The translations under genes were made by a program, and so were the position numbers. A DNA stretch of 64,000 nucleotides from Clostridiales bacterium (lineage in GTDB: Bacteria; Bacillota; Clostridia; Lachnospirales; Lachnospiraceae), in NCBI GenBank assembly GCA_020860715.1, contig JAJBTU010000033.1, positions 1 to 64,000 of the forward strand. Direction: 5' to 3'. How positions within the stretch are numbered: position 1 is the first letter of the stretch; each line of letters opens with the position of its first letter. Below the pieces are notes generated by a model. That model was not told where the DNA came from. It saw nothing but the letters and a program-made list of their open reading frames with translations, and searched no databases. Of the stretch, positions 1 through 64,000 are shown piece after piece.

Positions 1-320
1 GACTTTTTTCACTGCGTTTTCAAATTTGAGAAATAATTTTTCTGGAAGTTAAGGAATAAAATCAAAAGAATCAATAACAGTAGGCCAGTGGCGTCATCCG
101 ATGCCAAGAGATCATCTCCTTTATCAATATCCTTCATGCAGGCAATGCGATGTCTGCGCAGCAGGTTTCTTCTTATTAGAGTGGATGATACAACAGAATG
201 GAAAAAAAAGCAACGTAAAGTTCAGGTAAACCCGGCAGAATCTGAGAAAACATAAAAATTACGGTTTTCCAGACCGATGCCCCAAACAGCCAGGGCGCAT
301 CCGGAGAGGGGAGATTTCAA

Positions 321-361
321 TGTCAAGGAACCTTGACAACCAGGTGTGAGTGCGTTAAGAT
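321..361 (+). promoter_or_regulatory. marR promoter with overlapping palindromic operator
   Basis: A perfect inverted repeat TGTCAAGG-AA-CCTTGACA lies at 321-338. Its right arm contains the -35 hexamer TTGACA (333-338), which is followed after 17 bases by TAAGAT (356-361). An 18-bp palindrome over the -35 of a MarR gene is the classic layout for autorepression. The promoter also shows that the TTG at 333 cannot be the start codon, because it lies in the -35. The upstream stretch 1-320 contains no ORF or structure that I can support. Confidence 0.75.
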
Positions 362-383
362 TGCCTCTGGAGGCGAATCAGAT

Positions 384-941
384 ATGGAAGACAGGTATCC
401 TCTGATGGAAGAGACTATCGGGCATCTGCGGTTTTTTGGACATTTTCTGCATTATCAGATGGGCAATAAGTTTGGACGGCGAAGAATCCTGAAAATTATG
501 CTGGAGCATATGGAAGCGGAAGGGACAACGGAGACGACCCCCGCCGGTACGAATCCCGCCGGTACGGGCGCTGCATCCGGGGCCGGCTGTGCGGCCGGAA
601 CCGCCGCAGCTTCCGGGGGCATCCTGCAGAGAGACCTGCAGGACATTCTTCACATTCAGTCCGGATCTTTGAGTGAGGTCATCATTAAGATAGAAGCGGA
701 AGGACTGATTGAGAAGACGCGGAGCGAAAAAGACGGACGGCAGATCGTCCTGCGCCTGACGCCGGAAGGGGAGAAGCTGGCGCGCTCTTACAAGGCGGAG
801 CATGAGGAAAAAGTGCGGCAGCTGATGTCCTGCCTGTCCGATGAGGAGATGAGAGATCTGAATGCGACGCTTGCACGGCTGGAGCAGCACTGGAAAGAAA
901 TGGAAACAGATACATTTAAAAGCAGCGGTATGAACGACTGA
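384..941 (+). CDS. MarR-family transcriptional regulator with low-complexity insertion
   Basis: This is a winged-helix MarR-type repressor of about 185 residues. The start is the ATG at 384 behind GGAGG, inside the transcript of the 333-361 promoter. The helix-turn-helix region reads LQRDLQDILHIQSGSLSEVI, followed by a wing with RSEKDGRQIVLRLTPEG, both typical of the family. Between the second helix and the recognition region there is an insertion of roughly 35 residues rich in Thr, Ala, Gly and Pro (DNA about 516-620). Normal MarR proteins of about 150 residues lack it. The gene sits just upstream of the dehydratase activase, which has its own promoter. The ligand is unknown. Autoregulation through the 321-338 palindrome is likely. 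Confidence 0.85.
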   Translation: MEDRYPLMEETIGHLRFFGHFLHYQMGNKFGRRRILKIMLEHMEAEGTTETTPAGTNPAGTGAASGAGCAAGTAAASGGILQRDLQDILHIQSGSLSEVIIKIEAEGLIEKTRSEKDGRQIVLRLTPEGEKLARSYKAEHEEKVRQLMSCLSDEEMRDLNATLARLEQHWKEMETDTFKSSGMND

Positions 942-962
942 GAATGTTCAAAGTTTTTTCAT

Positions 963-990
963 TTGACATCAAAATACAGCATGTTAAAAT
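963..990 (+). promoter_or_regulatory. Promoter of the activase gene
   Basis: TTGACA (963-968), a 16-base spacer and TAAAAT (985-990) lie 61 bases upstream of the activase ATG. This suggests transcription independent of the upstream marR. Confidence 0.65.
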
Positions 991-1050
991 AAATCAGACT
1001 GAAAGACCGTTTCGTGACGACGGCATAACAGATAGAGGAGAAAAGGAAGT

Positions 1051-4000
1051 ATGCCAGAGAAATCATCAGCATCCCGGATATTTCTGGTCGGTATTGACGT
1101 AGGATCCACCACGACAAAGATTGTCGTGGCGGACGAGGATACAAAACAGATTGTTTATTCGGATTACAAAAGACATAACGCAGCGCAGGTACACAGTGTG
1201 TGCCTTGCGCTCAACTTATTTATGGAGAAGGCTCCGGAATTCCTGCGGGAACCGGGCGCGGAGAAGGTAAGGCTTCGCGTAGTTCTGACCGGCTCCGGCG
1301 GCGGAGAGATCGCGAAGCTGCTGGGCGTTCCTTACATACAGGAGGTGGTGGCGAACTCCATCGCGCTGCGCTCGTATTATGAGGATGTGGGGACCGCCAT
1401 CGAGCTTGACGGTCAGGATGCGAAGATGATCTTTTTTAACCGGGATGCGGACGGTACGCTGAATGTGAGCGATATGCGCATGAACGGAAGCTGCGCGGGC
1501 GGCACAGGAGCGTTTATTGATGAGATTGCGGCAGTGCTGAAGACGCCGGTGGAAGAATTTAATGCGCTGGCTGAGCAGGGCACCTGTGTCTATGACATTT
1601 CCGGACGCTGCGGCGTGTACGCGAAGACGGACATTCAGCCGCTTCTGAATCAGGGCGTGGCACGGCAGGATCTGGCCCTCTCCGCGTTTCACGCGATCGC
1701 GAAGCAGACGATCGGCGGTCTGGCGCAGGGCCTGGATATAGAGAAACCGGTCGTGTTTGAGGGCGGTCCGCTGACGTTTCATCCGAGGCTGATCCAGGTG
1801 TTTGCAGAGAGACTGGGACTTTCTCCGGAAGAGACTCTGATTCCGGAACATCCGGAGATTATGATCGCCTATGGTGCGGCACTCTCTCTTGAATCCATGT
1901 TTGCGGCCCGGACGAGTTCGTATACGGTGCAGCAGCTGCTGGAGAGACTGGGAAATGGATCGAAGCAGGAGAAGGAGAGCGTTTCCAGACCCTATTTTTC
2001 CTCGGAAGAAGAGAAGGAGCGCTTTCTGAAACGCCATGCGCTGAAAGAATGCACGCCGTATCAGCCGCGCGATGGCGAGACGGTGCGCGCGTATCTCGGC
2101 ATTGATTCCGGAAGTACGACGACCAAGTTCGTTCTCATGGATGAGCGGGAAAACATACTGGATACTTTTTACTCCCCGAATGAGGGAGAACCTCTGATGG
2201 TGGCAAAGAAAGCGATTCTGGAGATCCGCGACCGTTATCGAAAGGCGGGAGCGCAGCTTGAGATTATCGCTGCCGGGGCGACCGGCTACGGGGAAATGCT
2301 GTTTTCAAAGGCGTGGAATACGGAGTGCCATATGGTGGAGACTGTCGCGCATGCGAGAGCGGCCGCGAAGTATGTGGATGACGCGACCTTTATTCTGGAT
2401 ATCGGCGGACAGGACATGAAGGCCATCTGGGTGGATCATGGGATTGTGACGAACATTGTCGTGAATGAGGCCTGCTCTTCAGGCTGCGGCTCATTTCTCG
2501 AAAATTTTGCGTCCTCTCTGCATATTCCGGTCAGGGAAATTGCGAAGGCCGCGTTCGAATCGAAGCACCCGGCTGTTCTCGGCAGCCGCTGCACGGTCTT
2601 TATGAACAGCAGCATTGTTACGGAACAGCGGAACGGCAGGCAGTCCGGTGATATCATGGCGGGACTTTGCCGCTCCATTATAGAAAACGTATTTACAAAG
2701 GTGATCCGCATCTCAAATCTGGATTCGCTCGGTGATACGATTGTCGTGCAGGGCGGTACGTTCCAGAATGACGCGGTGCTTTGCGCGATGGAACAGTATA
2801 CGGGCCGTGAGGTGACGCGCGCGCCTTACCCGGGGCTGATGGGAGCCATTGGCGCGGCGCTGCTGACGAAAGAGCACTGCGAGGAGGAAGTGACAGAAAG
2901 GTCTGTTCAGCCTGAGAACCGGACGAAAGCTGCCGGGGCGGCCGCGGGGAAAGCTGCGGCTTTTAGGCGCACGTTCATTGGCCTGGACGCGATTGAGAAT
3001 TTTTCCTATACGCAGGAGGCAAATTCGCCCTGCCCGTTCTGCACAAACCACTGCAAGCGCACGGTCGTCCGCTTTTCGAATGGAAATTCGTGGATTACGA
3101 ACAATCGATGCGAGCGCGGTGAGATTCTGGGAGACCCGAAGGATGCAGCGGTGCGGGAACAGCTGCGGGAGACGAAGGCAAAGAAGGATCTTGTGCCGAA
3201 TCTGTTCCGGCTGCGCGAGGAACTGCTGTTCCGCGAGTATCCGTATCCGCAGCTGTATACTTCGGATGCGTCCGGTTCATCGGAAGGAGCCGGCGCCTCC
3301 GGTTTTTCCGGTACAGCTGCTTCATCCGGCGCTCTGGCATCGGATGGGACAGCAAAAGGGATACATGACCGCGGCATTACGATCGGCATTCCCCGTGTCC
3401 TGTCCTTCTGGGAGACGATGCCGTTCTGGACAACGTTCTGGAAGTCCCTTGGCTTCCGCGTGCGGATTTCTGACAGGAGCACAAGAAAAATTTACGAGAG
3501 CGGACTTTCCGCAGTGACTTCGGATACGGTCTGCTTTCCGGCAAAGCTGGTGCACGGGCACATCCGGAATCTGATCGGGGAAGATGCGGCGGGTGGCACC
3601 GGTGCGGTGCAGGGAGATGCTGCGAAAAGACATCCCCGCTGCGACCGCATTTTCATGCCCTCGATCACGGCCGTTCAATCCGAAAATACCGAGAAGACGA
3701 GCGAATCCATGTGCGCGGTGGTGAAGGGCTACCCGATCGTCATCCGCAATTCCGACAGCCCGGAAAAACGCTGGGGCATCCCCTTTGACGCGCCGCTGTT
3801 CCACTGGCATAAAGTGACGGACCGCAACCGTCAGCTGAAAGAATATATGGAGAAGACCTTCGGCATTCAGGCTGAAATGACCATGCAGGCCATTGAGGCG
3901 GGCGACGCGGCGCAGAAAATGTTTTCCGATGAGCTGAAAAAAGCCGGGCAGGCGGTCATAGATCAGGTGAAAAAAGAAGGCAAATATGCGGTCGTGCTGG

Positions 4001-5745
4001 CGTCGCGCCCATATCAGAATGATGCACTGGTCAACCATGATCTGCCGGAGATGTTTACGAGCCTTGGCATTCCGGTGCTGACCGCGGATTCTGTGCCGGG
4101 GATTGAGAATGTGGATTTAAGCAGGAGCCGTCTGGATATTGTCAACAACTATCACGCAAGGATGCTCTCAAGTGCGCTGATCGCTGCGGAGAGTCCGTAT
4201 CTGGAATATGTACAGATTGTCAGCTTTGGCTGCGGCCACGACGCGTATCTCTCTGATGAGATCATCCGCCTGATGAAAGAGACCTCCGGCAAGATCCCTC
4301 TGATCCTCAAGGTGGATGAGAGCGACGTGCAGGGACCACTGCGCATCCGCGTCCGCTCTTTTGTGGAGACAGTGGAAATGCGGCGTAAAAAGAGCCGCGC
4401 CATGCAGATCTGTCAGCTTCCGGATCCGTACCCGGTGAAGTTTACGAAAGCGGATCGGAGCGAAAAAATTCTGCTGGTGCCGAATACCTCACACGCGTTT
4501 GCCCGCCTGATGGCGGCCGCAATGGGAGGCCAGCACCATATGAAGGCAGCGGCGCTGGATGTTGGCCGCGAGGAAGCCATCCGGCTGGGGAAGCAGTATG
4601 TACATAATGATATCTGCTTCCCGGCGCAGATCGTGATCGGGGAGGCGCTGGCCGCGCTGAAAAGCGGCAAATATGACGACAGGAAAGTCGTCATCGCGAT
4701 GGCAAAATACGTCGGTGACTGCCGCCTGACGCATTACAGCGCGCTGCTTCGGAAAGCGCTGGACGATGCGGGGTATTCTTATGTGCCGATCGTGACAAAT
4801 GATGATGTGGATTCCCATAACCTGCATCCGGGATATAAACTGAGCGTCTCTGCCTCGGTAAAGATCGCGTTCTGCCTGCCGATGATTGATGAACTGGAGG
4901 AACTGCTGCGCAAAATCCGCCCATACGAAAAGGAGCCGGGCAGCGCGAACCGTGCGTTTGAAGAGGCGATGGATGCGCTGATCTTCGGACTGGAAAAACA
5001 TGGCTTAAGGGGAGCCAGACTCGGCTTTAAAAAGGGCATTGAGCTCATGAAAAATGTAGATTATGACCGTGCGCGGCCAAAGCCGCGCGTGCTGATTGTC
5101 GGAGAATATCTGCTGAATTTCCACCCGGGCGCGAATCACGACATCGAAGAGTATCTGGAAAAGAACGGCTTCGAGATTATCGAGGCAAAGATGACGGACG
5201 TTATCCAGAAGACATACTTCTATCAGGCGTCGCAGAACAAAGAATACCATCTGGACCGGAAGCCAGCCGAGAAAGCATGGCCCAGAACAGTGAATGAGGT
5301 CTTTGACCTTGCACACAAAGTATCGGATTCGATTGCAAAAGAACACCCGCTCTTTGAGCGTCCGGCGCGTCTGCCGGAACTGGTGCAGGACAGCGATCCG
5401 ATTATTCATCACACCTTTGACGCTGGGGAGGGCGTGCTGATTCCGGGGGAGATTCTGCATCACGCGAAAAAGGGGTGCCGTGCCTTTGTGATCCTTCAGC
5501 CATTTGGCTGCCTGCCAAATCATGTGGTTGGCCGCGGTATCGCCAAGAAACTGAAGGAACTGTATCCGGACGCGCAGATCCTGCCGCTGGATTATGACCC
5601 GGATGTCAGCTTCGCGAACATTGAGAACCGCCTGCAGATGCTGATTATGAATTCAAAAGGCGACAGCCATTCGATGAAGCCGGCGGCTGCCTTAAAAGAA
5701 AAAATGAAAGGGCAGCACAGCGGCAGACTGGTGACAGCGCACTGA
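1051..5745 (+). CDS. Acyl-CoA dehydratase activase, giant fusion (BadF/HgdC x2 plus DUF2229 region)
   Basis: This 1564-residue protein belongs to the BadF/BadG/HgdC ASKHA ATPase family, whose members feed ATP-driven electrons to 2-hydroxyacyl-CoA dehydratases. It carries two complete activase domains. The first begins with GIDVGSTTTK near residue 14 and the second with GIDSGSTTTK near residue 350. Each has the cysteines expected to bridge a dimer-interface [4Fe-4S] cluster: GSCAGGTGAF near 147 and SGRCGVY in domain 1, ACSSGCGSF near 474 and GSRCTVF in domain 2. From about residue 775 to the end there is a DUF2229/HgdB-like region (ITIGIPRVLSFW). Large fusions of this kind are common in Clostridia, usually annotated from domain hits only, and their physiological substrate is not known. 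Low-complexity inserts occur at about 2880-2970, 3262-3360 and 3580-3633. No dehydratase subunit genes are adjacent. Confidence 0.88.
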   Translation: MPEKSSASRIFLVGIDVGSTTTKIVVADEDTKQIVYSDYKRHNAAQVHSVCLALNLFMEKAPEFLREPGAEKVRLRVVLTGSGGGEIAKLLGVPYIQEVVANSIALRSYYEDVGTAIELDGQDAKMIFFNRDADGTLNVSDMRMNGSCAGGTGAFIDEIAAVLKTPVEEFNALAEQGTCVYDISGRCGVYAKTDIQPLLNQGVARQDLALSAFHAIAKQTIGGLAQGLDIEKPVVFEGGPLTFHPRLIQVFAERLGLSPEETLIPEHPEIMIAYGAALSLESMFAARTSSYTVQQLLERLGNGSKQEKESVSRPYFSSEEEKERFLKRHALKECTPYQPRDGETVRAYLGIDSGSTTTKFVLMDERENILDTFYSPNEGEPLMVAKKAILEIRDRYRKAGAQLEIIAAGATGYGEMLFSKAWNTECHMVETVAHARAAAKYVDDATFILDIGGQDMKAIWVDHGIVTNIVVNEACSSGCGSFLENFASSLHIPVREIAKAAFESKHPAVLGSRCTVFMNSSIVTEQRNGRQSGDIMAGLCRSIIENVFTKVIRISNLDSLGDTIVVQGGTFQNDAVLCAMEQYTGREVTRAPYPGLMGAIGAALLTKEHCEEEVTERSVQPENRTKAAGAAAGKAAAFRRTFIGLDAIENFSYTQEANSPCPFCTNHCKRTVVRFSNGNSWITNNRCERGEILGDPKDAAVREQLRETKAKKDLVPNLFRLREELLFREYPYPQLYTSDASGSSEGAGASGFSGTAASSGALASDGTAKGIHDRGITIGIPRVLSFWETMPFWTTFWKSLGFRVRISDRSTRKIYESGLSAVTSDTVCFPAKLVHGHIRNLIGEDAAGGTGAVQGDAAKRHPRCDRIFMPSITAVQSENTEKTSESMCAVVKGYPIVIRNSDSPEKRWGIPFDAPLFHWHKVTDRNRQLKEYMEKTFGIQAEMTMQAIEAGDAAQKMFSDELKKAGQAVIDQVKKEGKYAVVLASRPYQNDALVNHDLPEMFTSLGIPVLTADSVPGIENVDLSRSRLDIVNNYHARMLSSALIAAESPYLEYVQIVSFGCGHDAYLSDEIIRLMKETSGKIPLILKVDESDVQGPLRIRVRSFVETVEMRRKKSRAMQICQLPDPYPVKFTKADRSEKILLVPNTSHAFARLMAAAMGGQHHMKAAALDVGREEAIRLGKQYVHNDICFPAQIVIGEALAALKSGKYDDRKVVIAMAKYVGDCRLTHYSALLRKALDDAGYSYVPIVTNDDVDSHNLHPGYKLSVSASVKIAFCLPMIDELEELLRKIRPYEKEPGSANRAFEEAMDALIFGLEKHGLRGARLGFKKGIELMKNVDYDRARPKPRVLIVGEYLLNFHPGANHDIEEYLEKNGFEIIEAKMTDVIQKTYFYQASQNKEYHLDRKPAEKAWPRTVNEVFDLAHKVSDSIAKEHPLFERPARLPELVQDSDPIIHHTFDAGEGVLIPGEILHHAKKGCRAFVILQPFGCLPNHVVGRGIAKKLKELYPDAQILPLDYDPDVSFANIENRLQMLIMNSKGDSHSMKPAAALKEKMKGQHSGRLVTAH

Positions 5746-5771
5746 ACCGGCCGCACCCGCAGCAGCGTTTC

Positions 5772-5800
5772 TTGACAATTCTGACGGGGTATTGTATAGT
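5772..5800 (+). promoter_or_regulatory. degV promoter
   Basis: A near-consensus promoter: TTGACA (5772-5777), 17-base spacer, TATAGT (5795-5800), about 50 bases before the DegV start. The in-frame ATG at 5772 region lies in the promoter and is not a start. Confidence 0.8.
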
Positions 5801-5849
5801 GGTTTCATCTTTGCAAACAGCAGCCAGATTCCATACGGAGGGGAAAAAG

Positions 5850-6722
5850 ATGGATTATGAGATTTTTGTAGACATGTCTCTGGATATTGATGTGCAGATA
5901 GCAGAGCAGTATGGGATTCGGTTTGTCCCGATGGAATACATGCTCGGAGGAGAGACCTTCCGGGCGACGGGGCCGGAGAGTGATGCGCGGATGCACAATT
6001 TCTATGAGAGCATGCGACAGAATATTCCGACCAAGACCAGCCAGATCACGCCGTATCAGTATGAGGAGACGTTTGGCCCGGTCGTAAAAGAAGGGAAAGC
6101 GGTTCTGTACATCGCGCTCTCCGGCGGACTTTCCAAGACCTATGAGTCGGCGCTGCTGGCGGCGGAGAACCTGAAGGACGAGTATGAGAACGTACAGATC
6201 GAAGTGATCGACAGCCGCGCCGCGACCGGCGGGATGGGGCTGCTTGCCGAGTCGGCCGCGAAGAACCGTGAGGCCGGCATGTCGCTGGAGGAGAACGCGA
6301 AGTGGCTCCGGAACAATGTTCATTATGTAAATCATTGGTTTATGGTAGAGGATCTGGTATATCTGCGGCGCGGCGGGCGCATTTCTGCGGCGACGGCGAT
6401 CGTCGGCTCCGCGCTGAACATTAAGCCGATTCTGAAGATCGACGCAAAGGGCGAGCTGGTGTCCGTGGCGAACAAGCGCGGCAGCAAGCAGGCGATGCGT
6501 GCTCTGGCGGAGTATTACAGGACGCGGTATGATGCGAAATTCGGCAATGCTGCCTACATCTGCTGCGCCGACTGCAGGGACTCAGCCGCAGAGCTGAAGG
6601 AGATGGTGCTGAACATCAATCCGGATGCGGATGTGCGGATTACGATGCTCTGTCCGGTCATCGGCGCGCATACCGGGCCGGGGATGCTGTCCATGATCTT
6701 CTATGGAGCGGCGATGGACTGA
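5850..6722 (+). CDS. DegV family lipid-binding protein
   Basis: This is a cytoplasmic fatty-acid-binding protein of the DegV/FakB family, 290 residues, the usual length. It begins YEIFVDMSLDID and contains the family's conserved TKTSQITPYQYEE segment, VIDSRAATGGMG, and LVYLRRGGRISAATA followed by LNIKPIL. FakB-type proteins present bound fatty acids to FakA kinase in Gram-positive bacteria. No fakA is nearby, so this role is inferred from family only. The ATG at 5850 follows GGAGGGG. The gene stands alone between its own promoter and a terminator. Confidence 0.9.
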   Translation: MDYEIFVDMSLDIDVQIAEQYGIRFVPMEYMLGGETFRATGPESDARMHNFYESMRQNIPTKTSQITPYQYEETFGPVVKEGKAVLYIALSGGLSKTYESALLAAENLKDEYENVQIEVIDSRAATGGMGLLAESAAKNREAGMSLEENAKWLRNNVHYVNHWFMVEDLVYLRRGGRISAATAIVGSALNIKPILKIDAKGELVSVANKRGSKQAMRALAEYYRTRYDAKFGNAAYICCADCRDSAAELKEMVLNINPDADVRITMLCPVIGAHTGPGMLSMIFYGAAMD

Positions 6723-6732
6723 TCTGAAAAAA

Positions 6733-6766
6733 GACCCCGATGCAGATTTGCACCGGGGCCTTTTCA
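6733..6766. terminator. Bidirectional terminator between degV and the ammonium channel gene
   Basis: The inverted repeat CCCCGATGCA / TGCACCGGGG (one mismatch) is flanked by an A-run on the left and TTTT on the right. It can serve both converging genes. Confidence 0.8.
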
Positions 6767-6863
6767 TAACTGCGCGCAAGGGGTTGTGCACAGGTCTTAC
6801 CAGTTATTTACATCTGCCAATAGATGCCATATTACACCAACATCCAGTGGCGATACATTCGTT

Positions 6864-8606
6864 TTACTCTACATCGTTCAGCGCTGCCAGATCTTCCTCA
6901 CCGGTGCGGACCTTGACGACCTTATCCACATTATAGACGAAGATCTTGCCGTCGCCGATGTGGCCGGTGTAAAGCGCTTTCTTCGCGGTCTCGATCACGG
7001 TATCTACCGGCAGGTTGCCGACGATGATCTCGACCTTTACCTTCGGAAGCAGCGTCGCGTCAAGCTCGACTCCGCGGTACCGTTCGCCCGCACCCTTCTG
7101 GATGCCGCAGCCCATGACCTGCGTCACCGTCATGCCGGTCACGCCGATGTCATTCATGGCCTTTCTCAGCACGTCATAGCGGGACAGTCTCGCAATAATC
7201 GATACCTTGTAGATACCAGTCTCGGATACCGGAGCCTTGACCACCTTGACTGCTGCATCCTTCTGCGCCTCCGAAGCGGAGACATAATCGTCGCTGCCCA
7301 GCTGTGTATTGGCATTGACAGACATTGAAGTGTTGGAAACATCCATGATGGAGAAGCCTGCGTATGCGCTCGGCAGACCATGCTCGGTCGCATCCAGACC
7401 AAGGATTTCCTCTTCCCCCGATACACGGAGACCAAAGATTGCCTTGATGACAGTAAAGGTAATCGTAATCATCACTGCAGTCCAGGCGGCTACCGATATA
7501 ACACCGAGCAGCTGTTTTCCGAGAAGCCCAAAGCCGCCGCCGTAGAAGAGGCCGACCAGTGTATCATTGCCCGGAGCGGAGGTGGTGGCGAACAGACCGA
7601 CCGCGATTGTACCCCAGATACCATTCATCATATGTACCGCAACCGCGCCGACCGGATCATCGATGCGCAGTTTATTGTCCAGAAGCCAGACACCGAATAC
7701 TACCAGCAGACCGGCAACCGCGCCGATCACCAGAGCGCCGAAGCAGTCTGTCACGTCGCAGGGAGCGGTGATTGCCACCAGGCCCGCCAGAGAGGCGTTC
7801 AGACACATGGAAACATCCGGCTTGCCATATTTGATCCAGGTAAAAATCATACATACCACAGTCGCGGTCGCGGGAGCTACCGTCGTGGTAAGGAACACAG
7901 AACCGAGCTGCTCTACGGAAGTACAGGCCGCGCCGTTGAATCCGTACCAGCCAAGCCACAGGATAAAGCAGCCGAGGCAGCCGAGCGGAAGGTTGTGGCC
8001 GGGGAATGCGTTTACTTTCGTGATTTTTCCGGATTTATCTCTTTCGAATTTTCCGATACGCGGTCCAAGCATCTTTGCGCCGATCAGAGCGGAGATACCG
8101 CCGACCATGTGAATCGCGCAGGAGCCTGCAAAATCGTGGAAGCCCAGCTGAGAGAGCCAGCCGCCGCCCCAGATCCAGTGCGCCTCGATCGGATAGATCA
8201 GTGCGGAAATCACTGCCGAATAAATACAGTAGGAAAGGAATTTCGTCCTCTCCGCCATGGCTCCGGAGACGATCGTCGCAGTCGTCGCGCAGAATACCAG
8301 GTTGAACACGAAGTTGGACCAGTCAAAGTCCGCATAGCTTGTGAAAATGTCAAATCCGGGCTTTCCAATGAATCCGGCGAGGTCCTCGCCGAGCAGCAGC
8401 CCGAAGCCAATCAGAATAAACATGATGGTACCGATACAGAAATCCATCAGGTTCTTCATCAGGATATTACCGGTATTCTTTGCCCGCGTAAAACCTGCCT
8501 CTACCATCGCAAAGCCTGCCTGCATCCAGAATACAAGCGCGGCGCCGATCAGAAACCAGACACCGAACACTTCACCGTTGATGGCGCTCAAAATTTCTTC
8601 TGTCAT
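6864..8606 (-). CDS. Ammonium channel Amt fused to a C-terminal P-II (GlnK) domain
   Basis: This 580-residue protein combines an eleven-helix Amt/Rh ammonium channel with a complete P-II signal protein. Residues 1 to about 425 are Amt, including the FAGSCAIHMVGG segment and a second VHMMNG segment that supply the twin pore histidines. The P-II domain runs from about residue 463 to the end, with a T-loop GERYRGVEL (Tyr near 509, the usual uridylylation site) and the nucleotide-binding GDGKIFV followed by RTGEE at the C terminus. In most bacteria GlnK is a separate soluble trimer that plugs AmtB. Here the plug is tethered. ATG 8606 follows GAGGAGG, and the longer frame starting at 8627 only covers that ribosome site. 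There is no separate glnK or glnA in the window. Confidence 0.93.
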   Translation of the reverse strand: MTEEILSAINGEVFGVWFLIGAALVFWMQAGFAMVEAGFTRAKNTGNILMKNLMDFCIGTIMFILIGFGLLLGEDLAGFIGKPGFDIFTSYADFDWSNFVFNLVFCATTATIVSGAMAERTKFLSYCIYSAVISALIYPIEAHWIWGGGWLSQLGFHDFAGSCAIHMVGGISALIGAKMLGPRIGKFERDKSGKITKVNAFPGHNLPLGCLGCFILWLGWYGFNGAACTSVEQLGSVFLTTTVAPATATVVCMIFTWIKYGKPDVSMCLNASLAGLVAITAPCDVTDCFGALVIGAVAGLLVVFGVWLLDNKLRIDDPVGAVAVHMMNGIWGTIAVGLFATTSAPGNDTLVGLFYGGGFGLLGKQLLGVISVAAWTAVMITITFTVIKAIFGLRVSGEEEILGLDATEHGLPSAYAGFSIMDVSNTSMSVNANTQLGSDDYVSASEAQKDAAVKVVKAPVSETGIYKVSIIARLSRYDVLRKAMNDIGVTGMTVTQVMGCGIQKGAGERYRGVELDATLLPKVKVEIIVGNLPVDTVIETAKKALYTGHIGDGKIFVYNVDKVVKVRTGEEDLAALNDVE

Positions 8607-8750
8607 AATAGTTCCTCCTCTTTTCAAAAATTCTGCCGTGCAGGGTACATGAAATGTTTTCCTACCGTCATTCGAATATTTTGCATTCGGACGGATTCAC
8701 AGTGCCAGATGCGGGAAACGCTTCACGGAAATGCCCCCTGTACAACAGAA

Positions 8751-8780
8751 AAGGCGCTGGAGAAAATTCTCCAACGCCTT
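8751..8780 (-). promoter_or_regulatory. 5'-end hairpin in the amt-glnK leader
   Basis: The inverted repeat AAGGCG(C)TGGAGAA / TTCTCCA(A)CGCCTT begins only a few bases after the predicted transcription start and leaves a leader of about 180 bases before the gene. On the reverse strand it is followed by a short T-rich tract (TTTTCTGTT). It may be a weak terminator used as an attenuator or an mRNA-stabilising 5' hairpin. The rest of 8607-8750 shows no recognisable riboswitch. Confidence 0.55.
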
Positions 8781-8793
8781 CGTTGTTGTCCCT

Positions 8794-8823
8794 ATTATAA
8801 GAGCGCGGCGGCAAAAATGTCAA
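8794..8823 (-). promoter_or_regulatory. amt-glnK promoter
   Basis: On the reverse strand TTGACA (8818-8823), an 18-base spacer and TATAAT (8794-8799) form a full-consensus housekeeping promoter facing the ammonium channel gene. Confidence 0.8.
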
Positions 8824-8951
8824 TTCAAGATATTTCCAAAGAAAAAATGAAAAATCTAAAAATTTTGTTAAAAACGGCGAAATTAAGAAAATATTCGGCC
8901 TCAGAAAAAGATGCGTAAACGAATTCCACAGGGAAATGTTTTGGTTAATCA

Positions 8952-8980
8952 TTGCAAAGTTCAGGATGATATGGTAGATT
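8952..8980 (+). promoter_or_regulatory. Promoter of the LprI-type gene
   Basis: TTGCAA (8952-8957), 17 bases, TAGATT (8975-8980), upstream of the secreted protein at 9077 and divergent from the amt promoter. The remainder of the 8607-9076 gap is A/T-rich with no further feature that I can support. Confidence 0.55.
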
Positions 8981-9076
8981 TTTATATGAAAAGGAACTCT
9001 GATTGGGGCTTTGGTATGGACGTCAGGGGAATCCGGTTTTAAGATTGGAATCGGACAATCCGGAAGGGATAATCGT

Positions 9077-10204
9077 ATGAAAAGAGAAAGAAATGTAAAA
9101 TGCGGCATTATAATTACGGCCTTTATATTTTCGCTTGTCTTGCCTGCAGGGGTATCTTCTGTACAGGCGGAGGATCTGCTGGATGGGCAGGAGATGGAGA
9201 CAGAGGCTGATTCCGCAGAGGAAGAAAAATCGGCTTTTCTCACCGGATATGCCGCTTACGATGAAATCCTGCAGGAATACATTTCCGGCTTCGAGACAGG
9301 CTGGGAGAGCGCGGATTTTGATGAGAACGGCCTGTGCTATCTCGCCGCGTATCTGTCCGGCGCGGACGAGATGGGGTATTATCTGACGGATCTGGACGGC
9401 GACGGTACGGAAGAACTGCTGGTCGGAGAAAAAGGAAACAGATATGAGGAGGATGCGTATACCGGCATGTTTTACGAACTGTATACGCTTGATGCGGATA
9501 CAGAAGAGGCGGAACGCGCCGCGGTGAGCGGAGAACGAAGCCGGTATTACCTGTGTACGGACGGTACGATCGGATATGAAGGCTCCGGCGGCTACAATTA
9601 CTCCGGCAGCGGGCATTATCAGTTCAATGGCTCTGCACTGGAAGTACTCTCGTTTGTACTGTATGACGGCGATTATGACAGCGAAAATCCGTATTTTTAC
9701 AGTACCACGGATACCTGGGACGATCACAGTACTCCGATCTCGGAGTCGGAGGCGGCCGCGATTCGAGCTGCCTATGAGTACATGGAGATTCCCTGGCTGG
9801 CCTTGACGGAATCCGCAGCGGGCGCAGGAGACGATATTTCTTCCATAAAGACGAAGGCGGCCGAAGAAGTAGCCGCGGCTCTGGAACAGGCGGAAGAAAT
9901 TGCAAATAAGCTGGATACGGAGCCGCTTTCACAGAGCGAGCTGAACCAGTATTCTTATGAGATGTATCAGATCTGGGATGATATGCTCAACACCCTCTGG
10001 GGCTATCTGAAAGAAAGCCTGTCGGAGGAGGAGATGGCTGCTCTTACAGAGGAGCAGCTTGTCTGGATTGCGGACAAAGAAAATCAGGCGGCAGCCGCGG
10101 GCGCGGAATTTGAGGGCGGCACCATGCAGCCTTATCTGGAGAACACGACCGCTGCGGCGCTGACGAAAGAACGTGTGTATGTGCTGCTGGAGATGCTGCC
10201 GTGA
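9077..10204 (+). CDS. Secreted protein with C-terminal LprI/DUF1311-like domain
   Basis: This is an exported protein of 375 residues. The ATG at 9077 follows GGAAGGG and begins a signal peptide (charged start, hydrophobic IIITAFIFSLVLPAG, then VQAED). The middle (about residues 50-250) is acidic with LTDLDGDGTEELLVGE, a motif like those of EF-hand/FG-GAP-type Ca-binding repeats often seen in clostridial surface proteins. The last 110 residues resemble the DUF1311/LprI domain: a helical stretch ending LTEEQLVWIADKENQAAAAG and then a second helix. LprI-like proteins inhibit lysozyme in some bacteria, but that activity is only suggested by fold. A small membrane protein gene follows after 120 bases and may be cotranscribed. 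Confidence 0.7.
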   Translation: MKRERNVKCGIIITAFIFSLVLPAGVSSVQAEDLLDGQEMETEADSAEEEKSAFLTGYAAYDEILQEYISGFETGWESADFDENGLCYLAAYLSGADEMGYYLTDLDGDGTEELLVGEKGNRYEEDAYTGMFYELYTLDADTEEAERAAVSGERSRYYLCTDGTIGYEGSGGYNYSGSGHYQFNGSALEVLSFVLYDGDYDSENPYFYSTTDTWDDHSTPISESEAAAIRAAYEYMEIPWLALTESAAGAGDDISSIKTKAAEEVAAALEQAEEIANKLDTEPLSQSELNQYSYEMYQIWDDMLNTLWGYLKESLSEEEMAALTEEQLVWIADKENQAAAAGAEFEGGTMQPYLENTTAAALTKERVYVLLEMLP

Positions 10205-10324
10205 CTGACGGGATGAAGCTGCTTCAGAGAGCATATCTGTCTGAAACTGTGACGCGGTGCGACAGATGAGCGCAGGCAGCTTTAAGATGGGAATGTTCAA
10301 CGGGAGAAACAGGAGGAGATCAAA

Positions 10325-10738
10325 GTGAGAGGAGATAAGTCGCAGAGAGCCTGGATATACGCGCTCGTGGGCGTGTACCTTTTGTACACGGCATGGCAGC
10401 TGTTTCAGGGATTGGGTGAATCAGAAGGCAATCAGGCGGTCATCGTGATCTTTGCCGTGCTTTTTGTCATTGCGGGTGCGGCGCTGATCTGGTTCAGTAT
10501 TCGGAGCATGCGAAAAGAAAGCGGGAAGAAAGAAAGCGCACAGGAAGAAGATGTTCAGGAAGGCGATGCGCAGGAGAACCTTGCGCAGGGGAACAGTGTG
10601 CAGGAAGACAGCAGACAGGAGAACAGCGGACAGGAGAACAGCGGACAGGAGAACAGCGGACAGACAGACCGTACACAGGAGGACAACGACTGGAGAGACA
10701 ACGGCGAAGACGACCCGGAAAGCCCTGCAAGAACATGA
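10325..10738 (+). CDS. Small membrane protein with repetitive Gln/Glu/Asn tail
   Basis: Unrecognised protein of 137 residues starting at GTG 10325 behind AGGAGG. Two hydrophobic segments (WIYALVGVYLLYTAWQLF and AVIVIFAVLFVIAGAALIW) are followed by a basic patch (RSMRKESGKKES). A hydrophilic tail then contains QEN/QED repeats, including three tandem copies of a 15-base unit GACAGGAGAACAGCG (about 10614-10660). Topology suggests a hairpin in the membrane with the tail in the cytoplasm. The tail length probably varies by slippage. It lies downstream of the LprI-type gene and upstream of a bidirectional terminator. Confidence 0.65.
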   Translation: MRGDKSQRAWIYALVGVYLLYTAWQLFQGLGESEGNQAVIVIFAVLFVIAGAALIWFSIRSMRKESGKKESAQEEDVQEGDAQENLAQGNSVQEDSRQENSGQENSGQENSGQTDRTQEDNDWRDNGEDDPESPART

Positions 10739-10770
10739 GACCATACCTTTGACAGGACATTCCGTGTGAA

Positions 10771-10804
10771 AAAATCCCTTCGGCTATTTTAGCGAAGGGA
10801 TTTT
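10771..10804. terminator. Bidirectional terminator
   Basis: AAAATCCCTTCG / CGAAGGGATTTT with a 10-base loop lies between the small membrane protein and the cyclophilin gene, which converge here. Confidence 0.88.
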
Positions 10805-10807
10805 ACA

Positions 10808-11332
10808 TCACTTACATTTTTCCGGCTCCGGGTAGTCCACGCCGAAGGTCTCCACCGTCATTGACGCGATGCGCTGCTCGGTCAGAGGACGGTCGCGGAA
10901 GTCGGTCGGGGTCTCCGCGATTTTATTGACGACATCCATGCCCTCCGTTACTTTTCCGAATGCCGCGTATGCGCCGTCGAGATGCGGAGCGGCCTTGTGC
11001 ATCAGGAAAAACTGGCTTCCGGCGGAGTTCGGATGCATCGCGCGCGCCATCGAGAGGACGCCCGGCTCATGCTTCAGCTGGTTGACAAAGCCGTTCTGTG
11101 CGAACTCACCTTTGATGGAGTAGCCCGGCCCGCCTGTGCCGTTGCCGTCCGGGCAGCCGCCCTGGATCATGAAGCCGCTGATGACGCGGTGAAAGATCAG
11201 GCCGTCATAGAAGCCCTTTTTTACAAGGCTGATAAAATTGTTGACGGTATTCGGCGCGATCTGCGGGTAAAGCTCCGCTTTCATGACATCGCCGTTTTCC
11301 ATAGTGATTGTTACGATTGGGTTCTGTGCCAT
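10808..11332 (-). CDS. Cyclophilin-type peptidyl-prolyl cis-trans isomerase
   Basis: This is a soluble cyclophilin of 174 residues, the usual bacterial PpiB size, without a signal peptide and therefore cytoplasmic. It shows the active-site motif FHRVISGFMIQGGCP, followed by GSQFFLMHKAAPHLDG and AFGKVTEGMDVV, all diagnostic of the family. It catalyses proline isomerisation during folding. The gene is monocistronic, facing the terminator at 10771. Confidence 0.95.
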   Translation of the reverse strand: MAQNPIVTITMENGDVMKAELYPQIAPNTVNNFISLVKKGFYDGLIFHRVISGFMIQGGCPDGNGTGGPGYSIKGEFAQNGFVNQLKHEPGVLSMARAMHPNSAGSQFFLMHKAAPHLDGAYAAFGKVTEGMDVVNKIAETPTDFRDRPLTEQRIASMTVETFGVDYPEPEKCK

Positions 11333-11517
11333 AATCTGGCTCCTTTCCTTATAGTAAATTTTTTTAAAATCATCTGGTTCAGTTCTGCGTTTGCTCCGCT
11401 GCCGTAAGTGAGTATGACATGAAAAGCATTTTTTTACAAGTCTGAATTTACGTAAATACGCGGATTATACGTAATTAGATTTCACGTCTGGCAGGGGCTG
11501 TTTTTGGCGCAGGCGTC

Positions 11518-11546
11518 TTGTTATTTGTGATTTTGCATGATAGAAT
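11518..11546 (+). promoter_or_regulatory. Promoter upstream of the acetyltransferase gene
   Basis: TTGTTA (11518-11523), a 17-base spacer and TAGAAT (11541-11546). It is the only clear signal in the 11333-11592 gap. Confidence 0.55.
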
Positions 11547-11592
11547 GGAATCAATAAAAACGGGACAAAGATTTGCTGATTGACGGATAGAC

Positions 11593-11685
11593 ATGGACAA
11601 TTATATTTTGGACAGTAAGAATGACGATGAGAGCGGCAGGACGGTAAACCGGCAGATAAAGCTGCTGTCGTGGCAGGAGTGGTAA
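11593..11685 (+). CDS. Possible 30-codon upstream ORF, in frame with the acetyltransferase
   Basis: An ATG at 11593 opens 30 codons (MDNYILDSKNDDESG...) that end at TAA 11683-11685, seven bases before the TTG proposed for the next gene. It is in the same reading frame as that gene. No good ribosome site precedes it. It could be a leader peptide, an N-terminal exon-like part lost through a nonsense mutation, or chance. Confidence 0.3.
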   Translation: MDNYILDSKNDDESGRTVNRQIKLLSWQEW

Positions 11686-11691
11686 AATGCT

Positions 11692-12711
11692 TTGCAGTGT
11701 GTATTTTTTAACCTGAGTCGGGAGTGGGAGCAGGAAGAACATGTTCTAAGGGAGAGGCTTGCACGGGAAGGGATTCTTTGTGTTGGTTTTGCGAGGACAG
11801 ACGGTTCGCTGACGCTGATAAAGAAGAATGAAGATGCTGTGGTCCTCACGGATTCCCCGCAGACAGGAGCAGAGCTGGCACGCGAGGGAATCGTTTATTT
11901 TGGGTGCTGCCATGCTCAGAATGTGCGGGAAAATCGGAAATCAGCAATGAAATTGACAGGTGCAGATGCAGCTGCGAATGCAGGCAGCGGCTGGTTTGAT
12001 AGCGCTGCGCTGGTGCTGGAGGGTTTTGAGGAGGTTGACGCGGAATATCTGGAGCAGTGGATGCGGCGTGCAAAGGGGATGCCGGCTATGATCGTGCGGA
12101 CGAACCGGCTTACGATTCGTGAGATTGCGGACGAAGATATTCCGGAGCTGGAGCGGATCGGGAGAGAGTGCGGCGAAGCGGAAACGCAGGATGAGCCGAA
12201 TGAACGGATACTGGATACCGGGAAAAACATATGCGAAGAGAAAAAACTGCATGTGCGTGGGAACCGGTTTACAAAAGAATATCTGTATTCTTACAGAAGG
12301 ACAGCTTACCGGCTGCAGGGCTTTGGCTTGTGGAGTGTACTGTATCGGGACAGGGTGATCGGCTGCTGCGGATTTGAACCGTGGGATGATGAAGCTGCTG
12401 TGGGGATTTTCACAGAGCGCGGGGAAAAAATCATTCTGTACCACCTTAATATTGGAACATATAGAGACACTTTCCGGGAAAACACAGAAGAACATCGGGA
12501 AAGAAACATTCTGGAAATGCAGTATATGCTGGCTCCCGCGTACCATCGGCAGGGCTTCGGCACGGAAATGTGCCGGGCGGCGCTTGCTTACGCGAGGGAG
12601 CGTCTGGATGTGGATGAGGTGCGGCTGCGGATACGGGAGAGCAACCTGGCGTCGCGGGCGCTGGCAAAGGAACTGGGGTTTCTCCCGGTGGCAGGTTTCG
12701 GAGAGGCATAA
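11692..12711 (+). CDS. GNAT-family N-acetyltransferase with an N-terminal non-catalytic domain
   Basis: This protein of 339 residues has two parts. Residues 1 to about 135 resemble the HAD-like accessory domain found in many Lachnospiraceae acetyltransferases (GILCVGF, VVLTDSPQTGAELAREGI). Residues 140-339 form a GNAT domain: RLTIREIADEDIPEL at the start, YRLQGFGLWSVLYRDRVIGCCGFEP in the central strands, and MLAPAYHRQGFGTEMCRAAL as the acetyl-CoA-binding motif. The substrate is unknown. The start is uncertain: TTG 11692 is 12 bases after AGGAG, whereas an ATG at 11687 is out of frame. The frame continues upstream into the 11593 ORF across a TAA, so a damaged or mis-sequenced 5' end is possible. 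Confidence 0.75.
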   Translation: MQCVFFNLSREWEQEEHVLRERLAREGILCVGFARTDGSLTLIKKNEDAVVLTDSPQTGAELAREGIVYFGCCHAQNVRENRKSAMKLTGADAAANAGSGWFDSAALVLEGFEEVDAEYLEQWMRRAKGMPAMIVRTNRLTIREIADEDIPELERIGRECGEAETQDEPNERILDTGKNICEEKKLHVRGNRFTKEYLYSYRRTAYRLQGFGLWSVLYRDRVIGCCGFEPWDDEAAVGIFTERGEKIILYHLNIGTYRDTFRENTEEHRERNILEMQYMLAPAYHRQGFGTEMCRAALAYARERLDVDEVRLRIRESNLASRALAKELGFLPVAGFGEA

Positions 12712-12871
12712 GCGATTCGTTGTTTCTGTATTTGAAAAGCGTCTGGAAAAGAGAATTGCAATATTTTTTACGCTTTGGAGAGAAGACGCAGCCGTATAGA
12801 TAGAAATTAGCTGGAAAAATTGCACAAAAACCAACTGCAAAATTTTGCAAAATAGACGAAAATAATGAAGG

Positions 12872-12905
12872 ACGCGCAAAAAGGGGTTGCGCGTTTTTCC
12901 TTTTT
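12872..12905 (+). terminator. Terminator of the acetyltransferase gene, overlapping the next promoter
   Basis: ACGCGCAA-7 bases-TTGCGCGT is followed by TTTTCCTTTTT. The right arm doubles as the -35 hexamer of the sugar-transport promoter. Confidence 0.75.
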
Positions 12906-12949
12906 GTGTTAGATTGAATTCATCAGTTGGAAACGTTACCGATATCGGT
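12887..12949 (+). promoter_or_regulatory. Promoter and LacI-type operators of the maltodextrin locus
   Basis: TTGCGC (12887-12892), a 17-base spacer and TAGATT (12910-12915) form the promoter. Downstream of the start site lies GGAAACG/TTACC (12929-12940), a CG-centred imperfect palindrome typical of LacI/CcpA operators. It overlaps a perfect 12-bp palindrome ACCGATATCGGT (12938-12949). A repressor bound here would block elongation. The LacI-family gene at 18330 is the obvious candidate, and CcpA is the alternative. Bases 12950-13113 form an untranslated leader with no clear structure. Confidence 0.6.
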
Positions 12950-13113
12950 TCCGGCAAGGTTTCCATAGACGGGATTCAGCCTCCGCTCCCGCGTACGTGA
13001 AGGGAGTTCGGACTTCGCATTCTGTGCATAGGAACGCCGAGGGTTCTGACCAAAGCGGAGAATGTTTCCATGGCAGCAGTGTAGTTCATCTTTTTGAAAG
13101 GAAGGGTTAAGGA

Positions 13114-14481
13114 ATGAAGAACATGAAGAAGTATCTTGCGGCGACGATGACCGCAGCGATGGTAGCGAGTCTTGCAGTAGTTCCGGCACAGGCAGAGGAG
13201 ACCGGCAGCGTTTATCTGCTGAACTTCAAGCCGGAGACCGATGAGGCCTGGCAGGATCTGGCAGCGGTTTACACAGAGCAGACCGGCGTGGAAGTGACAG
13301 TCCTTACAGCAGCGGACGGCCAGTATGACACAACGCTCCAGGCAGAGATGGCAAAGTCAGAAGCACCGACGATCTTCACGATCGGCAACACGTCTGATGC
13401 GGCGACCTGGGACAATTACACTTATGATCTGTCCGGCAGCGCACTTTATGAGCATCTGACAGATACCTCGCTGGTGATTGAGTACAATGACAAGGTGGCG
13501 GGCATCGCGAACTGCTACGAGTGCTACGGCATCATTTACAACAAGACGATTCTCGACGTGTACTGCGGCCTGGACGGCGCGGTGATCGAGTCCTCCGACG
13601 CGATCGACAGCCTTGAGACTCTGATCGCGGTAGCGGCAGATATCACAGACCGTCTGGATGAGCTGAATGAAGCGCTCGCGGATGCGGGTACAGACTTTGA
13701 AGTAGCCGGAGCGTTTGCTTCCGCAGGCCTTGACAGCGGCTCTTCCTGGAGATTCTCCGGACACCTTGCAGGCCTTCCGCTGTATTATGAGTTCCTTGAT
13801 GACGGCGTTGACCTGATCAGCGGCGAGGCAGAGATTGACGGTACCTATCTGGACAACTTCAAGGAAGTATGGGATATGTACATCACCTACTCTGACGCAG
13901 ACGCGGCGACCCTGGCATCCGGCGCGCTGAATGCAGAGACCGAGTTCGGCATGGGCGAGGCCGTTTTCTATCAGAACGGCGACTGGGAGTATTCCGCACT
14001 GACCAACGAGGAGAACGGCTATCTGGTAACGGCTGACGATATCAGCATGATGCCGATCCACTTTGGTGTAGACGATGAGAACGAAGGCCTTGCGGTTGGT
14101 ACCGAGAACTACTGGGCAGTCAACAGCCAGGCTTCCGAGGAAGACATTGCGGCAACGCTTGATTTCCTTGAGTGGGTCATCACCTCTGACGAGGGCCGTG
14201 ATTCTCTGACAAACGCAATGGGTCTGACGACTCCGTTTGATACCTTTACGGATGAGTATGAGTCCAGCAACGGATTTGCGCAGATGGTAAATACCTATGC
14301 GGAGCAGGGCAAGACCTCTGTAGCATGGAGCTTCAACGCGACTCCGAACGTAGATGACTGGAGAGCAGATGTGGTATCCGCTCTGACCGCTTACTCGGAC
14401 GGCAGCGGCGACTGGGATGCAGTGGTATCCGCATTCGTTGACGGCTGGGCAAACCAGTGGGCACTGGCAAATGAAGAGTAA
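13114..14481 (+). CDS. ABC transporter sugar-binding protein (maltodextrin type), no lipobox
   Basis: This is an extracellular solute-binding protein of family 1, 455 residues. It has an N-terminal signal sequence ending VVPAQAEET, then LNFKPETDEAWQDLAAVYTEQTGVEVTVLTA, the usual first lobe of sugar-binding proteins, and later EAVFYQNGDWEYSAL and NYWAVNSQA around the binding cleft. Most Gram-positive homologues have a lipobox cysteine at the signal-peptide end. Here there is none, and the first cysteine is deep in the protein (GIANCYECYG), so membrane anchoring is unexplained. The locus with MalQ points to maltose or maltodextrins. Codon use is strongly biased, as expected for a highly expressed gene. 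Confidence 0.88.
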   Translation: MKNMKKYLAATMTAAMVASLAVVPAQAEETGSVYLLNFKPETDEAWQDLAAVYTEQTGVEVTVLTAADGQYDTTLQAEMAKSEAPTIFTIGNTSDAATWDNYTYDLSGSALYEHLTDTSLVIEYNDKVAGIANCYECYGIIYNKTILDVYCGLDGAVIESSDAIDSLETLIAVAADITDRLDELNEALADAGTDFEVAGAFASAGLDSGSSWRFSGHLAGLPLYYEFLDDGVDLISGEAEIDGTYLDNFKEVWDMYITYSDADAATLASGALNAETEFGMGEAVFYQNGDWEYSALTNEENGYLVTADDISMMPIHFGVDDENEGLAVGTENYWAVNSQASEEDIAATLDFLEWVITSDEGRDSLTNAMGLTTPFDTFTDEYESSNGFAQMVNTYAEQGKTSVAWSFNATPNVDDWRADVVSALTAYSDGSGDWDAVVSAFVDGWANQWALANEE

Positions 14482-14538
14482 TGCAGATCGGACACCGGCT
14501 TTGTGAAAGCGTGTTGAATTACAATAACGAGGCTGCAT

Positions 14539-14575
14539 AACTGTGAAAATATTGAACAGTTACGGACAGTTACGA
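14539..14575 (+). repeat. ACTGT...ACAGT dispersed repeat, copy 1
   Basis: ACTGTGAAAATATTGAACAG followed by TTAC and a second ACAGTTAC. It closely matches the copy at 18275 and resembles sequences at 19608 and 52022. Confidence 0.5.
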
Positions 14576-14592
14576 AATCGTTAGGAAACACT

Positions 14593-14627
14593 GGGGTGGG
14601 TGAAGCGTTCACCCGCCCCTTTCTTAT
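14593..14627 (+). terminator. Intercistronic terminator or attenuator between binding protein and permease
   Basis: GGGGTGGGTGAA-gcg-TTCACCCGCCCC is followed by TTTCTTATT. Partial termination here would keep the binding protein in excess over the membrane subunits. Confidence 0.75.
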
Positions 14628-14684
14628 TAGGATTAGGGGCGTCCCGCGTCAGCGGGCGAGGCTGAAAAGAAAGCGGGGCTTATT

Positions 14685-15542
14685 ATGGAAAAATCCATCA
14701 AAAAATATTTTCCGATTTTTGTGCTTCCGACTCTGATCGCGTTTACGATCGGATTTATTGTTCCGTTCGTATACGGCGTGTTCCTGTCGTTCTGCAAATT
14801 TACGACAGTGACGGACTGGACCTGGGTCGGACTGAAGAATTATACGAGAATCTTTTATGTCAACGGGAAACTGGATACCACGTTCCTTCACTCCATCTGG
14901 TATACCGTACTTTTTACGCTGGTATCCATGTTGATCATCAATGTTGTGGCCTTTGCGATCGCGATGGCACTGACGAAGGGAATCCGGGGGACGACGATTT
15001 TCCGTACGGTGTTCTTCATGCCGAACCTGATCGGCGGCATCGTCTTAAGTTATATCTGGCTGATGATCTTCAACGCGGTACTGCAGAATTTCTCTAAGAC
15101 GATCGTGTCCACGCAGTGGTACGCCTTCTGGGGATTGATTATCGTCGTCTGCTGGCAGCAGATCGGCTACATGATGGTCATCTACATCGCAGGTCTGCAA
15201 AATGTGCCGGGAGAACTGATTGAAGCGGCAAAGATTGACGGTGCGAGCGGATGGCAGAGACTGCGCTATGTCATCATTCCGATGCTGATGCCGACCATCA
15301 GTACCTGTACGTTCCTGACACTGACAAATGGATTCAAACTTTTCGACCAGAACCTGGCGCTGACCGGCGGCAATCCGGGCAAGATGTCTGAACTGCTGGC
15401 GCTGAACATTTACAATACGATGTACGGCACCACAGGCTGGCAGGGCGTCGGCCAGGCAAAAGCGGTTCTTTTCGCGATTATGGTAGCAGTCATTGCTTTG
15501 CTCCAGAATAAGCTGACGACGAGTAAGGAGGTGCAGGCATAA
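14685..15542 (+). CDS. ABC transporter sugar permease (MalF/UgpA type)
   Basis: An inner-membrane permease subunit of 285 residues with six predicted membrane segments. The EAA loop that contacts the ATPase reads ELIEAAKIDGASGWQRLRYVIIPML. It follows the binding-protein gene after an attenuating hairpin and overlaps the next permease gene by one base. No ATP-binding subunit is encoded in the operon, so a shared MsmK/MsiK-type ATPase elsewhere in the genome must be used, as is usual for such sugar importers in Firmicutes. Confidence 0.92.
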   Translation: MEKSIKKYFPIFVLPTLIAFTIGFIVPFVYGVFLSFCKFTTVTDWTWVGLKNYTRIFYVNGKLDTTFLHSIWYTVLFTLVSMLIINVVAFAIAMALTKGIRGTTIFRTVFFMPNLIGGIVLSYIWLMIFNAVLQNFSKTIVSTQWYAFWGLIIVVCWQQIGYMMVIYIAGLQNVPGELIEAAKIDGASGWQRLRYVIIPMLMPTISTCTFLTLTNGFKLFDQNLALTGGNPGKMSELLALNIYNTMYGTTGWQGVGQAKAVLFAIMVAVIALLQNKLTTSKEVQA

Positions 15543-16459
15543 TGGCAAAGGCAAAAAAGCAGAGTGAACAGGTAAACGCGGCCAGAAAAGCGAAGCATGG
15601 CGGCATTCTCACCGCAGTTTTTACGGTCTTAAGCCTCGCATGGATCACGCCGATCTTTGTTGTGCTTCTGAACTCCTTTAAGCGGAAAGCATATATTTTT
15701 AAATATCCGTTCGGCATCAGTTCCAAATCTCTTTTCGAAGATGGCTTTGAAAAATGGCAGGCCGGTATTGAGAAGGTGATGGTGGGCCTTTTGAACTACA
15801 AAAACGCGCTGGAGGATACGGATTTCTTCAACTGTTTTGGAACATCATTGTTTATTACGGTGGGATCCGTCGCGGCCATTATTCTGTTCTGTTCGATGAC
15901 TGCATGGTATCTGACCCGCGTACATACAAAGATTTCAAAACTCATCTATACGCTCTGCCTGTTTTCCATGGTGGTGCCGTTTCAGATGGTGATGTTTACC
16001 CTCTCCAAGTTCGCGAATATCCTTCATCTGGCGAACCCGCTCGGTATTATTGTCGTTTATCTCGGATTCGGTGCGGGACTTGCGGTTTTTATGTTCAGCG
16101 GTTTTATCCGCAGTATCTCGCTGGAGATCGAGGAAGCGGCGGTGATTGACGGCTGTAATCCGCTGCAGACATTTTTCCGCGTGATCTTCCCGATCTTAAA
16201 GCCGACGACCGTAACGATCGCGATCCTGGAAGCAATGTGGGTGTGGAACGATTATTTGCTGCCGAGTCTGGTGCTGAACGTCAACAAATACCGCACGATT
16301 CCGATTGCGGTGCAGTATTTAAAGCAGAGCCACGGACAGCTGGACTGGGGCGCGATGATGGCGGTGCTGGTGATGGCGATCATCCCGATCGTGGCGTTCT
16401 ATATGGTCTGCCAGAAATACATTATTGAAGGCGTGGTCGCGGGCGCGGTGAAGGGTTGA
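15542..16459 (+). CDS. ABC transporter sugar permease (MalG/UgpE type)
   Basis: Second permease subunit, 305 residues, six predicted membrane segments. Its EAA loop reads LEIEEAAVIDGCNPLQTFFRVIFPIL. The ATG overlaps the stop of the upstream permease (TAATG), indicating translational coupling and equal stoichiometry. The C terminus (YIIEGVVAGAVKG) is the family's typical ending. Confidence 0.93.
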   Translation: MAKAKKQSEQVNAARKAKHGGILTAVFTVLSLAWITPIFVVLLNSFKRKAYIFKYPFGISSKSLFEDGFEKWQAGIEKVMVGLLNYKNALEDTDFFNCFGTSLFITVGSVAAIILFCSMTAWYLTRVHTKISKLIYTLCLFSMVVPFQMVMFTLSKFANILHLANPLGIIVVYLGFGAGLAVFMFSGFIRSISLEIEEAAVIDGCNPLQTFFRVIFPILKPTTVTIAILEAMWVWNDYLLPSLVLNVNKYRTIPIAVQYLKQSHGQLDWGAMMAVLVMAIIPIVAFYMVCQKYIIEGVVAGAVKG

Positions 16460-16616
16460 TTCCCACGGATGCTTCGCTGTATGCGTTTCAAAAGAGTAAA
16501 TGTAACGATTCAGGACAATACCTCGCATGACAGCGGGCATTCAAAAGGACAGCAGGAGATGACCTCTGGTCGGCTTCATAGCTGTGGAAACAGATATTTT
16601 AGAAGGGAGAAGAGAG

Positions 16617-18209
16617 ATGAGAACCTGTGGCATTTTACTTCCTGTGTCGAGCCTCCCGTCTCCGTATGGAATTGGCTGCTTCTCCAAAGAAGCGTATGAA
16701 TTTATCGATCATCTTGCGCAGGCGGGACAGACGTACTGGCAGATTCTGCCGCTCGGGCCGACCGGGTATGGGGATTCGCCTTACCAGTCGTTTTCCGCGT
16801 TTGCGGGCAACCCGTATTTTATTGATCTGGATACGCTGGCGCAGGAAGGGCTGCTTGAAAAAGAGGAATATGAGCTGCTGGATTTCGGGACGATAAGCCG
16901 GAGCGTTGATTATGAAAAGCTGTATCAAACCCGCTTTGAGGTTCTAAAAAACGCATTTTTGCGGGCGAAGGTCGAGCAGAATGCGGAATTCCGGCAGTTC
17001 TGCGAAGAACAGAAGGACTGGCTTTTGGATTACAGCCTGTTTATGGCTGTGAAAAACTGCTTTGGCGGCAAAAGCTGGGACGAATGGGATGAGGATATCC
17101 GCATGCGGCAGCCGGAGGCGATGGAACGCTACTGTGAGAACTGCCGGGAGGAAATTCTCTATTACAGCTTTCTTCAATATGAATTTGCAAAACAGTGGAG
17201 CGCGGTAAAAGCCTACGCCAACCGGCGGGGGATAAAAATTATCGGAGATATTCCTGTCTACGTCTCATTTGACAGTTCGGACAGCTGGGCGAATCCGGAG
17301 CTGTTCCAGTTCAACAGCGAGCGCCGGCCGGTGCGGGTGGCGGGCTGCCCGCCGGACGCCTTTTCCGCAGACGGGCAGCTGTGGGGCAATCCGCTTTACG
17401 ACTGGGACTATCATGAGAAAACGGGGTATTCCTGGTGGATTGGACGTCTGGAACACTGCTTTGCCCTGTATGATGTGGTGCGGATCGACCATTTCCGGGG
17501 TTTTGACGAATATTTTGCCATTCCTTATGGGGACAAAACGGCAGCCGGAGGAAGCTGGCAGCCCGGACCGGGGATGAAACTGTTTCATGCGATACAGGAG
17601 CATTTTGGAGAAAAAAATGCACGGACAGTATCCGATGCTCAAAAGGATTCCGGAGCGGGGGACTCCTGCAGGAAGAGAACCGGAGCGGGAGAACTGCAGA
17701 TCATCGCGGAGGATCTCGGCTATGTGACGGAGAGCGTCAAACGCCTGGTGGCAGAAAGCGGTTATCCAGGGATGAAGGTGATGGAGTTTGCGTTTGATTC
17801 CCGTGAGGCCGGCAATTATATGCCCTATACATATACGCAGAATTGTGTGGTATATACGGGCACGCATGACAACCAGACGCTGGCGGCATGGTATGATGAA
17901 CTGACAGACGAGGATCGTGCGCTTGCCGCGGAATACCTCTGCCTGAAGGACGAAGACCGGTGTGAGACGGTATGGGCGTTTATCCGCATGACGCTTGCGA
18001 GTGTCGCGGATACCGCGATCATTCCGCTGCAGGATTATCTGTGTCTGGGGGCGGAAGCGCGGATGAACCACCCGGCCACACTCGGGAAGAACTGGACTTG
18101 GCGTCTGCTTCCGGGGGAATTTTCAGAGGAACTGGCGGACAGAATCCGACGCGTATGCGGGACATATGGCAGATTGAAAACAATTGAAAAAGGAAAAAAG
18201 GATTGCTGA
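16617..18209 (+). CDS. malQ: 4-alpha-glucanotransferase (amylomaltase, GH77)
   Basis: Cytoplasmic disproportionating enzyme that transfers glucan segments between maltodextrins and releases glucose. The protein has 530 residues. Family motifs are GILLPVSSLPSPYGIG at the start, IIGDIPVYVSFDSSDSW, the catalytic-nucleophile segment VRIDHFRGFDEYF, IAEDLGY (acid/base) and YTGTHDNQT. ATG 16617 follows GAAGGGAGAAGAGAG. An insertion of about 28 residues (DNA about 17614-17697, rich in charged residues, Ser and Gly) sits just before the IIAEDLG strand and is not expected in the family. The gene closes the sugar-uptake operon and supports a maltodextrin substrate. Confidence 0.93.
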   Translation: MRTCGILLPVSSLPSPYGIGCFSKEAYEFIDHLAQAGQTYWQILPLGPTGYGDSPYQSFSAFAGNPYFIDLDTLAQEGLLEKEEYELLDFGTISRSVDYEKLYQTRFEVLKNAFLRAKVEQNAEFRQFCEEQKDWLLDYSLFMAVKNCFGGKSWDEWDEDIRMRQPEAMERYCENCREEILYYSFLQYEFAKQWSAVKAYANRRGIKIIGDIPVYVSFDSSDSWANPELFQFNSERRPVRVAGCPPDAFSADGQLWGNPLYDWDYHEKTGYSWWIGRLEHCFALYDVVRIDHFRGFDEYFAIPYGDKTAAGGSWQPGPGMKLFHAIQEHFGEKNARTVSDAQKDSGAGDSCRKRTGAGELQIIAEDLGYVTESVKRLVAESGYPGMKVMEFAFDSREAGNYMPYTYTQNCVVYTGTHDNQTLAAWYDELTDEDRALAAEYLCLKDEDRCETVWAFIRMTLASVADTAIIPLQDYLCLGAEARMNHPATLGKNWTWRLLPGEFSEELADRIRRVCGTYGRLKTIEKGKKDC

Positions 18210-18231
18210 AAGAAGTCGATGATGGTACAAT
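18203..18231 (+). promoter_or_regulatory. Promoter of the lacI-family gene
   Basis: TTGCTG (18203-18208), overlapping the malQ stop codon, a 17-base spacer, and TACAAT (18226-18231). Confidence 0.65.
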
Positions 18232-18274
18232 AGCGAGTGTTTGATGATTATGTAAAAACGATGTAAAAAGCAGC

Positions 18275-18305
18275 GTGACTGTGGAGATACGGAACAGTCA
18301 CACTG
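18275..18305 (+). repeat. ACTGT...ACAGT dispersed repeat, copy 2
   Basis: GTGACTGT / ACAGTCAC arms (18275-18282 and 18294-18301) lie in the lacI leader. The element matches copy 1 (14539) at most positions. Confidence 0.5.
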
Positions 18306-18329
18306 CAGTTTAAAAAGGATCAGGGATGC

Positions 18330-19352
18330 ATGGAACAGATCACGATTAAAGAAGTCGCCAGACTCTGCGGCGTAGGCGTCAGTACGGTATCCAGGGCGAT
18401 CAACAATCATCCGGATATCAACGAAGAGACCCGCCGCAAGGTCATGGAGACCATCGAGAAATACAATTATGTGCCGAACAACAGCGCACGGAATCTGAAA
18501 CGTGCGGAATCAAACACGATCGCGGTGCTGATCAAGGGTATCAGCAATCCGTTTTTTGGAGACATGATCCGCATCCTGGAGCGGGAGACCAATGAGAACA
18601 ACTATACCTTTGTGCTGCAGCATGTGGAAGAGTTTGAGGACGAAGTGGATGTCGCCCTGCGCATCGAGAAGGAAAAGCGATTGAAAGGCGTTGTGTTTCT
18701 CGGTGGCGTGACGAATCGTACGGATGAAAAGCTGCGGCAGCTTTCGGCCCCGTTTGTCTTAAGTACGGCGGACGCCGCGGACATGGGGGAAGAGTATCCG
18801 TCCGTCTCGGTGGATAATGAAAAAGAAAGCCGGAAGATGGTGGATTATCTCTGCGAGTGCGGACATAAGCGCATAGCGCTGCTGACTACGGTCAAAGCGG
18901 ATGCCAGTGTCGGTATGCTGCGTCAGCGGGGATATCAGGAGGCTCTGCAGGCGCACGGACTTACATACGATGAGGGCCTGGTCAGGTGGACGCCGGATGA
19001 CCTGGAAACCTTTTCGATGGAGAGCGGCTATCGCCTGACGAAGGATCTGCTGGATTCCGGGCAGGAATTTACCTGTATTTACGCGGTTTCGGACCGGATG
19101 GCCATCGGCGCGTGCAAGGCGCTTTTTGACGCAGGGAAACGTATCCCGGAGGACTGTTCGGTGGCGGGATTTGACGGACTGGATATGGCTTCTTATTATG
19201 AGCCGGCAATCACCACGATCCGGCAGCCCCGCAGAGAGATGGCGGAAGCGACCATTCGCCTGCTGTTTGACCTGATCAAAGGGAAACAGGTGAAGAGTCG
19301 CCTGATCTTTGATGGGGAATTGTTGGTCGGGACGTCTACAGCGGCCATCTAA
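18330..19352 (+). CDS. LacI-family transcriptional regulator
   Basis: DNA-binding repressor of 340 residues. The N-terminal helix-turn-helix and hinge are clear: TIKEVARLCGVGVSTVSRAI and VPNNSARNLKR. The rest is a periplasmic-binding-type effector domain with FVLSTADAADMGEEYPSVSVDN and VAGFDGLDMASYYEPAITTI. The gene follows malQ with its own promoter and probably controls the sugar operon through the site at 12927-12949. The effector is not readable from sequence. Confidence 0.9.
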   Translation: MEQITIKEVARLCGVGVSTVSRAINNHPDINEETRRKVMETIEKYNYVPNNSARNLKRAESNTIAVLIKGISNPFFGDMIRILERETNENNYTFVLQHVEEFEDEVDVALRIEKEKRLKGVVFLGGVTNRTDEKLRQLSAPFVLSTADAADMGEEYPSVSVDNEKESRKMVDYLCECGHKRIALLTTVKADASVGMLRQRGYQEALQAHGLTYDEGLVRWTPDDLETFSMESGYRLTKDLLDSGQEFTCIYAVSDRMAIGACKALFDAGKRIPEDCSVAGFDGLDMASYYEPAITTIRQPRREMAEATIRLLFDLIKGKQVKSRLIFDGELLVGTSTAAI

Positions 19353-19379
19353 GCAGTCATTATAAATGCGGAGAAACCC

Positions 19380-19408
19380 TTGCTTTTTATAACATGAATT
19401 GATATAAT
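19380..19408 (+). promoter_or_regulatory. Predicted promoter directly in front of a terminator hairpin
   Basis: TTGCTT (19380-19385), a 17-base spacer, TATAAT (19403-19408). The start site would fall at about 19415, at the beginning of the 19408-19483 hairpin, so the transcript could be a terminated RNA of about 65-70 bases. Confidence 0.5.
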
Positions 19409-19483
19409 CGGGCAGAATATGATCGGACAGCCAGTCTCACGGCTGAGACTGCGGCTGTCGGAAGGATCCTGCCTGATTTTTTT
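19408..19483 (+). terminator. Multi-stem terminator after the lacI-family gene
   Basis: The outer arms are TCGGGCAG (19408-19415) and CTGCCTGA (19469-19476), followed by seven T. Inside are GATC/GATC and a strong stem GACAGCC-GTCTCA / TGAGAC-GGCTGTC. Confidence 0.7.
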
Positions 19484-19598
19484 GTGATATAGGAAACTTC
19501 GTTCCCTATATCACAAAACGCTCCGCTTCGGTTGTTGCTAAACGAGCGCCACTGGCGCTCAGCAACGGCGCGAGAATGCGCCAAGGCGCATTCTTTTT
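19480..19598 (+). repeat. Three consecutive hairpins upstream of the ECF operon
   Basis: Three stems follow each other: TTTTGTGATATAGG / CCTATATCACAAAA (19480-19518), GTTGCT-GAGCGCC / GGCGCTC-AGCAAC (19534-19566), and AGAATGCGCC / GGCGCATTCT with a T-run (19573-19598), the last being terminator-like. Another ACTGT-family repeat (19608-19655) comes next. No ORF is present in 19353-19679. Confidence 0.65.
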
Positions 19599-19679
19599 AA
19601 TAACAGTTCAGAACAGTGACCTGCTGTTCTGAATAGTTACGATTTATCAGGAATTGTATACGAAAACAGGGGACACAAA

Positions 19680-20582
19680 ATGGGAATTATTTCAGCGGCA
19701 AAGCTGGCTTTTGATTATTTGAAACTGGATGAGAACGGCAATGTGGAGTCGAAGATCCGGGCTGTTGACGGCGTGGATCTCGATATAAAAGCCGGTGATT
19801 TTATCGCAATTTTAGGACACAACGGCTCCGGCAAGTCGACGCTCGCGAAGCACATGAACGCCATTCTGCTGCCGAGCGAGGGAACGCTCTATGTGGACGG
19901 CAAGGATACGCAGGATGAGTCCAAACTCTGGGAGATCCGCCAGACCGCCGGTATGGTGTTTCAGAATCCGGACAATCAGATCATAGGGACGATCGTGGAT
20001 GAAGACGTTGGATTTGGCCCGGAAAATATGGGCGTGCCGCAGCAGGAAATCTGGGAGCGCGTGGAGAAAAGCCTGCGGTCCGTCGGTATGTGGGAATACC
20101 GTTCGCATTCGCCGAACAAGCTGTCCGGCGGGCAGAAACAGCGCGTAGCGATTGCCGGCGTGGTGGCGATGCGGCCGAAATGCATTGTGCTCGATGAGCC
20201 GACGGCGATGCTGGATCCGAACGGGCGAAAGGAAGTTATCAGGACGGTGCATGAGCTGAACCGCACGGAGCATGTGACAGTGATCCTGATCACTCACTAC
20301 ATGGAAGAAGTCATAGACGCGGACAAGGTGTTTGTGATGGATGCCGGGAAGATTGTGATGCAGGGGACGCCGCATGAAGTCTTCGGGCGCGTGGAGGAAC
20401 TGAAATCCTATCGTCTGGATGTGCCGCAGGCAACACTGGTGGCGCATCAGCTTCGGGAGAAGGGATTTGATCTGCGCCCGGATATTCTCTCGAATGAGGA
20501 ACTGGTGGAGGAACTGCAGAAGTACAGGGCCGCGCATGGGAAACAGAGGATCGAGGAGACAAAAACGTGTCAATCAGAATAG
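19680..20582 (+). CDS. ecfA1: Energy-coupling factor transporter ATPase EcfA1
   Basis: ATPase subunit of the shared energising module for ECF-type vitamin importers, 300 residues. Walker A is [15 protein letters not shown], the Q-loop [10 protein letters not shown], the signature [14 protein letters not shown] and Walker [14 protein letters not shown]. It overlaps ecfA2 by 16 bases and is followed by ecfT, the universal order in Firmicutes. BioY, encoded at 28.4 kb in this window, is one of the substrate subunits that would use this module. Confidence 0.96.
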
Positions 20583-21409
20583 AGCATTTAAATTATGTCT
20601 ACAGCGGCGGTACCGTTTTTGAACAGCAGGCGCTCAAAGATATCAATCTGGAACTGCCGGACGGGCAGTTTATCGGCATCATCGGCCATACCGGCTCCGG
20701 AAAATCCACGCTGATCCAGCACTTGAACGGGCTGCTGAAGGCGTCTTCCGGGACGATTTATTATAACGATGAGAATATCTACGCAGAGGGCTACAATATG
20801 AAGCAGCTCCGCAGCAAAGTCGGGCTGGTGTTCCAGTACCCGGAATATCAGCTGTTTGAGACGGATGTCTTTACCGATGTCTGCTTCGGTCCGAAAAATC
20901 TGGGGCTGGAGCAGGACGAGATTGAGCGTCGGGCGAAGGACGCGCTGAAGCTGGTTGGGCTTGGAGAGGAATACTATAAGGTATCCCCATTTGACCTGTC
21001 CGGCGGACAGAAACGCCGTGCGGCAATTGCCGGGATTCTGGCGATGGAGCCGGAGGTACTGGTGCTGGATGAACCGACGGCCGGACTCGATCCGAGAGGT
21101 CGGGATGAGATTCTGGATCAGGTGGCGCGGCTGCACAGAGAACGGAAGATCACGGTTGTTCTGGTCTCCCACAGCATGGAGGACGTCGCGCGGTACGTGG
21201 AACGCATCATCGTGATGAATAAGGGCGAGGTCCTGTACGACGATGCGCCGCGCATGGTATTTCGTCACTACAAAGAACTTGAAGCTGTCGGACTGGCGGC
21301 CCCGCAGGAGGTTTATCTGATGCATCAGCTGGCCGCTCTGGGATGGGATGTGAACACGGACGCGGCGACCGCTGAGGAGGCGGCAGCGTCTATCGCGAAG
21401 TGCCTGTAA
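20567..21409 (+). CDS. ecfA2: Energy-coupling factor transporter ATPase EcfA2
   Basis: Second ATPase of the ECF module, 280 residues, starting at GTG 20567 inside the end of ecfA1. Walker A is [19 protein letters not shown]-loop [12 protein letters not shown], signature [14 protein letters not shown], Walker [14 protein letters not shown]. The YPEYQLF Q-loop is typical of EcfA2. Its stop codon is immediately followed by the inverted-repeat element at 21408. Confidence 0.96.
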
Positions 21410-21536
21410 TGCCAGAGCGCCGGACATCCAGTGGATGCCCGTTTAGCCCTCGCCGGGTGGCATCCCATACTGCGTACGGGATATTCGCCGACCGATGCGG
21501 AGCGGAGACCGAAGTGCGGAGAAATCCGCAGGCATT
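21408..21536 (+). repeat. Stop-codon-linked inverted-repeat element 1
   Basis: Outer arms AATGCC (21408-21413) and GGCATT (21531-21536) enclose several shorter stems. The left arm overlaps the ecfA2 stop codon. The same outer arms, and the right-hand CCGCAGGCATT, recur at 31275-31344. Confidence 0.6.
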
Positions 21537-21581
21537 ATTTAGTGATAATAATATAATACAAAAAATAAGAAAGAAGCCATC

Positions 21582-22418
21582 ATGTTAAGAGAGATTACGT
21601 TAGGCCAATATTATCCGACCGATTCGGTCATTCATAAACTGGACCCAAGAGTAAAGCTCGCAGGCACGCTGGTATTTATCATATCGCTGTTTGCGTTCGG
21701 ATCGATCGAAGCATATGTTGTGGCGACCATTTTTCTCGCCGCGGTGATCATGATTTCAAAGGTCCCGTTTCGATTCATGATCAAGGGGTTAAAAGCCATT
21801 ATCATGCTGTTGATGATCACGGTGATTTTCAACCTGTTTCTGGTACAGGGTACGGTTGTATTCAAATTCTGGATTTTTCAGATTACGAGAGAAGGAATCA
21901 AGACTGCGGTCTCCATGGCCATCCGGCTGATTTACCTGATCATCGGCTCATCCGTGATGACGCTGACGACGACGCCGAATGATCTTACGGACGGGCTGGA
22001 GAAAGCACTTTCTCCTCTCAAAAAGCTGCACGTGCCGATTCATGAGATTGCGATGATGATGTCCATTGCGCTCCGTTTTATCCCGATTCTCCTTGAGGAA
22101 ACCGATAAAATCATGAAAGCGCAGCAGGCCCGCGGCGCGGATTTTGAGTCGGGCAATCTGCTTCAGAAAGCAAAAAATATGGTGCCGCTTCTGGTGCCGC
22201 TCTTTATCTCAGCCTTTCGCCGCGCCAACGATCTGGCGATGGCGATGGAGGCGAGAGGCTACCATGGAGGCGAGGGGCGGACGAAGATGCGCCCGCTCGT
22301 CTATAAGAGCAGGGATAAGGCAGGCTATCTGATCCTGCTGGGGTACTTTGCCGTGATGTTTGCGGTGAACCGGTTCTCCGTGCTGGAATCGCTGCTTTTC
22401 GGAGCGCTGGGGTGGTGA
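21582..22418 (+). CDS. ecfT: Energy-coupling factor transporter transmembrane protein EcfT
   Basis: Membrane scaffold that joins the two ATPases to interchangeable substrate-binding subunits. It has 278 residues and five to six membrane segments. The opening LGQYYPTDSVIHKLDPRVKL and the coupling-helix motif MKAQQARGADF followed by AMEARGYHGG (the Ala-Arg-Gly signatures) are diagnostic. Separated from ecfA2 by the inverted-repeat element, it continues closely into truA. Confidence 0.95.
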   Translation: MLREITLGQYYPTDSVIHKLDPRVKLAGTLVFIISLFAFGSIEAYVVATIFLAAVIMISKVPFRFMIKGLKAIIMLLMITVIFNLFLVQGTVVFKFWIFQITREGIKTAVSMAIRLIYLIIGSSVMTLTTTPNDLTDGLEKALSPLKKLHVPIHEIAMMMSIALRFIPILLEETDKIMKAQQARGADFESGNLLQKAKNMVPLLVPLFISAFRRANDLAMAMEARGYHGGEGRTKMRPLVYKSRDKAGYLILLGYFAVMFAVNRFSVLESLLFGALGW

Positions 22419-22424
22419 CCCGGA

Positions 22425-23255
22425 ATGCTGATCATGACTGGAAAGGCGCTGAACGGCTGTGCAGCGGGAAAGAATATGACGGAACCAAACAAACCCTTAA
22501 AACGAGTGAAACTGATCGTGGCCTATGACGGCACCAATTACTGCGGATGGCAGGTGCAGCCCAACGGTGTGTCGGTTGCGGGTGTGTTGAATCATCATTT
22601 AAGTGAACTGCTGGATGAGGACATTTCCGTGCTCGGTGCGAGCCGTACGGATGCGGGGGTGCATGCGCGCGGAAATGTGGCGGCTTTCGATACTGCGGCC
22701 CGCATGAGTGCGGACCGGATTTCTTATGCATTGAATACCCGTCTTCCGGAGGATATCCGCATCCAGGATTCGCGGGAGGTTTCAACGGATTTTCACCCGC
22801 GTTTTGCGAAGACGCGCAAGACCTATGAATACAGAATCTGTAACCGTCCGTTTCCGGATCCCTGCAGCAGGCTTTATTCGCTTTTTTATCATTGGGATCT
22901 TGATGTGGGAAAAATGCGGCAGGCAGCCTCCTATCTGGTGGGGACGCATGATTTTACCAGCTTCTGTACAAGTAAACCGGATGTCAAAAACCGGGTGCGG
23001 ACGATCTACTCGCTGGATCTGATCGAAGGACAGGGAGAGGATGCGGGGATGATCACGGTGCGCATCTGCGGCAATGGATTTCTTTATAACATGGTGCGCA
23101 TCATTGTGGGCACGCTTCTGAAGGTGGGAAGCCGCATGATGGAGCCGGAAGAGATGGCGGTGATCCTTGTGGCGAAGGACCGCAGTCTTGCCGGGGATAC
23201 GGCGCAGGCTCACGGGCTGACGCTGATGCGGATTGAGTATCTGCAGGATGAATAA
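22425..23255 (+). CDS. truA: tRNA pseudouridine(38-40) synthase TruA
   Basis: Converts U38-U40 of the tRNA anticodon arm to pseudouridine. The core begins VKLIVAYDGTNYCGWQVQPN and has the catalytic segment LGASRTDAGVHARGNVAAFD (Asp of RTDAGVHA) and later GNGFLYNMVRIIVGTL. The start is uncertain: ATG 22425 lies 6 bases after the ecfT stop, and ATG 22476 (MTEPNKPLKRVKL) gives a more typical N terminus. Both have weak ribosome sites. The ecfA1-ecfA2-ecfT-truA order is conserved in Firmicutes, but rplM-rpsI does not follow here. Confidence 0.95.
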   Translation: MLIMTGKALNGCAAGKNMTEPNKPLKRVKLIVAYDGTNYCGWQVQPNGVSVAGVLNHHLSELLDEDISVLGASRTDAGVHARGNVAAFDTAARMSADRISYALNTRLPEDIRIQDSREVSTDFHPRFAKTRKTYEYRICNRPFPDPCSRLYSLFYHWDLDVGKMRQAASYLVGTHDFTSFCTSKPDVKNRVRTIYSLDLIEGQGEDAGMITVRICGNGFLYNMVRIIVGTLLKVGSRMMEPEEMAVILVAKDRSLAGDTAQAHGLTLMRIEYLQDE

Positions 23256-23257
23256 AG

Positions 23258-23292
23258 AAAAGCCCTGACTGCATGTGCAGTCAGGGCTTTTT
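23258..23292. terminator. Bidirectional terminator between truA and tRNA-Thr
   Basis: AAAGCCCTGACTGCA-tg-TGCAGTCAGGGCTTT with A- and T-runs on both sides. It can end truA transcripts and the opposing tRNA transcript. Confidence 0.92.
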
Positions 23293-23303
23293 GCGATTGA
23301 AAG

Positions 23304-23376
23304 AGCTGATGACGAGAATCGAACTCGTGACCTCCTCACTACCAATGAGGTGCGCTACCGACTGTGCCACATCAGC
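23304..23376 (-). tRNA. tRNA-Thr (anticodon GGT)
   Basis: On the reverse strand the sequence folds as a 73-base cloverleaf. The acceptor arms are GCTGATG and CATCAGC, the anticodon arm is CCTCA-TTGGTAG-TGAGG, and the T arm contains GTTCGATTC. CCA is not encoded. The promoter is at 23402-23430. Confidence 0.96.
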
Positions 23377-23401
23377 AGGTGTTGAACCGCTACGGTTAGT
23401 C

Positions 23402-23430
23402 ATTCTAGCATACCTTTTCGGTGTTGTCAA
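23402..23430 (-). promoter_or_regulatory. tRNA-Thr promoter
   Basis: Reverse strand TTGACA (23425-23430), 17 bases, TAGAAT (23402-23407). Confidence 0.8.
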
Positions 23431-23503
23431 ATAGAATGTGAGGGAATTTCCACAGAAATTTTGATTACTCCGTATTTTCGGAATCTTTGGCGCTCTGGAA
23501 AAT

Positions 23504-24052
23504 CTACTGCTCCATCTGGCGGCCCATGAATCCGGCGGCGCACTTGGCCAGGACCTGCTCTGCCTCGCCCATGCGGTGGCTGCCGTCACGGCCGCGCAGG
23601 ATAACGGAGCCAATCACATCACCTTCACAGAGAATGGGGCTGATGACCTGCGGCAGGGTATCGCCGGCATCCTCGCTGGTGATCTTGACGCGCTTTTTGG
23701 GATTCTGGTCTGTATTGACGTATTCGCGGCCGCTCATGACTTCTTCCAGCTGACCGGTGACCGGGGCACCGATACTGTCTTTGCGGATGCCTCCGGCCGC
23801 GGCGATGACCTGATCACGGTCCGTGATGCAGACGCTGTGTCCGGAAGCGGACGCAAGCGCTTCAGCATATTCTTTTGCAAAACTTCCAAGTTCCCCGATG
23901 GGGGAATATTTTTTTAAGATAATCTCACCTTCACGGTCTGTGAAGATTTCGAGAGGGTCGCTCTCGCGGATACGTAAGGTCCGCCGGATCTCCTTGGGGA
24001 TAACGACGCGGCCGAGGTCATCAATCCTTCTTACTATTCCTGTTGCCTTCAT
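23504..24052 (-). CDS. spoVT: Stage V sporulation protein T
   Basis: AbrB-family transition and sporulation regulator, 182 residues, the normal length. Residues 1-50 form the swapped-hairpin DNA-binding domain (MKATGIVRRIDDLGRVVIPK, EIRRTLRIRESDPLEIF). The rest is a GAF-like domain (SGHSVCITDRDQVIAAAGG). In Bacillus SpoVT acts in the forespore to tune sigma-G genes. Its presence implies that the organism sporulates. ATG 24052 follows GGAGGA, and the longer frame only spans that site. Confidence 0.95.
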   Translation of the reverse strand: MKATGIVRRIDDLGRVVIPKEIRRTLRIRESDPLEIFTDREGEIILKKYSPIGELGSFAKEYAEALASASGHSVCITDRDQVIAAAGGIRKDSIGAPVTGQLEEVMSGREYVNTDQNPKKRVKITSEDAGDTLPQVISPILCEGDVIGSVILRGRDGSHRMGEAEQVLAKCAAGFMGRQMEQ

Positions 24053-24169
24053 ACTGTATTTTCCTCCATTTTCCAATGTTTATCGTATGTTAGTGGAACT
24101 CTTTCCCGACAGTTCTGATGCGGAACCGCGGATAAGAATCCCTGTGTGAAACTAGTATCTGTAAAATGA

Positions 24170-26320
<2,151 letters not shown>

Positions 26321-26393
26321 GGCGCAAAGAGCGGATGGATCCGCCGTTATCCTCTGCTGCGGATACTGACATCATCATAGTGATATATAAAAA

Positions 26394-26476
26394 GATAGAT
26401 AAAAAAGGCTCTTCGCCACCGGAGCGGATCGTAACCGATAAAACGATCCAGAACGGAAGCAGGAGCCTTTTTGTGT
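26394..26476. terminator. Bidirectional composite terminator
   Basis: AAAAAGGCTC ... GAGCCTTTTT with an inner stem GGATCGT / ACGATCC, between the converging galactanase and nicotinate phosphoribosyltransferase genes. Confidence 0.8.
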
Positions 26477-26530
26477 TCTATGATGCTATGCACAGATTTA
26501 TGCGCAGGACAAACAGGATTTACAATAGCA

Positions 26531-27997
26531 TCAGTTCTGCAGCGCGGCCTTTCCCATCTGATTCAGCAGTTCTCGTTTGATCCCGTACAGTTTATCAGAG
26601 AGGTCGACATAGACGTCATGTGGGTTCGTCAGCCGCCGTTCCTCAGGCCAGAGCGTATTTTTTTCCTGTTCACAGTACGCACGGATATCCATGACCGCCG
26701 GAGAGGTATAGACGCATTCCCCTTTTTGGAAGACCGGCACAAGCAGTTCCCGGAGTTCGTAGGTGCCGCCCTTTATTTTCGTCTTTTTCCAGGTCTCGAT
26801 CGGATCAAAAATAAGCAGATCCTGTTCCGGATCGTATTCCTCTTCGACCAGGCAGATCAGGTCGGCGCGAATTTTTCCGCTTGCCTTGTCGTAGATGCGC
26901 AGAATCTTTTTGTTGCCCGGATTGGTGATCTTGTCCGTGTTCTCCGAGAGCTTGATCTTCGGGATGAATTCACCGCTCTTTTCATCCAGCACAGCCGCCA
27001 GCTTATAGACGCCGCCAAACGCGGGACAGTCCTTTGAGGTGATCATGTTGGTGCCCACGCCCCAGGAGGTGATCGCCGCGCCCTGTGTCTTTAAGCTGTC
27101 GATCAGATATTCATCAAGATCGCTGGATGCGGAGATGATTGCGTCCGTAAAGCCCGCCTCGTCCAGCATCGCGCGCGCCTGTTTGGACATATAGGCGAGG
27201 TCGCCGCTGTCCAGACGGATGCCGTAGCCCTTCAGTTCAATACCGGCCTCACGCATCTCACGGAAGACGCGAATCGCGTTCGGCACGCCGGAACGGAGCG
27301 TATCGTAGGTGTCAACCAGAAGCAGGCAGGCATCCGGGTGCAGTTCGGAATATTTTTTGAATGCCGTATACTCATCCGGGAAGCTCATGATCCAGCTGTG
27401 CGCGTGCGTACCCTTGACCGGCACGTCAAACATCTGTCCGGCGAGAACATTTGAGGTACCTACACAGCCCGCGATCATCGCGGCCCGCGCACCGTACACG
27501 CCCGCGTCCGGCCCCTGCGCCCTTCGAAGGCCAAACTCCATGATACCGTCGCCGCGCGCCGCCTGTACAACACGCGCGGACTTGGTCGCGATCAGGCTCT
27601 GGTGGTTTAAGATGGTCAGCACCGCGGTCTCCACCAGCTGTGCCTGCATGATCGGCGCGATGACCTTCAGCATCGGCTCGTGCGGGAACATAACAGTTCC
27701 TTCCGGGATCGCGTAAATATCTCCCTCAAACCGAAACTCTTTCAAATAGTTCAGAAACGGTTCGTGGAAAATACCAAGACCCCGGAGATATTCGATATCA
27801 TCAGAAGAAAAATGCAGATTCCGGATATAGTCAATGACCTGATCAAGTCCGGCGGCGATTGCGTAGCCGTTGCCGCAGGGATTGTTCCGATAGAAAGCGT
27901 CAAAGATGACGGTCTCATTGGAACCGGATTCAAAATAGCCCTGCATCATCGTCAGCTCGTACAGGTCAGTCAGAAGGGTCAGATTTAATGTACTCAT
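26531..27997 (-). CDS. pncB: Nicotinate phosphoribosyltransferase
   Basis: Makes nicotinate mononucleotide from nicotinate and PRPP in NAD salvage. It is 488 residues long, which is the longer Firmicutes form. Motifs are LLTDLYELTMMQGYFESG at the start, FGLRRAQGPDAG, GTHAHSWIMSF (with the family's regulatory-histidine region) and YGIRLDSGDLAYMSKQAR. ATG 27997 follows AAAGGAGC. The gene is monocistronic. NAD de novo genes are not visible in the window. Confidence 0.95.
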   Translation of the reverse strand: MSTLNLTLLTDLYELTMMQGYFESGSNETVIFDAFYRNNPCGNGYAIAAGLDQVIDYIRNLHFSSDDIEYLRGLGIFHEPFLNYLKEFRFEGDIYAIPEGTVMFPHEPMLKVIAPIMQAQLVETAVLTILNHQSLIATKSARVVQAARGDGIMEFGLRRAQGPDAGVYGARAAMIAGCVGTSNVLAGQMFDVPVKGTHAHSWIMSFPDEYTAFKKYSELHPDACLLLVDTYDTLRSGVPNAIRVFREMREAGIELKGYGIRLDSGDLAYMSKQARAMLDEAGFTDAIISASSDLDEYLIDSLKTQGAAITSWGVGTNMITSKDCPAFGGVYKLAAVLDEKSGEFIPKIKLSENTDKITNPGNKKILRIYDKASGKIRADLICLVEEEYDPEQDLLIFDPIETWKKTKIKGGTYELRELLVPVFQKGECVYTSPAVMDIRAYCEQEKNTLWPEERRLTNPHDVYVDLSDKLYGIKRELLNQMGKAALQN

Positions 27998-28101
27998 GAG
28001 ATAAGCTCCTTTGTTTTTGTATGTCCCGAAGTTGTTTTTATGACTATACCACATTTTCTCCAAAAGGAAAGAGAAAAATGAAAATAATTCAAAAAAAGGG
28101 C

Positions 28102-28130
28102 TTGCATTTCAAAAAGACTTAAGATATAAT
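28102..28130 (+). promoter_or_regulatory. tRNA-Gln promoter
   Basis: TTGCAT (28102-28107), 17 bases, TATAAT (28125-28130), ending 13 bases before the tRNA. Confidence 0.8.
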
Positions 28131-28143
28131 ACCGCTTGTGCTT

Positions 28144-28215
28144 AGGGCTATCGCCAAATGGTAAGGCAACGGACTCTGACTCCGTCATTTCCAGGTTCGA
28201 ATCCTGGTAGCCCTG
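28144..28215 (+). tRNA. tRNA-Gln (anticodon CTG)
   Basis: Cloverleaf with acceptor arms AGGGCTA / TAGCCCT, anticodon arm ACGGA-CTCTGAC-TCCGT, and T arm CCAGG-TTCGAAT-CCTGG. CCA is not encoded. Confidence 0.96.
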
Positions 28216-28225
28216 CTTGTGAATA

Positions 28226-28258
28226 TCACATCCGAATCCATCGGATGTGATTTTTTTT
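28226..28258 (+). terminator. tRNA-Gln terminator
   Basis: TCACATCCGA / TCGGATGTGA with a 5-base loop, followed by eight T. Confidence 0.93.
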
Positions 28259-28271
28259 GATACAGGGAGCA

Positions 28272-28324
28272 TTGTCAACTTTGATTAAAAAATAGTTGAC
28301 AACAAAACGCGCATATGCTAAAGT
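28272..28324 (+). promoter_or_regulatory. bioY promoter with BirA operator
   Basis: TTGTCAAC (28272-28279), 15 bases, GTTGACAA (28295-28302) matches the BirA-box pattern of Gram-positive bacteria. The right arm contains the -35 TTGACA (28296-28301), followed after 17 bases by TAAAGT (28319-28324). Biotinyl-AMP-loaded BirA would therefore directly block the promoter. Confidence 0.85.
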
Positions 28325-28447
28325 ATCCTCCGGCAAAGCAGCCAGTGTATCGGCAGAGAAAAGATGTACGGTGCATGGACGCATCCGCAGACAGAGGAAA
28401 AGGATGGAAGGCATTCGGGATTCTGACTGCAAAAAGAGGAGGAAATG

Positions 28448-29014
28448 ATGAGTACAGTTACAAAGACAGAGTCCGGGCGAACCGGCATGAAAACGATCGA
28501 TCTGGTGTATATTGCTTTATTTGCGGCATTGATGGCAGTCTGCTCATGGATTTCGATTCCGACGACCGTACCGTTTACCCTGCAGACCTTTGGCGTGTTT
28601 ATGGCGGTTGGTATTCTGGGAGGCAAAAGAGGAACGCTGGCGGTGCTGGTATATATTCTGCTTGGCGCGGTCGGACTTCCGGTATTTGCGGGATTTTCCG
28701 GCGGCATCGGTGCGCTTCTTGGCACCAGCGGCGGCTATATTGTCGGCTTTCTGTTTTCAGCGCTTACGATGTGGCTGATGGAGAATACACTTGGCCGGAG
28801 CGCGGCCGTGCAGATCGTTTCGATGGTGGCCGGCCTGATTGTCTGCTATGCGTTTGGTACGGTATGGTTTATGGCGGTTTACACGAGCCAGACAGGTGCG
28901 GTCGGTCTGATGACGGTTCTCGGATGGTGCATTTTCCCGTTTATCATTCCGGATCTGGTGAAGATTGCGCTGGCATTTCTTCTTTCGAACCGGCTGCGGA
29001 AGTACGCGGTGTAA
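28448..29014 (+). CDS. bioY: Biotin transporter substrate-binding subunit BioY
   Basis: S component of an ECF importer for biotin, a membrane protein of about 188 residues with six predicted helices. Family features are ISIPTTVPFTLQTFGVFMA near the start and GTSGGYIVGF in the middle. Two ATG codons are adjacent. The second (28448) has the better spacing from AGGAGG (28437-28442). It needs EcfA1-EcfA2-EcfT (19.7-22.4 kb) for energy. The BirA operator upstream predicts repression when biotin is plentiful. No biotin synthesis genes are nearby, suggesting scavenging. Confidence 0.95.
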   Translation: MSTVTKTESGRTGMKTIDLVYIALFAALMAVCSWISIPTTVPFTLQTFGVFMAVGILGGKRGTLAVLVYILLGAVGLPVFAGFSGGIGALLGTSGGYIVGFLFSALTMWLMENTLGRSAAVQIVSMVAGLIVCYAFGTVWFMAVYTSQTGAVGLMTVLGWCIFPFIIPDLVKIALAFLLSNRLRKYAV

Positions 29015-29021
29015 GAAAAGC

Positions 29022-29609
29022 ATGGCTGTGAAGGAAACGAAGGGACATCAGAAAACGGATCCGGTTTTGCTGCGTCCGCACCACGGGATGTGCCTGGCAT
29101 ATTTTGAAGGAAAAGGATACAGCGAAGGCTTTACGGCGCATATGCAGAGCATGCTGGAACGCCTTCTTGCGGCGGACGGCACCGCAGGGAACGCAGCAGC
29201 CGTGGGGGTCATAGACGGCACCGCAGGGAACGCAGCAGCCATGGATGTCAGGGACAGCACCGCGGATGCGGATAATGCCAGGAACGTAAACCAGGATGAA
29301 AACAGAGGCGGAAAGGTTCCGGTGCGGCTGGTGACCCGAACGGATGATATTTGCTCTGCGTGTCCGAATAATGAAGACGGTTTCTGCCGGGATGAGGAAA
29401 AGGTGCGGGACTTTGACTGCGGTGTTCTGGAACTGTGCGGTCTGGAAAACGGAGATATTTTGGAATTTGATGAATTTATTTCTCTGGTACAGAGACGTAT
29501 TTTGTCGGTGGGAAGACGCACGGAAATCTGCGGAGGATGCCAGTGGGAAAGTATCTGTGCGAACCGAAAAAGCAGATGGGAACTTGAATGTAAAACCCCA
29601 CGGGAATGA
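29022..29609 (+). CDS. DUF1284 cysteine-rich (putative iron-sulfur) protein with duplicated insertion
   Basis: Small cytoplasmic protein of 195 residues. LLRPHHGMCLAYFEGKGYSEGF opens the conserved part. The C-terminal half has DICSACPNN, FCRDEE, FDCGVLELCGL and ICGGCQWESIC, a cysteine pattern consistent with Fe-S or zinc binding. Family members are usually about 130-150 residues. The excess comes from an insertion (DNA about 29172-29310) containing two tandem copies of a unit coding for DGTAGNAAA. The function is unknown. The 5' arm of the following terminator codes for the last residues, and the stop codon falls in its loop. It starts 8 bases after bioY. Confidence 0.75.
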   Translation: MAVKETKGHQKTDPVLLRPHHGMCLAYFEGKGYSEGFTAHMQSMLERLLAADGTAGNAAAVGVIDGTAGNAAAMDVRDSTADADNARNVNQDENRGGKVPVRLVTRTDDICSACPNNEDGFCRDEEKVRDFDCGVLELCGLENGDILEFDEFISLVQRRILSVGRRTEICGGCQWESICANRKSRWELECKTPRE

Positions 29610-29627
29610 AATTCCCGTGGGGTTTTT
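29596..29627 (+). terminator. Terminator overlapping the DUF1284 stop codon
   Basis: CCCCACGGGAAT-gaa-ATTCCCGTGGGG followed by TTTTT. The TGA stop lies at 29607-29609, in the loop and the base before it. Confidence 0.92.
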
Positions 29628-29632
29628 GTTCC

Positions 29633-29661
29633 TTGTAAAAACAAGAAGCGTGTGGTATCAT
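29633..29661 (+). promoter_or_regulatory. Promoter of the thioesterase gene
   Basis: TTGTAA (29633-29638), 17 bases, TATCAT (29656-29661). Confidence 0.55.
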
Positions 29662-29708
29662 GATTTTGATTTTGTGGCAGGGATAACGAGACGGAAACGG
29701 AGGATATC

Positions 29709-30425
29709 ATGGCATATCAGTTTGACGGAAGAATACGGTTCAGTGAGGTGGGACCGGACAGGAAGCTGACGCTGGTATCACTGGCGGATTATTTTCAGGA
29801 CTGTTCGACCTTTCATTCCGAAGCCTGCGGGAACGGGATTGACTGTCTGAATGCGCATGGCTGTGTCTGGATGATCCTGTTCTGGCAGATTGACCTTCTG
29901 CGGATGCCCATGCTTGGCGAGCAGGTGATTTCGAGGACGTGGCCCTATGAGTTTCAGGCGTTTTACGGCTATCGGAATTTTGTCCTGCTGGATGAGGAAG
30001 AAAAGTATCTGGCAAAAGCGAACAGTGTGTGGGCGCTGATAGATCTGAAGACGGGACGGCCGATGAAAGTGCTGCCGGATGTGGTTGACGGCTATGAGAT
30101 GGAGCCGAAGCTGGACATGGATTATATGCCGCGCAAGATACGGCTTTCCGGTGAAGGTGAGCAGATGGAATCCTTTCGGGTCGGCAGGCAGCATCTGGAT
30201 ACGAATCATCATGTGAATAATGGCCAGTATATCTATATGGCTGAGGAATATCTGCCGGAGGGCTTTGAGACCGGGCGGCTCTTAGTGGAATACCGGCAGC
30301 AGGCGAGGCTGCACGACGTGATCGTGCCGCATGTGTACCGCGGCGGGAACGAGGTGTCGGTGAGCCTTTGTAATGAGGCGGGAAAGCCTTACGCGATCGT
30401 GAGGCATGAAAAGAAAGTACAATAA
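29709..30425 (+). CDS. Acyl-ACP thioesterase
   Basis: Hydrolyses acyl-ACP to free fatty acid, 238 residues, a double hot-dog fold of the plant FatA/bacterial type. The first hot-dog has the family's DYFQDCSTFHSE helix and VWMILFWQIDLLRMP. The second has the catalytic Asn/His segment HLDTNHHVNNGQYIYMAEEYLP. The ATG at 29709 follows GGAGG. In gut Clostridia this enzyme supplies free acids and may tune chain length. It lies 14 bases upstream of cvfB and is probably cotranscribed with it. Confidence 0.92.
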   Translation: MAYQFDGRIRFSEVGPDRKLTLVSLADYFQDCSTFHSEACGNGIDCLNAHGCVWMILFWQIDLLRMPMLGEQVISRTWPYEFQAFYGYRNFVLLDEEEKYLAKANSVWALIDLKTGRPMKVLPDVVDGYEMEPKLDMDYMPRKIRLSGEGEQMESFRVGRQHLDTNHHVNNGQYIYMAEEYLPEGFETGRLLVEYRQQARLHDVIVPHVYRGGNEVSVSLCNEAGKPYAIVRHEKKVQ

Positions 30426-30439
30426 AAGTGAGGACGGAA

Positions 30440-31276
30440 ATGCTGCGGGCAGGGGAAAAACAGGAATTAACAATTTTAAAAAAGGTGGATTTTGGCATTT
30501 ATCTGGGAGAAGACGGTGCGCAGACAGAGAAGGTGCTTCTTCCCAAAAAAGAGGTACCGGCGGATGCCGCGGTGGGCGATCACATGACCGTTTTTCTTTA
30601 CCGGGATTCGAAGGACCGTCTGATCGCAACACGGCGGGAGCCGATGCTGACGGTCGGAAAGTTTGCGGTATTAAAGGTAAAAGAAGTGACGAAGATCGGC
30701 GCGTTTCTGGACTGGGGGCTGGAAAAGGATCTGCTGCTTCCGTTTCATGAGCAGACGGCGAAGGTGCAGCCTGGCGATGAGTGCCTGGCGGCCCTGTATG
30801 TCGATAAGAGCGGGCGGCTCTGCGCGACCATGCGGGTATATCCGTATCTGCACCGCAATTCTCCCTATGGGATCAACGATGAAGTGAACGGCCGCGTATA
30901 TGAACTCAGCGGGAATTTTGGTACGTTTGTAGCGGTGGACGACCGGTATTCCGCTCTGATCCCCCGCAGGGAAGGCGTCACGGGACTGAAGGTCGGGGAT
31001 TGTATTCATGCGCGGGTGACCGGCGTGAAGGAGGACGGCAAGCTGGACTTAAGCATACGCGAGAAAGCGTATCTGCAGATGGATGAGGACGCCGAGATGG
31101 TGATGGGCGTCATTGAGGAATACGCCGGGGTGCTTCCGTTTGATGACCGGGCAGATCCGGAGATGATCCGGCGGGAGTTTGGCATAAGCAAAAATGCGTT
31201 TAAGCGCGCGGTCGGCCGGCTGATGAAGCAGGGGAGAGCCGAGATCCGCGACCACAGGATTTACAAGGTGAAATAA
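30440..31276 (+). CDS. CvfB-type S1 RNA-binding protein
   Basis: Protein of 278 residues with tandem S1-like beta-barrels and a C-terminal winged helix, as in CvfB/YitL. S1 hallmarks are GAFLDWGLEKDLLLPFHEQ and RVYELSGNFGTFVAVDDRYSAL. The C-terminal part (REFGISKNAFKRAVGRLMKQ) is the winged helix. Members bind RNA and affect virulence-gene mRNA processing in Staphylococcus. ATG 30440 follows AGGACGG. The GTG at 30428 is less likely. Its stop codon opens the inverted-repeat element at 31275. Confidence 0.9.
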   Translation: MLRAGEKQELTILKKVDFGIYLGEDGAQTEKVLLPKKEVPADAAVGDHMTVFLYRDSKDRLIATRREPMLTVGKFAVLKVKEVTKIGAFLDWGLEKDLLLPFHEQTAKVQPGDECLAALYVDKSGRLCATMRVYPYLHRNSPYGINDEVNGRVYELSGNFGTFVAVDDRYSALIPRREGVTGLKVGDCIHARVTGVKEDGKLDLSIREKAYLQMDEDAEMVMGVIEEYAGVLPFDDRADPEMIRREFGISKNAFKRAVGRLMKQGRAEIRDHRIYKVK

Positions 31277-31344
31277 TGCCAGGGTCAAAAGTCAGAAATC
31301 GAGCGCTTGCGCTCGGATTCATGACTTAATGATCCGCAGGCATT
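31275..31344 (+). repeat. Stop-codon-linked inverted-repeat element 2
   Basis: AATGCC...GGCATT outer arms, then GG-TCA and AGTCA / TGACT, then AGCGC-TT-GCGCT at the tip. The left arm overlaps the cvfB stop codon (TAA 31274-31276). The architecture matches the element at 36565. Confidence 0.75.
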
Positions 31345-31387
31345 CTTTCATGGAAAAATGATAGAAAAATTGAGGAGGAACCAGGAC

Positions 31388-31771
31388 ATGAAAAAAGCAA
31401 TCAGCACAGATAAGGCGCCGGCGGCGATCGGCCCGTATTCACAGGCGATCGAGACAAACGGCATGGTATTTACGTCCGGTGTGATTCCGGTGGATCCGGC
31501 GACAGGCGGGATTCCGGAGGGCGTGGAGGCACAGGCGGAGCAGGCGTTTTCCAATATGGCGGCGCTGCTTCAGGCTTCCGGAACCAATATGGAGCAGGTG
31601 ATCAAGACCACGGTATTTATTAAAGAAATGAATGATTTCGGGAAGATCAATGAGATTTATGCGAACTACTTCACCGGCGTTTTTCCGGCACGTTCCTGCG
31701 TGGAAGTGGCGCGGCTGCCGAAGGACGTGCTGCTTGAGGTGGAAGCGATCGCAGTCAAACCGGAAAGCTGA
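31388..31771 (+). CDS. RidA family reactive intermediate deaminase
   Basis: Trimeric enzyme that hydrolyses reactive enamine/imine intermediates such as 2-aminoacrylate. It has 127 residues, the standard length. Motifs are APAAIGPYSQAIETNGMVFTSG, the central EQAFSNMAALL, and the signature PARSCVEVARLPKDVLLEVE with the substrate-binding Arg. ATG 31388 follows AGGAGG, which lies inside the longer frame. Confidence 0.96.
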   Translation: MKKAISTDKAPAAIGPYSQAIETNGMVFTSGVIPVDPATGGIPEGVEAQAEQAFSNMAALLQASGTNMEQVIKTTVFIKEMNDFGKINEIYANYFTGVFPARSCVEVARLPKDVLLEVEAIAVKPES

Positions 31772-31814
31772 ATGACGGCAGGACCGGAATCAGGGGCGAA
31801 AAGAGGAGCGCACT

Positions 31815-34800
31815 TTGAATTTTACGCATTTGCACGTCCACACGGAGTACAGCCTCCTGGACGGCTCGAATAAAATAAAAGAATATGTGCATCGCGTCAA
31901 AGAACTGGGGATGGACAGCGCTGCGATCACTGACCACGGCGTCATGTACGGCGTGATCGACTTTTATCGCGCCGCAAAAGCGGAGGGCATCAACCCGATT
32001 CTGGGCTGCGAGGTGTATGTGGCGCCGGGATCAAGATTTGATCGGGAACAGGGACAGTCAGATGACCGTTACTATCATCTGGTGCTGCTGGCGGAAAACA
32101 ATACCGGCTATCAGAACCTGATGAAGATTGTCTCCAAAGGTTTTGTTGAGGGCTTTTATTACAAGCCGCGTGTGGACATGGAAGTTCTGCGCGAGTACCA
32201 CGAAGGGATCATTGCCTTAAGCGCCTGCCTGGCGGGCCTCGTGCCGCGGTACCTGCAGCGTGGGATGTACGAGGAGGCCAAAGCGGCCGCGAAAGAGCAT
32301 CTGGAGATTTTTGGTGAGGGCAATTATTTTCTGGAACTGCAGGATCACGGGATCCCGGCACAGAAACTGGTCAACCAGCAGCTGGTGCGGATGAGCAGGG
32401 AACTGCATATTCCTCTGGCGGCGACGAATGACGTGCATTATACCTATGAGGAGGACGCGGCGGCGCACGACGTGCTGCTCTGTCTTCAGACCGGAAAAAA
32501 ACTTTCGGATGAAAACCGCATGCGCTATGAGGGCGGCCAGTATTTTGTCAAATCGCCGGAGCAGATGGCGGAGTTGTTTCCCTATGCGCCGGAGGCGCTG
32601 GAGAATACGCATAAAATCGCAGAACGCTGCCATGTGGAGATCGAATTTGGCGTGACCAAGCTGCCGAAGTTCGATGTTCCGTCGCCCTGTACTTCCTGGG
32701 AATATCTGAATAAGCTGTGCTCGGAAGGGCTTATTAAGCGCTATGGCGGCCGGGCGGAAGAGATCCGGCCGCGGCTGGACTATGAACTCTCCGTGATTCA
32801 GAAGATGGGATATGTCGATTATTTTCTGATCGTCTGGGATTTCATCCATTACGCGAGAGAACACGATATTATGGTAGGACCGGGGCGGGGCTCGGCGGCC
32901 GGCAGCGTGGTCTCCTATACCCTTGGCATTACGCAGCTGGACCCGATCCGTTATAATCTGCTGTTTGAACGCTTCCTGAACCCAGAGCGTGTGTCCATGC
33001 CTGATATTGACGTGGATTTCTGCTTCGAGCGGCGGCAGGAAGTGATTGATTATGTGGTCCGCAAATACGGCAAGGACCGTGTGGTTCAGATCGTCACGTT
33101 CGGCACAATGGCGGCGCGCGGCGTGATCCGTGATGTGGGACGTGTGATGGATCTGCCTTACTCGCTCTGCGATTCGATTTCCAAGATGGTGCCGAAGGAA
33201 CTGGACATCACGCTGGACCGGGCTCTGGAAATGAGCCAGGAACTGCGGAAAGCCTATGAGGAAGATGAACAGGTACATGAGCTGATCGACATGTCGAAGC
33301 GGCTGGAGGGTCTGCCGCGGCACACTTCCATGCATGCGGCGGGCGTGGTGATCAGTCAGAAAGATATGGATGAATATGTCCCGCTTTCAAGGGCGGCCGA
33401 CGGCACGATCACGACACAGTTTACGATGACGACGATTGAGGAACTGGGTCTTCTGAAGATGGATTTTCTGGGGCTGCGCACACTGACCGTGATTCAGAAC
33501 GCGGTAAAGCTGGCTGAGATCAGCAGCGGGACATCCATCAACATTGATGAGATCGATTTTAACGACAGGGCGGTTTACGACTCTCTTGCCACCGGCCGGA
33601 CGGACGGCGTGTTCCAGCTGGAGAGTACGGGCATGAAGAATTTCATGAAGGAACTGAAACCGCAGAGCCTGGAGGATGTGATCGCCGGTATTTCCCTTTA
33701 TCGTCCGGGACCGATGGATTTTATTCCGAAGTATATTTATGGGAAAAATCACCCGGAGGATATCACCTATGACTGCCCGCAGCTGGAGCCGATTCTGGAG
33801 CCGACCTACGGCTGTATCGTCTATCAGGAGCAGGTCATGCAGATCGTGCGGGATCTGGGCGGCTATACGCTTGGCCGCAGCGATCTTGTACGCCGTGCCA
33901 TGTCCAAGAAAAAGGCTTCCGTGATGGCGAAGGAACGCCAGAACTTTGTCTACGGCAATGAGGAAGAGGGCGTGCCGGGCTGCATTGCGAACGGCATTGA
34001 CGAGAAGACGGCGAATAAAATTTTCGACGATATGACGGATTTTGCCCGCTACGCGTTCAACAAATCGCATGCGGCGGCCTACGCGGTGGTGGCGTATCAG
34101 ACCGCGTGGCTGAAATACTATTATCCGGTAGAGTTTATGGCGGCGCTGATGACCTCCGTGATCGACAATGCCGGCAAGGTGGCGGAGTATACGCTTACCT
34201 GCCGCCAGATGGGAATCGAGATCCTGCCGCCGGATATCAATACGGGACTGAGCTCGTTTTCCGTCGAAGTGGCAGATGACCGTTCCGGCCAGAGCCGGCC
34301 GGACGGGAATGGCCGCGAAGGATCGAAGACCCGGATGACAGAAAACGGCGATATGGCAGCGGCCGGCGCGGCGGGCAGTCAGACGGCGCCGCATCCGCGA
34401 AACCGGATCCGTTACGCGCTCTCCGCGATCAAAAGCATCGGCCGCTCAGTCATCGACGGGATTGTGGCGGAGCGGGAACGCGGCGGCATGTTTCGGAGCC
34501 TGCAGGATTTCATTGAGCGGGTCAGCGGCAGCAGGGATGTCAATAAGCGCACGGTCGAGAGCCTGATCAAGGCCGGCGCGCTGGACTGTTTCGGGGCGAC
34601 ACGAAAGCAGATGCTGAAAGGCTATTCAGACATTATGGATCATGTGATCGCGGAGAAAAAGGATTCCGTATCCGGCCAGATGTCTCTTTTCGATCTGCTC
34701 GGAGAGGATGAAAAACGGGAATTTGAGGTAAAACTTCCGAATGTGGGGGAGTTTGACAAGGAGGAACTTCTCGCGTACGAGAAAGAGGTGCTCGGTATTT

Positions 34801-35498
34801 ATGTGAGCGGGCATCCGCTGGAACGGTATGAGGAGAAATGGCGCCGGACGATCTCCAATGTCACCACGGATTTTCAGCTGGATGAGGAGACGAACCAGCC
34901 CAGGGTGCAGGACAATGCAAGAGCGATTATCGGCGGGATGATTACCGCGAAGACGATAAAATATACCAAGACCAACAAGACGATGGCCTTTGTGACGCTG
35001 GAGGATCTGGTCGGTACGGCAGAAGTGGTGGTTTTTCCGCGGGACTATGAAGAATACAGCCGGTATCTGACCGAGGACAACAAAATTTTTGTGCGCGGGC
35101 GCGTCAGCTGTGAGGACGACCGGCCGAGCAAGCTGATCTGTGAGCGCATCTGGCCGTTCGAACAGCCTGAGCAGGCCGCACAGGGGCAGAACAGGCCGCC
35201 TGAACGAAACATGGCGCGGGAAAGCTGTGCGCCGGACAGAATGAAGCCGTCCGGCAGCGGACGTGAACTCTGGGTGCAGTTTGCCGACAAGCAGGAATAC
35301 GCGCAGAAAGAATCACAGATGTTTGATCTGCTGCGCGAAAGTGAGGGCAGGGACGATGTCGTCATTTATGTACGGAGTGAACGTGCGATCCGGCGTCTGG
35401 GCGCGAACTGGAGCATAGACGCGGACGAGGAACTTGTGGCCACCCTGCGCGATATTTTCGGGGAAGAAAATGTAAAATTTAAAAAGACTTCCGCTTAA
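31815..35498 (+). CDS. dnaE: DNA polymerase III alpha subunit (DnaE)
   Basis: Replicative polymerase catalytic subunit of the DnaE type, 1227 residues, starting at TTG 31815 behind AGAGGAG. It has an N-terminal PHP domain (HLHVHTEYSLLDG), palm catalytic aspartates in MPDIDVDFCFERR (D399 and D401), FNKSHAAAYAVVAYQ near 748, a helix-hairpin-helix (RTVESLIKAGALD) and a C-terminal OB fold (FVTLEDLVGTAEVVVFPRDY). Two low-complexity insertions stand out: about 45 residues at 34268-34404, between the conserved PPDINTGLSSF and IRYALSAIKSIG segments, and about 29 residues at 35178-35265 after the OB fold. Clostridia also carry PolC, which is not in this window. pfkA follows, as is common in Firmicutes. 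Confidence 0.96.
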   Translation: MNFTHLHVHTEYSLLDGSNKIKEYVHRVKELGMDSAAITDHGVMYGVIDFYRAAKAEGINPILGCEVYVAPGSRFDREQGQSDDRYYHLVLLAENNTGYQNLMKIVSKGFVEGFYYKPRVDMEVLREYHEGIIALSACLAGLVPRYLQRGMYEEAKAAAKEHLEIFGEGNYFLELQDHGIPAQKLVNQQLVRMSRELHIPLAATNDVHYTYEEDAAAHDVLLCLQTGKKLSDENRMRYEGGQYFVKSPEQMAELFPYAPEALENTHKIAERCHVEIEFGVTKLPKFDVPSPCTSWEYLNKLCSEGLIKRYGGRAEEIRPRLDYELSVIQKMGYVDYFLIVWDFIHYAREHDIMVGPGRGSAAGSVVSYTLGITQLDPIRYNLLFERFLNPERVSMPDIDVDFCFERRQEVIDYVVRKYGKDRVVQIVTFGTMAARGVIRDVGRVMDLPYSLCDSISKMVPKELDITLDRALEMSQELRKAYEEDEQVHELIDMSKRLEGLPRHTSMHAAGVVISQKDMDEYVPLSRAADGTITTQFTMTTIEELGLLKMDFLGLRTLTVIQNAVKLAEISSGTSINIDEIDFNDRAVYDSLATGRTDGVFQLESTGMKNFMKELKPQSLEDVIAGISLYRPGPMDFIPKYIYGKNHPEDITYDCPQLEPILEPTYGCIVYQEQVMQIVRDLGGYTLGRSDLVRRAMSKKKASVMAKERQNFVYGNEEEGVPGCIANGIDEKTANKIFDDMTDFARYAFNKSHAAAYAVVAYQTAWLKYYYPVEFMAALMTSVIDNAGKVAEYTLTCRQMGIEILPPDINTGLSSFSVEVADDRSGQSRPDGNGREGSKTRMTENGDMAAAGAAGSQTAPHPRNRIRYALSAIKSIGRSVIDGIVAERERGGMFRSLQDFIERVSGSRDVNKRTVESLIKAGALDCFGATRKQMLKGYSDIMDHVIAEKKDSVSGQMSLFDLLGEDEKREFEVKLPNVGEFDKEELLAYEKEVLGIYVSGHPLERYEEKWRRTISNVTTDFQLDEETNQPRVQDNARAIIGGMITAKTIKYTKTNKTMAFVTLEDLVGTAEVVVFPRDYEEYSRYLTEDNKIFVRGRVSCEDDRPSKLICERIWPFEQPEQAAQGQNRPPERNMARESCAPDRMKPSGSGRELWVQFADKQEYAQKESQMFDLLRESEGRDDVVIYVRSERAIRRLGANWSIDADEELVATLRDIFGEENVKFKKTSA

Positions 35499-35533
35499 CA
35501 GAAAGCATTTCACGGCGCATTTTGCGCGGATTC

Positions 35534-35562
35534 TTTACAAACGAAGAAAAATGGATTAAAAT
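35534..35562 (+). promoter_or_regulatory. pfkA promoter
   Basis: TTTACA (35534-35539), 17 bases, TAAAAT (35557-35562). Confidence 0.65.
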
Positions 35563-35590
35563 GAAACAAATGTACAGGAGGAAGTGCGAT

Positions 35591-36565
35591 ATGGCGAAAA
35601 AGGTGGAGACAATTGGCGTACTGACAAGCGGCGGCGATGCGCCCGGCATGAATCCGGCCATTCGCGCGGTTGTGCGCAAAGCCCTTTCACAGGGTGTGAG
35701 AGTCATGGGCATTTATCAGGGCTACAAGGGACTTTTGAATGAGGAGATCGAGGAACTGACGGCGCGGAGCGTTTCAGATACGATCTCGAAGGGCGGCACG
35801 ATTCTTTATACGGCAAGATGCCACGAGTTCCGGACGAAGGAAGGGCAGGATGAAGGAGCCGAGATCTGCCGGAAACACGGGATCGACGGTCTTGTGGTCA
35901 TCGGCGGCGACGGTTCGTTCCGCGGGGCGCAGCAGCTGGCGGCCAGAGGCATCAACACGATCGGCGTGCCGGGCACGATCGATCTGGACATTGCCTGTAC
36001 GGATTACACAATCGGATTTGACACCGCGGTCAATACGGCGATGGACGCGATTGACAAAGTGCGGGATACATCCACCTCGCATGAGCGCTGCAGCATCATT
36101 GAAGTGATGGGGCGCAATGCGGGATACATCGCACTCTGGTGCGGTATTGCGAACGGTGCGGAGGACATTCTCCTGCCGGAGCAGTATGATTACGATGAAC
36201 AGGTGCTGATCAACAATATTATCAACAACCGCAAACGCGGAAAGAAACACCATATCATTATCAATGCAGAGGGCATCGGACATTCCACCAGTATGGCGCG
36301 GCGTATCGAAGCGGCGACCGGTATGGAGACGCGTGCGACGATCCTCGGACACCTGCAGCGCGGCGGCAGTCCGACCTGCCGGGACCGTGTATACGGCTCC
36401 ATGATGGGAGCGATGGCGGCCGATTTGCTTGTGCAGGGCAAGTCGAACCGCGTGGTGGCCTATAAGGGCGGCGAGTACGTAGATTATGATATTGACGAGG
36501 CGCTTGCGATGCAGAAAGAACTGCCGGATTACATGGTGCGTGTGGCGAAGGCGATGCAGATCTGA
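35591..36565 (+). CDS. pfkA: ATP-dependent 6-phosphofructokinase
   Basis: Commits fructose 6-phosphate to glycolysis, 324 residues. VLTSGGDAPGMNPAIRA is the N-terminal ATP-binding loop, and GGDGSFRGAQ carries the Gly expected of ATP-using rather than PPi-using enzymes. VPGTIDLDIACTDYTIGFDTA is the catalytic segment. The usual TIDND reads TIDLD here: both aspartates remain, while the Asn between them is Leu. EVMGRNAGYIALWCGIANG and LGHLQRGGSPTCRDR complete the active site. ATG 35591 follows AGGAGGAAG. The stop codon overlaps the next inverted-repeat element. Confidence 0.96.
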   Translation: MAKKVETIGVLTSGGDAPGMNPAIRAVVRKALSQGVRVMGIYQGYKGLLNEEIEELTARSVSDTISKGGTILYTARCHEFRTKEGQDEGAEICRKHGIDGLVVIGGDGSFRGAQQLAARGINTIGVPGTIDLDIACTDYTIGFDTAVNTAMDAIDKVRDTSTSHERCSIIEVMGRNAGYIALWCGIANGAEDILLPEQYDYDEQVLINNIINNRKRGKKHHIIINAEGIGHSTSMARRIEAATGMETRATILGHLQRGGSPTCRDRVYGSMMGAMAADLLVQGKSNRVVAYKGGEYVDYDIDEALAMQKELPDYMVRVAKAMQI

Positions 36566-36638
36566 TGATACAAGGGACAAAAGGTCACGATTCAGATGCT
36601 TGCATCTGAATTTGTGACTTTGTGTCCCGCAGTATCAT
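36565..36638 (+). repeat. Stop-codon-linked inverted-repeat element 3
   Basis: Nested arms: ATGATAC / GTATCAT, GGGACA / TGTCCC, GGTCAC / GTGAC, ATTCAGATGC-TT-GCATCTGAAT. It begins at the last base of the pfkA stop codon. It shares architecture, GC-TT-GC tip and right-hand CCGCAG with element 2. Confidence 0.8.
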
Positions 36639-36661
36639 TATAGGATTAATGGAGAACATAG

Positions 36662-37525
36662 ATGATTACAAGCACCTCAAATGCCCGCGTAAAGGATCTG
36701 ATTTCGCTTAAAAAGAGAGCGAAGGAGCGGAATGAGCGGGATGTGTTCGTGACAGAAGGACCGAAGATGTTTCGTGAAACGCCGCCTGAACGGCTTCTGG
36801 ATGTCTTTGTTTCAGATGGTTTTTACCGCAGAGAGCGGGCGCTGTTTGACGACGGCAAGCCGGTCACGGTATTGTCAGACCGTGTTTTTGAAAGTGTGTC
36901 GGATACGAGGACTCCGCAGGGAGTCCTCTGTGTTGTGCGGCAGTTTCATTATCGGCTTGAGGATCTGATGCAGGGAAGAGTCCCGGAAGTTTCCGGTGCG
37001 CAAACGAATCTTTCCAAAGCCGGAGATATCAGGGACCGGGATGGCGCTGCCGGTGCAGATACACCGCTGCTGATCGCTCTGGAGAACCTTCAGGATCCCG
37101 GCAATCTCGGCACGATCCTTCGCACGGCGGAGGGCGCCGGCGCGACCGGGATTCTTCTCGGCCCGGGCTGTGTGGATATCTACAATCCAAAAGTCATCCG
37201 TTCTACTATGGGAAGCGTTTACCGGATGCCTTTTTATTATACGGAGAATCTGAAGCGGGATATGCGGCTGCTGCAGCAAAAGGGCGTGCGGTGGTATGCG
37301 GCGCATCTGGAGGGCAGCGTACCTTATGACGAGGCGTCGTATGACGGCCCGGCCGGATTCCTGATCGGAAATGAGAGCCGTGGGCTGACAGAGGAGACGG
37401 CGGCGCTCGCAGATCAGAGTGTCCGTATTCCGATGTGCGGGCAGGTGGAATCCCTGAACGCTGCGGTCGCGGCTTCTGTACTGATGTACGAGGCGCATCG
37501 GCAGAGGAGAAACGCAAAAAAATAA
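36662..37525 (+). CDS. TrmH/SpoU-family RNA 2'-O-methyltransferase
   Basis: SPOUT-class methyltransferase of 287 residues acting on rRNA or tRNA ribose. It has an N-terminal substrate-binding domain (STSNARVKDLISLKKRAKER) and the SPOUT knot motifs ALENLQDPGNLGTILRTAEGAG, FLIGNESRGL and IPMCGQVESLNAAVAASVLMYE. A low-complexity stretch of about 28 residues (DNA 36979-37062) lies between the two domains, just before motif 1. The exact target nucleotide cannot be read from sequence. Confidence 0.9.
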   Translation: MITSTSNARVKDLISLKKRAKERNERDVFVTEGPKMFRETPPERLLDVFVSDGFYRRERALFDDGKPVTVLSDRVFESVSDTRTPQGVLCVVRQFHYRLEDLMQGRVPEVSGAQTNLSKAGDIRDRDGAAGADTPLLIALENLQDPGNLGTILRTAEGAGATGILLGPGCVDIYNPKVIRSTMGSVYRMPFYYTENLKRDMRLLQQKGVRWYAAHLEGSVPYDEASYDGPAGFLIGNESRGLTEETAALADQSVRIPMCGQVESLNAAVAASVLMYEAHRQRRNAKK

Positions 37526-37594
37526 TAAGCAAAACGGACTGACAGAACCAGTGCTCTGTGTTCTGCCGGAATAAAGGAAAGAGGGCGTTATTGT

Positions 37595-38098
37595 ATGCGG
37601 GAGCAATTGACAGAATCGGATGTAAAGAAGATTCAGGAGGAAATCGAATACCGCAGGCTGGTGGTGCGCAAGGAAGCGATCGAAGCGGTGAAAGAGGCGC
37701 GGGCGCACGGCGATCTGAGTGAAAATTTTGAGTATCACGCGGCCAAGGCGGATAAAAATAAGAATGAGAGCCGCATCCGCTATCTGGAGAGAATGCTGAA
37801 GACGGCGGAAGTGATCTCGGATGCGTCCAAAGACGACGAGGTCGGGATTCACAATAAAGTGGAAGTCTATGTGGAGGAGGACGACGAGACGGAAGTCTAC
37901 CGGATCGTGACTTCTGTGCGGGGCAATTCCCTTGACGGCAGGATCAGCATTGAATCTCCGATGGGGAAAGCGCTGCTTGGTCATAAGGTCGGAGACCGTG
38001 TTCTTGTGCAGGTAAATGAGAACTACGGGTACTATGTAGTGATCCGCAGTATTGACAAGTCGCAGGATGAGGAAGGCGAGGAACTGCGGCAGTATTGA
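37595..38098 (+). CDS. greA: Transcription elongation factor GreA family
   Basis: Rescues backtracked RNA polymerase by stimulating transcript cleavage. The protein has 167 residues. The coiled-coil tip carries [20 protein letters not shown] with the two acidic residues needed for cleavage. The C-terminal FKBP-like domain ends [20 protein letters not shown]. Its stop codon overlaps the proposed uvrC start, indicating coupling. Confidence 0.93.
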
Positions 38099-40086
38099 TA
38101 TGGCGGAAATCGGAGGATACGGAAAGGGAGCTTCAGGATTTGGATGACGATAAAAAAACTCCTGTATTTGATATAGAAGAAGAATTAAAAAAACTGCCCG
38201 CCAGACCGGGCGTCTATATCATGCATGACGCGCGGGATGAGATCATCTATGTCGGAAAGGCGATCAGCCTGAAGAACCGGGTGCGGCAGTATTTTCAGAC
38301 CAGCCGCAATAAAGGACCGAAGATTGAGCAGATGGTGCAGCGCATCAGCCGGTTTGAGTATATCGTGACGGACTCGGAACTGGAGGCGCTGGTGCTGGAG
38401 TGCAACCTGATCAAGGAGCACCGTCCGAAGTACAATACGATGCTGAAGGACGATAAGAGCTACCCGTTTATCAGGGTGACACTCGGGGAGGCGTTTCCGC
38501 GTGTCATGTTTTCCCGTACGATGAAGAAGGACAAATCCCGTTATTTTGGCCCGTTTACGAGCGCGGGCGCGGTCCGGGATACGATCGAACTGATCAATAA
38601 GATTTATAAATTAAGAAACTGCTCGCTTTCCCTGCCCCGCGATATCGGTAAAGACCGGCCGTGCCTGTATTATCATATCGGTCAGTGCCCGGCTCCCTGC
38701 CAGGGGCTGATCAGCAGTGAGGAGTATCGAAAATCGGTGGATGCGGCGATGGAATTTCTGAATGGAAAATACGCGCCGGTGCTGGAGATGCTGCAGGGTA
38801 AGATGGAGCAGGCCTCTGAGGAGATGAATTTTGAGAAAGCGGCGGAATACCGGGATCTGTTAAACAGTGTCCGGCAGGTGGCCCAGCGGCAGAAGATCAC
38901 ACATGAAGACGGCGAGGATAAGGATGTGCTGGCGATGGCGGCGGACAGCGGCGACGCGGTAGTGCAGGTATTCTTTATCCGCGGAGGCAAGATGATCGGC
39001 CGCGATCATTTTTACCTGCGGGTCGCGCCGCATGACACGAAAGCGGTGATCTTAAGCAGCTTTATCAAACAGTATTACGCGGGGACTCCGTTTGTGCCGC
39101 GTGAACTGATGCTCGAGACAGAGGTCGAGGATCATGAACTGGTGGAACAGTGGCTCACCGAAAAGCGGGGCCAGAAAGTCTTTCTGCGTGTGCCGAAGAA
39201 AGGCACGAAAGAGAAACTGGTCGAGATGGCGGCGGAGAACGCGGCGATCGTCCTGCAAAGAGACCGGGAGCGGATTAAGCGGGAGGAAGGCCGCACGATC
39301 GGGGCAGTTCATGAGATTGAGGAACTGCTTGGCGTTGACCGTGCGATGCGCATGGAAGCGTATGATATTTCCAATATCAGCGGATTTGAGTCGGTCGGCT
39401 CGATGATTGTCTATGAAAAGGGAAAGCCCAGGCGCAGCGATTACCGCAAATTTAAAATCAAAACCGTGCAGGGGCCGGACGATTACGCGAGTATGGAGGA
39501 AGTGCTTACACGCCGTTTCCGGCACGGGCTTGCCGAGCGGCAGGAACTGGATGAAAAAGGAATGAGCTATGAGATGGGCAGCTTCAGCCGTTTTCCGGAT
39601 CTGCTTCTGATGGACGGCGGGCGCGGACAGGTCAATGTGGCGCTTCGCGTTCTGGATACGCTTGGAATTTCCATCCCGGTCTGCGGTATGGTAAAGGATG
39701 ATTTTCACCGGACGAGAGGAATTTATTTTGACAACGTGGAACTGCCGATCGATACGCACTCCGAAGCGTTTCACCTGATTACCCGGATCCAGGATGAAGC
39801 GCACCGCTTTGCGATTGAATATCACCGAAGTCTGCGCAGCAAAAGCCAGGTGCATTCCCTTTTAGACGAGATAGAAGGGATCGGCCCGACCCGCCGTAAG
39901 GCGCTGATGCGGACGTTCAAATCTCTGGAAGCCATCCGCGATGCGTCTCTGGAACAGCTTGCGAATGCGCCTTCGATGAATGCACGCAGCGCGCAGGAAG
40001 TATTTGCGTATTTTCATGGAAGCGGGCCGGGCAGAACACGGATCGAAATAGAAGAAGAAAAAGAGAATACGGTGCCGGGCAGATAA
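38095..40086 (+). CDS. uvrC: Excinuclease ABC subunit C
   Basis: Makes the dual incision in nucleotide-excision repair, about 650-663 residues. The order is GIY-YIG nuclease ([20 protein letters not shown]), UVR motif ([15 protein letters not shown]), RNase-H-like nuclease domain ([36 protein letters not shown]) and C-terminal helix-hairpin-helices ([17 protein letters not shown]). The start is uncertain: TTG 38095 overlaps the greA stop, and TTG 38140 has a GGGAG nine bases upstream. The codons between them are not conserved-looking. Confidence 0.95.
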
Positions 40087-40110
40087 AACCGCATTTTATA
40101 CTCTTTCTTC

Positions 40111-40139
40111 TGGACAAAGCGGACAGAATCAGGTACAAT
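40111..40139 (+). promoter_or_regulatory. hprK promoter
   Basis: TGGACA (40111-40116), 17 bases, TACAAT (40134-40139). Confidence 0.7.
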
Positions 40140-40167
40140 CCTGTATAACTGTAATATATGAAGAAAA

Positions 40168-40234
40168 ACGCCATTTATAATTGCCTGACGGCAATGGCGT
40201 GGTCTATGTCCGACATAAAAGGCAATGTCGGACA
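40168..40234 (+). promoter_or_regulatory. Two hairpins in the hprK leader
   Basis: ACGCCATT-inner GCC/GGC-AATGGCGT (40168-40200) is followed by TGTCCGACAT / ATGTCGGACA (40207-40234), which ends six bases before the GGAGGG ribosome site. Neither has a T-run. They may control translation or mRNA stability. Confidence 0.6.
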
Positions 40235-40254
40235 GGATATGGAGGGATTTGCAG

Positions 40255-41202
40255 ATGCCAACAGCCAGTGTACCATTGAAGAAGATTGTAGAAAAAATGG
40301 AGCTGACAAATATGACCCCGGAGATCGATATTTCCGGGAAAAAGGTTGTCACTTCGGAGATCAATCGCCCGGCGCTGCAGCTTACCGGCTACTTTGACCA
40401 TTTTTATTCAGAACGTGTGCAGATCATAGGGTATGTGGAATACACCTATCTGGAGCATTTGTCCAGAGAGACGAAGGTGCCGGTATATGAGAAATTTCTG
40501 TCCTACAATGTTCCGTGCATCATCTATACAACAATGACGGAACCGGATGAGGATATGCTGCGCCTGGCGAAGCAGTATCAGGTGCCTGTTTTTACCACCA
40601 GACAGACGACATCGGGGTTCATGGCGGAGATCATCCGCTGGCTGAATGTAGAACTTGCGCCGTGCATTTCCATTCACGGGGTTCTGGTTGATGTATATGG
40701 CGAGGGGATCCTGATCATGGGAGAGAGCGGGATCGGCAAGAGCGAAGCCGCTCTGGAGCTGATCAAACGGGGACACCGTCTGGTCACGGATGACGTGGTC
40801 GAGATCCGCAAGGTCAGCGATGCGACGCTGATCGGATCATCGCCGGATATTACGCGGCATTTTATTGAACTGCGCGGCATCGGCATCATCGATGTGAAGA
40901 CCCTGTTCGGTGTGGAAAGTGTAAAGAATACGCAGCAGATCGATCTGGTGATCAAACTCGAAGAATGGAGCCGTGATAAAGAATATGACCGGCTTGGCCT
41001 GGAAGAGGAATACACGGAGTTTCTGGGGAATAAGGTCGTGTGCCATTCCCTTCCGATTCGTCCGGGAAGAAATCTCGCTGTGATTGTGGAAGCGGCGGCG
41101 GTGAACCACCGGCAGAAGAAGATGGGCTACAACGCGGCGCAGGAGCTGTATAACCGGGTACAGAATTCTCTGATGAAAAATGCACAGAAAAAGGAGCAGT
41201 GA
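40255..41202 (+). CDS. hprK: HPr kinase/phosphorylase
   Basis: Bifunctional sensor that phosphorylates or dephosphorylates Ser46 of HPr and so controls CcpA-dependent catabolite repression. The protein has 315 residues, the standard length. The N-terminal domain is followed by the P-loop MGESGIGKSEAALELIKRGH near residue 156 and the conserved VTDDVVEIR, ELRGIGIIDVKTLFG and IPIRPGRNLAV-like segment (LPIRPGRNLAVIVEAAA). ATG 40255 follows GGAGGG. Glucokinase is 3 bases downstream, giving a carbon-control operon. Confidence 0.96.
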   Translation: MPTASVPLKKIVEKMELTNMTPEIDISGKKVVTSEINRPALQLTGYFDHFYSERVQIIGYVEYTYLEHLSRETKVPVYEKFLSYNVPCIIYTTMTEPDEDMLRLAKQYQVPVFTTRQTTSGFMAEIIRWLNVELAPCISIHGVLVDVYGEGILIMGESGIGKSEAALELIKRGHRLVTDDVVEIRKVSDATLIGSSPDITRHFIELRGIGIIDVKTLFGVESVKNTQQIDLVIKLEEWSRDKEYDRLGLEEEYTEFLGNKVVCHSLPIRPGRNLAVIVEAAAVNHRQKKMGYNAAQELYNRVQNSLMKNAQKKEQ

Positions 41203-41205
41203 GAA

Positions 41206-42141
41206 ATGAAAAAGTATTGTTTTGGAATTGATGTCGGCGGCACGACGGTCAAATGCGGACTTTTGAGCGTGGAAGGGGAATTGCTGGAAAAGTGGGAGAT
41301 CCCGACCCGGATGGAAGAGAATGGCAGCCATATCCTTCCGGATGTGGCGGAGACGATCCTTCAGAAGATGGATCAGAAGCATCTGGATAAGGAAGAGGTG
41401 GCCGGTGTGGGGATCGGCATTCCGGGACCGGTCAATGAGGCCGGTGAGGTGCCGGTCGCGGTGAATCTTCACTGGGGATATGTCAATGTCGCAAAGGATC
41501 TCGGCAGTCTGACCGGACTTACGGTAAAGGCGGGGAATGACGCGAATGTAGCGGCGCTCGGAGAACTCTGGCAGGGCGGCGGCGCAGGCTATCAGGATAT
41601 GATCATGGTGACTCTTGGCACAGGTGTCGGCGGAGGAATTATTCTGGGCGGCAAGATCCTGGCCGGCGCGCACGGCGCGGGCGGCGAGATCGGCCATGCA
41701 CATGTCAGCGATACCATGACAGAAGCCTGCAACTGCGGCAATTACGGCTGCCTGGAGCAGGTGGCATCGGCTACCGGGATCGCAAATCTTGCACGGGAGA
41801 TCCTGGATTCCACCGATGAACCGTCACTGATGCGCGGACATAAGGCTGTCTCTGCGAAGACGGTTTTTGATGCGGTAAAAGAAGGAGATGCGCTTGCCAT
41901 TCGTGTCGCGGAGAAGTTTGGAGACTGTCTGGGCAAAGCGCTGGCAGTATTTGCGGTGGTAGTGGATCCGCAGATCATTGTGATCGGCGGGGGAGTTTCC
42001 AAGGCAGGACCGGTCTTGCTTGATTATGTGACGGAGCCTTTCCGGAAAAATACATTTTCAGCCTGCAGAAGCACGGAATTTGCGCTGGCAAAGCTGGGAA
42101 ATGACGCCGGCATTTACGGGGCTGCGAAAATGGTCCTCTGA
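41206..42141 (+). CDS. ROK-family glucokinase
   Basis: Phosphorylates glucose in the cytoplasm, 311 residues. FGIDVGGTTVKCGLLS is the ATP-binding start, VGIGIPGPVNEAG, LTVKAGNDANVAALGELWQGGG (catalytic Asp of NDANVA) and GEIGHAHV, then the ROK zinc motif CNCGNYGCLEQ. It is coupled to hprK with a 3-base gap. Glucose released by MalQ is a likely substrate. Confidence 0.94.
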   Translation: MKKYCFGIDVGGTTVKCGLLSVEGELLEKWEIPTRMEENGSHILPDVAETILQKMDQKHLDKEEVAGVGIGIPGPVNEAGEVPVAVNLHWGYVNVAKDLGSLTGLTVKAGNDANVAALGELWQGGGAGYQDMIMVTLGTGVGGGIILGGKILAGAHGAGGEIGHAHVSDTMTEACNCGNYGCLEQVASATGIANLAREILDSTDEPSLMRGHKAVSAKTVFDAVKEGDALAIRVAEKFGDCLGKALAVFAVVVDPQIIVIGGGVSKAGPVLLDYVTEPFRKNTFSACRSTEFALAKLGNDAGIYGAAKMVL

Positions 42142-42257
42142 TCATGCCGTGAAAGCGCCTGTCCCGGCGCCCGGACGGGGCGGCCGGAGACAGAACCGGA
42201 AAGCGGGGAACGGATACAGGACATCGACAGGGTACGATGAAGACAGGGGTGAGAAGG

Positions 42258-42368
42258 ATGATGCATTTTAATAATTCCAAAACAAAACAGCGGATCGCCG
42301 CGATTATTGTTATTGTTGTCATTGTGGCAATGGTGCTGGGGACAATCGTCTCTGCACTGGTGATTTGA
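42258..42368 (+). CDS. Single-span small membrane protein
   Basis: 36 codons, MMHFNNSKTKQRIAAIIVIV continuing as a hydrophobic helix to SALVI. A basic N terminus plus one membrane segment is a pattern common in Clostridia small proteins next to surface-protein genes. GAGAAGG lies directly before the two adjacent ATGs, so the second (42261) may be the true start. Function unknown. Confidence 0.6.
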   Translation: MMHFNNSKTKQRIAAIIVIVVIVAMVLGTIVSALVI

Positions 42369-42392
42369 CTGAAGGAACAGAAGGGGATATTC

Positions 42393-44030
42393 ATGCGAAG
42401 TAAATTATATAAGGGAGTTCTGCTGTTGGCCGCGATTCTTTTGTGCGGGCTGGCAGGTATGGAAGCATCGGCGGATGATATGCCTGTGATCAGCGACGGC
42501 GTTCTGATAGGCGAGAAAGATGTCAGCGGGATGACAGTCGATGAAGTGCAGGCTTATGTGGAGAATGAGGTGGAGAAGCTGTCTGCTTCCATTATTACGA
42601 TTCAGATGGGCGACGCGTCTGTAAACGCGACCTGGGCACAGCTGGGGCTTACCTGGACGAACACGGATCTGGTAAAAGAGATCAGCGAACTTGGGACGAC
42701 CGGAAACATTATTCAGAGATATAAAGAACAGAAAGATCTGGAAAACCAGAGCACAAAATATGAGATAGAATATGAACTCGACGAAGATGCACAGGAGGCC
42801 TTTGTACAATCGCTGTCGGTCTATAATTCCGAACCGGTGGAAGGCACGATTTACATGGGGGATGACGGCACGCTTCAGGTTGAGAGCGGTACGGACGGCA
42901 TGACGCTTGATGTGGACGCGACGCTAGCGAGCCTGAAGGAAGTTCTGACGACATATGAGGCCGGGGATGTGATCATTCAGGCGACGGCGGATGTGGAATC
43001 ACCGACTCTGACCGCGGAGCTTTTAAGCCAGATGACCGATGTGCTCGGAACAGCGACGACAAGCTATGCTTCTTCTACTTCCAACCGGGCCAAAAATGTA
43101 GAAAACGGCACTTCGAAGATCAACGGTACCCTGCTGATGCCGGGAGAATCCTTCTCCGTGGCGACCGCTCTGTCGCCGGTGACGGAAGAGAACGGTTATG
43201 CGCTGGCGGCATCCTATGAGGCGGGGCAGGTTGTGGAATCTTATGGCGGAGGCATCTGCCAGGTGTCAACGACGCTGTACAATGCGGTGCTGAAAGCGGA
43301 ACTGCAGGTGGATGAGAGGTACCCGCATTCCATGCTGGTATCTTATGTGGATCCGTCAAGGGACGCGGCAATCGCGGTTGGCTCAAAAGATTTCCAGTTC
43401 ACCAACTCACTGGATTATCCGATTTATATTGTAGGAACGGCATGGTCAGGGACTCTGACCTTTACGATTTACGGTGTGGAGACCAGGCCTTCCAACCGTA
43501 CGCTTCAGCTTGTCAGCGAGACGATCAGCCAGACGGACGCGGCGAGCAATATCACGCTTACGGCAAATACAGGCGAAAGCGTCGGCTATTTACATCAGGT
43601 TCAGAGCGCGCATCAGGGATTAAGCGCCGTGCTCTGGAAAGAAATCTATATAGACGGTGTACTTTCTGAGACAGTGCAGGTCAACAGCAGCACGTACACA
43701 GCCTCGGCGGCGATTTATGAGGTGGGTGTCGCTACCAGCAACAGCGCGCTTCAGACGGCCATGTATGCGGCGATTGCCGCGAACAATCTTTCGCAGGTGC
43801 AGAATCTGATCGCGAATGGAGTAGAGTCAGAGACTGAGAGCGAGACGACCGCGCAGACGGAGACGGCCGCGCAGACAGAGACGGCCGCACAGACAGAAAC
43901 GGCCGCACAGACGGAGACGGCCGCGCAGACAGAGACAGCGGCACAGACGGAGACAGCTGCGCAGACGGAGACAGCGGCACAGACGGAGACGGCTGCGGCT
44001 GCATCCGGTGAGACGGTGGTTGTGGAATAA
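42393..44030 (+). CDS. VanW-family surface protein with C-terminal hexapeptide repeats
   Basis: Exported protein of 545 residues. It has a signal peptide (LYKGVLLLAAILLCGLAGMEASA), a peptidoglycan-binding-4-like domain (GVLIGEKDVSGMTVDEVQAYVENEV), the VanW domain (GESFSVATALSPVT, ESYGGGICQVSTTLYNAVL, RYPHSMLVSYVDPSRDAAI), then a C-terminal tail with about eight copies of the hexapeptide QTETAA (18-base units, about 43850-44000) ending ASGETVVVE. No LPXTG motif or membrane anchor follows the repeats. VanW proteins are widespread cell-wall-associated proteins. The name does not imply vancomycin resistance. Confidence 0.9.
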   Translation: MRSKLYKGVLLLAAILLCGLAGMEASADDMPVISDGVLIGEKDVSGMTVDEVQAYVENEVEKLSASIITIQMGDASVNATWAQLGLTWTNTDLVKEISELGTTGNIIQRYKEQKDLENQSTKYEIEYELDEDAQEAFVQSLSVYNSEPVEGTIYMGDDGTLQVESGTDGMTLDVDATLASLKEVLTTYEAGDVIIQATADVESPTLTAELLSQMTDVLGTATTSYASSTSNRAKNVENGTSKINGTLLMPGESFSVATALSPVTEENGYALAASYEAGQVVESYGGGICQVSTTLYNAVLKAELQVDERYPHSMLVSYVDPSRDAAIAVGSKDFQFTNSLDYPIYIVGTAWSGTLTFTIYGVETRPSNRTLQLVSETISQTDAASNITLTANTGESVGYLHQVQSAHQGLSAVLWKEIYIDGVLSETVQVNSSTYTASAAIYEVGVATSNSALQTAMYAAIAANNLSQVQNLIANGVESETESETTAQTETAAQTETAAQTETAAQTETAAQTETAAQTETAAQTETAAQTETAAAASGETVVVE

Positions 44031-44054
44031 CGGATCGATATACAGGGAAGAGCA

Positions 44055-45056
44055 ATGAGGAAAGGGGAATTGACAGATGCGGTAAAAGACCGCTCTGTTT
44101 TCAGACAGCTTCACATGGCAGGAACGGGAACCGGTGCGGTCCGTACAAAGCGGGCTGTTTTGAAAGGGCAGCCCGGAGACTTACCGGAACAAAGAATAGC
44201 AGCAGCCGGCCCGCTGCCGGGCTATGAAGATATGCCGTGGCGTCAGGTGACCGCCGCGGCAAATTCTCTTGCAGCGGATGGCGCAGAGCCGCAGCAGCTG
44301 CTTCTGCAGGGCCTTATTCCACAGACGACGGAGGAGTCGGCGCTTCGGGAGCTGATGAGGCGGTTTGCGGCAGAAGCGGCAGACCGTGGGATGACATTTG
44401 GCAGTGCAAAGATACAGGTATCGGACTGCGTTGCCGCGCCGCAGTTTTTTGTAACTGCTATCGGGACCCGGCCTGCGCTCCGGATGATGACGCCCGGGCA
44501 GGATCTGGTGGTGCTAAGACAGATCGGGCTGGCCGGGACGGCGGCGCTGGCGCGTGCGTATGAAAGCAGGCTGCGGGAACGTTTCCCCATCTGGCTGGTC
44601 GACCGGGCGAAAGGATTTGACCGCTGGATGTCCGTTACGGAGGCAGCGCGAGCCGTGAACCACTTCGGCGGATGCTCCATGCGGCGCATCGCGCAGGGCG
44701 GCATTTTCAATGCGCTCTGGGAGATGGCGGATCTGTCGGGCGTCGGGCTTGAAGTGGATCTTCGGGAAATTCCTGTTTGTCAGGAAACGATAGAGATATG
44801 TGAATTTTTTGACATCAATCCATATTACCTGTATTCGGAAGGGGCGCTTCTGGTCGGCACGGATCGGGCAAAGGAGCTGATCTCTGTGCTTGCAGAAGAT
44901 CAGATTCCGGCCTGTGTGATCGGGCAGGTGACGGAAGGCAATGACCGGGTGCTTCGAAATGGGGAGAACCGGCGGTATCTGGACCGGCCGCAGCAGGAGG
45001 AACTGTGGAGGTTTTCGGAAAAGATGGCGGCTGTGCAGGGTGTGGAGACAGAATGA
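44055..45056 (+). CDS. AIR-synthase/HypE-like protein with degenerate ATP site
   Basis: 333 residues resembling the PurM/HypE/ThiL two-domain fold. The N-terminal part aligns with WRQVTAAANSLAADGAEPQQLLLQGL. The C-terminal part begins MMTPGQDLVVLRQIGLAGTAALAR and includes VNHFGGCSMRRIAQGGIFNALWEMADLSGVGLEVDL. The ATP-binding aspartates of active members (the DG.. loop, and the GGDT-like motif, replaced here by GSAKIQVS) are not apparent, so catalysis as in HypE is doubtful. It is the first gene of a cluster with an Lrp regulator and aminotransferase. No hydrogenase genes are nearby. The substrate is unknown. Confidence 0.7.
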   Translation: MRKGELTDAVKDRSVFRQLHMAGTGTGAVRTKRAVLKGQPGDLPEQRIAAAGPLPGYEDMPWRQVTAAANSLAADGAEPQQLLLQGLIPQTTEESALRELMRRFAAEAADRGMTFGSAKIQVSDCVAAPQFFVTAIGTRPALRMMTPGQDLVVLRQIGLAGTAALARAYESRLRERFPIWLVDRAKGFDRWMSVTEAARAVNHFGGCSMRRIAQGGIFNALWEMADLSGVGLEVDLREIPVCQETIEICEFFDINPYYLYSEGALLVGTDRAKELISVLAEDQIPACVIGQVTEGNDRVLRNGENRRYLDRPQQEELWRFSEKMAAVQGVETE

Positions 45057-45142
45057 ACCGTCTGAGACATCGGAGTGAGAAACGGAGAAGGCGCGGGACG
45101 GTTCAGGAATAAAAAATGCAGACTTATAGGAGTAAAGAAATC

Positions 45143-45625
45143 ATGAGAGAACAGATTCTGACATTTTTGGAAAAAAACAGCAAGATGGATTTAGGAGAAC
45201 TGGCGGTTCTGCTCGGATCGAGCGAAGATGTGATCAAAAAAGAGGTAGAAGCGATGGAGCAGGAGCAGGTCATCTGCGGCTACCACACACTGATCGACTG
45301 GGAAAAGACAGACTCGGAAAAGGTGACGGCACTGATCGAGGTGCGTGTGACTCCGCAGAGAGGACAGGGATTTGACTCCATCGCGGAACGCATTTACAAC
45401 TACCCGGAGGTACAGTCCGTGTATCTGATCTCCGGCGCGTATGACCTGCTGGTGATCCTGCAGGGCAAATCGCTGCGTGAGGTGTCCAGCTTTGTCTCGG
45501 ACAAGCTGTCCACTCTGGATTCTGTCTTAAGCACGGCGACGCACTTCATTCTGAAAAAATACAAGGACTATGGCACGATACTCGGCAAAAAAGAGAAAGA
45601 TGAAAGGATGTTGATGACCCCGTGA
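45143..45625 (+). CDS. Lrp/AsnC-family transcriptional regulator
   Basis: Amino-acid-responsive regulator of 160 residues. The N-terminal winged helix is ILTFLEKNSKMDLGELAVLLGSS. The RAM effector domain has ALIEVRVTPQRGQGFDSIAERI, VQSVYLISGAYDLLVILQG and FILKKYKDYG. ATG 45143 follows AGGAG (a less likely ATG is at 45116). It overlaps the aminotransferase gene by 4 bases and probably responds to that enzyme's substrate or product. Confidence 0.9.
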   Translation: MREQILTFLEKNSKMDLGELAVLLGSSEDVIKKEVEAMEQEQVICGYHTLIDWEKTDSEKVTALIEVRVTPQRGQGFDSIAERIYNYPEVQSVYLISGAYDLLVILQGKSLREVSSFVSDKLSTLDSVLSTATHFILKKYKDYGTILGKKEKDERMLMTP

Positions 45626-46800
45626 GAAATCCGTTATCACAAAAAATAATGACCATTGAGCCGTCCGGGATCCGCCGCTTTTTTGACATCGCCAATGAGA
45701 TGGAGGATGTCATTTCCCTCGGTGTGGGCGAGCCGGACTTTGATACGCCCTGGCACATTCGTGACGAGGGCATCTATTCCCTGGAGAAGGGACGGACATT
45801 CTATACTTCCAATTCCGGCCTCCTGGAACTGCGCCGGGAGATCTGCCGCTATCTGGAACGGCGCTGCCATCTGACGTACGACCCTGTGCATGAGACGCTG
45901 GTGACGGTCGGCGGAAGCGAGGGGATCGATATCGCGCTGCGCGCCATGCTGGATCCGGGGGACGAGGTGCTGATTCCGCAGCCCTGCTACGTTTCGTATC
46001 TGCCCTGCGTACAGCTGGCCGGAGGCGTGCCTGTCATCATTGAACTGCAGGAAAAAGATGAATTTCGTCTGACGAAGGAAGAACTTCTGGAGAAGATCAC
46101 AGATCGGACCAAGGTGCTGGTCATGCCGTTTCCGAACAACCCGACAGGCGCCGTCATGCGGCGTGAGGATCTCGAAGCGGTCGCGGAGGTTGTCATCGAA
46201 AAGGATCTGTATGTGATCTCTGATGAGATTTATTCGGAACTGACCTATCAGGGGGATCATGTCTCGATCGCCAGCCTGCCGGGGATGTGGGAGAGAACTC
46301 TGACCATCAACGGATTTTCCAAATCCTACGCGATGACGGGATGGCGGCTGGGATATGTCTGCGGCCCGCGCCAGATCATTGAGCAGATGCTGAAGATTCA
46401 CCAGTTCGCAATCATGTGCGCGCCGACCACCAGTCAGTATGCGGCGGTAGAAGCGCTGCGCAGCGGAGATTCGGATGTTGCCGCGATGCGGGAATCCTAC
46501 AACCAGCGCCGGCGTTTTCTGATGCATGAGTTTCAGCGCATGAACCTTCCGTGCTTCGAGCCGTTCGGGGCCTTTTATGTCTTCCCGTGCATCAAAGAAT
46601 TTGGCATGACTTCCGACGCGTTTGCGATGCGGCTGCTGGAGGAGGAGCATGTGGCAGTCGTGCCGGGCACGGCGTTCGGTGCCTGCGGAGAAGGCTTTCT
46701 GCGTATATCCTACGCCTACTCCATCGATGCGCTGAAGGTGGCTCTTGGCCGGCTGGAGAAGTTTATCACGAGGCTGCGTGAGGAAGAAATAATCAGATGA
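45622..46800 (+). CDS. Class I/II pyridoxal-phosphate aminotransferase
   Basis: Fold-type I aminotransferase of 392 residues starting at GTG 45622. Key parts are ISLGVGEPDFDTPWHI, FPNNPTGAVM, ISDEIYSELTYQG (PLP-ring Asp) and the Schiff-base lysine in NGFSKSYAMTGWRLGY. It is closest in style to PatA/aromatic aminotransferases, and the amino acid cannot be fixed from sequence. Four-base overlaps on both sides couple it to the Lrp gene and trmL. Confidence 0.93.
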   Translation: MRNPLSQKIMTIEPSGIRRFFDIANEMEDVISLGVGEPDFDTPWHIRDEGIYSLEKGRTFYTSNSGLLELRREICRYLERRCHLTYDPVHETLVTVGGSEGIDIALRAMLDPGDEVLIPQPCYVSYLPCVQLAGGVPVIIELQEKDEFRLTKEELLEKITDRTKVLVMPFPNNPTGAVMRREDLEAVAEVVIEKDLYVISDEIYSELTYQGDHVSIASLPGMWERTLTINGFSKSYAMTGWRLGYVCGPRQIIEQMLKIHQFAIMCAPTTSQYAAVEALRSGDSDVAAMRESYNQRRRFLMHEFQRMNLPCFEPFGAFYVFPCIKEFGMTSDAFAMRLLEEEHVAVVPGTAFGACGEGFLRISYAYSIDALKVALGRLEKFITRLREEEIIR

Positions 46801-47297
46801 ACATTGTATTGTATGAGCCGGAGATCCCGGCAAACACGGGCAACATCGGGCGTACCTGTGTCGCGACCGGCACACGGCTTCATCTGATTGAGCCGCTTGG
46901 ATTTCTGCTGACAGAAAAGGCGCTCCGGCGCGCCGGGATGGACTACTGGCCGCAGCTCGACGTGACCCGGTATATCAACTACGAAGATTTTCTGGAGAAA
47001 AATCCCGGGGCGAAACTTTATTTTGCCTCGACAAAAGCCAGAAACCTGTATACAGAGGTGCGGTATGAGCCGGACTGCTATATCATGTTCGGCAAGGAGA
47101 GCGCGGGCATTCCGGAAGAGATTCTGCGTGAACACCCGGATACGGCCGTGCGCATTCCGATGATCGGCGAGACACGTTCTCTGAATCTCGGCAATTCCGC
47201 GGCCATCGTGCTGTATGAGGCGCTGCGGCAGAACGGTTTTGCCGGGATGAAGACGCAGGGAGAACTGACGCGGTATCGGTGGGAGGAATCAGTATGA
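46797..47297 (+). CDS. trmL: tRNA (cytidine(34)-2'-O)-methyltransferase
   Basis: SPOUT methyltransferase modifying the wobble ribose of tRNA-Leu, 166 residues, normal length. NIVLYEPEIPANTGNIGRTCVATG, the knot motifs YIMFGKESAGIPEEIL and RIPMIGETRSLNLGNSAAIVLYEALRQ are diagnostic. ATGA overlaps link it to the genes before and after. Confidence 0.95.
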   Translation: MNIVLYEPEIPANTGNIGRTCVATGTRLHLIEPLGFLLTEKALRRAGMDYWPQLDVTRYINYEDFLEKNPGAKLYFASTKARNLYTEVRYEPDCYIMFGKESAGIPEEILREHPDTAVRIPMIGETRSLNLGNSAAIVLYEALRQNGFAGMKTQGELTRYRWEESV

Positions 47298-49057
47298 ATC
47301 TGCCGCAGGAATTTCTGGCGCGCATGGAAGCGCTCTTAGGAGACGAATTTCCCGCTTTTCTTCAGTCCTTTGAAGAACCGCGCCGCTACGGACTGCGTGT
47401 GAACACGCTCAAGATCAGTGTGGAAGAATTTCAGCGGATCGCGCCGTTTCATCTGACACCCATTCCGTGGATCGACAATGGATTTTTTTATGAAAAAGAG
47501 GATGCCGTTTCGAGACATCCTTTTTACTATGCCGGATTGTATTATCTGCAGGAGCCAAGCGCCATGACGCCCGCGCAGCTTCTCCCGGTAACACCGGGGG
47601 AACGGGTGCTGGATCTGTGCGCGGCGCCCGGCGGCAAGGCGACTGCGCTCGCCGCAAAGCTGCAGGGCCAGGGACTGCTCGTGGCCAATGATATCAGCGC
47701 TTCCCGCGCGAAAGCGTTATTGAAAAATCTGGAACTTTTCGGTGTGACCAACGCGCTTGTGACCAATACAGCGCCGAATCTTCTTGCTGCACATTTCCCG
47801 GAAACGTTTGACAAAATTCTCGTAGACGCGCCGTGTTCCGGAGAAGGGATGTTCCGCAAAGACGCGGCCAGCGCCGCTGCATGGAGTCTGAAAAAGGTCA
47901 GTGACTGCGCAGGAATACAGAAAGAAATCGTCTCCAGTGCGGTGTCGATGCTGCGTCCGGGCGGCATGATGCTCTATTCTACCTGTACCTTTTCACCGGA
48001 GGAAGATGAGCAGGTGATCGCGCATCTTTTAAAGCACCACCCGGAGATGCAGCTGCTGGAGCTTCCGATGGCGGAAGGCTTTGCGCCCGGGCGGGACGAT
48101 GTGCTTTCTGAGGACTGGCTAAGACGGGGAGAGCGGTCAGCTGAGAATCAGGCAGCGGCATGTCTGTCAGGGGGAAATCCTTCCGCGGAGCATCCTGTAC
48201 CGGATTTACCGGGACTGAGCAGATGCGTGCGTATTTTCCCACACAAAATGCCCGGTGAGGGGCATTTTATGGCACTTTTGCGGAAACGCGGCGGCGATGA
48301 GCGTGTGCAGAAAACCACTTTCTCCCATGCAGACATGCTCGCAGGGGATCCTGCCCTGACAGAATATCAGACCGGAGAAAAGCCAAAACGAGAGGATCTC
48401 CCGGATTTCAGAACCCGTAAAAAATCGGGGAAAAAACAAAAACAGCAGGCCGCTGTGAAAAAAACAGATACCGAAAGACAGGCTGTCGAGACTTTTTTGC
48501 AGGAAATTTTGCAGCCGGAGAATATGGTTCAGACGGGACGGACCGGGCAGACGGAACGGACCGGGCAGGCAGATCAGATGGCAGCGCCGGGCAGGAATCC
48601 TGTCAGAACAGGTGATCTGGACATTCACGGGAACCAGGTCTATTCTGTCCCGGAAGCCATCCGCGCCCTGAATATCACCGGCGGGATTCCGTTCCTTCGC
48701 AGCGGTCTTTATCTGGGAGAGATTAGGAAAGATCGTTTTGAACCATCGCAGGCTCTGGCGATGGCGCTGCGCTCCGGCGACTGCGCTCCGGAAGTGATTC
48801 TGGATTTTGACTGTGCGGAAGCACTCTCCGCTCATGCAGAAAACGCTGCGCATTTGAGCGGCGCTGTGGATGATCGCCTCCGCCGCTACCTGTGCGGAGA
48901 GACAATTGAGGTGGACGACCTGCTAAAACAGGATTGCCTGCATACGCAAAAAGGATGGTGCCTTGTCTGCGTCAACGGCTTTCCCCTTGGCTGGGGGCGC
49001 TGCGTCAATGGAACCCTGAAGAATAAATATCATCCCGGCTGGAGGATGAAACAGTGA
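47294..49057 (+). CDS. RsmF-type rRNA cytosine-C5 methyltransferase
   Basis: NOL1/NOP2/Sun-family enzyme of 587 residues that makes 5-methylcytosine in 16S rRNA. The SAM site is VLDLCAAPGGKATALAAKL. The two catalytic cysteines are in VDAPCSGEGMFRKD and MLYSTCTFSPEEDE. A C-terminal PUA-like/RsmF B-domain ends VCVNGFPLGWGRCVNGTLKNKYHPG. Two low-complexity inserts occur: at 48118-48210 within the catalytic half, and a GRTGQTERTGQADQ stretch at 48530-48606 between domains. ATG 47294 follows GGGAGGA and overlaps the trmL stop. Confidence 0.92.
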   Translation: MNLPQEFLARMEALLGDEFPAFLQSFEEPRRYGLRVNTLKISVEEFQRIAPFHLTPIPWIDNGFFYEKEDAVSRHPFYYAGLYYLQEPSAMTPAQLLPVTPGERVLDLCAAPGGKATALAAKLQGQGLLVANDISASRAKALLKNLELFGVTNALVTNTAPNLLAAHFPETFDKILVDAPCSGEGMFRKDAASAAAWSLKKVSDCAGIQKEIVSSAVSMLRPGGMMLYSTCTFSPEEDEQVIAHLLKHHPEMQLLELPMAEGFAPGRDDVLSEDWLRRGERSAENQAAACLSGGNPSAEHPVPDLPGLSRCVRIFPHKMPGEGHFMALLRKRGGDERVQKTTFSHADMLAGDPALTEYQTGEKPKREDLPDFRTRKKSGKKQKQQAAVKKTDTERQAVETFLQEILQPENMVQTGRTGQTERTGQADQMAAPGRNPVRTGDLDIHGNQVYSVPEAIRALNITGGIPFLRSGLYLGEIRKDRFEPSQALAMALRSGDCAPEVILDFDCAEALSAHAENAAHLSGAVDDRLRRYLCGETIEVDDLLKQDCLHTQKGWCLVCVNGFPLGWGRCVNGTLKNKYHPGWRMKQ

Positions 49058-49108
49058 TGTCATTGTTATCAACCTAGGGGATCTTTTGCAAAAAAATACG
49101 AAAGATGC

Positions 49109-49137
49109 TTGCATAACGTCGAATAACGTGTTATAAG
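49109..49137 (+). promoter_or_regulatory. Promoter of the amino-acid ABC transporter operon
   Basis: TTGCAT (49109-49114), 17-base spacer, TATAAG (49132-49137). The spacer contains two ATAACG copies, and ATAAC-GT-GTTAT (49123-49134) overlaps the -10. Confidence 0.55.
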
Positions 49138-49217
49138 TAATGGATAAGACAAGGCGGTCTGATCGTGCGGTCAGTCTGCCTTCTTTTATGAGAAAACAAG
49201 TAGGAGGAGAAAACAAC

Positions 49218-50309
49218 ATGAAGAAGAAATTATTGTCAGTTGTTCTGGCAGGCATGATGGTTGCGGCTACGCTTAGCGGATGTGGTTCCAATACCAAGGA
49301 GACCGAGGCAGTGACCGAGGCAGCGACCGAGGCGGCGACAGAAGAAGTGACAGAAGCGGCGACGGAGGCTGAGACCGAAGAAGTAACGGAAGCGGCTACC
49401 GAAGCTGAGACCGAAGAAGTGACCGAGGCTGCAGAGGAGACCGAAGAGGAAACCGAGGAAGTGACGGAAGCGGCTGAGGAGACCGAAGAGGAAACGGAGG
49501 AAGTAACCGAAGCTGCAGAGGAGACGGAAGAAGAGACTGAGGCAGCTGAGACAGAAGAGGCTGAAGAAGCTGCTGATTACACTCTCAAAGAGGGAACCCT
49601 GATGGTAGGTATGGAGATTGGATATCCGCCGATGGAGTACTTTGACGAGGATGGCGCGACGGCGATCGGCTTTGATGTAGAAGTAGCGACTGCTCTGGCG
49701 GATGTGCTGGGACTGGAGCTTGAGCTTGTAGATACTGCCTGGGACGGTATTTTCGCAGGCGTGACTACGGACAAGTATGACTGCATCATTTCCAGCGTTT
49801 CCTACACAGAGGACAGAAATGACACGTATCTGCTGTCTTCCGCATATGTGGCAAACGCGCCGGTGATCGTGGTTCCGAACGATTCTGAGATCGCGGACGT
49901 CATGGATCTGGAAGGGATGTCTGTCGCGGTACAGATGGAGACGACCGCGGACTATCTGATCCAGGAGTACATCGCAGATGGTCTGGACACCGATCTGAGA
50001 CAGTATGAGAAAGTCATCAATGCCTTTGATGAGATCAAGGCCGGCCGGGTTGACGCGGTCTGCACGGATTCTGTAGTAGCTTCTTATTACCTGGGCGACG
50101 ATGCGAGCGATTACAAGACCGTATGGCAGTCTGATGAGAAAGAGCCGATCGTGATCTGCATGAAGCAGGGCAATGATGCGCTGGCAGAAAAGATCAATGA
50201 AGGCATGGCGGAACTGTTTGAGAACGGCACCATGGCTGAACTGGCAGTGAAGTACTTCGGTACCGAGGATGTCATTGATGGTCTGGCAGAGGGCTTTGGC
50301 GCAGAGTAA
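49218..50309 (+). CDS. Amino-acid ABC transporter substrate-binding lipoprotein with long Glu/Thr linker
   Basis: Family 3 polar-amino-acid binding lipoprotein, 363 residues. The lipobox is TLSGCGS, so it is anchored to the membrane by a lipid on Cys. Residues about 25-115 form a highly acidic repeat tract made of TEA, TEE and AEETEEE units, unusually long for this family. The binding domain starts YTLKEGTLMVGMEIGYPPMEY and contains DVEVATALADVLGLELELVDTAWDGIF and VTEDR-like SYTEDRNDTYLLSSAY. ATG 49218 follows AGGAGGAG. Permease and ATPase genes follow. Confidence 0.95.
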   Translation: MKKKLLSVVLAGMMVAATLSGCGSNTKETEAVTEAATEAATEEVTEAATEAETEEVTEAATEAETEEVTEAAEETEEETEEVTEAAEETEEETEEVTEAAEETEEETEAAETEEAEEAADYTLKEGTLMVGMEIGYPPMEYFDEDGATAIGFDVEVATALADVLGLELELVDTAWDGIFAGVTTDKYDCIISSVSYTEDRNDTYLLSSAYVANAPVIVVPNDSEIADVMDLEGMSVAVQMETTADYLIQEYIADGLDTDLRQYEKVINAFDEIKAGRVDAVCTDSVVASYYLGDDASDYKTVWQSDEKEPIVICMKQGNDALAEKINEGMAELFENGTMAELAVKYFGTEDVIDGLAEGFGAE

Positions 50310-50391
50310 GGTACGCGGAAAATCGCCGCGCGTGTGAAGGAAAAGATCGTGCAGAAATAGAATTTGCGCGTGATTAAAGTACGGACGCATG

Positions 50392-50428
50392 CGGGCGCGG
50401 GAATACTGCTTGAGCAGTCCCGCGCCCG
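50392..50428 (+). terminator. Intercistronic GC-rich hairpin (attenuator) between binding protein and permease
   Basis: CGGGCGCGGGA / TCCCGCGCCCG with inner CTGC-ttga-GCAG and no T-run. More likely an mRNA-stabilising or processing hairpin than a full terminator. Confidence 0.6.
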
Positions 50429-50460
50429 TGTGCGTAAAGACTTATAAGGATGGTCTGGAT

Positions 50461-51114
50461 ATGTTAAATCGAATCATACTGTGGATGCCGCAGCTTTTAA
50501 AGGGAGCAAGGACCACGATCATTATCACATTGATTTCCGTCAGCATCGGACTGGTGCTGGCTGTCTTTCTTGCTCTGGGCAAGATGTCAAAACACAAAAT
50601 CTTCAGCGCGCCCTGCAGCGCATATATCTTTTTCTTTCGCGGGACGCCGCTGCTGATGCAGATATACTTTATTTATTTTGGCCTGCCGCAGTTAAATCCG
50701 GCGCTGACGATCCAGAGCGCTTTTGTAGCGGCACTGATCGCCTATGTATTGAATACGGCGGCCTATCTGGCGGAAAATATCCGCGCTGGTATCCAGTCCA
50801 TTGACAAAGGCCAGTTTGAGGCGTCAAAGGCTCTGGGACTTACCTATGGACAGACCATGCGGCTGGTCATTATCCCGCAGACGGTGCGTAGACTGATCCC
50901 GCCGGTGGGCAACGAATTTATCATGGTACTCAAGGATGTTTCCCTCGTGGCGATCATCGGCCTGACCGACCTGACAAAGGTGACGAGAGCGATCTCGTCC
51001 TCGTCCGCGACCGCGCTGGTGTATATACCTGCCATGATCCTGTACCTGATCATTACAGCGTTCTTCACCTTTATTTTCAATAAGCTGGAGAATAAATATT
51101 CGGTATATCAATAA
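50461..51114 (+). CDS. Amino-acid ABC transporter permease
   Basis: Membrane subunit of the HisM/GlnP type, 217 residues, five predicted helices. LLKGARTTIIITLISVSIGLVLA is the N-terminal segment, FFRGTPLLMQIYFIYFGLPQL is the family signature, and GQFEASKALGLTYGQTMRLVIIPQ is the ATPase-contact EAA loop. ATG 50461 lies after AAGGATGG. The longer frame from 50389 would cross the intercistronic hairpin. Confidence 0.94.
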   Translation: MLNRIILWMPQLLKGARTTIIITLISVSIGLVLAVFLALGKMSKHKIFSAPCSAYIFFFRGTPLLMQIYFIYFGLPQLNPALTIQSAFVAALIAYVLNTAAYLAENIRAGIQSIDKGQFEASKALGLTYGQTMRLVIIPQTVRRLIPPVGNEFIMVLKDVSLVAIIGLTDLTKVTRAISSSSATALVYIPAMILYLIITAFFTFIFNKLENKYSVYQ

Positions 51115-51129
51115 AGGGGGAACAAACTC

Positions 51130-51888
51130 ATGTCAATGATTCGTACGGAAAATATCTGCAAGAACTTCGGCGACCTGAAAGTCCTGAAAAATGTCAACCT
51201 TACTGTAGAGCAGGGCGAGGTGGTAGTCATCATCGGCCCGTCCGGAGCCGGGAAATCCACATTCCTGCGTTCTCTGAATACGCTGGAGAAAATCACCAGC
51301 GGAAAGATTTATATTGAGGATGAACTGTTTTACCACCGTGAGAACGACACCACGGTCAATAAGATGGAGAAAGAAAAATTTTCCAGCATGCTGCTGGAGA
51401 TGGGCATGGTGTTTCAGCAGTTCAACCTGTTTCCGCATCTGACGGTGCTGGAGAATGTCATGCTGGCTCCCGTGAATGTGCGTAAGCGTGAAAAAGAAGA
51501 AGCGGAAAAGACGGCCCGTGAACTTCTGGAAAAAGTGGGCTTAAGCGATAAGGCGGATGTGTATCCGTCCAGACTGTCCGGCGGGCAGCAGCAGCGTGTG
51601 GCGATCGCACGTGCTCTCGCCATGGAGCCCAAGGTGATGCTCTTTGACGAGCCGACGTCGGCTCTTGACCCGGAACTGGTCGGCGAAGTGCTGAACGTGA
51701 TGAAAGACCTGGCCAATCAGGGCATGACGATGCTTTGTGTCACCCACGAGATGGGTTTTGCCAGAGAAGTGGCGGACAAGGTGATTTTCATGGCGGACGG
51801 ACAGATCCTGGAGGAGGGAAAGCCGGAGGAGGTTTTTGGAAATCCGAAATCGCCGCAGGCACAGCAGTTTTTGAGGAGCGTATTATAA
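51130..51888 (+). CDS. Amino-acid ABC transporter ATP-binding protein
   Basis: GlnQ-type ATPase of 252 residues. Walker A is [16 protein letters not shown]-loop [18 protein letters not shown], signature [15 protein letters not shown], Walker [17 protein letters not shown], and the H-loop [15 protein letters not shown]. It completes a one-substrate importer with the two upstream genes. Confidence 0.96.
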
Positions 51889-51914
51889 AATCATATATCA
51901 GATCAGAAACAGAT

Positions 51915-51948
51915 AACTCCGCGGGGCAGTGTGTTCCGCGGAGTTTTT
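51915..51948 (+). terminator. Terminator of the amino-acid ABC operon
   Basis: AACTCCGCGG / CCGCGGAGTT with an 11-base loop, followed by TTT. Confidence 0.9.
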
Positions 51949-51958
51949 CATAAAGCAT

Positions 51959-51987
51959 TTGTTTTTGCAGGCAGGACGGAGTATACT
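51959..51987 (+). promoter_or_regulatory. Promoter of the DUF3737 gene
   Basis: TTGTTT (51959-51964), 17 bases, TATACT (51982-51987). An ACTGT-family repeat (about 52022-52048) lies in the leader. Confidence 0.55.
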
Positions 51988-52094
51988 GATACTGCCTGTG
52001 CCGTTTGGAAATATCTGTAACTGTGAAGGGACTGTTCTGAACAGAAAATCATTCTATAAAAGACGGCAGGAACTGCATTTGGGAGGATAGCTGC

Positions 52095-52961
52095 ATGAGT
52101 GAGAAAACAAAGATTCATCAGAAGATTCTGACCGGGGAGCGGGCGCTTTTTCAGGGGCAGGATCTGATGATCACGGATACAATTTTTGACGATGGGGAAT
52201 CCCCGCTGAAGGAGAGCCGGAATATAGAACTGGACGGCTGTATGTTCAAGTGGAAATATCCGCTCTGGTACGCAAAAAATATTTCGGTGAAGGACAGCAC
52301 CTGGTTTGAGATGGCCCGGGCAGGAGTGTGGTATACGGAGCATATGACCGTGGAGGATTGTGCGATCGAGGCTCCGAAGAATTTTCGCCGCTGCACGGAT
52401 CTTACTCTCCGGAATGTCTCGTTCCCGAATGCGGCCGAGACGTTCTGGAACTGCCGCGGTGTCTGCCTGGAACGGGTGACGGCAAAGGGCGATTATTTTG
52501 CCATGAACTGTGAAAATATGGCCGTGCGGGACTTTACACTCTACGGAAATTATTCATTTGACGGCGCGAAGAATGTGGAGATTCGGGATTCCCGGCTGTT
52601 ATCAAAGGATTCATTCTGGAACAGCGAGAATGTGACGGTATATGATTCGTTCATTTCCGGAGAATATCTGGGCTGGAACGCGAAGAATCTGACGCTGATC
52701 AACTGCACGGTTGAGAGCCTGCAGGGCATGTGCTACATTGACAATCTGGTGATGAAGAACTGCAGACTGCTGAACACGACGCTGGCGTTTGAGTATTCCA
52801 CGGTGGATGCAGAGATCGACAGCCACATTGACAGCGTGCTGAACCCGTCCGGCGGGAGCATTCGTGCCGGGTCCATCGGCGAACTGATTCTGGAGAAGGA
52901 TAAGATCGACCCGGCGAAGACGGTGATTATCTGCAGAAACAGCGCGGATGTTCCGGCCTGA
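52095..52961 (+). CDS. DUF3737 right-handed beta-helix protein
   Basis: 288 residues without a signal peptide. The sequence is a ladder of short strands ending in hydrophobic-polar turns (KNISVKDSTWF, EHMTVEDCAIEA, ENVTVYDSFISG, KNLTLINCTVES), the hallmark of a right-handed parallel beta-helix. It matches the widespread DUF3737 family of unknown activity. It is close upstream (41 bases) of the MalY-type lyase, and this pairing recurs in Firmicutes as far as I recall. No catalytic site is evident. Confidence 0.85.
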   Translation: MSEKTKIHQKILTGERALFQGQDLMITDTIFDDGESPLKESRNIELDGCMFKWKYPLWYAKNISVKDSTWFEMARAGVWYTEHMTVEDCAIEAPKNFRRCTDLTLRNVSFPNAAETFWNCRGVCLERVTAKGDYFAMNCENMAVRDFTLYGNYSFDGAKNVEIRDSRLLSKDSFWNSENVTVYDSFISGEYLGWNAKNLTLINCTVESLQGMCYIDNLVMKNCRLLNTTLAFEYSTVDAEIDSHIDSVLNPSGGSIRAGSIGELILEKDKIDPAKTVIICRNSADVPA

Positions 52962-53002
52962 GGCGGGGCTGTGTAAAAGAAAGCCGGAAGGAGACAGGAA
53001 AA

Positions 53003-54229
53003 ATGATTTATGACTTTGACACTCCGGTAGACCGGAGAAACACCAATTCCCTGAAATGGAATGTGAAAGAGAATGAACTGCCCATGTGGGTAGCGGATAT
53101 GGATTTCAGGGCAGCCCCGGAGATTCTGGAAGCCATCCAGACGCGTGCCACGCACGGGGTATTCGGCTATACAGATATTCCGGACGCCTGGTATGAGGCT
53201 TATATCGGCTGGTGGGAGAGCCGCCATGGTTTCCGGATGGAGAAGGACTGGCTGATTTTCTGCACGGGCACCATACCGGCCATCTCCAGCATGGTGCGCA
53301 AGCTGACGACTCCGGCGGAAAAGGTGCTGGTGCAGACACCGGTCTACAATAACTTTTTTAACTCGATCATAAATAACGGGCGCCAGGTGCTCGAAAGCCC
53401 GCTGGTGTATGATGGGGAAGCCTATCATATGGACTTTGCAGATCTGGAGGAGAAACTGGCCGACCCGCAGACATCCCTGATGATTCTCTGCAATCCGCAG
53501 AATCCGACAGGGAACATCTGGGACCGCGAGACGCTCGCACGTATCGGAGACCTGTGCAAAAAATATCATGTGACGGTGATTTCGGACGAGATTCACTGTG
53601 ACCTCACCTCGCCGGGGTATGAGTACGTTCCGTTTGCTTCCGTGTCGGATACCTGCCATGAGATCAGCGTGACCTGTCTGGCGCCGACCAAGACGTTCAA
53701 TCTGGCCGGGCTGCAGACGGCAGCCGTCGCTGTGCCGGATGAGACCTTGCGCCATAAGGTCTGGCGCGGTCTGAACACGGACGAGGCGGCGGAACCGAAT
53801 GCCTTCGCGGTGGACGCGGCGGCCGCGGCCTTTACCAAAGGAGCTCCGTGGCTGGATGAACTGCGGGCCTACATGGAGGAAAACAAAAAGACGGTGACAG
53901 AGTATGCCGCGGAGCACATTCCGCAGCTGCATGTGGTTCCGTCAAAGGCGACCTATCTGATGTGGCTGGACTGCGGGGCATGGGTGACAGCGGCGCGATC
54001 GGGTAATCCGTTATCGGCAGGGGCCTCTTCTCAGAAAGGTGGGGCAGATCCATCGGTTGATATCGCTCCGTTTATCCGGGAGAAGACCGGTCTGTATGTC
54101 TCCTCCGGAAGCGCATACGGCGGGAATGGCGCGCAGTTCCTGCGCATGAATGTCGCCTGCCCGCGCTCACGGGTCCTGGATGGCATGCAGAGACTGGAAG
54201 CGGGTCTCGCGCAGCTTGCTGCTTTATAA
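53003..54229 (+). CDS. MalY/PatB-type pyridoxal-phosphate C-S lyase
   Basis: Fold-type I PLP enzyme of 408 residues similar to cystathionine beta-lyases of the PatB/MalY group. MIYDFDTPVDRRNTNSLKWN and LPMWVADMDFRAAPEIL are typical of the group. LCNPQNPTGNIW, ISDEIHCDLTSPG and the lysine in CLAPTKTFNLAGLQTA form the cofactor site. It likely cleaves cystathionine or cysteine conjugates to pyruvate, ammonia and a thiol. A low-complexity insertion (DNA about 53998-54057, Ser/Gly-rich) lies in the C-terminal domain. Confidence 0.93.
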   Translation: MIYDFDTPVDRRNTNSLKWNVKENELPMWVADMDFRAAPEILEAIQTRATHGVFGYTDIPDAWYEAYIGWWESRHGFRMEKDWLIFCTGTIPAISSMVRKLTTPAEKVLVQTPVYNNFFNSIINNGRQVLESPLVYDGEAYHMDFADLEEKLADPQTSLMILCNPQNPTGNIWDRETLARIGDLCKKYHVTVISDEIHCDLTSPGYEYVPFASVSDTCHEISVTCLAPTKTFNLAGLQTAAVAVPDETLRHKVWRGLNTDEAAEPNAFAVDAAAAAFTKGAPWLDELRAYMEENKKTVTEYAAEHIPQLHVVPSKATYLMWLDCGAWVTAARSGNPLSAGASSQKGGADPSVDIAPFIREKTGLYVSSGSAYGGNGAQFLRMNVACPRSRVLDGMQRLEAGLAQLAAL

Positions 54230-54248
54230 TGGAATACGCCCAAAAAGA

Positions 54249-54285
54249 GCCCGGAGCCGCCGCAGGCTGTGCAGCGATTCCGGGC
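54249..54285. terminator. Terminator between the converging lyase and trypsin-fold genes
   Basis: GCCCGGA / TCCGGGC with an inner stem. The reverse strand continues into five T, so it best serves the leftward gene. Confidence 0.65.
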
Positions 54286-54313
54286 GTTCGGATGTATTCA
54301 TAGAATGAATTCT

Positions 54314-55699
54314 TTATGACGCTTCTGCGAAGGCTTCAATGTAGATTCCGTCAACACTCTCCGGCATCCAGACGCCGATGCAGTCCCCATCTGCGTTCAC
54401 GATCGCGGCCGGCAGGAGCGAATCGTCTTCAAGCAGCATTTCCTCAATCGAGTCGGCGTTTTCACATTCCAGTCCATATAACCCGTCTGAGAGCACGGAG
54501 GAGCCGGAAATAGTGATGCTTGCTGTTTTTACTTCCAGATCCCCATCAAGATAAAGGAGGGTCGCCGATTCACCGATACTGGCGCGTACCGCTTCATAGA
54601 CCAGATAATCCTCATCCGGATCTCCGCTCCAACTGTCTGCGGAGAACAACGCCATCCCGGTATCTCCCCGTACGCCCGCGTATGTGACCTCTACCGAACC
54701 GGTCTCGATATAAGCCTGATAAGAGGCTGCTTCCGAGGTATAGACAGAAGAATCCGCCATCACGACCAGAGAGCCGTCTCCGCCGTCTAAGACGACAGCG
54801 GAAGAATACGCAACGATCTCATCGTCGGAATCGGTCCCCACCAGAAGCGCGAGATATTCAGGCACTTCTGCTTCGGCTTCCGCTTCAGTTTCTTCCCCGC
54901 TGGTCATATCATCCAGCAGACCTTTGGCCAGATTGTCTGCATCCGCCTCTTCTTCGGCCATGTCTGCAGCCATTTCTTCATCGGCTGTGTCTGCAGCTTC
55001 TTCTTCTGCTTCTGCATCCGTTTCTTCCGAATGGAATTCCTCCGCATCCGACATGAGACTGAAGAATGTCCCTGCACTCGAATAGATGCCGATGAGATTC
55101 CCGTCGTCATCGATCAGACCCGACAGTTCAAGACCAACGCCGTTGCTGTAGGCATCATCCGATAACACATCGCCATCCAGCGTCAGGATCTCTGTGCTTC
55201 CGATCGTTTCCAGCGAGGCTTTCGTCAGACGGATCTGTTCACTTGACGCTTCCAGATCATTGTCAAAAAATACGCAGTGCACGATAGAATCCTGTTGAGG
55301 ATAATCCAGTGTCACATAACGCGAGGACGACGGGGAACTGCCGGTAAATTCAAGTGTGAGCAGAGAATAATCGGTCATCTGGCCTGTGACTTCCACATCA
55401 TAGGAAACCATTTCATCAAAATCTGCCAGAGAGTAGGTAACCGCGTCCTCTGATGCTGCCGAGAGGTCCGTGACGATAAACACCGAACCGTCTGTATTCT
55501 GCACGATAAATGCGGCTCCGTAGGAAACAAGCTCATCCTCGGAATCACTTCCCATTATGAGAAAGATCTTGTCCGTCTGATCCTCCGAAGAAGAAGAGTC
55601 GGACGCTGCGGCCGGGACGGACATCGCTGCTGCCATCGAGAAGATCAGGAGCAGCACACTCCATAATTTTGTGAGACGGTTTGTCTTTTTTTGATTCAT
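54314..55699 (-). CDS. Secreted tandem trypsin-fold protein lacking an apparent catalytic triad
   Basis: 461 residues with a signal peptide (LWSVLLLIFSMAAAMSVPAAA). Two halves are related: IMGSDSEDELVSYGAAFIVQ and LVGTDSDDEIVAYSSAVVLD open each half, where chymotrypsin-like S1C proteases would have a GSGFI strand. Later LSGLIDDDGNLIGIY and AAIVNADGDCIGVW take the place of the GGPLLD..G.VIGI segment. The Ser of GNSGGP and the His after the TNAHV-like strand (here VTDLSAAS and VMADSS) are missing, so I read it as a pair of inactive trypsin folds. An acidic Glu/Ala-rich linker joins the halves. ATG 55699 follows AGGAGG. Its promoter carries the island operator. This is a fold inference, not an alignment. 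Confidence 0.55.
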   Translation of the reverse strand: MNQKKTNRLTKLWSVLLLIFSMAAAMSVPAAASDSSSSEDQTDKIFLIMGSDSEDELVSYGAAFIVQNTDGSVFIVTDLSAASEDAVTYSLADFDEMVSYDVEVTGQMTDYSLLTLEFTGSSPSSSRYVTLDYPQQDSIVHCVFFDNDLEASSEQIRLTKASLETIGSTEILTLDGDVLSDDAYSNGVGLELSGLIDDDGNLIGIYSSAGTFFSLMSDAEEFHSEETDAEAEEEAADTADEEMAADMAEEEADADNLAKGLLDDMTSGEETEAEAEAEVPEYLALLVGTDSDDEIVAYSSAVVLDGGDGSLVVMADSSVYTSEAASYQAYIETGSVEVTYAGVRGDTGMALFSADSWSGDPDEDYLVYEAVRASIGESATLLYLDGDLEVKTASITISGSSVLSDGLYGLECENADSIEEMLLEDDSLLPAAIVNADGDCIGVWMPESVDGIYIEAFAEAS

Positions 55700-55751
55700 G
55701 TTCAAAATCCTCCTTTTCTGATGTACAGATCACACGTACTCCCTTTTGAGT

Positions 55752-55785
55752 CAGTATAACGTAAATACGTTATAATTTCAACTCG
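55752..55785 (-). promoter_or_regulatory. Promoter of the trypsin-fold gene with island operator site 1
   Basis: On the reverse strand TTGAAA, 17 bases, TATACT. Inside lies TATAACG-N6-CGTTATA (55755-55774), covering the spacer and -10. Bases 55786-55980 between the two divergent promoters contain no ORF or other structure that I can support. Confidence 0.75.
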
Positions 55786-55982
55786 AAATCTTAATATGGA
55801 AGCCATGAAAAGAGATCGTCAGGGGTTCTTTCATTTCAGCCGCCGCGGCTGCGCTGTGGTTTTCTGTACGTTTGTTTATGATGATCGAAGTTTACCAGAT
55901 CAGCTTCTTTTTTTATCTACTCGGAGTAGAAAAAAACAGGAGAAATAAGAGTATGGTAGAGACATCAGAAAAAAGTTCTGAT

Positions 55983-56011
55983 TGTTATTATAACGGATAT
56001 GCGTTATAATC
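55983..56011 (+). promoter_or_regulatory. Promoter of the DnaJ-finger gene with island operator site 2
   Basis: TTGTTA (55983-55988), 17-base spacer, TATAAT (56006-56011). TATAACG-N6-CGTTATA (55990-56009) is identical in arms and spacing to site 1 and again fills the space from -35 to -10. Confidence 0.8.
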
Positions 56012-56078
56012 AGGAAAAATGAAATCAGGACATCAAAGAAGCAAATAATAAAACGATAAGAATTAAGGAGGTTCTATC

Positions 56079-57086
56079 ATGAAAAAAACAGGTACAGCAT
56101 TATTATTGACAATGGGTTTGATCTTTACAGCGAGTGTGGCTCCGCTGACGGATGCTTCCGTCCTTGTGGCTTCCGCATCGTCGGGGGTATCCATCTTCGA
56201 CGCGGCGGGAACGGCTTCGTCCTCTGATGCGTCGGAAGATTCCGATGCGGAATCGAACGAGTCGGTATACATCATTGGAGAAGGCCTGGAAGACGGAGAA
56301 GAAACAGAAGCAGCCGCGTCTGCGTCCGCGCAGGAAACAGAAGCGTCTTCTTCGGATGCGGTGAACGATCTGCTGACGATCCAGAATCCGGAGGACTATT
56401 TTGGAACAACGCCGATACAGGTAGGCAGCAACGATGAGGCAGTTTATCTGATCTTTAAGTTTAAAAGCGCGGAGGATGCGAGCCGCGCATACGATGAGTA
56501 TTCAGAACTGCTGCTGGAGAAATTCACGGAGGCGAGCACCGGGAAAAACTGGATGCGCTGTTTCTGCTATGCCGGCAATGACGGGGTGTACGGCTTTTAC
56601 AAATCGCAAGCAGGATGTACGATTGTAGCGGATCTTCTTTATATGGAGGAAGTGCCAAACGAGCTGCAGATCGATATCAGCAAGGACCTGACGATCATGG
56701 ATCTGGGAGAGCGTCCTGCAACGGAGTATTACATGATTGAGGGAAGCGCAAGCCTGAGCGATCTGGATGAGACTTCTGCCGACTCGGAGGACAGCGGGAC
56801 GGCGAACACAACTTCAACGAGCAGCTCTACGGATTATGACATCTATGATGATGACGATGATGACAGCAGCACCGGACTCAAGACTATGTGCGTAAAATGT
56901 CATGGCACGAAAAAGATTGAATGTTCGAATTGTGACGGGAAAGGATATAAGGAAGTATATATTCAGACTCCGAATTATTCCGGACACAGCGATACGTCAA
57001 CTACAGCGTATGAGGACTGCATGAAATGCCACGGCACAGGAGAGGTTACCTGTACCCGCTGCGATGGGACAGGGTATGAGCCGTGA
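56079..57086 (+). CDS. Secreted protein with C-terminal DnaJ-type zinc finger
   Basis: 335 residues, ATG 56079 behind AAGGAGG. A signal peptide (LLLTMGLIFTASVAPLTDASVLVA) is followed by an Ser/Ala/Asp/Glu-rich linker to about 105. A folded module follows (NPEDYFGTTPIQV ... AEDASRAYDEYSELLLEKF), then an acidic linker and a run of aspartates. The last 65 residues carry four CxxCxGxG-like repeats (C271/C274, C282/C285, C314/C317, C325/C328), exactly the layout of the DnaJ central domain that binds two zinc ions. Such a domain is normally cytoplasmic. Here it would be outside the cell. There is no J domain. The module in the middle resembles the repeats of the next gene. Confidence 0.65.
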   Translation: MKKTGTALLLTMGLIFTASVAPLTDASVLVASASSGVSIFDAAGTASSSDASEDSDAESNESVYIIGEGLEDGEETEAAASASAQETEASSSDAVNDLLTIQNPEDYFGTTPIQVGSNDEAVYLIFKFKSAEDASRAYDEYSELLLEKFTEASTGKNWMRCFCYAGNDGVYGFYKSQAGCTIVADLLYMEEVPNELQIDISKDLTIMDLGERPATEYYMIEGSASLSDLDETSADSEDSGTANTTSTSSSTDYDIYDDDDDDSSTGLKTMCVKCHGTKKIECSNCDGKGYKEVYIQTPNYSGHSDTSTTAYEDCMKCHGTGEVTCTRCDGTGYEP

Positions 57087-57126
57087 CAATAAAGGATAAA
57101 TTGTGATCGGAAAAAGGAGTCGGAGT

Positions 57127-58089
57127 ATGAAAATGAAAAGTTTACACAGAACAGGAACAGGTGCTTTTATAACGGCTGCCGGGCTTATGTCGGCGCTGAT
57201 CATCTCACAGGGGATTTCCTGTGAAAAGGTATCTGCCCAGACGCAGATCGTGCTTCCGGATCCGGTCGCCTTTTTCAATGCTGAGGAAGATGAGATTTTA
57301 GATGTTCCTGATGGTGAAAATTTTGAATATAGCAGTGCTACTGGATATGATGTGATGGATGCGGTGGAAGCCTATGCGAATCTGCTGATATCCGATTATA
57401 ATTTTAAAACGGAGGTCTGGGAGATTGATTATGATAGCATTTCTGATCCGGATCCGGAGGATTTTATGCTCATAGAAGTGGAAATCACCCTTGCTTATGA
57501 TGGAGATCCGGAGGAAGGGGAAATTTTCATCAGATATGCGCATAATAATGAAGAGAGAAATATATTCGCGATGGGCACGGCTGACGGCGTTTTCTCTTCT
57601 TATACGCTGGCGGAGACGGAGCCCTACGTACAGGGCAGTGCAGTTTTTTCACTGCCTGATCCGGATACAGTTCTTGGTGCTGAGGGCAAATGGGTGAAAG
57701 ACTCAGCTGCCGTAAAGTATCGGCTGGATGCGGATGCGGAGACGGCAGCGTCCGCCTATGTGTCTCTTCTTGAATCGGATTATGGCTTTCAGATCATAAA
57801 TAAGGAATATGACTATGAGTCATCAGAGGTTGCAGATTACGTTATGACGGTTGACCTTGCGCCGGAAGGAGACCGGACGCAGGGAAAGGTCACCGTGATC
57901 GCGTCGTCGATCAGCGATGATCAGGATTATATTTACATTTATGTTTCCAATCTCTCTGCGGACGTATCCCTGAACTGGGAGGAAATCACGGGGACAAATT
58001 CAGAAGATGGAAGTGCGTCGTCACAGGGAGAGGACGGGGAAGACAAAAGCCTGAACATTTCGGATATCAGAGGACTGCTTGGTGATTAA
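57127..58089 (+). CDS. Secreted protein with two copies of a shared module
   Basis: Unrecognised family, 320 residues. ATG 57127 follows AGGAG. A signal peptide ends near VSAQT. Two similar halves start LPDPVAFFNAEEDEILDV and LPDPDTVLGAEGKWVKDS, continue with a helix (VMDAVEAYANLLISDYNF and AETAASAYVSLLESDYGF) and a Tyr/Asp-rich strand. The upstream protein has one related unit. The tail is Ser/Glu/Asp-rich. It starts 41 bases after the DnaJ-finger gene and is probably in its operon. The extracellular location and the acidic linkers match the other secreted proteins of the island. Confidence 0.6.
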   Translation: MKMKSLHRTGTGAFITAAGLMSALIISQGISCEKVSAQTQIVLPDPVAFFNAEEDEILDVPDGENFEYSSATGYDVMDAVEAYANLLISDYNFKTEVWEIDYDSISDPDPEDFMLIEVEITLAYDGDPEEGEIFIRYAHNNEERNIFAMGTADGVFSSYTLAETEPYVQGSAVFSLPDPDTVLGAEGKWVKDSAAVKYRLDADAETAASAYVSLLESDYGFQIINKEYDYESSEVADYVMTVDLAPEGDRTQGKVTVIASSISDDQDYIYIYVSNLSADVSLNWEEITGTNSEDGSASSQGEDGEDKSLNISDIRGLLGD

Positions 58090-58169
58090 ATTACGGATGC
58101 CTGATGTGTGAATGGTCTGTGAGCGGTCTGCAGGCGGGAAACAAAATGAGATATAAATGATAATATGAC

Positions 58170-58214
58170 AAAAAGGCCGTTCTGCTTTTACGGTGAAGCG
58201 GAACGGTCATTTTT
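58170..58214. terminator. Bidirectional terminator
   Basis: AAAAAGGCCGTTC-GCTT / AAGC-GAACGGTCATTTTT, between the converging secreted-protein and XRE genes. It overlaps the end of the XRE gene. Confidence 0.8.
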
Positions 58215-58536
58215 CTGACAATCCTTTCATATAGGCGAGTGCCAGCTCCTGCTTCTGCGGCGGAAGAGAAGTGAAAAGGGAAAGACATCTTGCCTGCTCA
58301 TCGGTCAGCCCGCTTACGTCCCGGTTCGGATCGAAAAAGTCCGTAATAGAGATACCGAAACCGTCGCAGATCTTCTGCAGCGTCGTGAGCGAGGGCAGAT
58401 TCTGCTTGTGAAGCATGGTATTCAGAGTCGAATAGGTGATGCCGGAGGCCTTGGCCAGCCGGTAGTAAGACCAGCCCCGCTCTTCACACAATTCCTGAAT
58501 GCGGTTGAGTGCCTGTAATTCTTTTGAATCCTTCAT
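58207..58536 (-). CDS. XRE-family transcriptional regulator
   Basis: 109 residues. The Cro/C1 helix-turn-helix is RIQELCEERGWSYYRLAKAS, GITYSTLNTMLHKQNLPSLTTLQKICDGFGISITDFF. The C-terminal 35 residues (LTDEQARCLSLFTSLPPQKQELALAYMKGL) form a helical tail of the kind used for dimerisation. It is divergent from the PP2C gene and inside the phosphorylation island, so it is the local candidate for binding the TATAACG-N6-CGTTATA operators or the AACGATATAA repeats at 58635-58666. Neither is proven. Confidence 0.88.
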   Translation of the reverse strand: MKDSKELQALNRIQELCEERGWSYYRLAKASGITYSTLNTMLHKQNLPSLTTLQKICDGFGISITDFFDPNRDVSGLTDEQARCLSLFTSLPPQKQELALAYMKGLSEK

Positions 58537-58634
58537 AACGATCAGTCTTTCCTTTTGATTCGAAAATCATTCCCCTGCTTTTTATTTTTCTTATTCATGA
58601 TAGCCGAAATTCCGGAAATCACAAGATGTAAATA

Positions 58635-58667
58635 AACGATATAAATAGCACGTTAAAACGATATAAT
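58635..58667. promoter_or_regulatory. Direct repeats and -10 in the XRE/PP2C divergent region
   Basis: AACGATATAA occurs at 58635-58644 and 58657-58666, 22 bases apart (about two helical turns). The second copy contains a -10 TATAAT (58662-58667) for the PP2C gene, while a recognisable -35 is lacking. This suggests activator-dependent or repressed transcription. Confidence 0.5.
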
Positions 58668-58772
58668 CTGCACAGGGTTTTGTATGTCTGTACACACGGA
58701 GTAGATAAAACAGAAGCGTATTCTGATAGACTCTGGACATCAGATGGAAACAGAAAACAGGAGGTGTGTGTC

Positions 58773-59615
58773 ATGGAACTGAAGAAATGTCCGGAAGGCC
58801 ATTATTATGACGCATCGGTAAGCAATCAGTGTCCGATCTGCCGGCAAACCGGAACGGAAAACCGTCTGCTGGTCGGAAAGATACATGGCATCGGTTCAAG
58901 AAGCAGGCAGCAGGATACCTTTGGCATTTCCAGAGAAGGCGGCAGCGTGAGTACGGACGGCGTCGGGGTAGCTGCGGTTGTTGTGGATGGCATGGGCGGT
59001 CTTAAGAGCGGAGATCAGGCCAGTATGCAGGCAGGGATCAGCATGCTGCAGTCGTTTGCCATGCAGCCGGATCAGCTGCGCGGCGACCATAAACTTCTGG
59101 CCATGCTGAATGATGCAAACAATGAGGTCAACAGAGTATTGGACGGAAGCGGGCGGGAAAAAGACGGCGCTACGGTAGTGTCTGTGCTGATCCGGGAAAA
59201 CAGGATGTACTGGCTTTCTGTCGGAGACAGTCATATTTATCTTTACCGCGGCGGCGGTCTTCTCCAGCTCAACCGGGATCATGTGTGCGCGGTGGAACTG
59301 GATGAAATGGCGGCAAGAGGAGAGATCAGCGCGAAATCAGCGATGGAAGATCCCGGGCGAAAATCATTGACAAGTTATGTCGGGATGGATAAGATTAAGA
59401 AAATTGACCGCAATACTCGCCCGCTTTGCCTTCGGAGGGGCGACCGGATTTTGCTGATGTCGGATGGAGTGTTTGGCACATTGAGTGAGGAAGAGATTGC
59501 AGGCGCAATGAAAGATTCCGTGGAGGAAGCCTGCCGCGTGATGGAGCAGATGATACAGACAAAGAATCGGACCGGGCAGGACAATTATACGGCTCTTGTG
59601 CTGGAATTTCGATAA
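58773..59615 (+). CDS. PP2C-type Ser/Thr phosphatase with N-terminal zinc ribbon
   Basis: 280 residues, ATG 58773 behind AGGAGGTG. Residues 1-25 form a small metal-binding knuckle (C6, H10, C20, C23 in KKCPEGHYYDASVSNQCPIC). The PP2C domain follows: SRQQDTFGI, VVVDGMGGLKSGDQAS (metal-binding Asp and Gly), GATVVSVLI, LSVGDSHIYLYR, RILLMSDGVFG and GQDNYTALVLEFR. It has no membrane segment, so it acts in the cytoplasm and should reverse the phosphorylation made by the kinase encoded 51 bases downstream. Kinase-phosphatase pairs of this type (PrkC-PrpC) are usual in Firmicutes, but in this pair both partners have zinc ribbons. Confidence 0.92.
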   Translation: MELKKCPEGHYYDASVSNQCPICRQTGTENRLLVGKIHGIGSRSRQQDTFGISREGGSVSTDGVGVAAVVVDGMGGLKSGDQASMQAGISMLQSFAMQPDQLRGDHKLLAMLNDANNEVNRVLDGSGREKDGATVVSVLIRENRMYWLSVGDSHIYLYRGGGLLQLNRDHVCAVELDEMAARGEISAKSAMEDPGRKSLTSYVGMDKIKKIDRNTRPLCLRRGDRILLMSDGVFGTLSEEEIAGAMKDSVEEACRVMEQMIQTKNRTGQDNYTALVLEFR

Positions 59616-59666
59616 AGAGAAACGCTTTGTACTGCTGGAAAAAGAGAGCAGAGAGGAGTGCCGCAG

Positions 59667-62600
59667 ATGGGGATCGAGAGATGTTACGGCTGTATGGAGC
59701 CATGGAGCGGGATGGGACCATGCCCGCATTGTGGCTATGAATCAGGAAAACAGAATAACAGCCTGAATGTTCTCCCGGAGGGGACAGTACTTGCCGGAAA
59801 ATATTTGATCGGAAGGACACTCGGCGCGGGCGGATTCGGCATCACGTATATCGGATGGGATCTGAATCTGGATCTGAAGATCGCGATCAAAGAGTATTAT
59901 CCGAACAATTTTGTGTCGAGACAGGCCGAGTACAGCCACTGTGTGTCTGTGTTCAACCGCACCTATGTCTCACAGTACAATGCCGGCCTGGACGGATTTT
60001 TAACGGAGGCAAAGACGCTGGCGCGCTTTGTCCGTCAGCCGGGGATCGTCTTTGTGCGGGATTATTTTCAGGAAAACGGCACAGCCTATATCGTGATGGA
60101 ATTTGCGGAAGGACAGACACTCAGGGAGCTGCTTGCGCAGATGCCGGGAGAATGTCTTCCGGCAGACCGGGTTTTTGACATGATGCTTCCGGTCATGGAG
60201 GCGCTGGCAAAGGTACATAAGGCGGGGATGATCCACCGCGATATCAGCCCGGACAACCTGATGGTCGATCCGGAGGGGAAGGTAACGCTGCTGGATTTCG
60301 GCTCCGCGCGGGACTATACGGATGAAAAGAGTCTTTCCGTGATCTTAAAGCCCGGCTACGCGCCGGAGGAACAGTACCGCAAGCGCGGCAAACAGGGACC
60401 GTGGACGGACATCTACTCGCTCTGCGCGACGATGTACCGCGCCATCACCGGCCAGGTGCCGATGGATGCGCTGGACCGGCGGGAAAAGGATGAACTGAAA
60501 TCCCCTTCTGAGCTGGGAGTCAAAATCCGCCCGGAGCAGGAAAAGGCTCTGATGAAGGGCCTTTCTGTCCGTGCACAGGATCGCTTTCAGAGCATGGAGG
60601 AACTGATCAGGGAACTGGCGAAAATCAGACCAACGCCGGATCCCGGCCCAAAATGGAAATTCGTGATCGGCGGCACTGCCGCGGCAGCTGTGCTCGTGAT
60701 CGGGATCCTCTGTGCTGCCGTCTTTTCGGAAAAACGGGGCACGGTTGTGCCGGAAACAGAGACGGATACTGCTGCGATGGCCGAAGACGACGTGAATGCG
60801 GCCGGCGAGACGGATGAAAGTGGTAAGACCGGAGACACAGACGACGGAAGCGATGGAACGGAAATTGCCTCGATGACAGGGATCGAGCTGTCGGCGCTTT
60901 CCCTGGAGGATATTTTTGCGGACGCAGTCACCTACAGCGGCGATTCGCAGGAGGAATTTTATGAACTGCTTGCATCAGACGATGTATCGGCGGTGATTTT
61001 GGACTCACATCTGGGTCTGACGACGGGAGCGCTTGCCATATCAAAACCTCTGCAGATTACCGCGAACGGTGGCTTTGACGGTTATGTGCCGATCACCGTC
61101 AGCAGCGGCGGGTATGTCCGGATCGAGGAGGATGGCCAGTTCTGCTCGTGGGACGGATTACTTCAGGTGACGGACGGCGGCTGCATATCCGTTGCTGACG
61201 GAGGACTTCTGGCCGACAATGCATTGATCTGGCTGGAACAGGAGGAGAACCTGCTGCTGGAGGACGGAGCAGATCTCTCTCTGAACGGAAATTCGTATGA
61301 CACACGGGAGGAAGCGCTGGAGAGCGTTCCGGACATGCTGTTCCTCCTTGATATCGATGAGTTATTTGCAGATGCGGTTCACGTAACGACGCAGGAAGAC
61401 TATCAGGAGGCCAGAGAAAAGGGAGCGTCCGCCATCGTCATTGACGCGGATCTGACGCTGGGCGAGGAATACAGTGTGATAGACATTCCGCTGATGATCA
61501 GCGAGGGCGTGACCCTGTCGGGCGGGAGTGAGACTTCTGCGGACGGGGATGATCCGTGGACGATATTCCTGCAGGGCAGCGCGGTGCTGGTGAATTACGG
61601 TACGCTGTCCGGCAGACTGAATACGGACGACAGCAATGGAGGTTACGTAACTGCGCTTAATTATGGCACGATGGACTGTGAAATCATTGATATGCAGGCA
61701 AGTGGCTGGCTGTTGAATTATGGCAGTATGCAGATCGGCTGCCACGAAGTCCGAAATACGCTGATTTATAACCTGGGTACGATCCGCATGACCGGCACGG
61801 AACAGGCCGGAGAGAATTGGGTCGATCTCTATACGGCCTTCTATAATTACGGAACCCTGCAGGTGGAGCCGGAGACAATGGATTCCATGTATCTGTCCCT
61901 GCATGGGAATGCCAGTCTTTTGAACAGCGGTACGTTGACCATCGGTGAAAACAGCTGGCTCACCAGCGACGCGATCATTCGAAACCGCGGGACGATCACT
62001 CTGGAATCCCAGACTTCGGGGCTGTCAAACAGCGGCCTGATTTATTGCAATGAGTCTTCCAGTATACTTGCTCTTGCTGAGGGCAGTGCCTGTGACAATA
62101 CCGGCATCATTTTCTACAGCGAAGCATCAGCTACAGACATTCCGGATTCCGGCAGTTCAGGTTTTCTCTGGTTTGGCTGGAATGTATTGGATTTGGAATC
62201 TGTCTGTGATGTCTATTCGGAAGAGGAACTGAACAGCGCTCTTGCCGATGAGAACTGCAAATGCATTGTTATGCAGGATTCCACGATCGAGGTGTCTGGT
62301 GATCTTACTGTTACGGATAAGCTGCTGGTCATAGACGGAGAAGATACCTCTCTGATTGTGAAAGACGGAGATCTGATCGTCTCAGGGGAAAGCGGAGGTT
62401 TGTACGGAGCGGGCGGCACGATCAATCTGTACGGGGGTACTCTCGTTCTTGATACCGGTGCGGCAGCGATTTTTGAGACTTCGGATCTTTTGGAAAACTG
62501 TGTCGGGATCACAGTCCGTGAAAACGCCGGAATTGTGATAAATTCCTATGAAGCGGATTTGTCCGGCATGACGATTGCGTTATCTGACGGAGCGCATTTC

Positions 62601-63074
62601 ACCAGTCTGCACGATCTGGGACTGTACAGCTGCAGCCTGCTGCTCCTGGACTCACAGTTTTTCTGTAATGACAGTCTGGCAATTTATAATTGCAGCGTGA
62701 ATATCCAATCCGGCGGGACTCTGGACGTGGAGAATTATGACAACGGCGGCGGACTCTTCATAGATGCAAAGTCCGCGGTGATGATTGAAGAGGGCGGCGT
62801 GATGGAACTCGGAGAGTCTGTGGTGACGATAGCGGGAAGCGTGGAGAACGCCGGAGAACTGCATATTCGTTACGCCCCGTCAACGGATATCAGCGGCTCC
62901 CTGGTCAACACGGGTACCGTTCGCTTCTGCAACGAGATCGGCCTCACCGGTACGCTGGAAAATTCGGGTACTGTCTATGCGGTGGCGGACGGAGACAACC
63001 CCATCATCACAGTGCAGGAGGACGGCAGCTTTACCGGAAACGAGCCGGAAACGCTGGATACATGGCCGTGGTGA
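59667..63074 (+). CDS. Receptor Ser/Thr protein kinase with zinc ribbon and repetitive extracellular region
   Basis: 1135 residues, ATG 59667 behind AGAGGAG (the GTG at 59658 overlaps that site). N-terminal zinc ribbon C6/C9/C19/C22 (CYGCMEPW, CPHCGYE). Kinase domain about 44-320, with all Hanks residues: GAGGFG 53-58, Lys75 in IAIKEYYP, Glu in TEAKTLARF, HRD 190-192 (HRDISPDN), DFG 210-212, and PGYAPEE. One membrane helix at about 331-353. The outer 780 residues lack PASTA repeats. They contain three related segments (IFADAVTYSGDSQEEFYELL, LFADAVHVTTQEDYQEAREK, VCDVYSEEELNSALADENCK) each followed by beta-helix-like strands (LLNSGTLTIG, NYGTLQVEP, ENAGELHI). The ligand is unknown. Confidence 0.92.
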   Translation: MGIERCYGCMEPWSGMGPCPHCGYESGKQNNSLNVLPEGTVLAGKYLIGRTLGAGGFGITYIGWDLNLDLKIAIKEYYPNNFVSRQAEYSHCVSVFNRTYVSQYNAGLDGFLTEAKTLARFVRQPGIVFVRDYFQENGTAYIVMEFAEGQTLRELLAQMPGECLPADRVFDMMLPVMEALAKVHKAGMIHRDISPDNLMVDPEGKVTLLDFGSARDYTDEKSLSVILKPGYAPEEQYRKRGKQGPWTDIYSLCATMYRAITGQVPMDALDRREKDELKSPSELGVKIRPEQEKALMKGLSVRAQDRFQSMEELIRELAKIRPTPDPGPKWKFVIGGTAAAAVLVIGILCAAVFSEKRGTVVPETETDTAAMAEDDVNAAGETDESGKTGDTDDGSDGTEIASMTGIELSALSLEDIFADAVTYSGDSQEEFYELLASDDVSAVILDSHLGLTTGALAISKPLQITANGGFDGYVPITVSSGGYVRIEEDGQFCSWDGLLQVTDGGCISVADGGLLADNALIWLEQEENLLLEDGADLSLNGNSYDTREEALESVPDMLFLLDIDELFADAVHVTTQEDYQEAREKGASAIVIDADLTLGEEYSVIDIPLMISEGVTLSGGSETSADGDDPWTIFLQGSAVLVNYGTLSGRLNTDDSNGGYVTALNYGTMDCEIIDMQASGWLLNYGSMQIGCHEVRNTLIYNLGTIRMTGTEQAGENWVDLYTAFYNYGTLQVEPETMDSMYLSLHGNASLLNSGTLTIGENSWLTSDAIIRNRGTITLESQTSGLSNSGLIYCNESSSILALAEGSACDNTGIIFYSEASATDIPDSGSSGFLWFGWNVLDLESVCDVYSEEELNSALADENCKCIVMQDSTIEVSGDLTVTDKLLVIDGEDTSLIVKDGDLIVSGESGGLYGAGGTINLYGGTLVLDTGAAAIFETSDLLENCVGITVRENAGIVINSYEADLSGMTIALSDGAHFTSLHDLGLYSCSLLLLDSQFFCNDSLAIYNCSVNIQSGGTLDVENYDNGGGLFIDAKSAVMIEEGGVMELGESVVTIAGSVENAGELHIRYAPSTDISGSLVNTGTVRFCNEIGLTGTLENSGTVYAVADGDNPIITVQEDGSFTGNEPETLDTWPW

Positions 63075-63110
63075 CAGGAAAAAATACAGGATTTGCGCAC
63101 AAAAGGAAAG

Positions 63111-63142
63111 GACGGCTGCTGCATTGGCGGCCGTCTTTTTTT
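63111..63142 (+). terminator. Terminator of the kinase gene
   Basis: GACGGC-GC / GC-GCCGTC followed by seven T. Confidence 0.88.
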
Positions 63143-63184
63143 CATGAAAAAGATTGTAATTTGCGCACGAATTCCATATAATGT

Positions 63185-63292
63185 GACTTATCGGAAGGAG
63201 AGGACGCTTGCGTACTCGGAACCGATAAGTCAGTGACAGAATCGATAGCTGCGAGTTGCCGCTATCGCGAAGCGATTTTAAATAGCGGCAAC
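63185..63292 (+). repeat. Two inverted repeats in the leader of the last gene
   Basis: GACTTATCGG / CCGATAAGTC (63185-63231) has the tip ACGC-TT-GCGT, the same GC-TT-GC tip as elements 2 and 3. GTTGCCGCTAT / ATAGCGGCAAC (63255-63292) has inner TCGC-gaa-GCGA. Confidence 0.7.
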
Positions 63293-63335
63293 GACCTGGC
63301 AGAAGAAAAGTGCGCTTGCGGAAGGAGGATTAGCA

Positions 63336-64000
63336 ATGGAATTTAACCGCTGCCCGGGCTGCATGGAAGAATGGACAGGTGAGGGCGTGTGTCCGCATTG
63401 CGGATATGATGCGAAAAAGGAAGCAGGAGCAGGCGTTATGGCGTATCTCCCGGCGAAGACCATTTTGGCAGGACGGTATGTCTCCGGGAAAGTCTTTGAG
63501 AGCGATGATATCGGGAACACTCATATCGGCTGGGACCTGAACATGGAGCGCAAGGTGGCGATTCGCGAATACAATCCGCGAAATGCTGCCCGCCGAAAAA
63601 CAGAGAATGGCAGAAGCCTGCTGGTCCCGAGACCGGGCTGTCAGGAGACATACCAGACCGGGCTGGACAAGTTTATCCGTGATGCGAAGGCGTACACGCG
63701 TTTTCTGCGTCATCCGCAGATCGGAGCGACGCGGGATATCTTTCAGGAAAATGGCACGGCTTATGTCGTGATGGAATATCTGGAGCAGACGGTCATCAAT
63801 GCCGCGGTGGAGCGGGTAGGAGCGACGATCCGTATGATCGAGGCGGATGTACCGCTGGATGAGATGATGGAAGACAAACCGTCCATGAAGACGGTTGGAG
63901 ATCTGCTTCTTCCGAAACTTGGGAAAAAAGACATGTCTGTGGAGACTATGGCGCAGCTCGCCGGATTGAGCCGTGCAGCCGGCTACAAGCTGATCCGCAA
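63336..64000 (+). CDS. Zinc-ribbon pseudokinase N-lobe with a downstream helix-turn-helix-like region (partial, runs off the window)
   Basis: ATG 63336 behind GGAGGA. The frame stays open to the end of the window (221 codons visible). Zinc ribbon MEFNRCPGCMEEWTGEGVCP then HCGY (C6/C9/C19/C22) matches the upstream kinase. The following 115 residues parallel its kinase N-lobe (ILAGRYVSGKVFESDDIGNTHIGWDLNMERKVAIREYNP, given here in parts: IGWDLNMERK, VAIREYNP). The glycine loop is lost and the ATP-anchoring Lys is Arg. After the hinge (AYVVMEYLE) no HRD or DFG appears in the visible part. Instead the sequence TVGDLLLPKLGKKDMSVETM and AQLAGLSRAAGYKLIRK looks like an XRE-type helix-turn-helix. It may be a nonphosphorylating sensor or transcription factor partner of the kinase. 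Confidence 0.7.
   Translation, partial: MEFNRCPGCMEEWTGEGVCPHCGYDAKKEAGAGVMAYLPAKTILAGRYVSGKVFESDDIGNTHIGWDLNMERKVAIREYNPRNAARRKTENGRSLLVPRPGCQETYQTGLDKFIRDAKAYTRFLRHPQIGATRDIFQENGTAYVVMEYLEQTVINAAVERVGATIRMIEADVPLDEMMEDKPSMKTVGDLLLPKLGKKDMSVETMAQLAGLSRAAGYKLIR

Follow-up and report, generated by a model that had tools for sequence, protein, structure and literature searches.

A kinase and PP2C gene group of a Lachnospiraceae genome that looks like a reduced phospho-signalling island, with a putative N-lobe-HTHk adaptor

The DNA analysed here (the window) comprises 64,000 nucleotides of Clostridiales bacterium (Lachnospiraceae, assembly GCA_020860715.1), namely positions 1-64,000 of JAJBTU010000033.1, which is contig 9 of the genome. 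An ORF listing revealed seven ORFs spanning 54314-64000, and the seven consecutive genes claimed by a first-pass annotation are hence all present. Relatives carry G numbers (genomes) and L numbers (loci or proteins). The locus holds the following features:

54314..55705, minus strand: SecA, exported-looking 463-aa protein with a duplicated module, apparently a separate unit outside the kinase system
55756..55773, no strand: palindrome ATAACG-N6-CGTTAT in the SecA-SecB gap
55990..56007, no strand: second palindrome ATAACG-N6-CGTTAT, 5' of SecB
56079..57086, plus strand: SecB, exported-looking 335-aa protein with a C-terminal DnaJ-type finger
57103..58089, plus strand: SecC, exported-looking 328-aa protein with two related modules
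58175..58208, no strand: predicted two-way terminator SecC/XRE, 14-pair stem, -23.4 kcal/mol
58207..58536, minus strand: XRE (Cro/C1-type) regulator of the island, PF13443 (HTH_26) E 4e-14, HTH_3 E 5e-11
58634..58664, no strand: direct repeats AAACGATAT, two copies 22 bp apart in the XRE-PP2C gap, the only copies in the window
58770..59615, plus strand: PP2C phosphatase with zinc knuckle, PF13672 E 6e-10, PF00481 E 2e-7
59658..63074, plus strand: receptor Ser/Thr kinase with zinc ribbon, catalytic domain (aa 39-317), one TM stretch and 778-aa ectodomain
63110..63140, plus strand: predicted terminator after the kinase gene, -19.0 kcal/mol
63154..63182, plus strand: promoter-like TTGTAA-17-TATAAT, 5' of the pseudokinase gene
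63336..64000, plus strand: N-lobe-only pseudokinase fused to an HTH-like domain (HTHk); the gene runs on to contig position 64229

The receptor kinase identity was supported by a Pfam scan (PF00069, E 2e-28) and by a single transmembrane stretch, which was read by eye, as were the motifs GAGGFG, AIKE, HRD and DFG. Its ectodomain had been described as not PASTA-type, which agrees with the absence of a PASTA match at E<=0.1 and with a score of 148.7 bits against the PASTA receptor kinase model PrkC/Stk1 (NF033483), whose curated cut-off is 450; the ectodomain is predicted to be beta-rich, probably with a beta-helical fold. The best PDB match is PpkA (2e-49), the Serratia T6SS kinase (PDB 5hnv, 5x1r). 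A further kinase resides in a PrkC setting, named as such by eye, on contig 4 of the same genome. The XRE regulator and the PP2C likewise held up by the domain matches listed above, whereby the latter displays the motifs VVDGMGG, GDSHIY, SDGVFG and QDNYTA (by eye). The last protein, earlier termed pseudokinase-like, is indeed kinase-derived, but its description had to be corrected, as the window end cuts it: in full (297 aa, contig 9 63336-64229) it consists of a zinc ribbon, a kinase N-lobe without C-lobe and the HTH-like domain. The N-lobe has lost the glycine (ATP) loop and the catalytic lysine; in a structure model it is predicted to keep its fold and matches PpkA, and the HTH part was modelled poorly (pLDDT 32-57). 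Selection that retains an N-lobe whose C-lobe is gone would make this an unusual pseudokinase. Of 47 genomes, 22 contain matches to this protein, either to its zinc-ribbon/N-lobe part or to HTHk. The small gene 3' of it appears Sel1-like by eye and has no Pfam match.

Lachnospiraceae relatives carry an island of zinc-ribbon kinases, PP2Cs, FHA, PrsW and membrane FHA proteins. Of this island, as defined here, the window has a zinc-ribbon kinase, a PP2C and an N-lobe protein in one slot. The corresponding slot is occupied by a large island in G008 and by a broken remnant in G039, which upholds the grouping of XRE, PP2C, kinase and pseudokinase; in G013 the island is missing, and together with the G039 remnants this indicates that the system is dispensable. 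The kinase is 88% identical to its G008 counterpart in the catalytic part and 60% in the ectodomain. The FHA, PrsW and membrane FHA genes of G008 are absent from the window region, as are its extra kinase genes, and FHA searches of the window's own genome gave one match only, on contig 18. Of the N-terminal zinc motif said to be shared by the signalling proteins, the PP2C knuckle proved real and matches the start of the G008 FHA gene: nt 3-77 of the PP2C gene align to that gene and nt 86-846 to the G008 TM-PP2C gene. On this basis the PP2C looks like a fusion by deletion, with its knuckle derived from the FHA gene. The four window genes hence look like a shrunken version of the island, and the direction of change would be a reduction in the window rather than a gain in G008. 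The membrane FHA proteins of the island were not taken for trypsins, as Trypsin_2 matches the G021 protein only and none of four others (L067, L069, L070, L081), which is why they were named membrane FHA proteins.

The strands of the seven genes, together with the predicted terminators and promoters, suggest about five transcription units. The SecC/XRE terminator has a counterpart in G008 (-26.7/-28.2 kcal/mol), and a hairpin of different sequence lies at the matching place after the G008 kinase gene; the scan gave 15 terminator-like sites in the region versus 9.2 (sd 3.0) in shuffles. The promoter scan, yielding 12 sites versus 9.6 (sd 3.0) in shuffles, proves nothing by itself, but hexamers and spacing of the TTGTAA/TATAAT site are identical before the pseudokinase gene in G008 and G039. 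The AAACGATAT repeats, to which a stretch in G008 and G039 is similar by eye, are a possible XRE operator. A conserved leader RNA 5' of the pseudokinase gene was considered and dropped, since neither G008 nor G039 has the palindromic stretch; an Rfam scan returned three matches, each under its gathering score.

The HTHk domain belongs to a small family found mostly beside kinases. A Ser/Thr kinase gene adjoins it in 37 of 40 loci of the genus (51 matches at E<=1.4e-20, of which 7 were already in the set and 40 of the 44 others were examined) and in 24 of 29 loci of the class (the other-genome loci among the matches listed in the profile search), i.e., in 61 of 69 combined. The exceptions are L146 and L148 (both on short contigs) and L160 in the genus, and L167, L170, L173, L189 and L191 (flanks of 1.5 kb) in the class, and chance adjacency was put at about 1% or less, an estimate from per-genome kinase counts (about 264 in 47 genomes). 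The window copy, itself a row of the alignment behind the profile, matches it with E 3.6e-58, and the next gene upstream of it is the receptor kinase gene. Among the 59 kinase ORFs found at HTHk loci, just 2 have a zinc ribbon, hence most partner kinases differ in subtype from the window kinase; their starts align poorly to the kinase profile, in part because it derives from kinases of the island. An in-frame stop interrupts the zinc-ribbon kinase next to the HTHk of L082. As a Cro/C1-type HTH (HTH_26/HTH_3), HTHk mostly scores under the Pfam cut-offs: the window copy reaches 22 bits at a cut-off of 22, one of seven stand-alone copies scanned passes (L154), the L010 copy has no Pfam HTH match, and PHROGs gave at most weak HTH matches. 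Stand-alone HTHk proteins share a conserved Thr region at the N-terminus. Weak matches in many genomes also came from a longer HTHk-like family, with frames of about 330-450 aa, and are included in the genome counts of the profile search.

Little is known about the route by which membrane Ser/Thr kinases act on the genome in gut Clostridia. The preferred reading of the locus, which we regard as close to a toss-up, is a reduced phospho-signalling island of receptor kinase and PP2C with output via the N-lobe-HTHk protein, the secreted genes being separate. It assumes that the kinase senses something outside the cell through its ectodomain and that the cytosolic PP2C resets the kinase targets. 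Output would leave the FHA route of the island, for which this genome lacks the genes, and would pass through the separately transcribed N-lobe-HTHk adaptor. Here, HTHk would contact kinases and the fused N-lobe would serve as a docking mimic, whereby the N-lobe copy would dock on the kinase by N-lobe pairing. The state of the kinase would then control HTHk binding to DNA and thus tie the kinase to transcription. Several observations speak against this reading, namely the poorly modelled HTH part and its low Pfam HTH scores, the rarity of zinc ribbons among partner kinases, the in-frame stop next to L082, the dispensability of the system and the gene order in G030 (below). Somewhat less probable, and put forward tentatively, is a wider proposal in which HTHk and an atypical Hanks-type kinase constitute an undescribed two-gene system of Clostridia, the regulator docking on the kinase N-lobe and the window fusion having made this contact permanent. 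Such a system would need neither PP2C nor FHA nearby, and the 40 genus stretches around HTHk indeed gave no match to either; the ATP-dead spare N-lobe would then be a plug between receptor kinase and DNA. HTHk beside a kinase could directly supply the output arm that is missing for gut Clostridia kinases, and the fusion points to the kinase N-lobe as a docking site to test. The gene set had been called undescribed, and in the PMC open literature no account of it, of the N-lobe-HTHk fusion or of HTHk was found.

The N-lobe-HTHk protein may instead be a one-component zinc or redox sensor that acts via its zinc ribbon and never touches the kinase. Its ribbon cysteines are retained, and both the terminator after the kinase gene and the promoter-like site would grant it separate expression. 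In G030, moreover, what precedes the fused gene is the tail of an unrelated ORF at the edge of the contig instead of a kinase gene, and no promoter-like site was found there, hence the fusion can exist without an adjoining kinase. This is nevertheless considered unlikely, as strong selection (dN/dS 0.078 versus G008) acts to preserve the N-lobe fold and HTHk elsewhere nearly always adjoins a kinase. Less likely still is a decaying island without present function. The gene losses relative to G008, the PP2C deletion fusion, the remnants in G039 and the absence from G013 would fit decay, but the frames are open, the catalytic motifs are retained, and terminators and promoter-like site are common to window and G008. 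Furthermore, dN/dS is well under 1 for XRE, PP2C (0.156), kinase and pseudokinase, in line with purifying selection; the XRE is 96% identical in G008 and G039 at dN/dS 0.043 and 0.055.

The secreted trio had been proposed to provide ligands or extracellular substrates of the kinase. As to the proteins themselves, the duplicated module was recovered in SecC (halves 31% identical over 97 aa, E 1e-8) and also in SecA (23% over 172 aa, E 5e-13). The DnaJ finger of SecB has its four CxxCxG repeats but scores under the Pfam cut-off (PF00684, 1.2e-4). The trypsin fold of SecA was not confirmed, as neither Pfam nor PDB gave a match, and hhalign related SecA to the island membrane FHA proteins at 34% probability. 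Acidic linkers do not mark the trio either, since a simple test of composition picks out further proteins of this genome as well, such as the solute-binding protein at 49140-50309. A ligand role is favoured by the adjacency to the kinase genes in the window, by two genes of the secreted families that G008 has at its island, one of them between kinase genes of the same strand, and by a finger-gene remnant next to XRE in G039. Apart from these two genomes, the secreted families are largely not conserved beside such kinases. SecA occurs in 2 of 79 genomes and SecC in 4 of 47 (own genome counted in both), most of the 22 genomes with zinc-ribbon genes have neither, and 2 of the 4 SecC genomes fall among those 22 of 47, so no association is seen. 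Secreted genes without the island occupy the same slot in G013, are present in G038 and form a second SecA/SecB/SecC set on contig 17 of the same genome, including a SecB paralogue, with no kinase in the 20 kb viewed. Control of the two halves also appears largely different: a strong predicted two-way terminator splits them, and the two ATAACG-N6-CGTTAT palindromes (0.07 expected in the window), the only copies in this genome and with no exact copy in five relatives, are absent from the XRE-PP2C gap. Degenerate look-alikes, none exact, were seen by eye before the Sec genes of contig 17, G013 and G008. The Sec copies within the genome diverge at dN/dS 0.42-0.52 (SecA 0.52 versus its contig-17 copy), yet SecA reaches 0.20 versus G013. 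A ligand role is hence very unlikely; the trio, set apart from the four signalling genes by distribution and transcription, looks like an independent, modular exported family sharing a chromosomal slot with the island. Slightly less probable again is a KKP-like kinase-kinase-phosphatase toxin-antitoxin or phage-defence module, as the order of PP2C, kinase and kinase-like protein resembles triplets in the available text of PMC11341870 and the kinase domain matches the PADLOC profiles PD-T4-6 and mad6, but these matches also cover an HTHk-partner kinase and hence look generic, the PP2C has no PADLOC match, the nine window proteins scanned have no FHA or cold-shock match, and the third protein has no C-lobe.

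Among known systems, PpkA is matched by both the window kinase domain and the pseudokinase N-lobe, whereas no T6SS gene was found among the nine window proteins, the window kinase has a large ectodomain and the second protein has no C-lobe. HipBA combines an XRE antitoxin with a kinase toxin. Like there, an HTH gene often lies directly upstream of a kinase gene, but the HTHk partners match a Hanks-type kinase profile and the HTHk profile reaches HipB only with E 0.93. T7SSc-T7SSj loci are described, in the available text of PMC11217815, with a kinase, a PPM phosphatase and FHA proteins, the same protein kinds as in the island, and G001, G010, G035 and G036 hold such loci with EssC (WXG100-like genes by eye in G001, G035 and G036). 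T7SS membership of the window was rejected, as an EssC query of its genome gave an FtsK-level match only (E 1e-16), and no WXG100 protein was found among the nine window proteins scanned. Actinobacterial GAP1-N2 neighbourhoods, as far as the available text of PMC7159879 describes them, likewise place a zinc-ribbon kinase beside PP2C, together with vWA genes, but belong to another phylum, and that text mentions no N-lobe-HTH protein; the nine window proteins gave no GTPase or vWA match. KKP kinases, according to the available text of PMC11341870, act on a DNA-binding protein, in the window the third protein is itself an N-lobe fused to HTHk. Bacterial pseudokinase families such as DYD and ActPs3 are described in PMC12599244, whose main text, as available, does not contain 'zinc', 'helix-turn-helix' or 'PP2C'. 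Other than these, the window protein is devoid of any C-lobe, but it shares the lysine-to-arginine change with DYD, and the back-to-back dimer of ActPs3, with constraints in the N-lobe, is a further likeness.

All seven genes that the first-pass annotation had joined into one Ser/Thr phosphorylation system are present as open reading frames, the last of which, encoding a 297-aa protein (zinc ribbon, kinase N-lobe only and an HTH-like domain, HTHk), overruns the window (bases 1-64000 of contig 9), with its stop at 64229 of that contig; a small gene comes next, then ispF and cysS, both named by reading. From their motifs, the receptor kinase and the PP2C look catalytically complete, and the non-PASTA nature proposed for the kinase was borne out by domain and family profile scans; its ectodomain was read from the sequence as a putative beta-helix. 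Compared with its counterpart in the genus relative G008, the catalytic part of the kinase is 88% identical and the ectodomain 60%. The kinase-phosphatase half is probably a slimmed island, with the N-lobe-HTHk protein as its most interesting member. In G008 the same slot, with patB on one side and cysS on the other, is occupied by an island of the recurrent kind (that of G041, G043, G045 and G046), which comprises an XRE regulator, a membrane FHA protein, PrsW, FHA, two PP2Cs, three full kinases and, as in the window's genome, the pseudokinase and the small gene. In the window PP2C two G008 genes are joined: the zinc-knuckle start of the FHA gene is matched over the first 77 bases, and the PP2C domain of the gene next to it over the remainder. 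FHA matches number seven in G008 and one in the own genome of 2.67 Mb (on contig 18). The relative G039 carries XRE together with fragments of this island, and in the window's slot of G013 no island gene was found. A palindrome-bearing stretch of 76 bases in the pseudokinase leader (63224-63299), missing from G008 and G039, is possibly a small inserted repeat.

HTHk resembles Cro/C1-type HTH domains and bears a C-terminal extension; most scanned copies stayed below the Pfam cut-offs, and matches to the PDB were weak (best C.AhdI, E 0.014). It was identified in 38 of the 47 genomes of the genus (E<=1e-5) and, in the class, in 96 of 293 (E<=1e-8), both counts including a longer, weaker family. 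This longer family, with frames of ~330-450 aa, matches weakly in many Clostridia. Of the 40 genus loci fetched, 37 have a kinase gene no more than 370 bp from HTHk (28 with HTHk then kinase on the same strand, seven divergent, two convergent), and 24 of 29 class loci have one within 1.5 kb (five same strand, 19 divergent); we estimate a chance level of ~1% or less for such adjacency; the 40 genus stretches of 3.1-8.4 kb gave no PP2C or FHA match. Among 59 kinase ORFs, taken from the genus and class HTHk loci plus L009, L010 and L082, the HRD-type motif is kept in 57 and a zinc ribbon occurs in two, and the alignment starts only after profile position 30 in 56, as against 0 of 43 island kinases, a contrast favoured by the profile having been built from island kinases. 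In a midpoint-rooted tree, by topology alone, the fused HTHk of the own genome, G008 and G030 groups with a stand-alone HTHk of G039 (L082), which adjoins a zinc-ribbon kinase gene interrupted by an in-frame stop.

From adjacency combined with the N-lobe fusion as evidence, HTHk was reasoned to work with kinases: it would contact the kinase, probably through the N-lobe, and this contact may affect transcription. A reduced island whose kinase output runs via an N-lobe-HTHk adaptor is our leading explanation, held tentatively and at little short of even confidence. That the protein instead regulates as a one-component factor without touching the kinase is considered rather unlikely; G030, which keeps the fusion with no kinase gene directly before it, makes this alternative slightly stronger and the adaptor explanation slightly weaker. 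No published description was found in the open PMC literature, the part of the literature searched.

The secreted genes and the kinase-phosphatase genes are, we think, two unrelated things, and the single linked gene set, with secreted ligands or substrates, was given up; the secreted half is a family of predicted exported proteins. SecA occurs in 2 of 79 genomes and SecC in 4 of 47; SecB, or the finger of SecB, is matched in 12 of 47, for the most part weakly. Each count includes the own genome, which holds a second SecA/SecB/SecC set on contig 17. The window's slot in G013 carries two secreted genes and no island, and G038 has relatives, with no kinase within the 8.8 kb examined; in favour of a link to the island stand the pair of secreted-family genes at the island of G008 and a remnant, the finger gene, in G039. 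Values of dN/dS are 0.42-0.52 between the own sets and 0.20 for SecA against G013. At the SecC-XRE boundary lies a two-way terminator with a counterpart in G008. Two palindromes in the SecA-SecB gap have no other copies in the own genome and no exact match in five relatives searched, look-alikes were seen by eye before other Sec genes, and a search allowing one mismatch gave no match at the XRE-PP2C gap. Further observations concern a solute-binding protein, by eye, at 49140-50309 of the window, with a lipobox and then a long repetitive Thr/Glu/Ala linker; a 163-aa protein without family assignment in G008 (L061, 9599-10090), between a secreted-family gene and the kinase; and, beside the second secreted set on contig 17, a giant 2066-aa protein that carries RHS repeats as well as Ig-like domains (L062, 1835-8637). 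An overlapping 210-aa frame whose start is signal-like lies ahead of the giant protein, and the two may be a single gene split by a frameshift.

At E<=1e-6, 22 of the 47 genus genomes matched the 297-aa protein, either in its zinc ribbon plus N-lobe or in HTHk, and the clusters often hold several kinases each. A recurrent set in G041, G043, G045, G046 and the named record L094 consists of a membrane FHA protein, PrsW-FHA, kinase-FHA, zinc-knuckle FHA, PP2C genes, a zinc-ribbon kinase, a kinase and a zinc-ribbon protein, some elements not being profile-called in some genomes and L094 having one kinase fewer. Of the 278 positions in the kinase profile, its zinc-ribbon protein aligns only to the first 110-116. 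A member of the longer HTHk-like family sits upstream of these five islands. In another island type (L068, L074, L078), zinc-ribbon proteins of 238-249 aa match only the middle of the kinase profile. A variant with EssC is found in other genus relatives (L071, L072, L079, L086), where zinc-ribbon kinase, PP2C and FHA genes occur and, in the first three, WXG100-like genes were seen by eye. This EssC-bearing variant resembles published T7SS variants reported to carry kinases, phosphatases and FHA proteins (PMC11217815).
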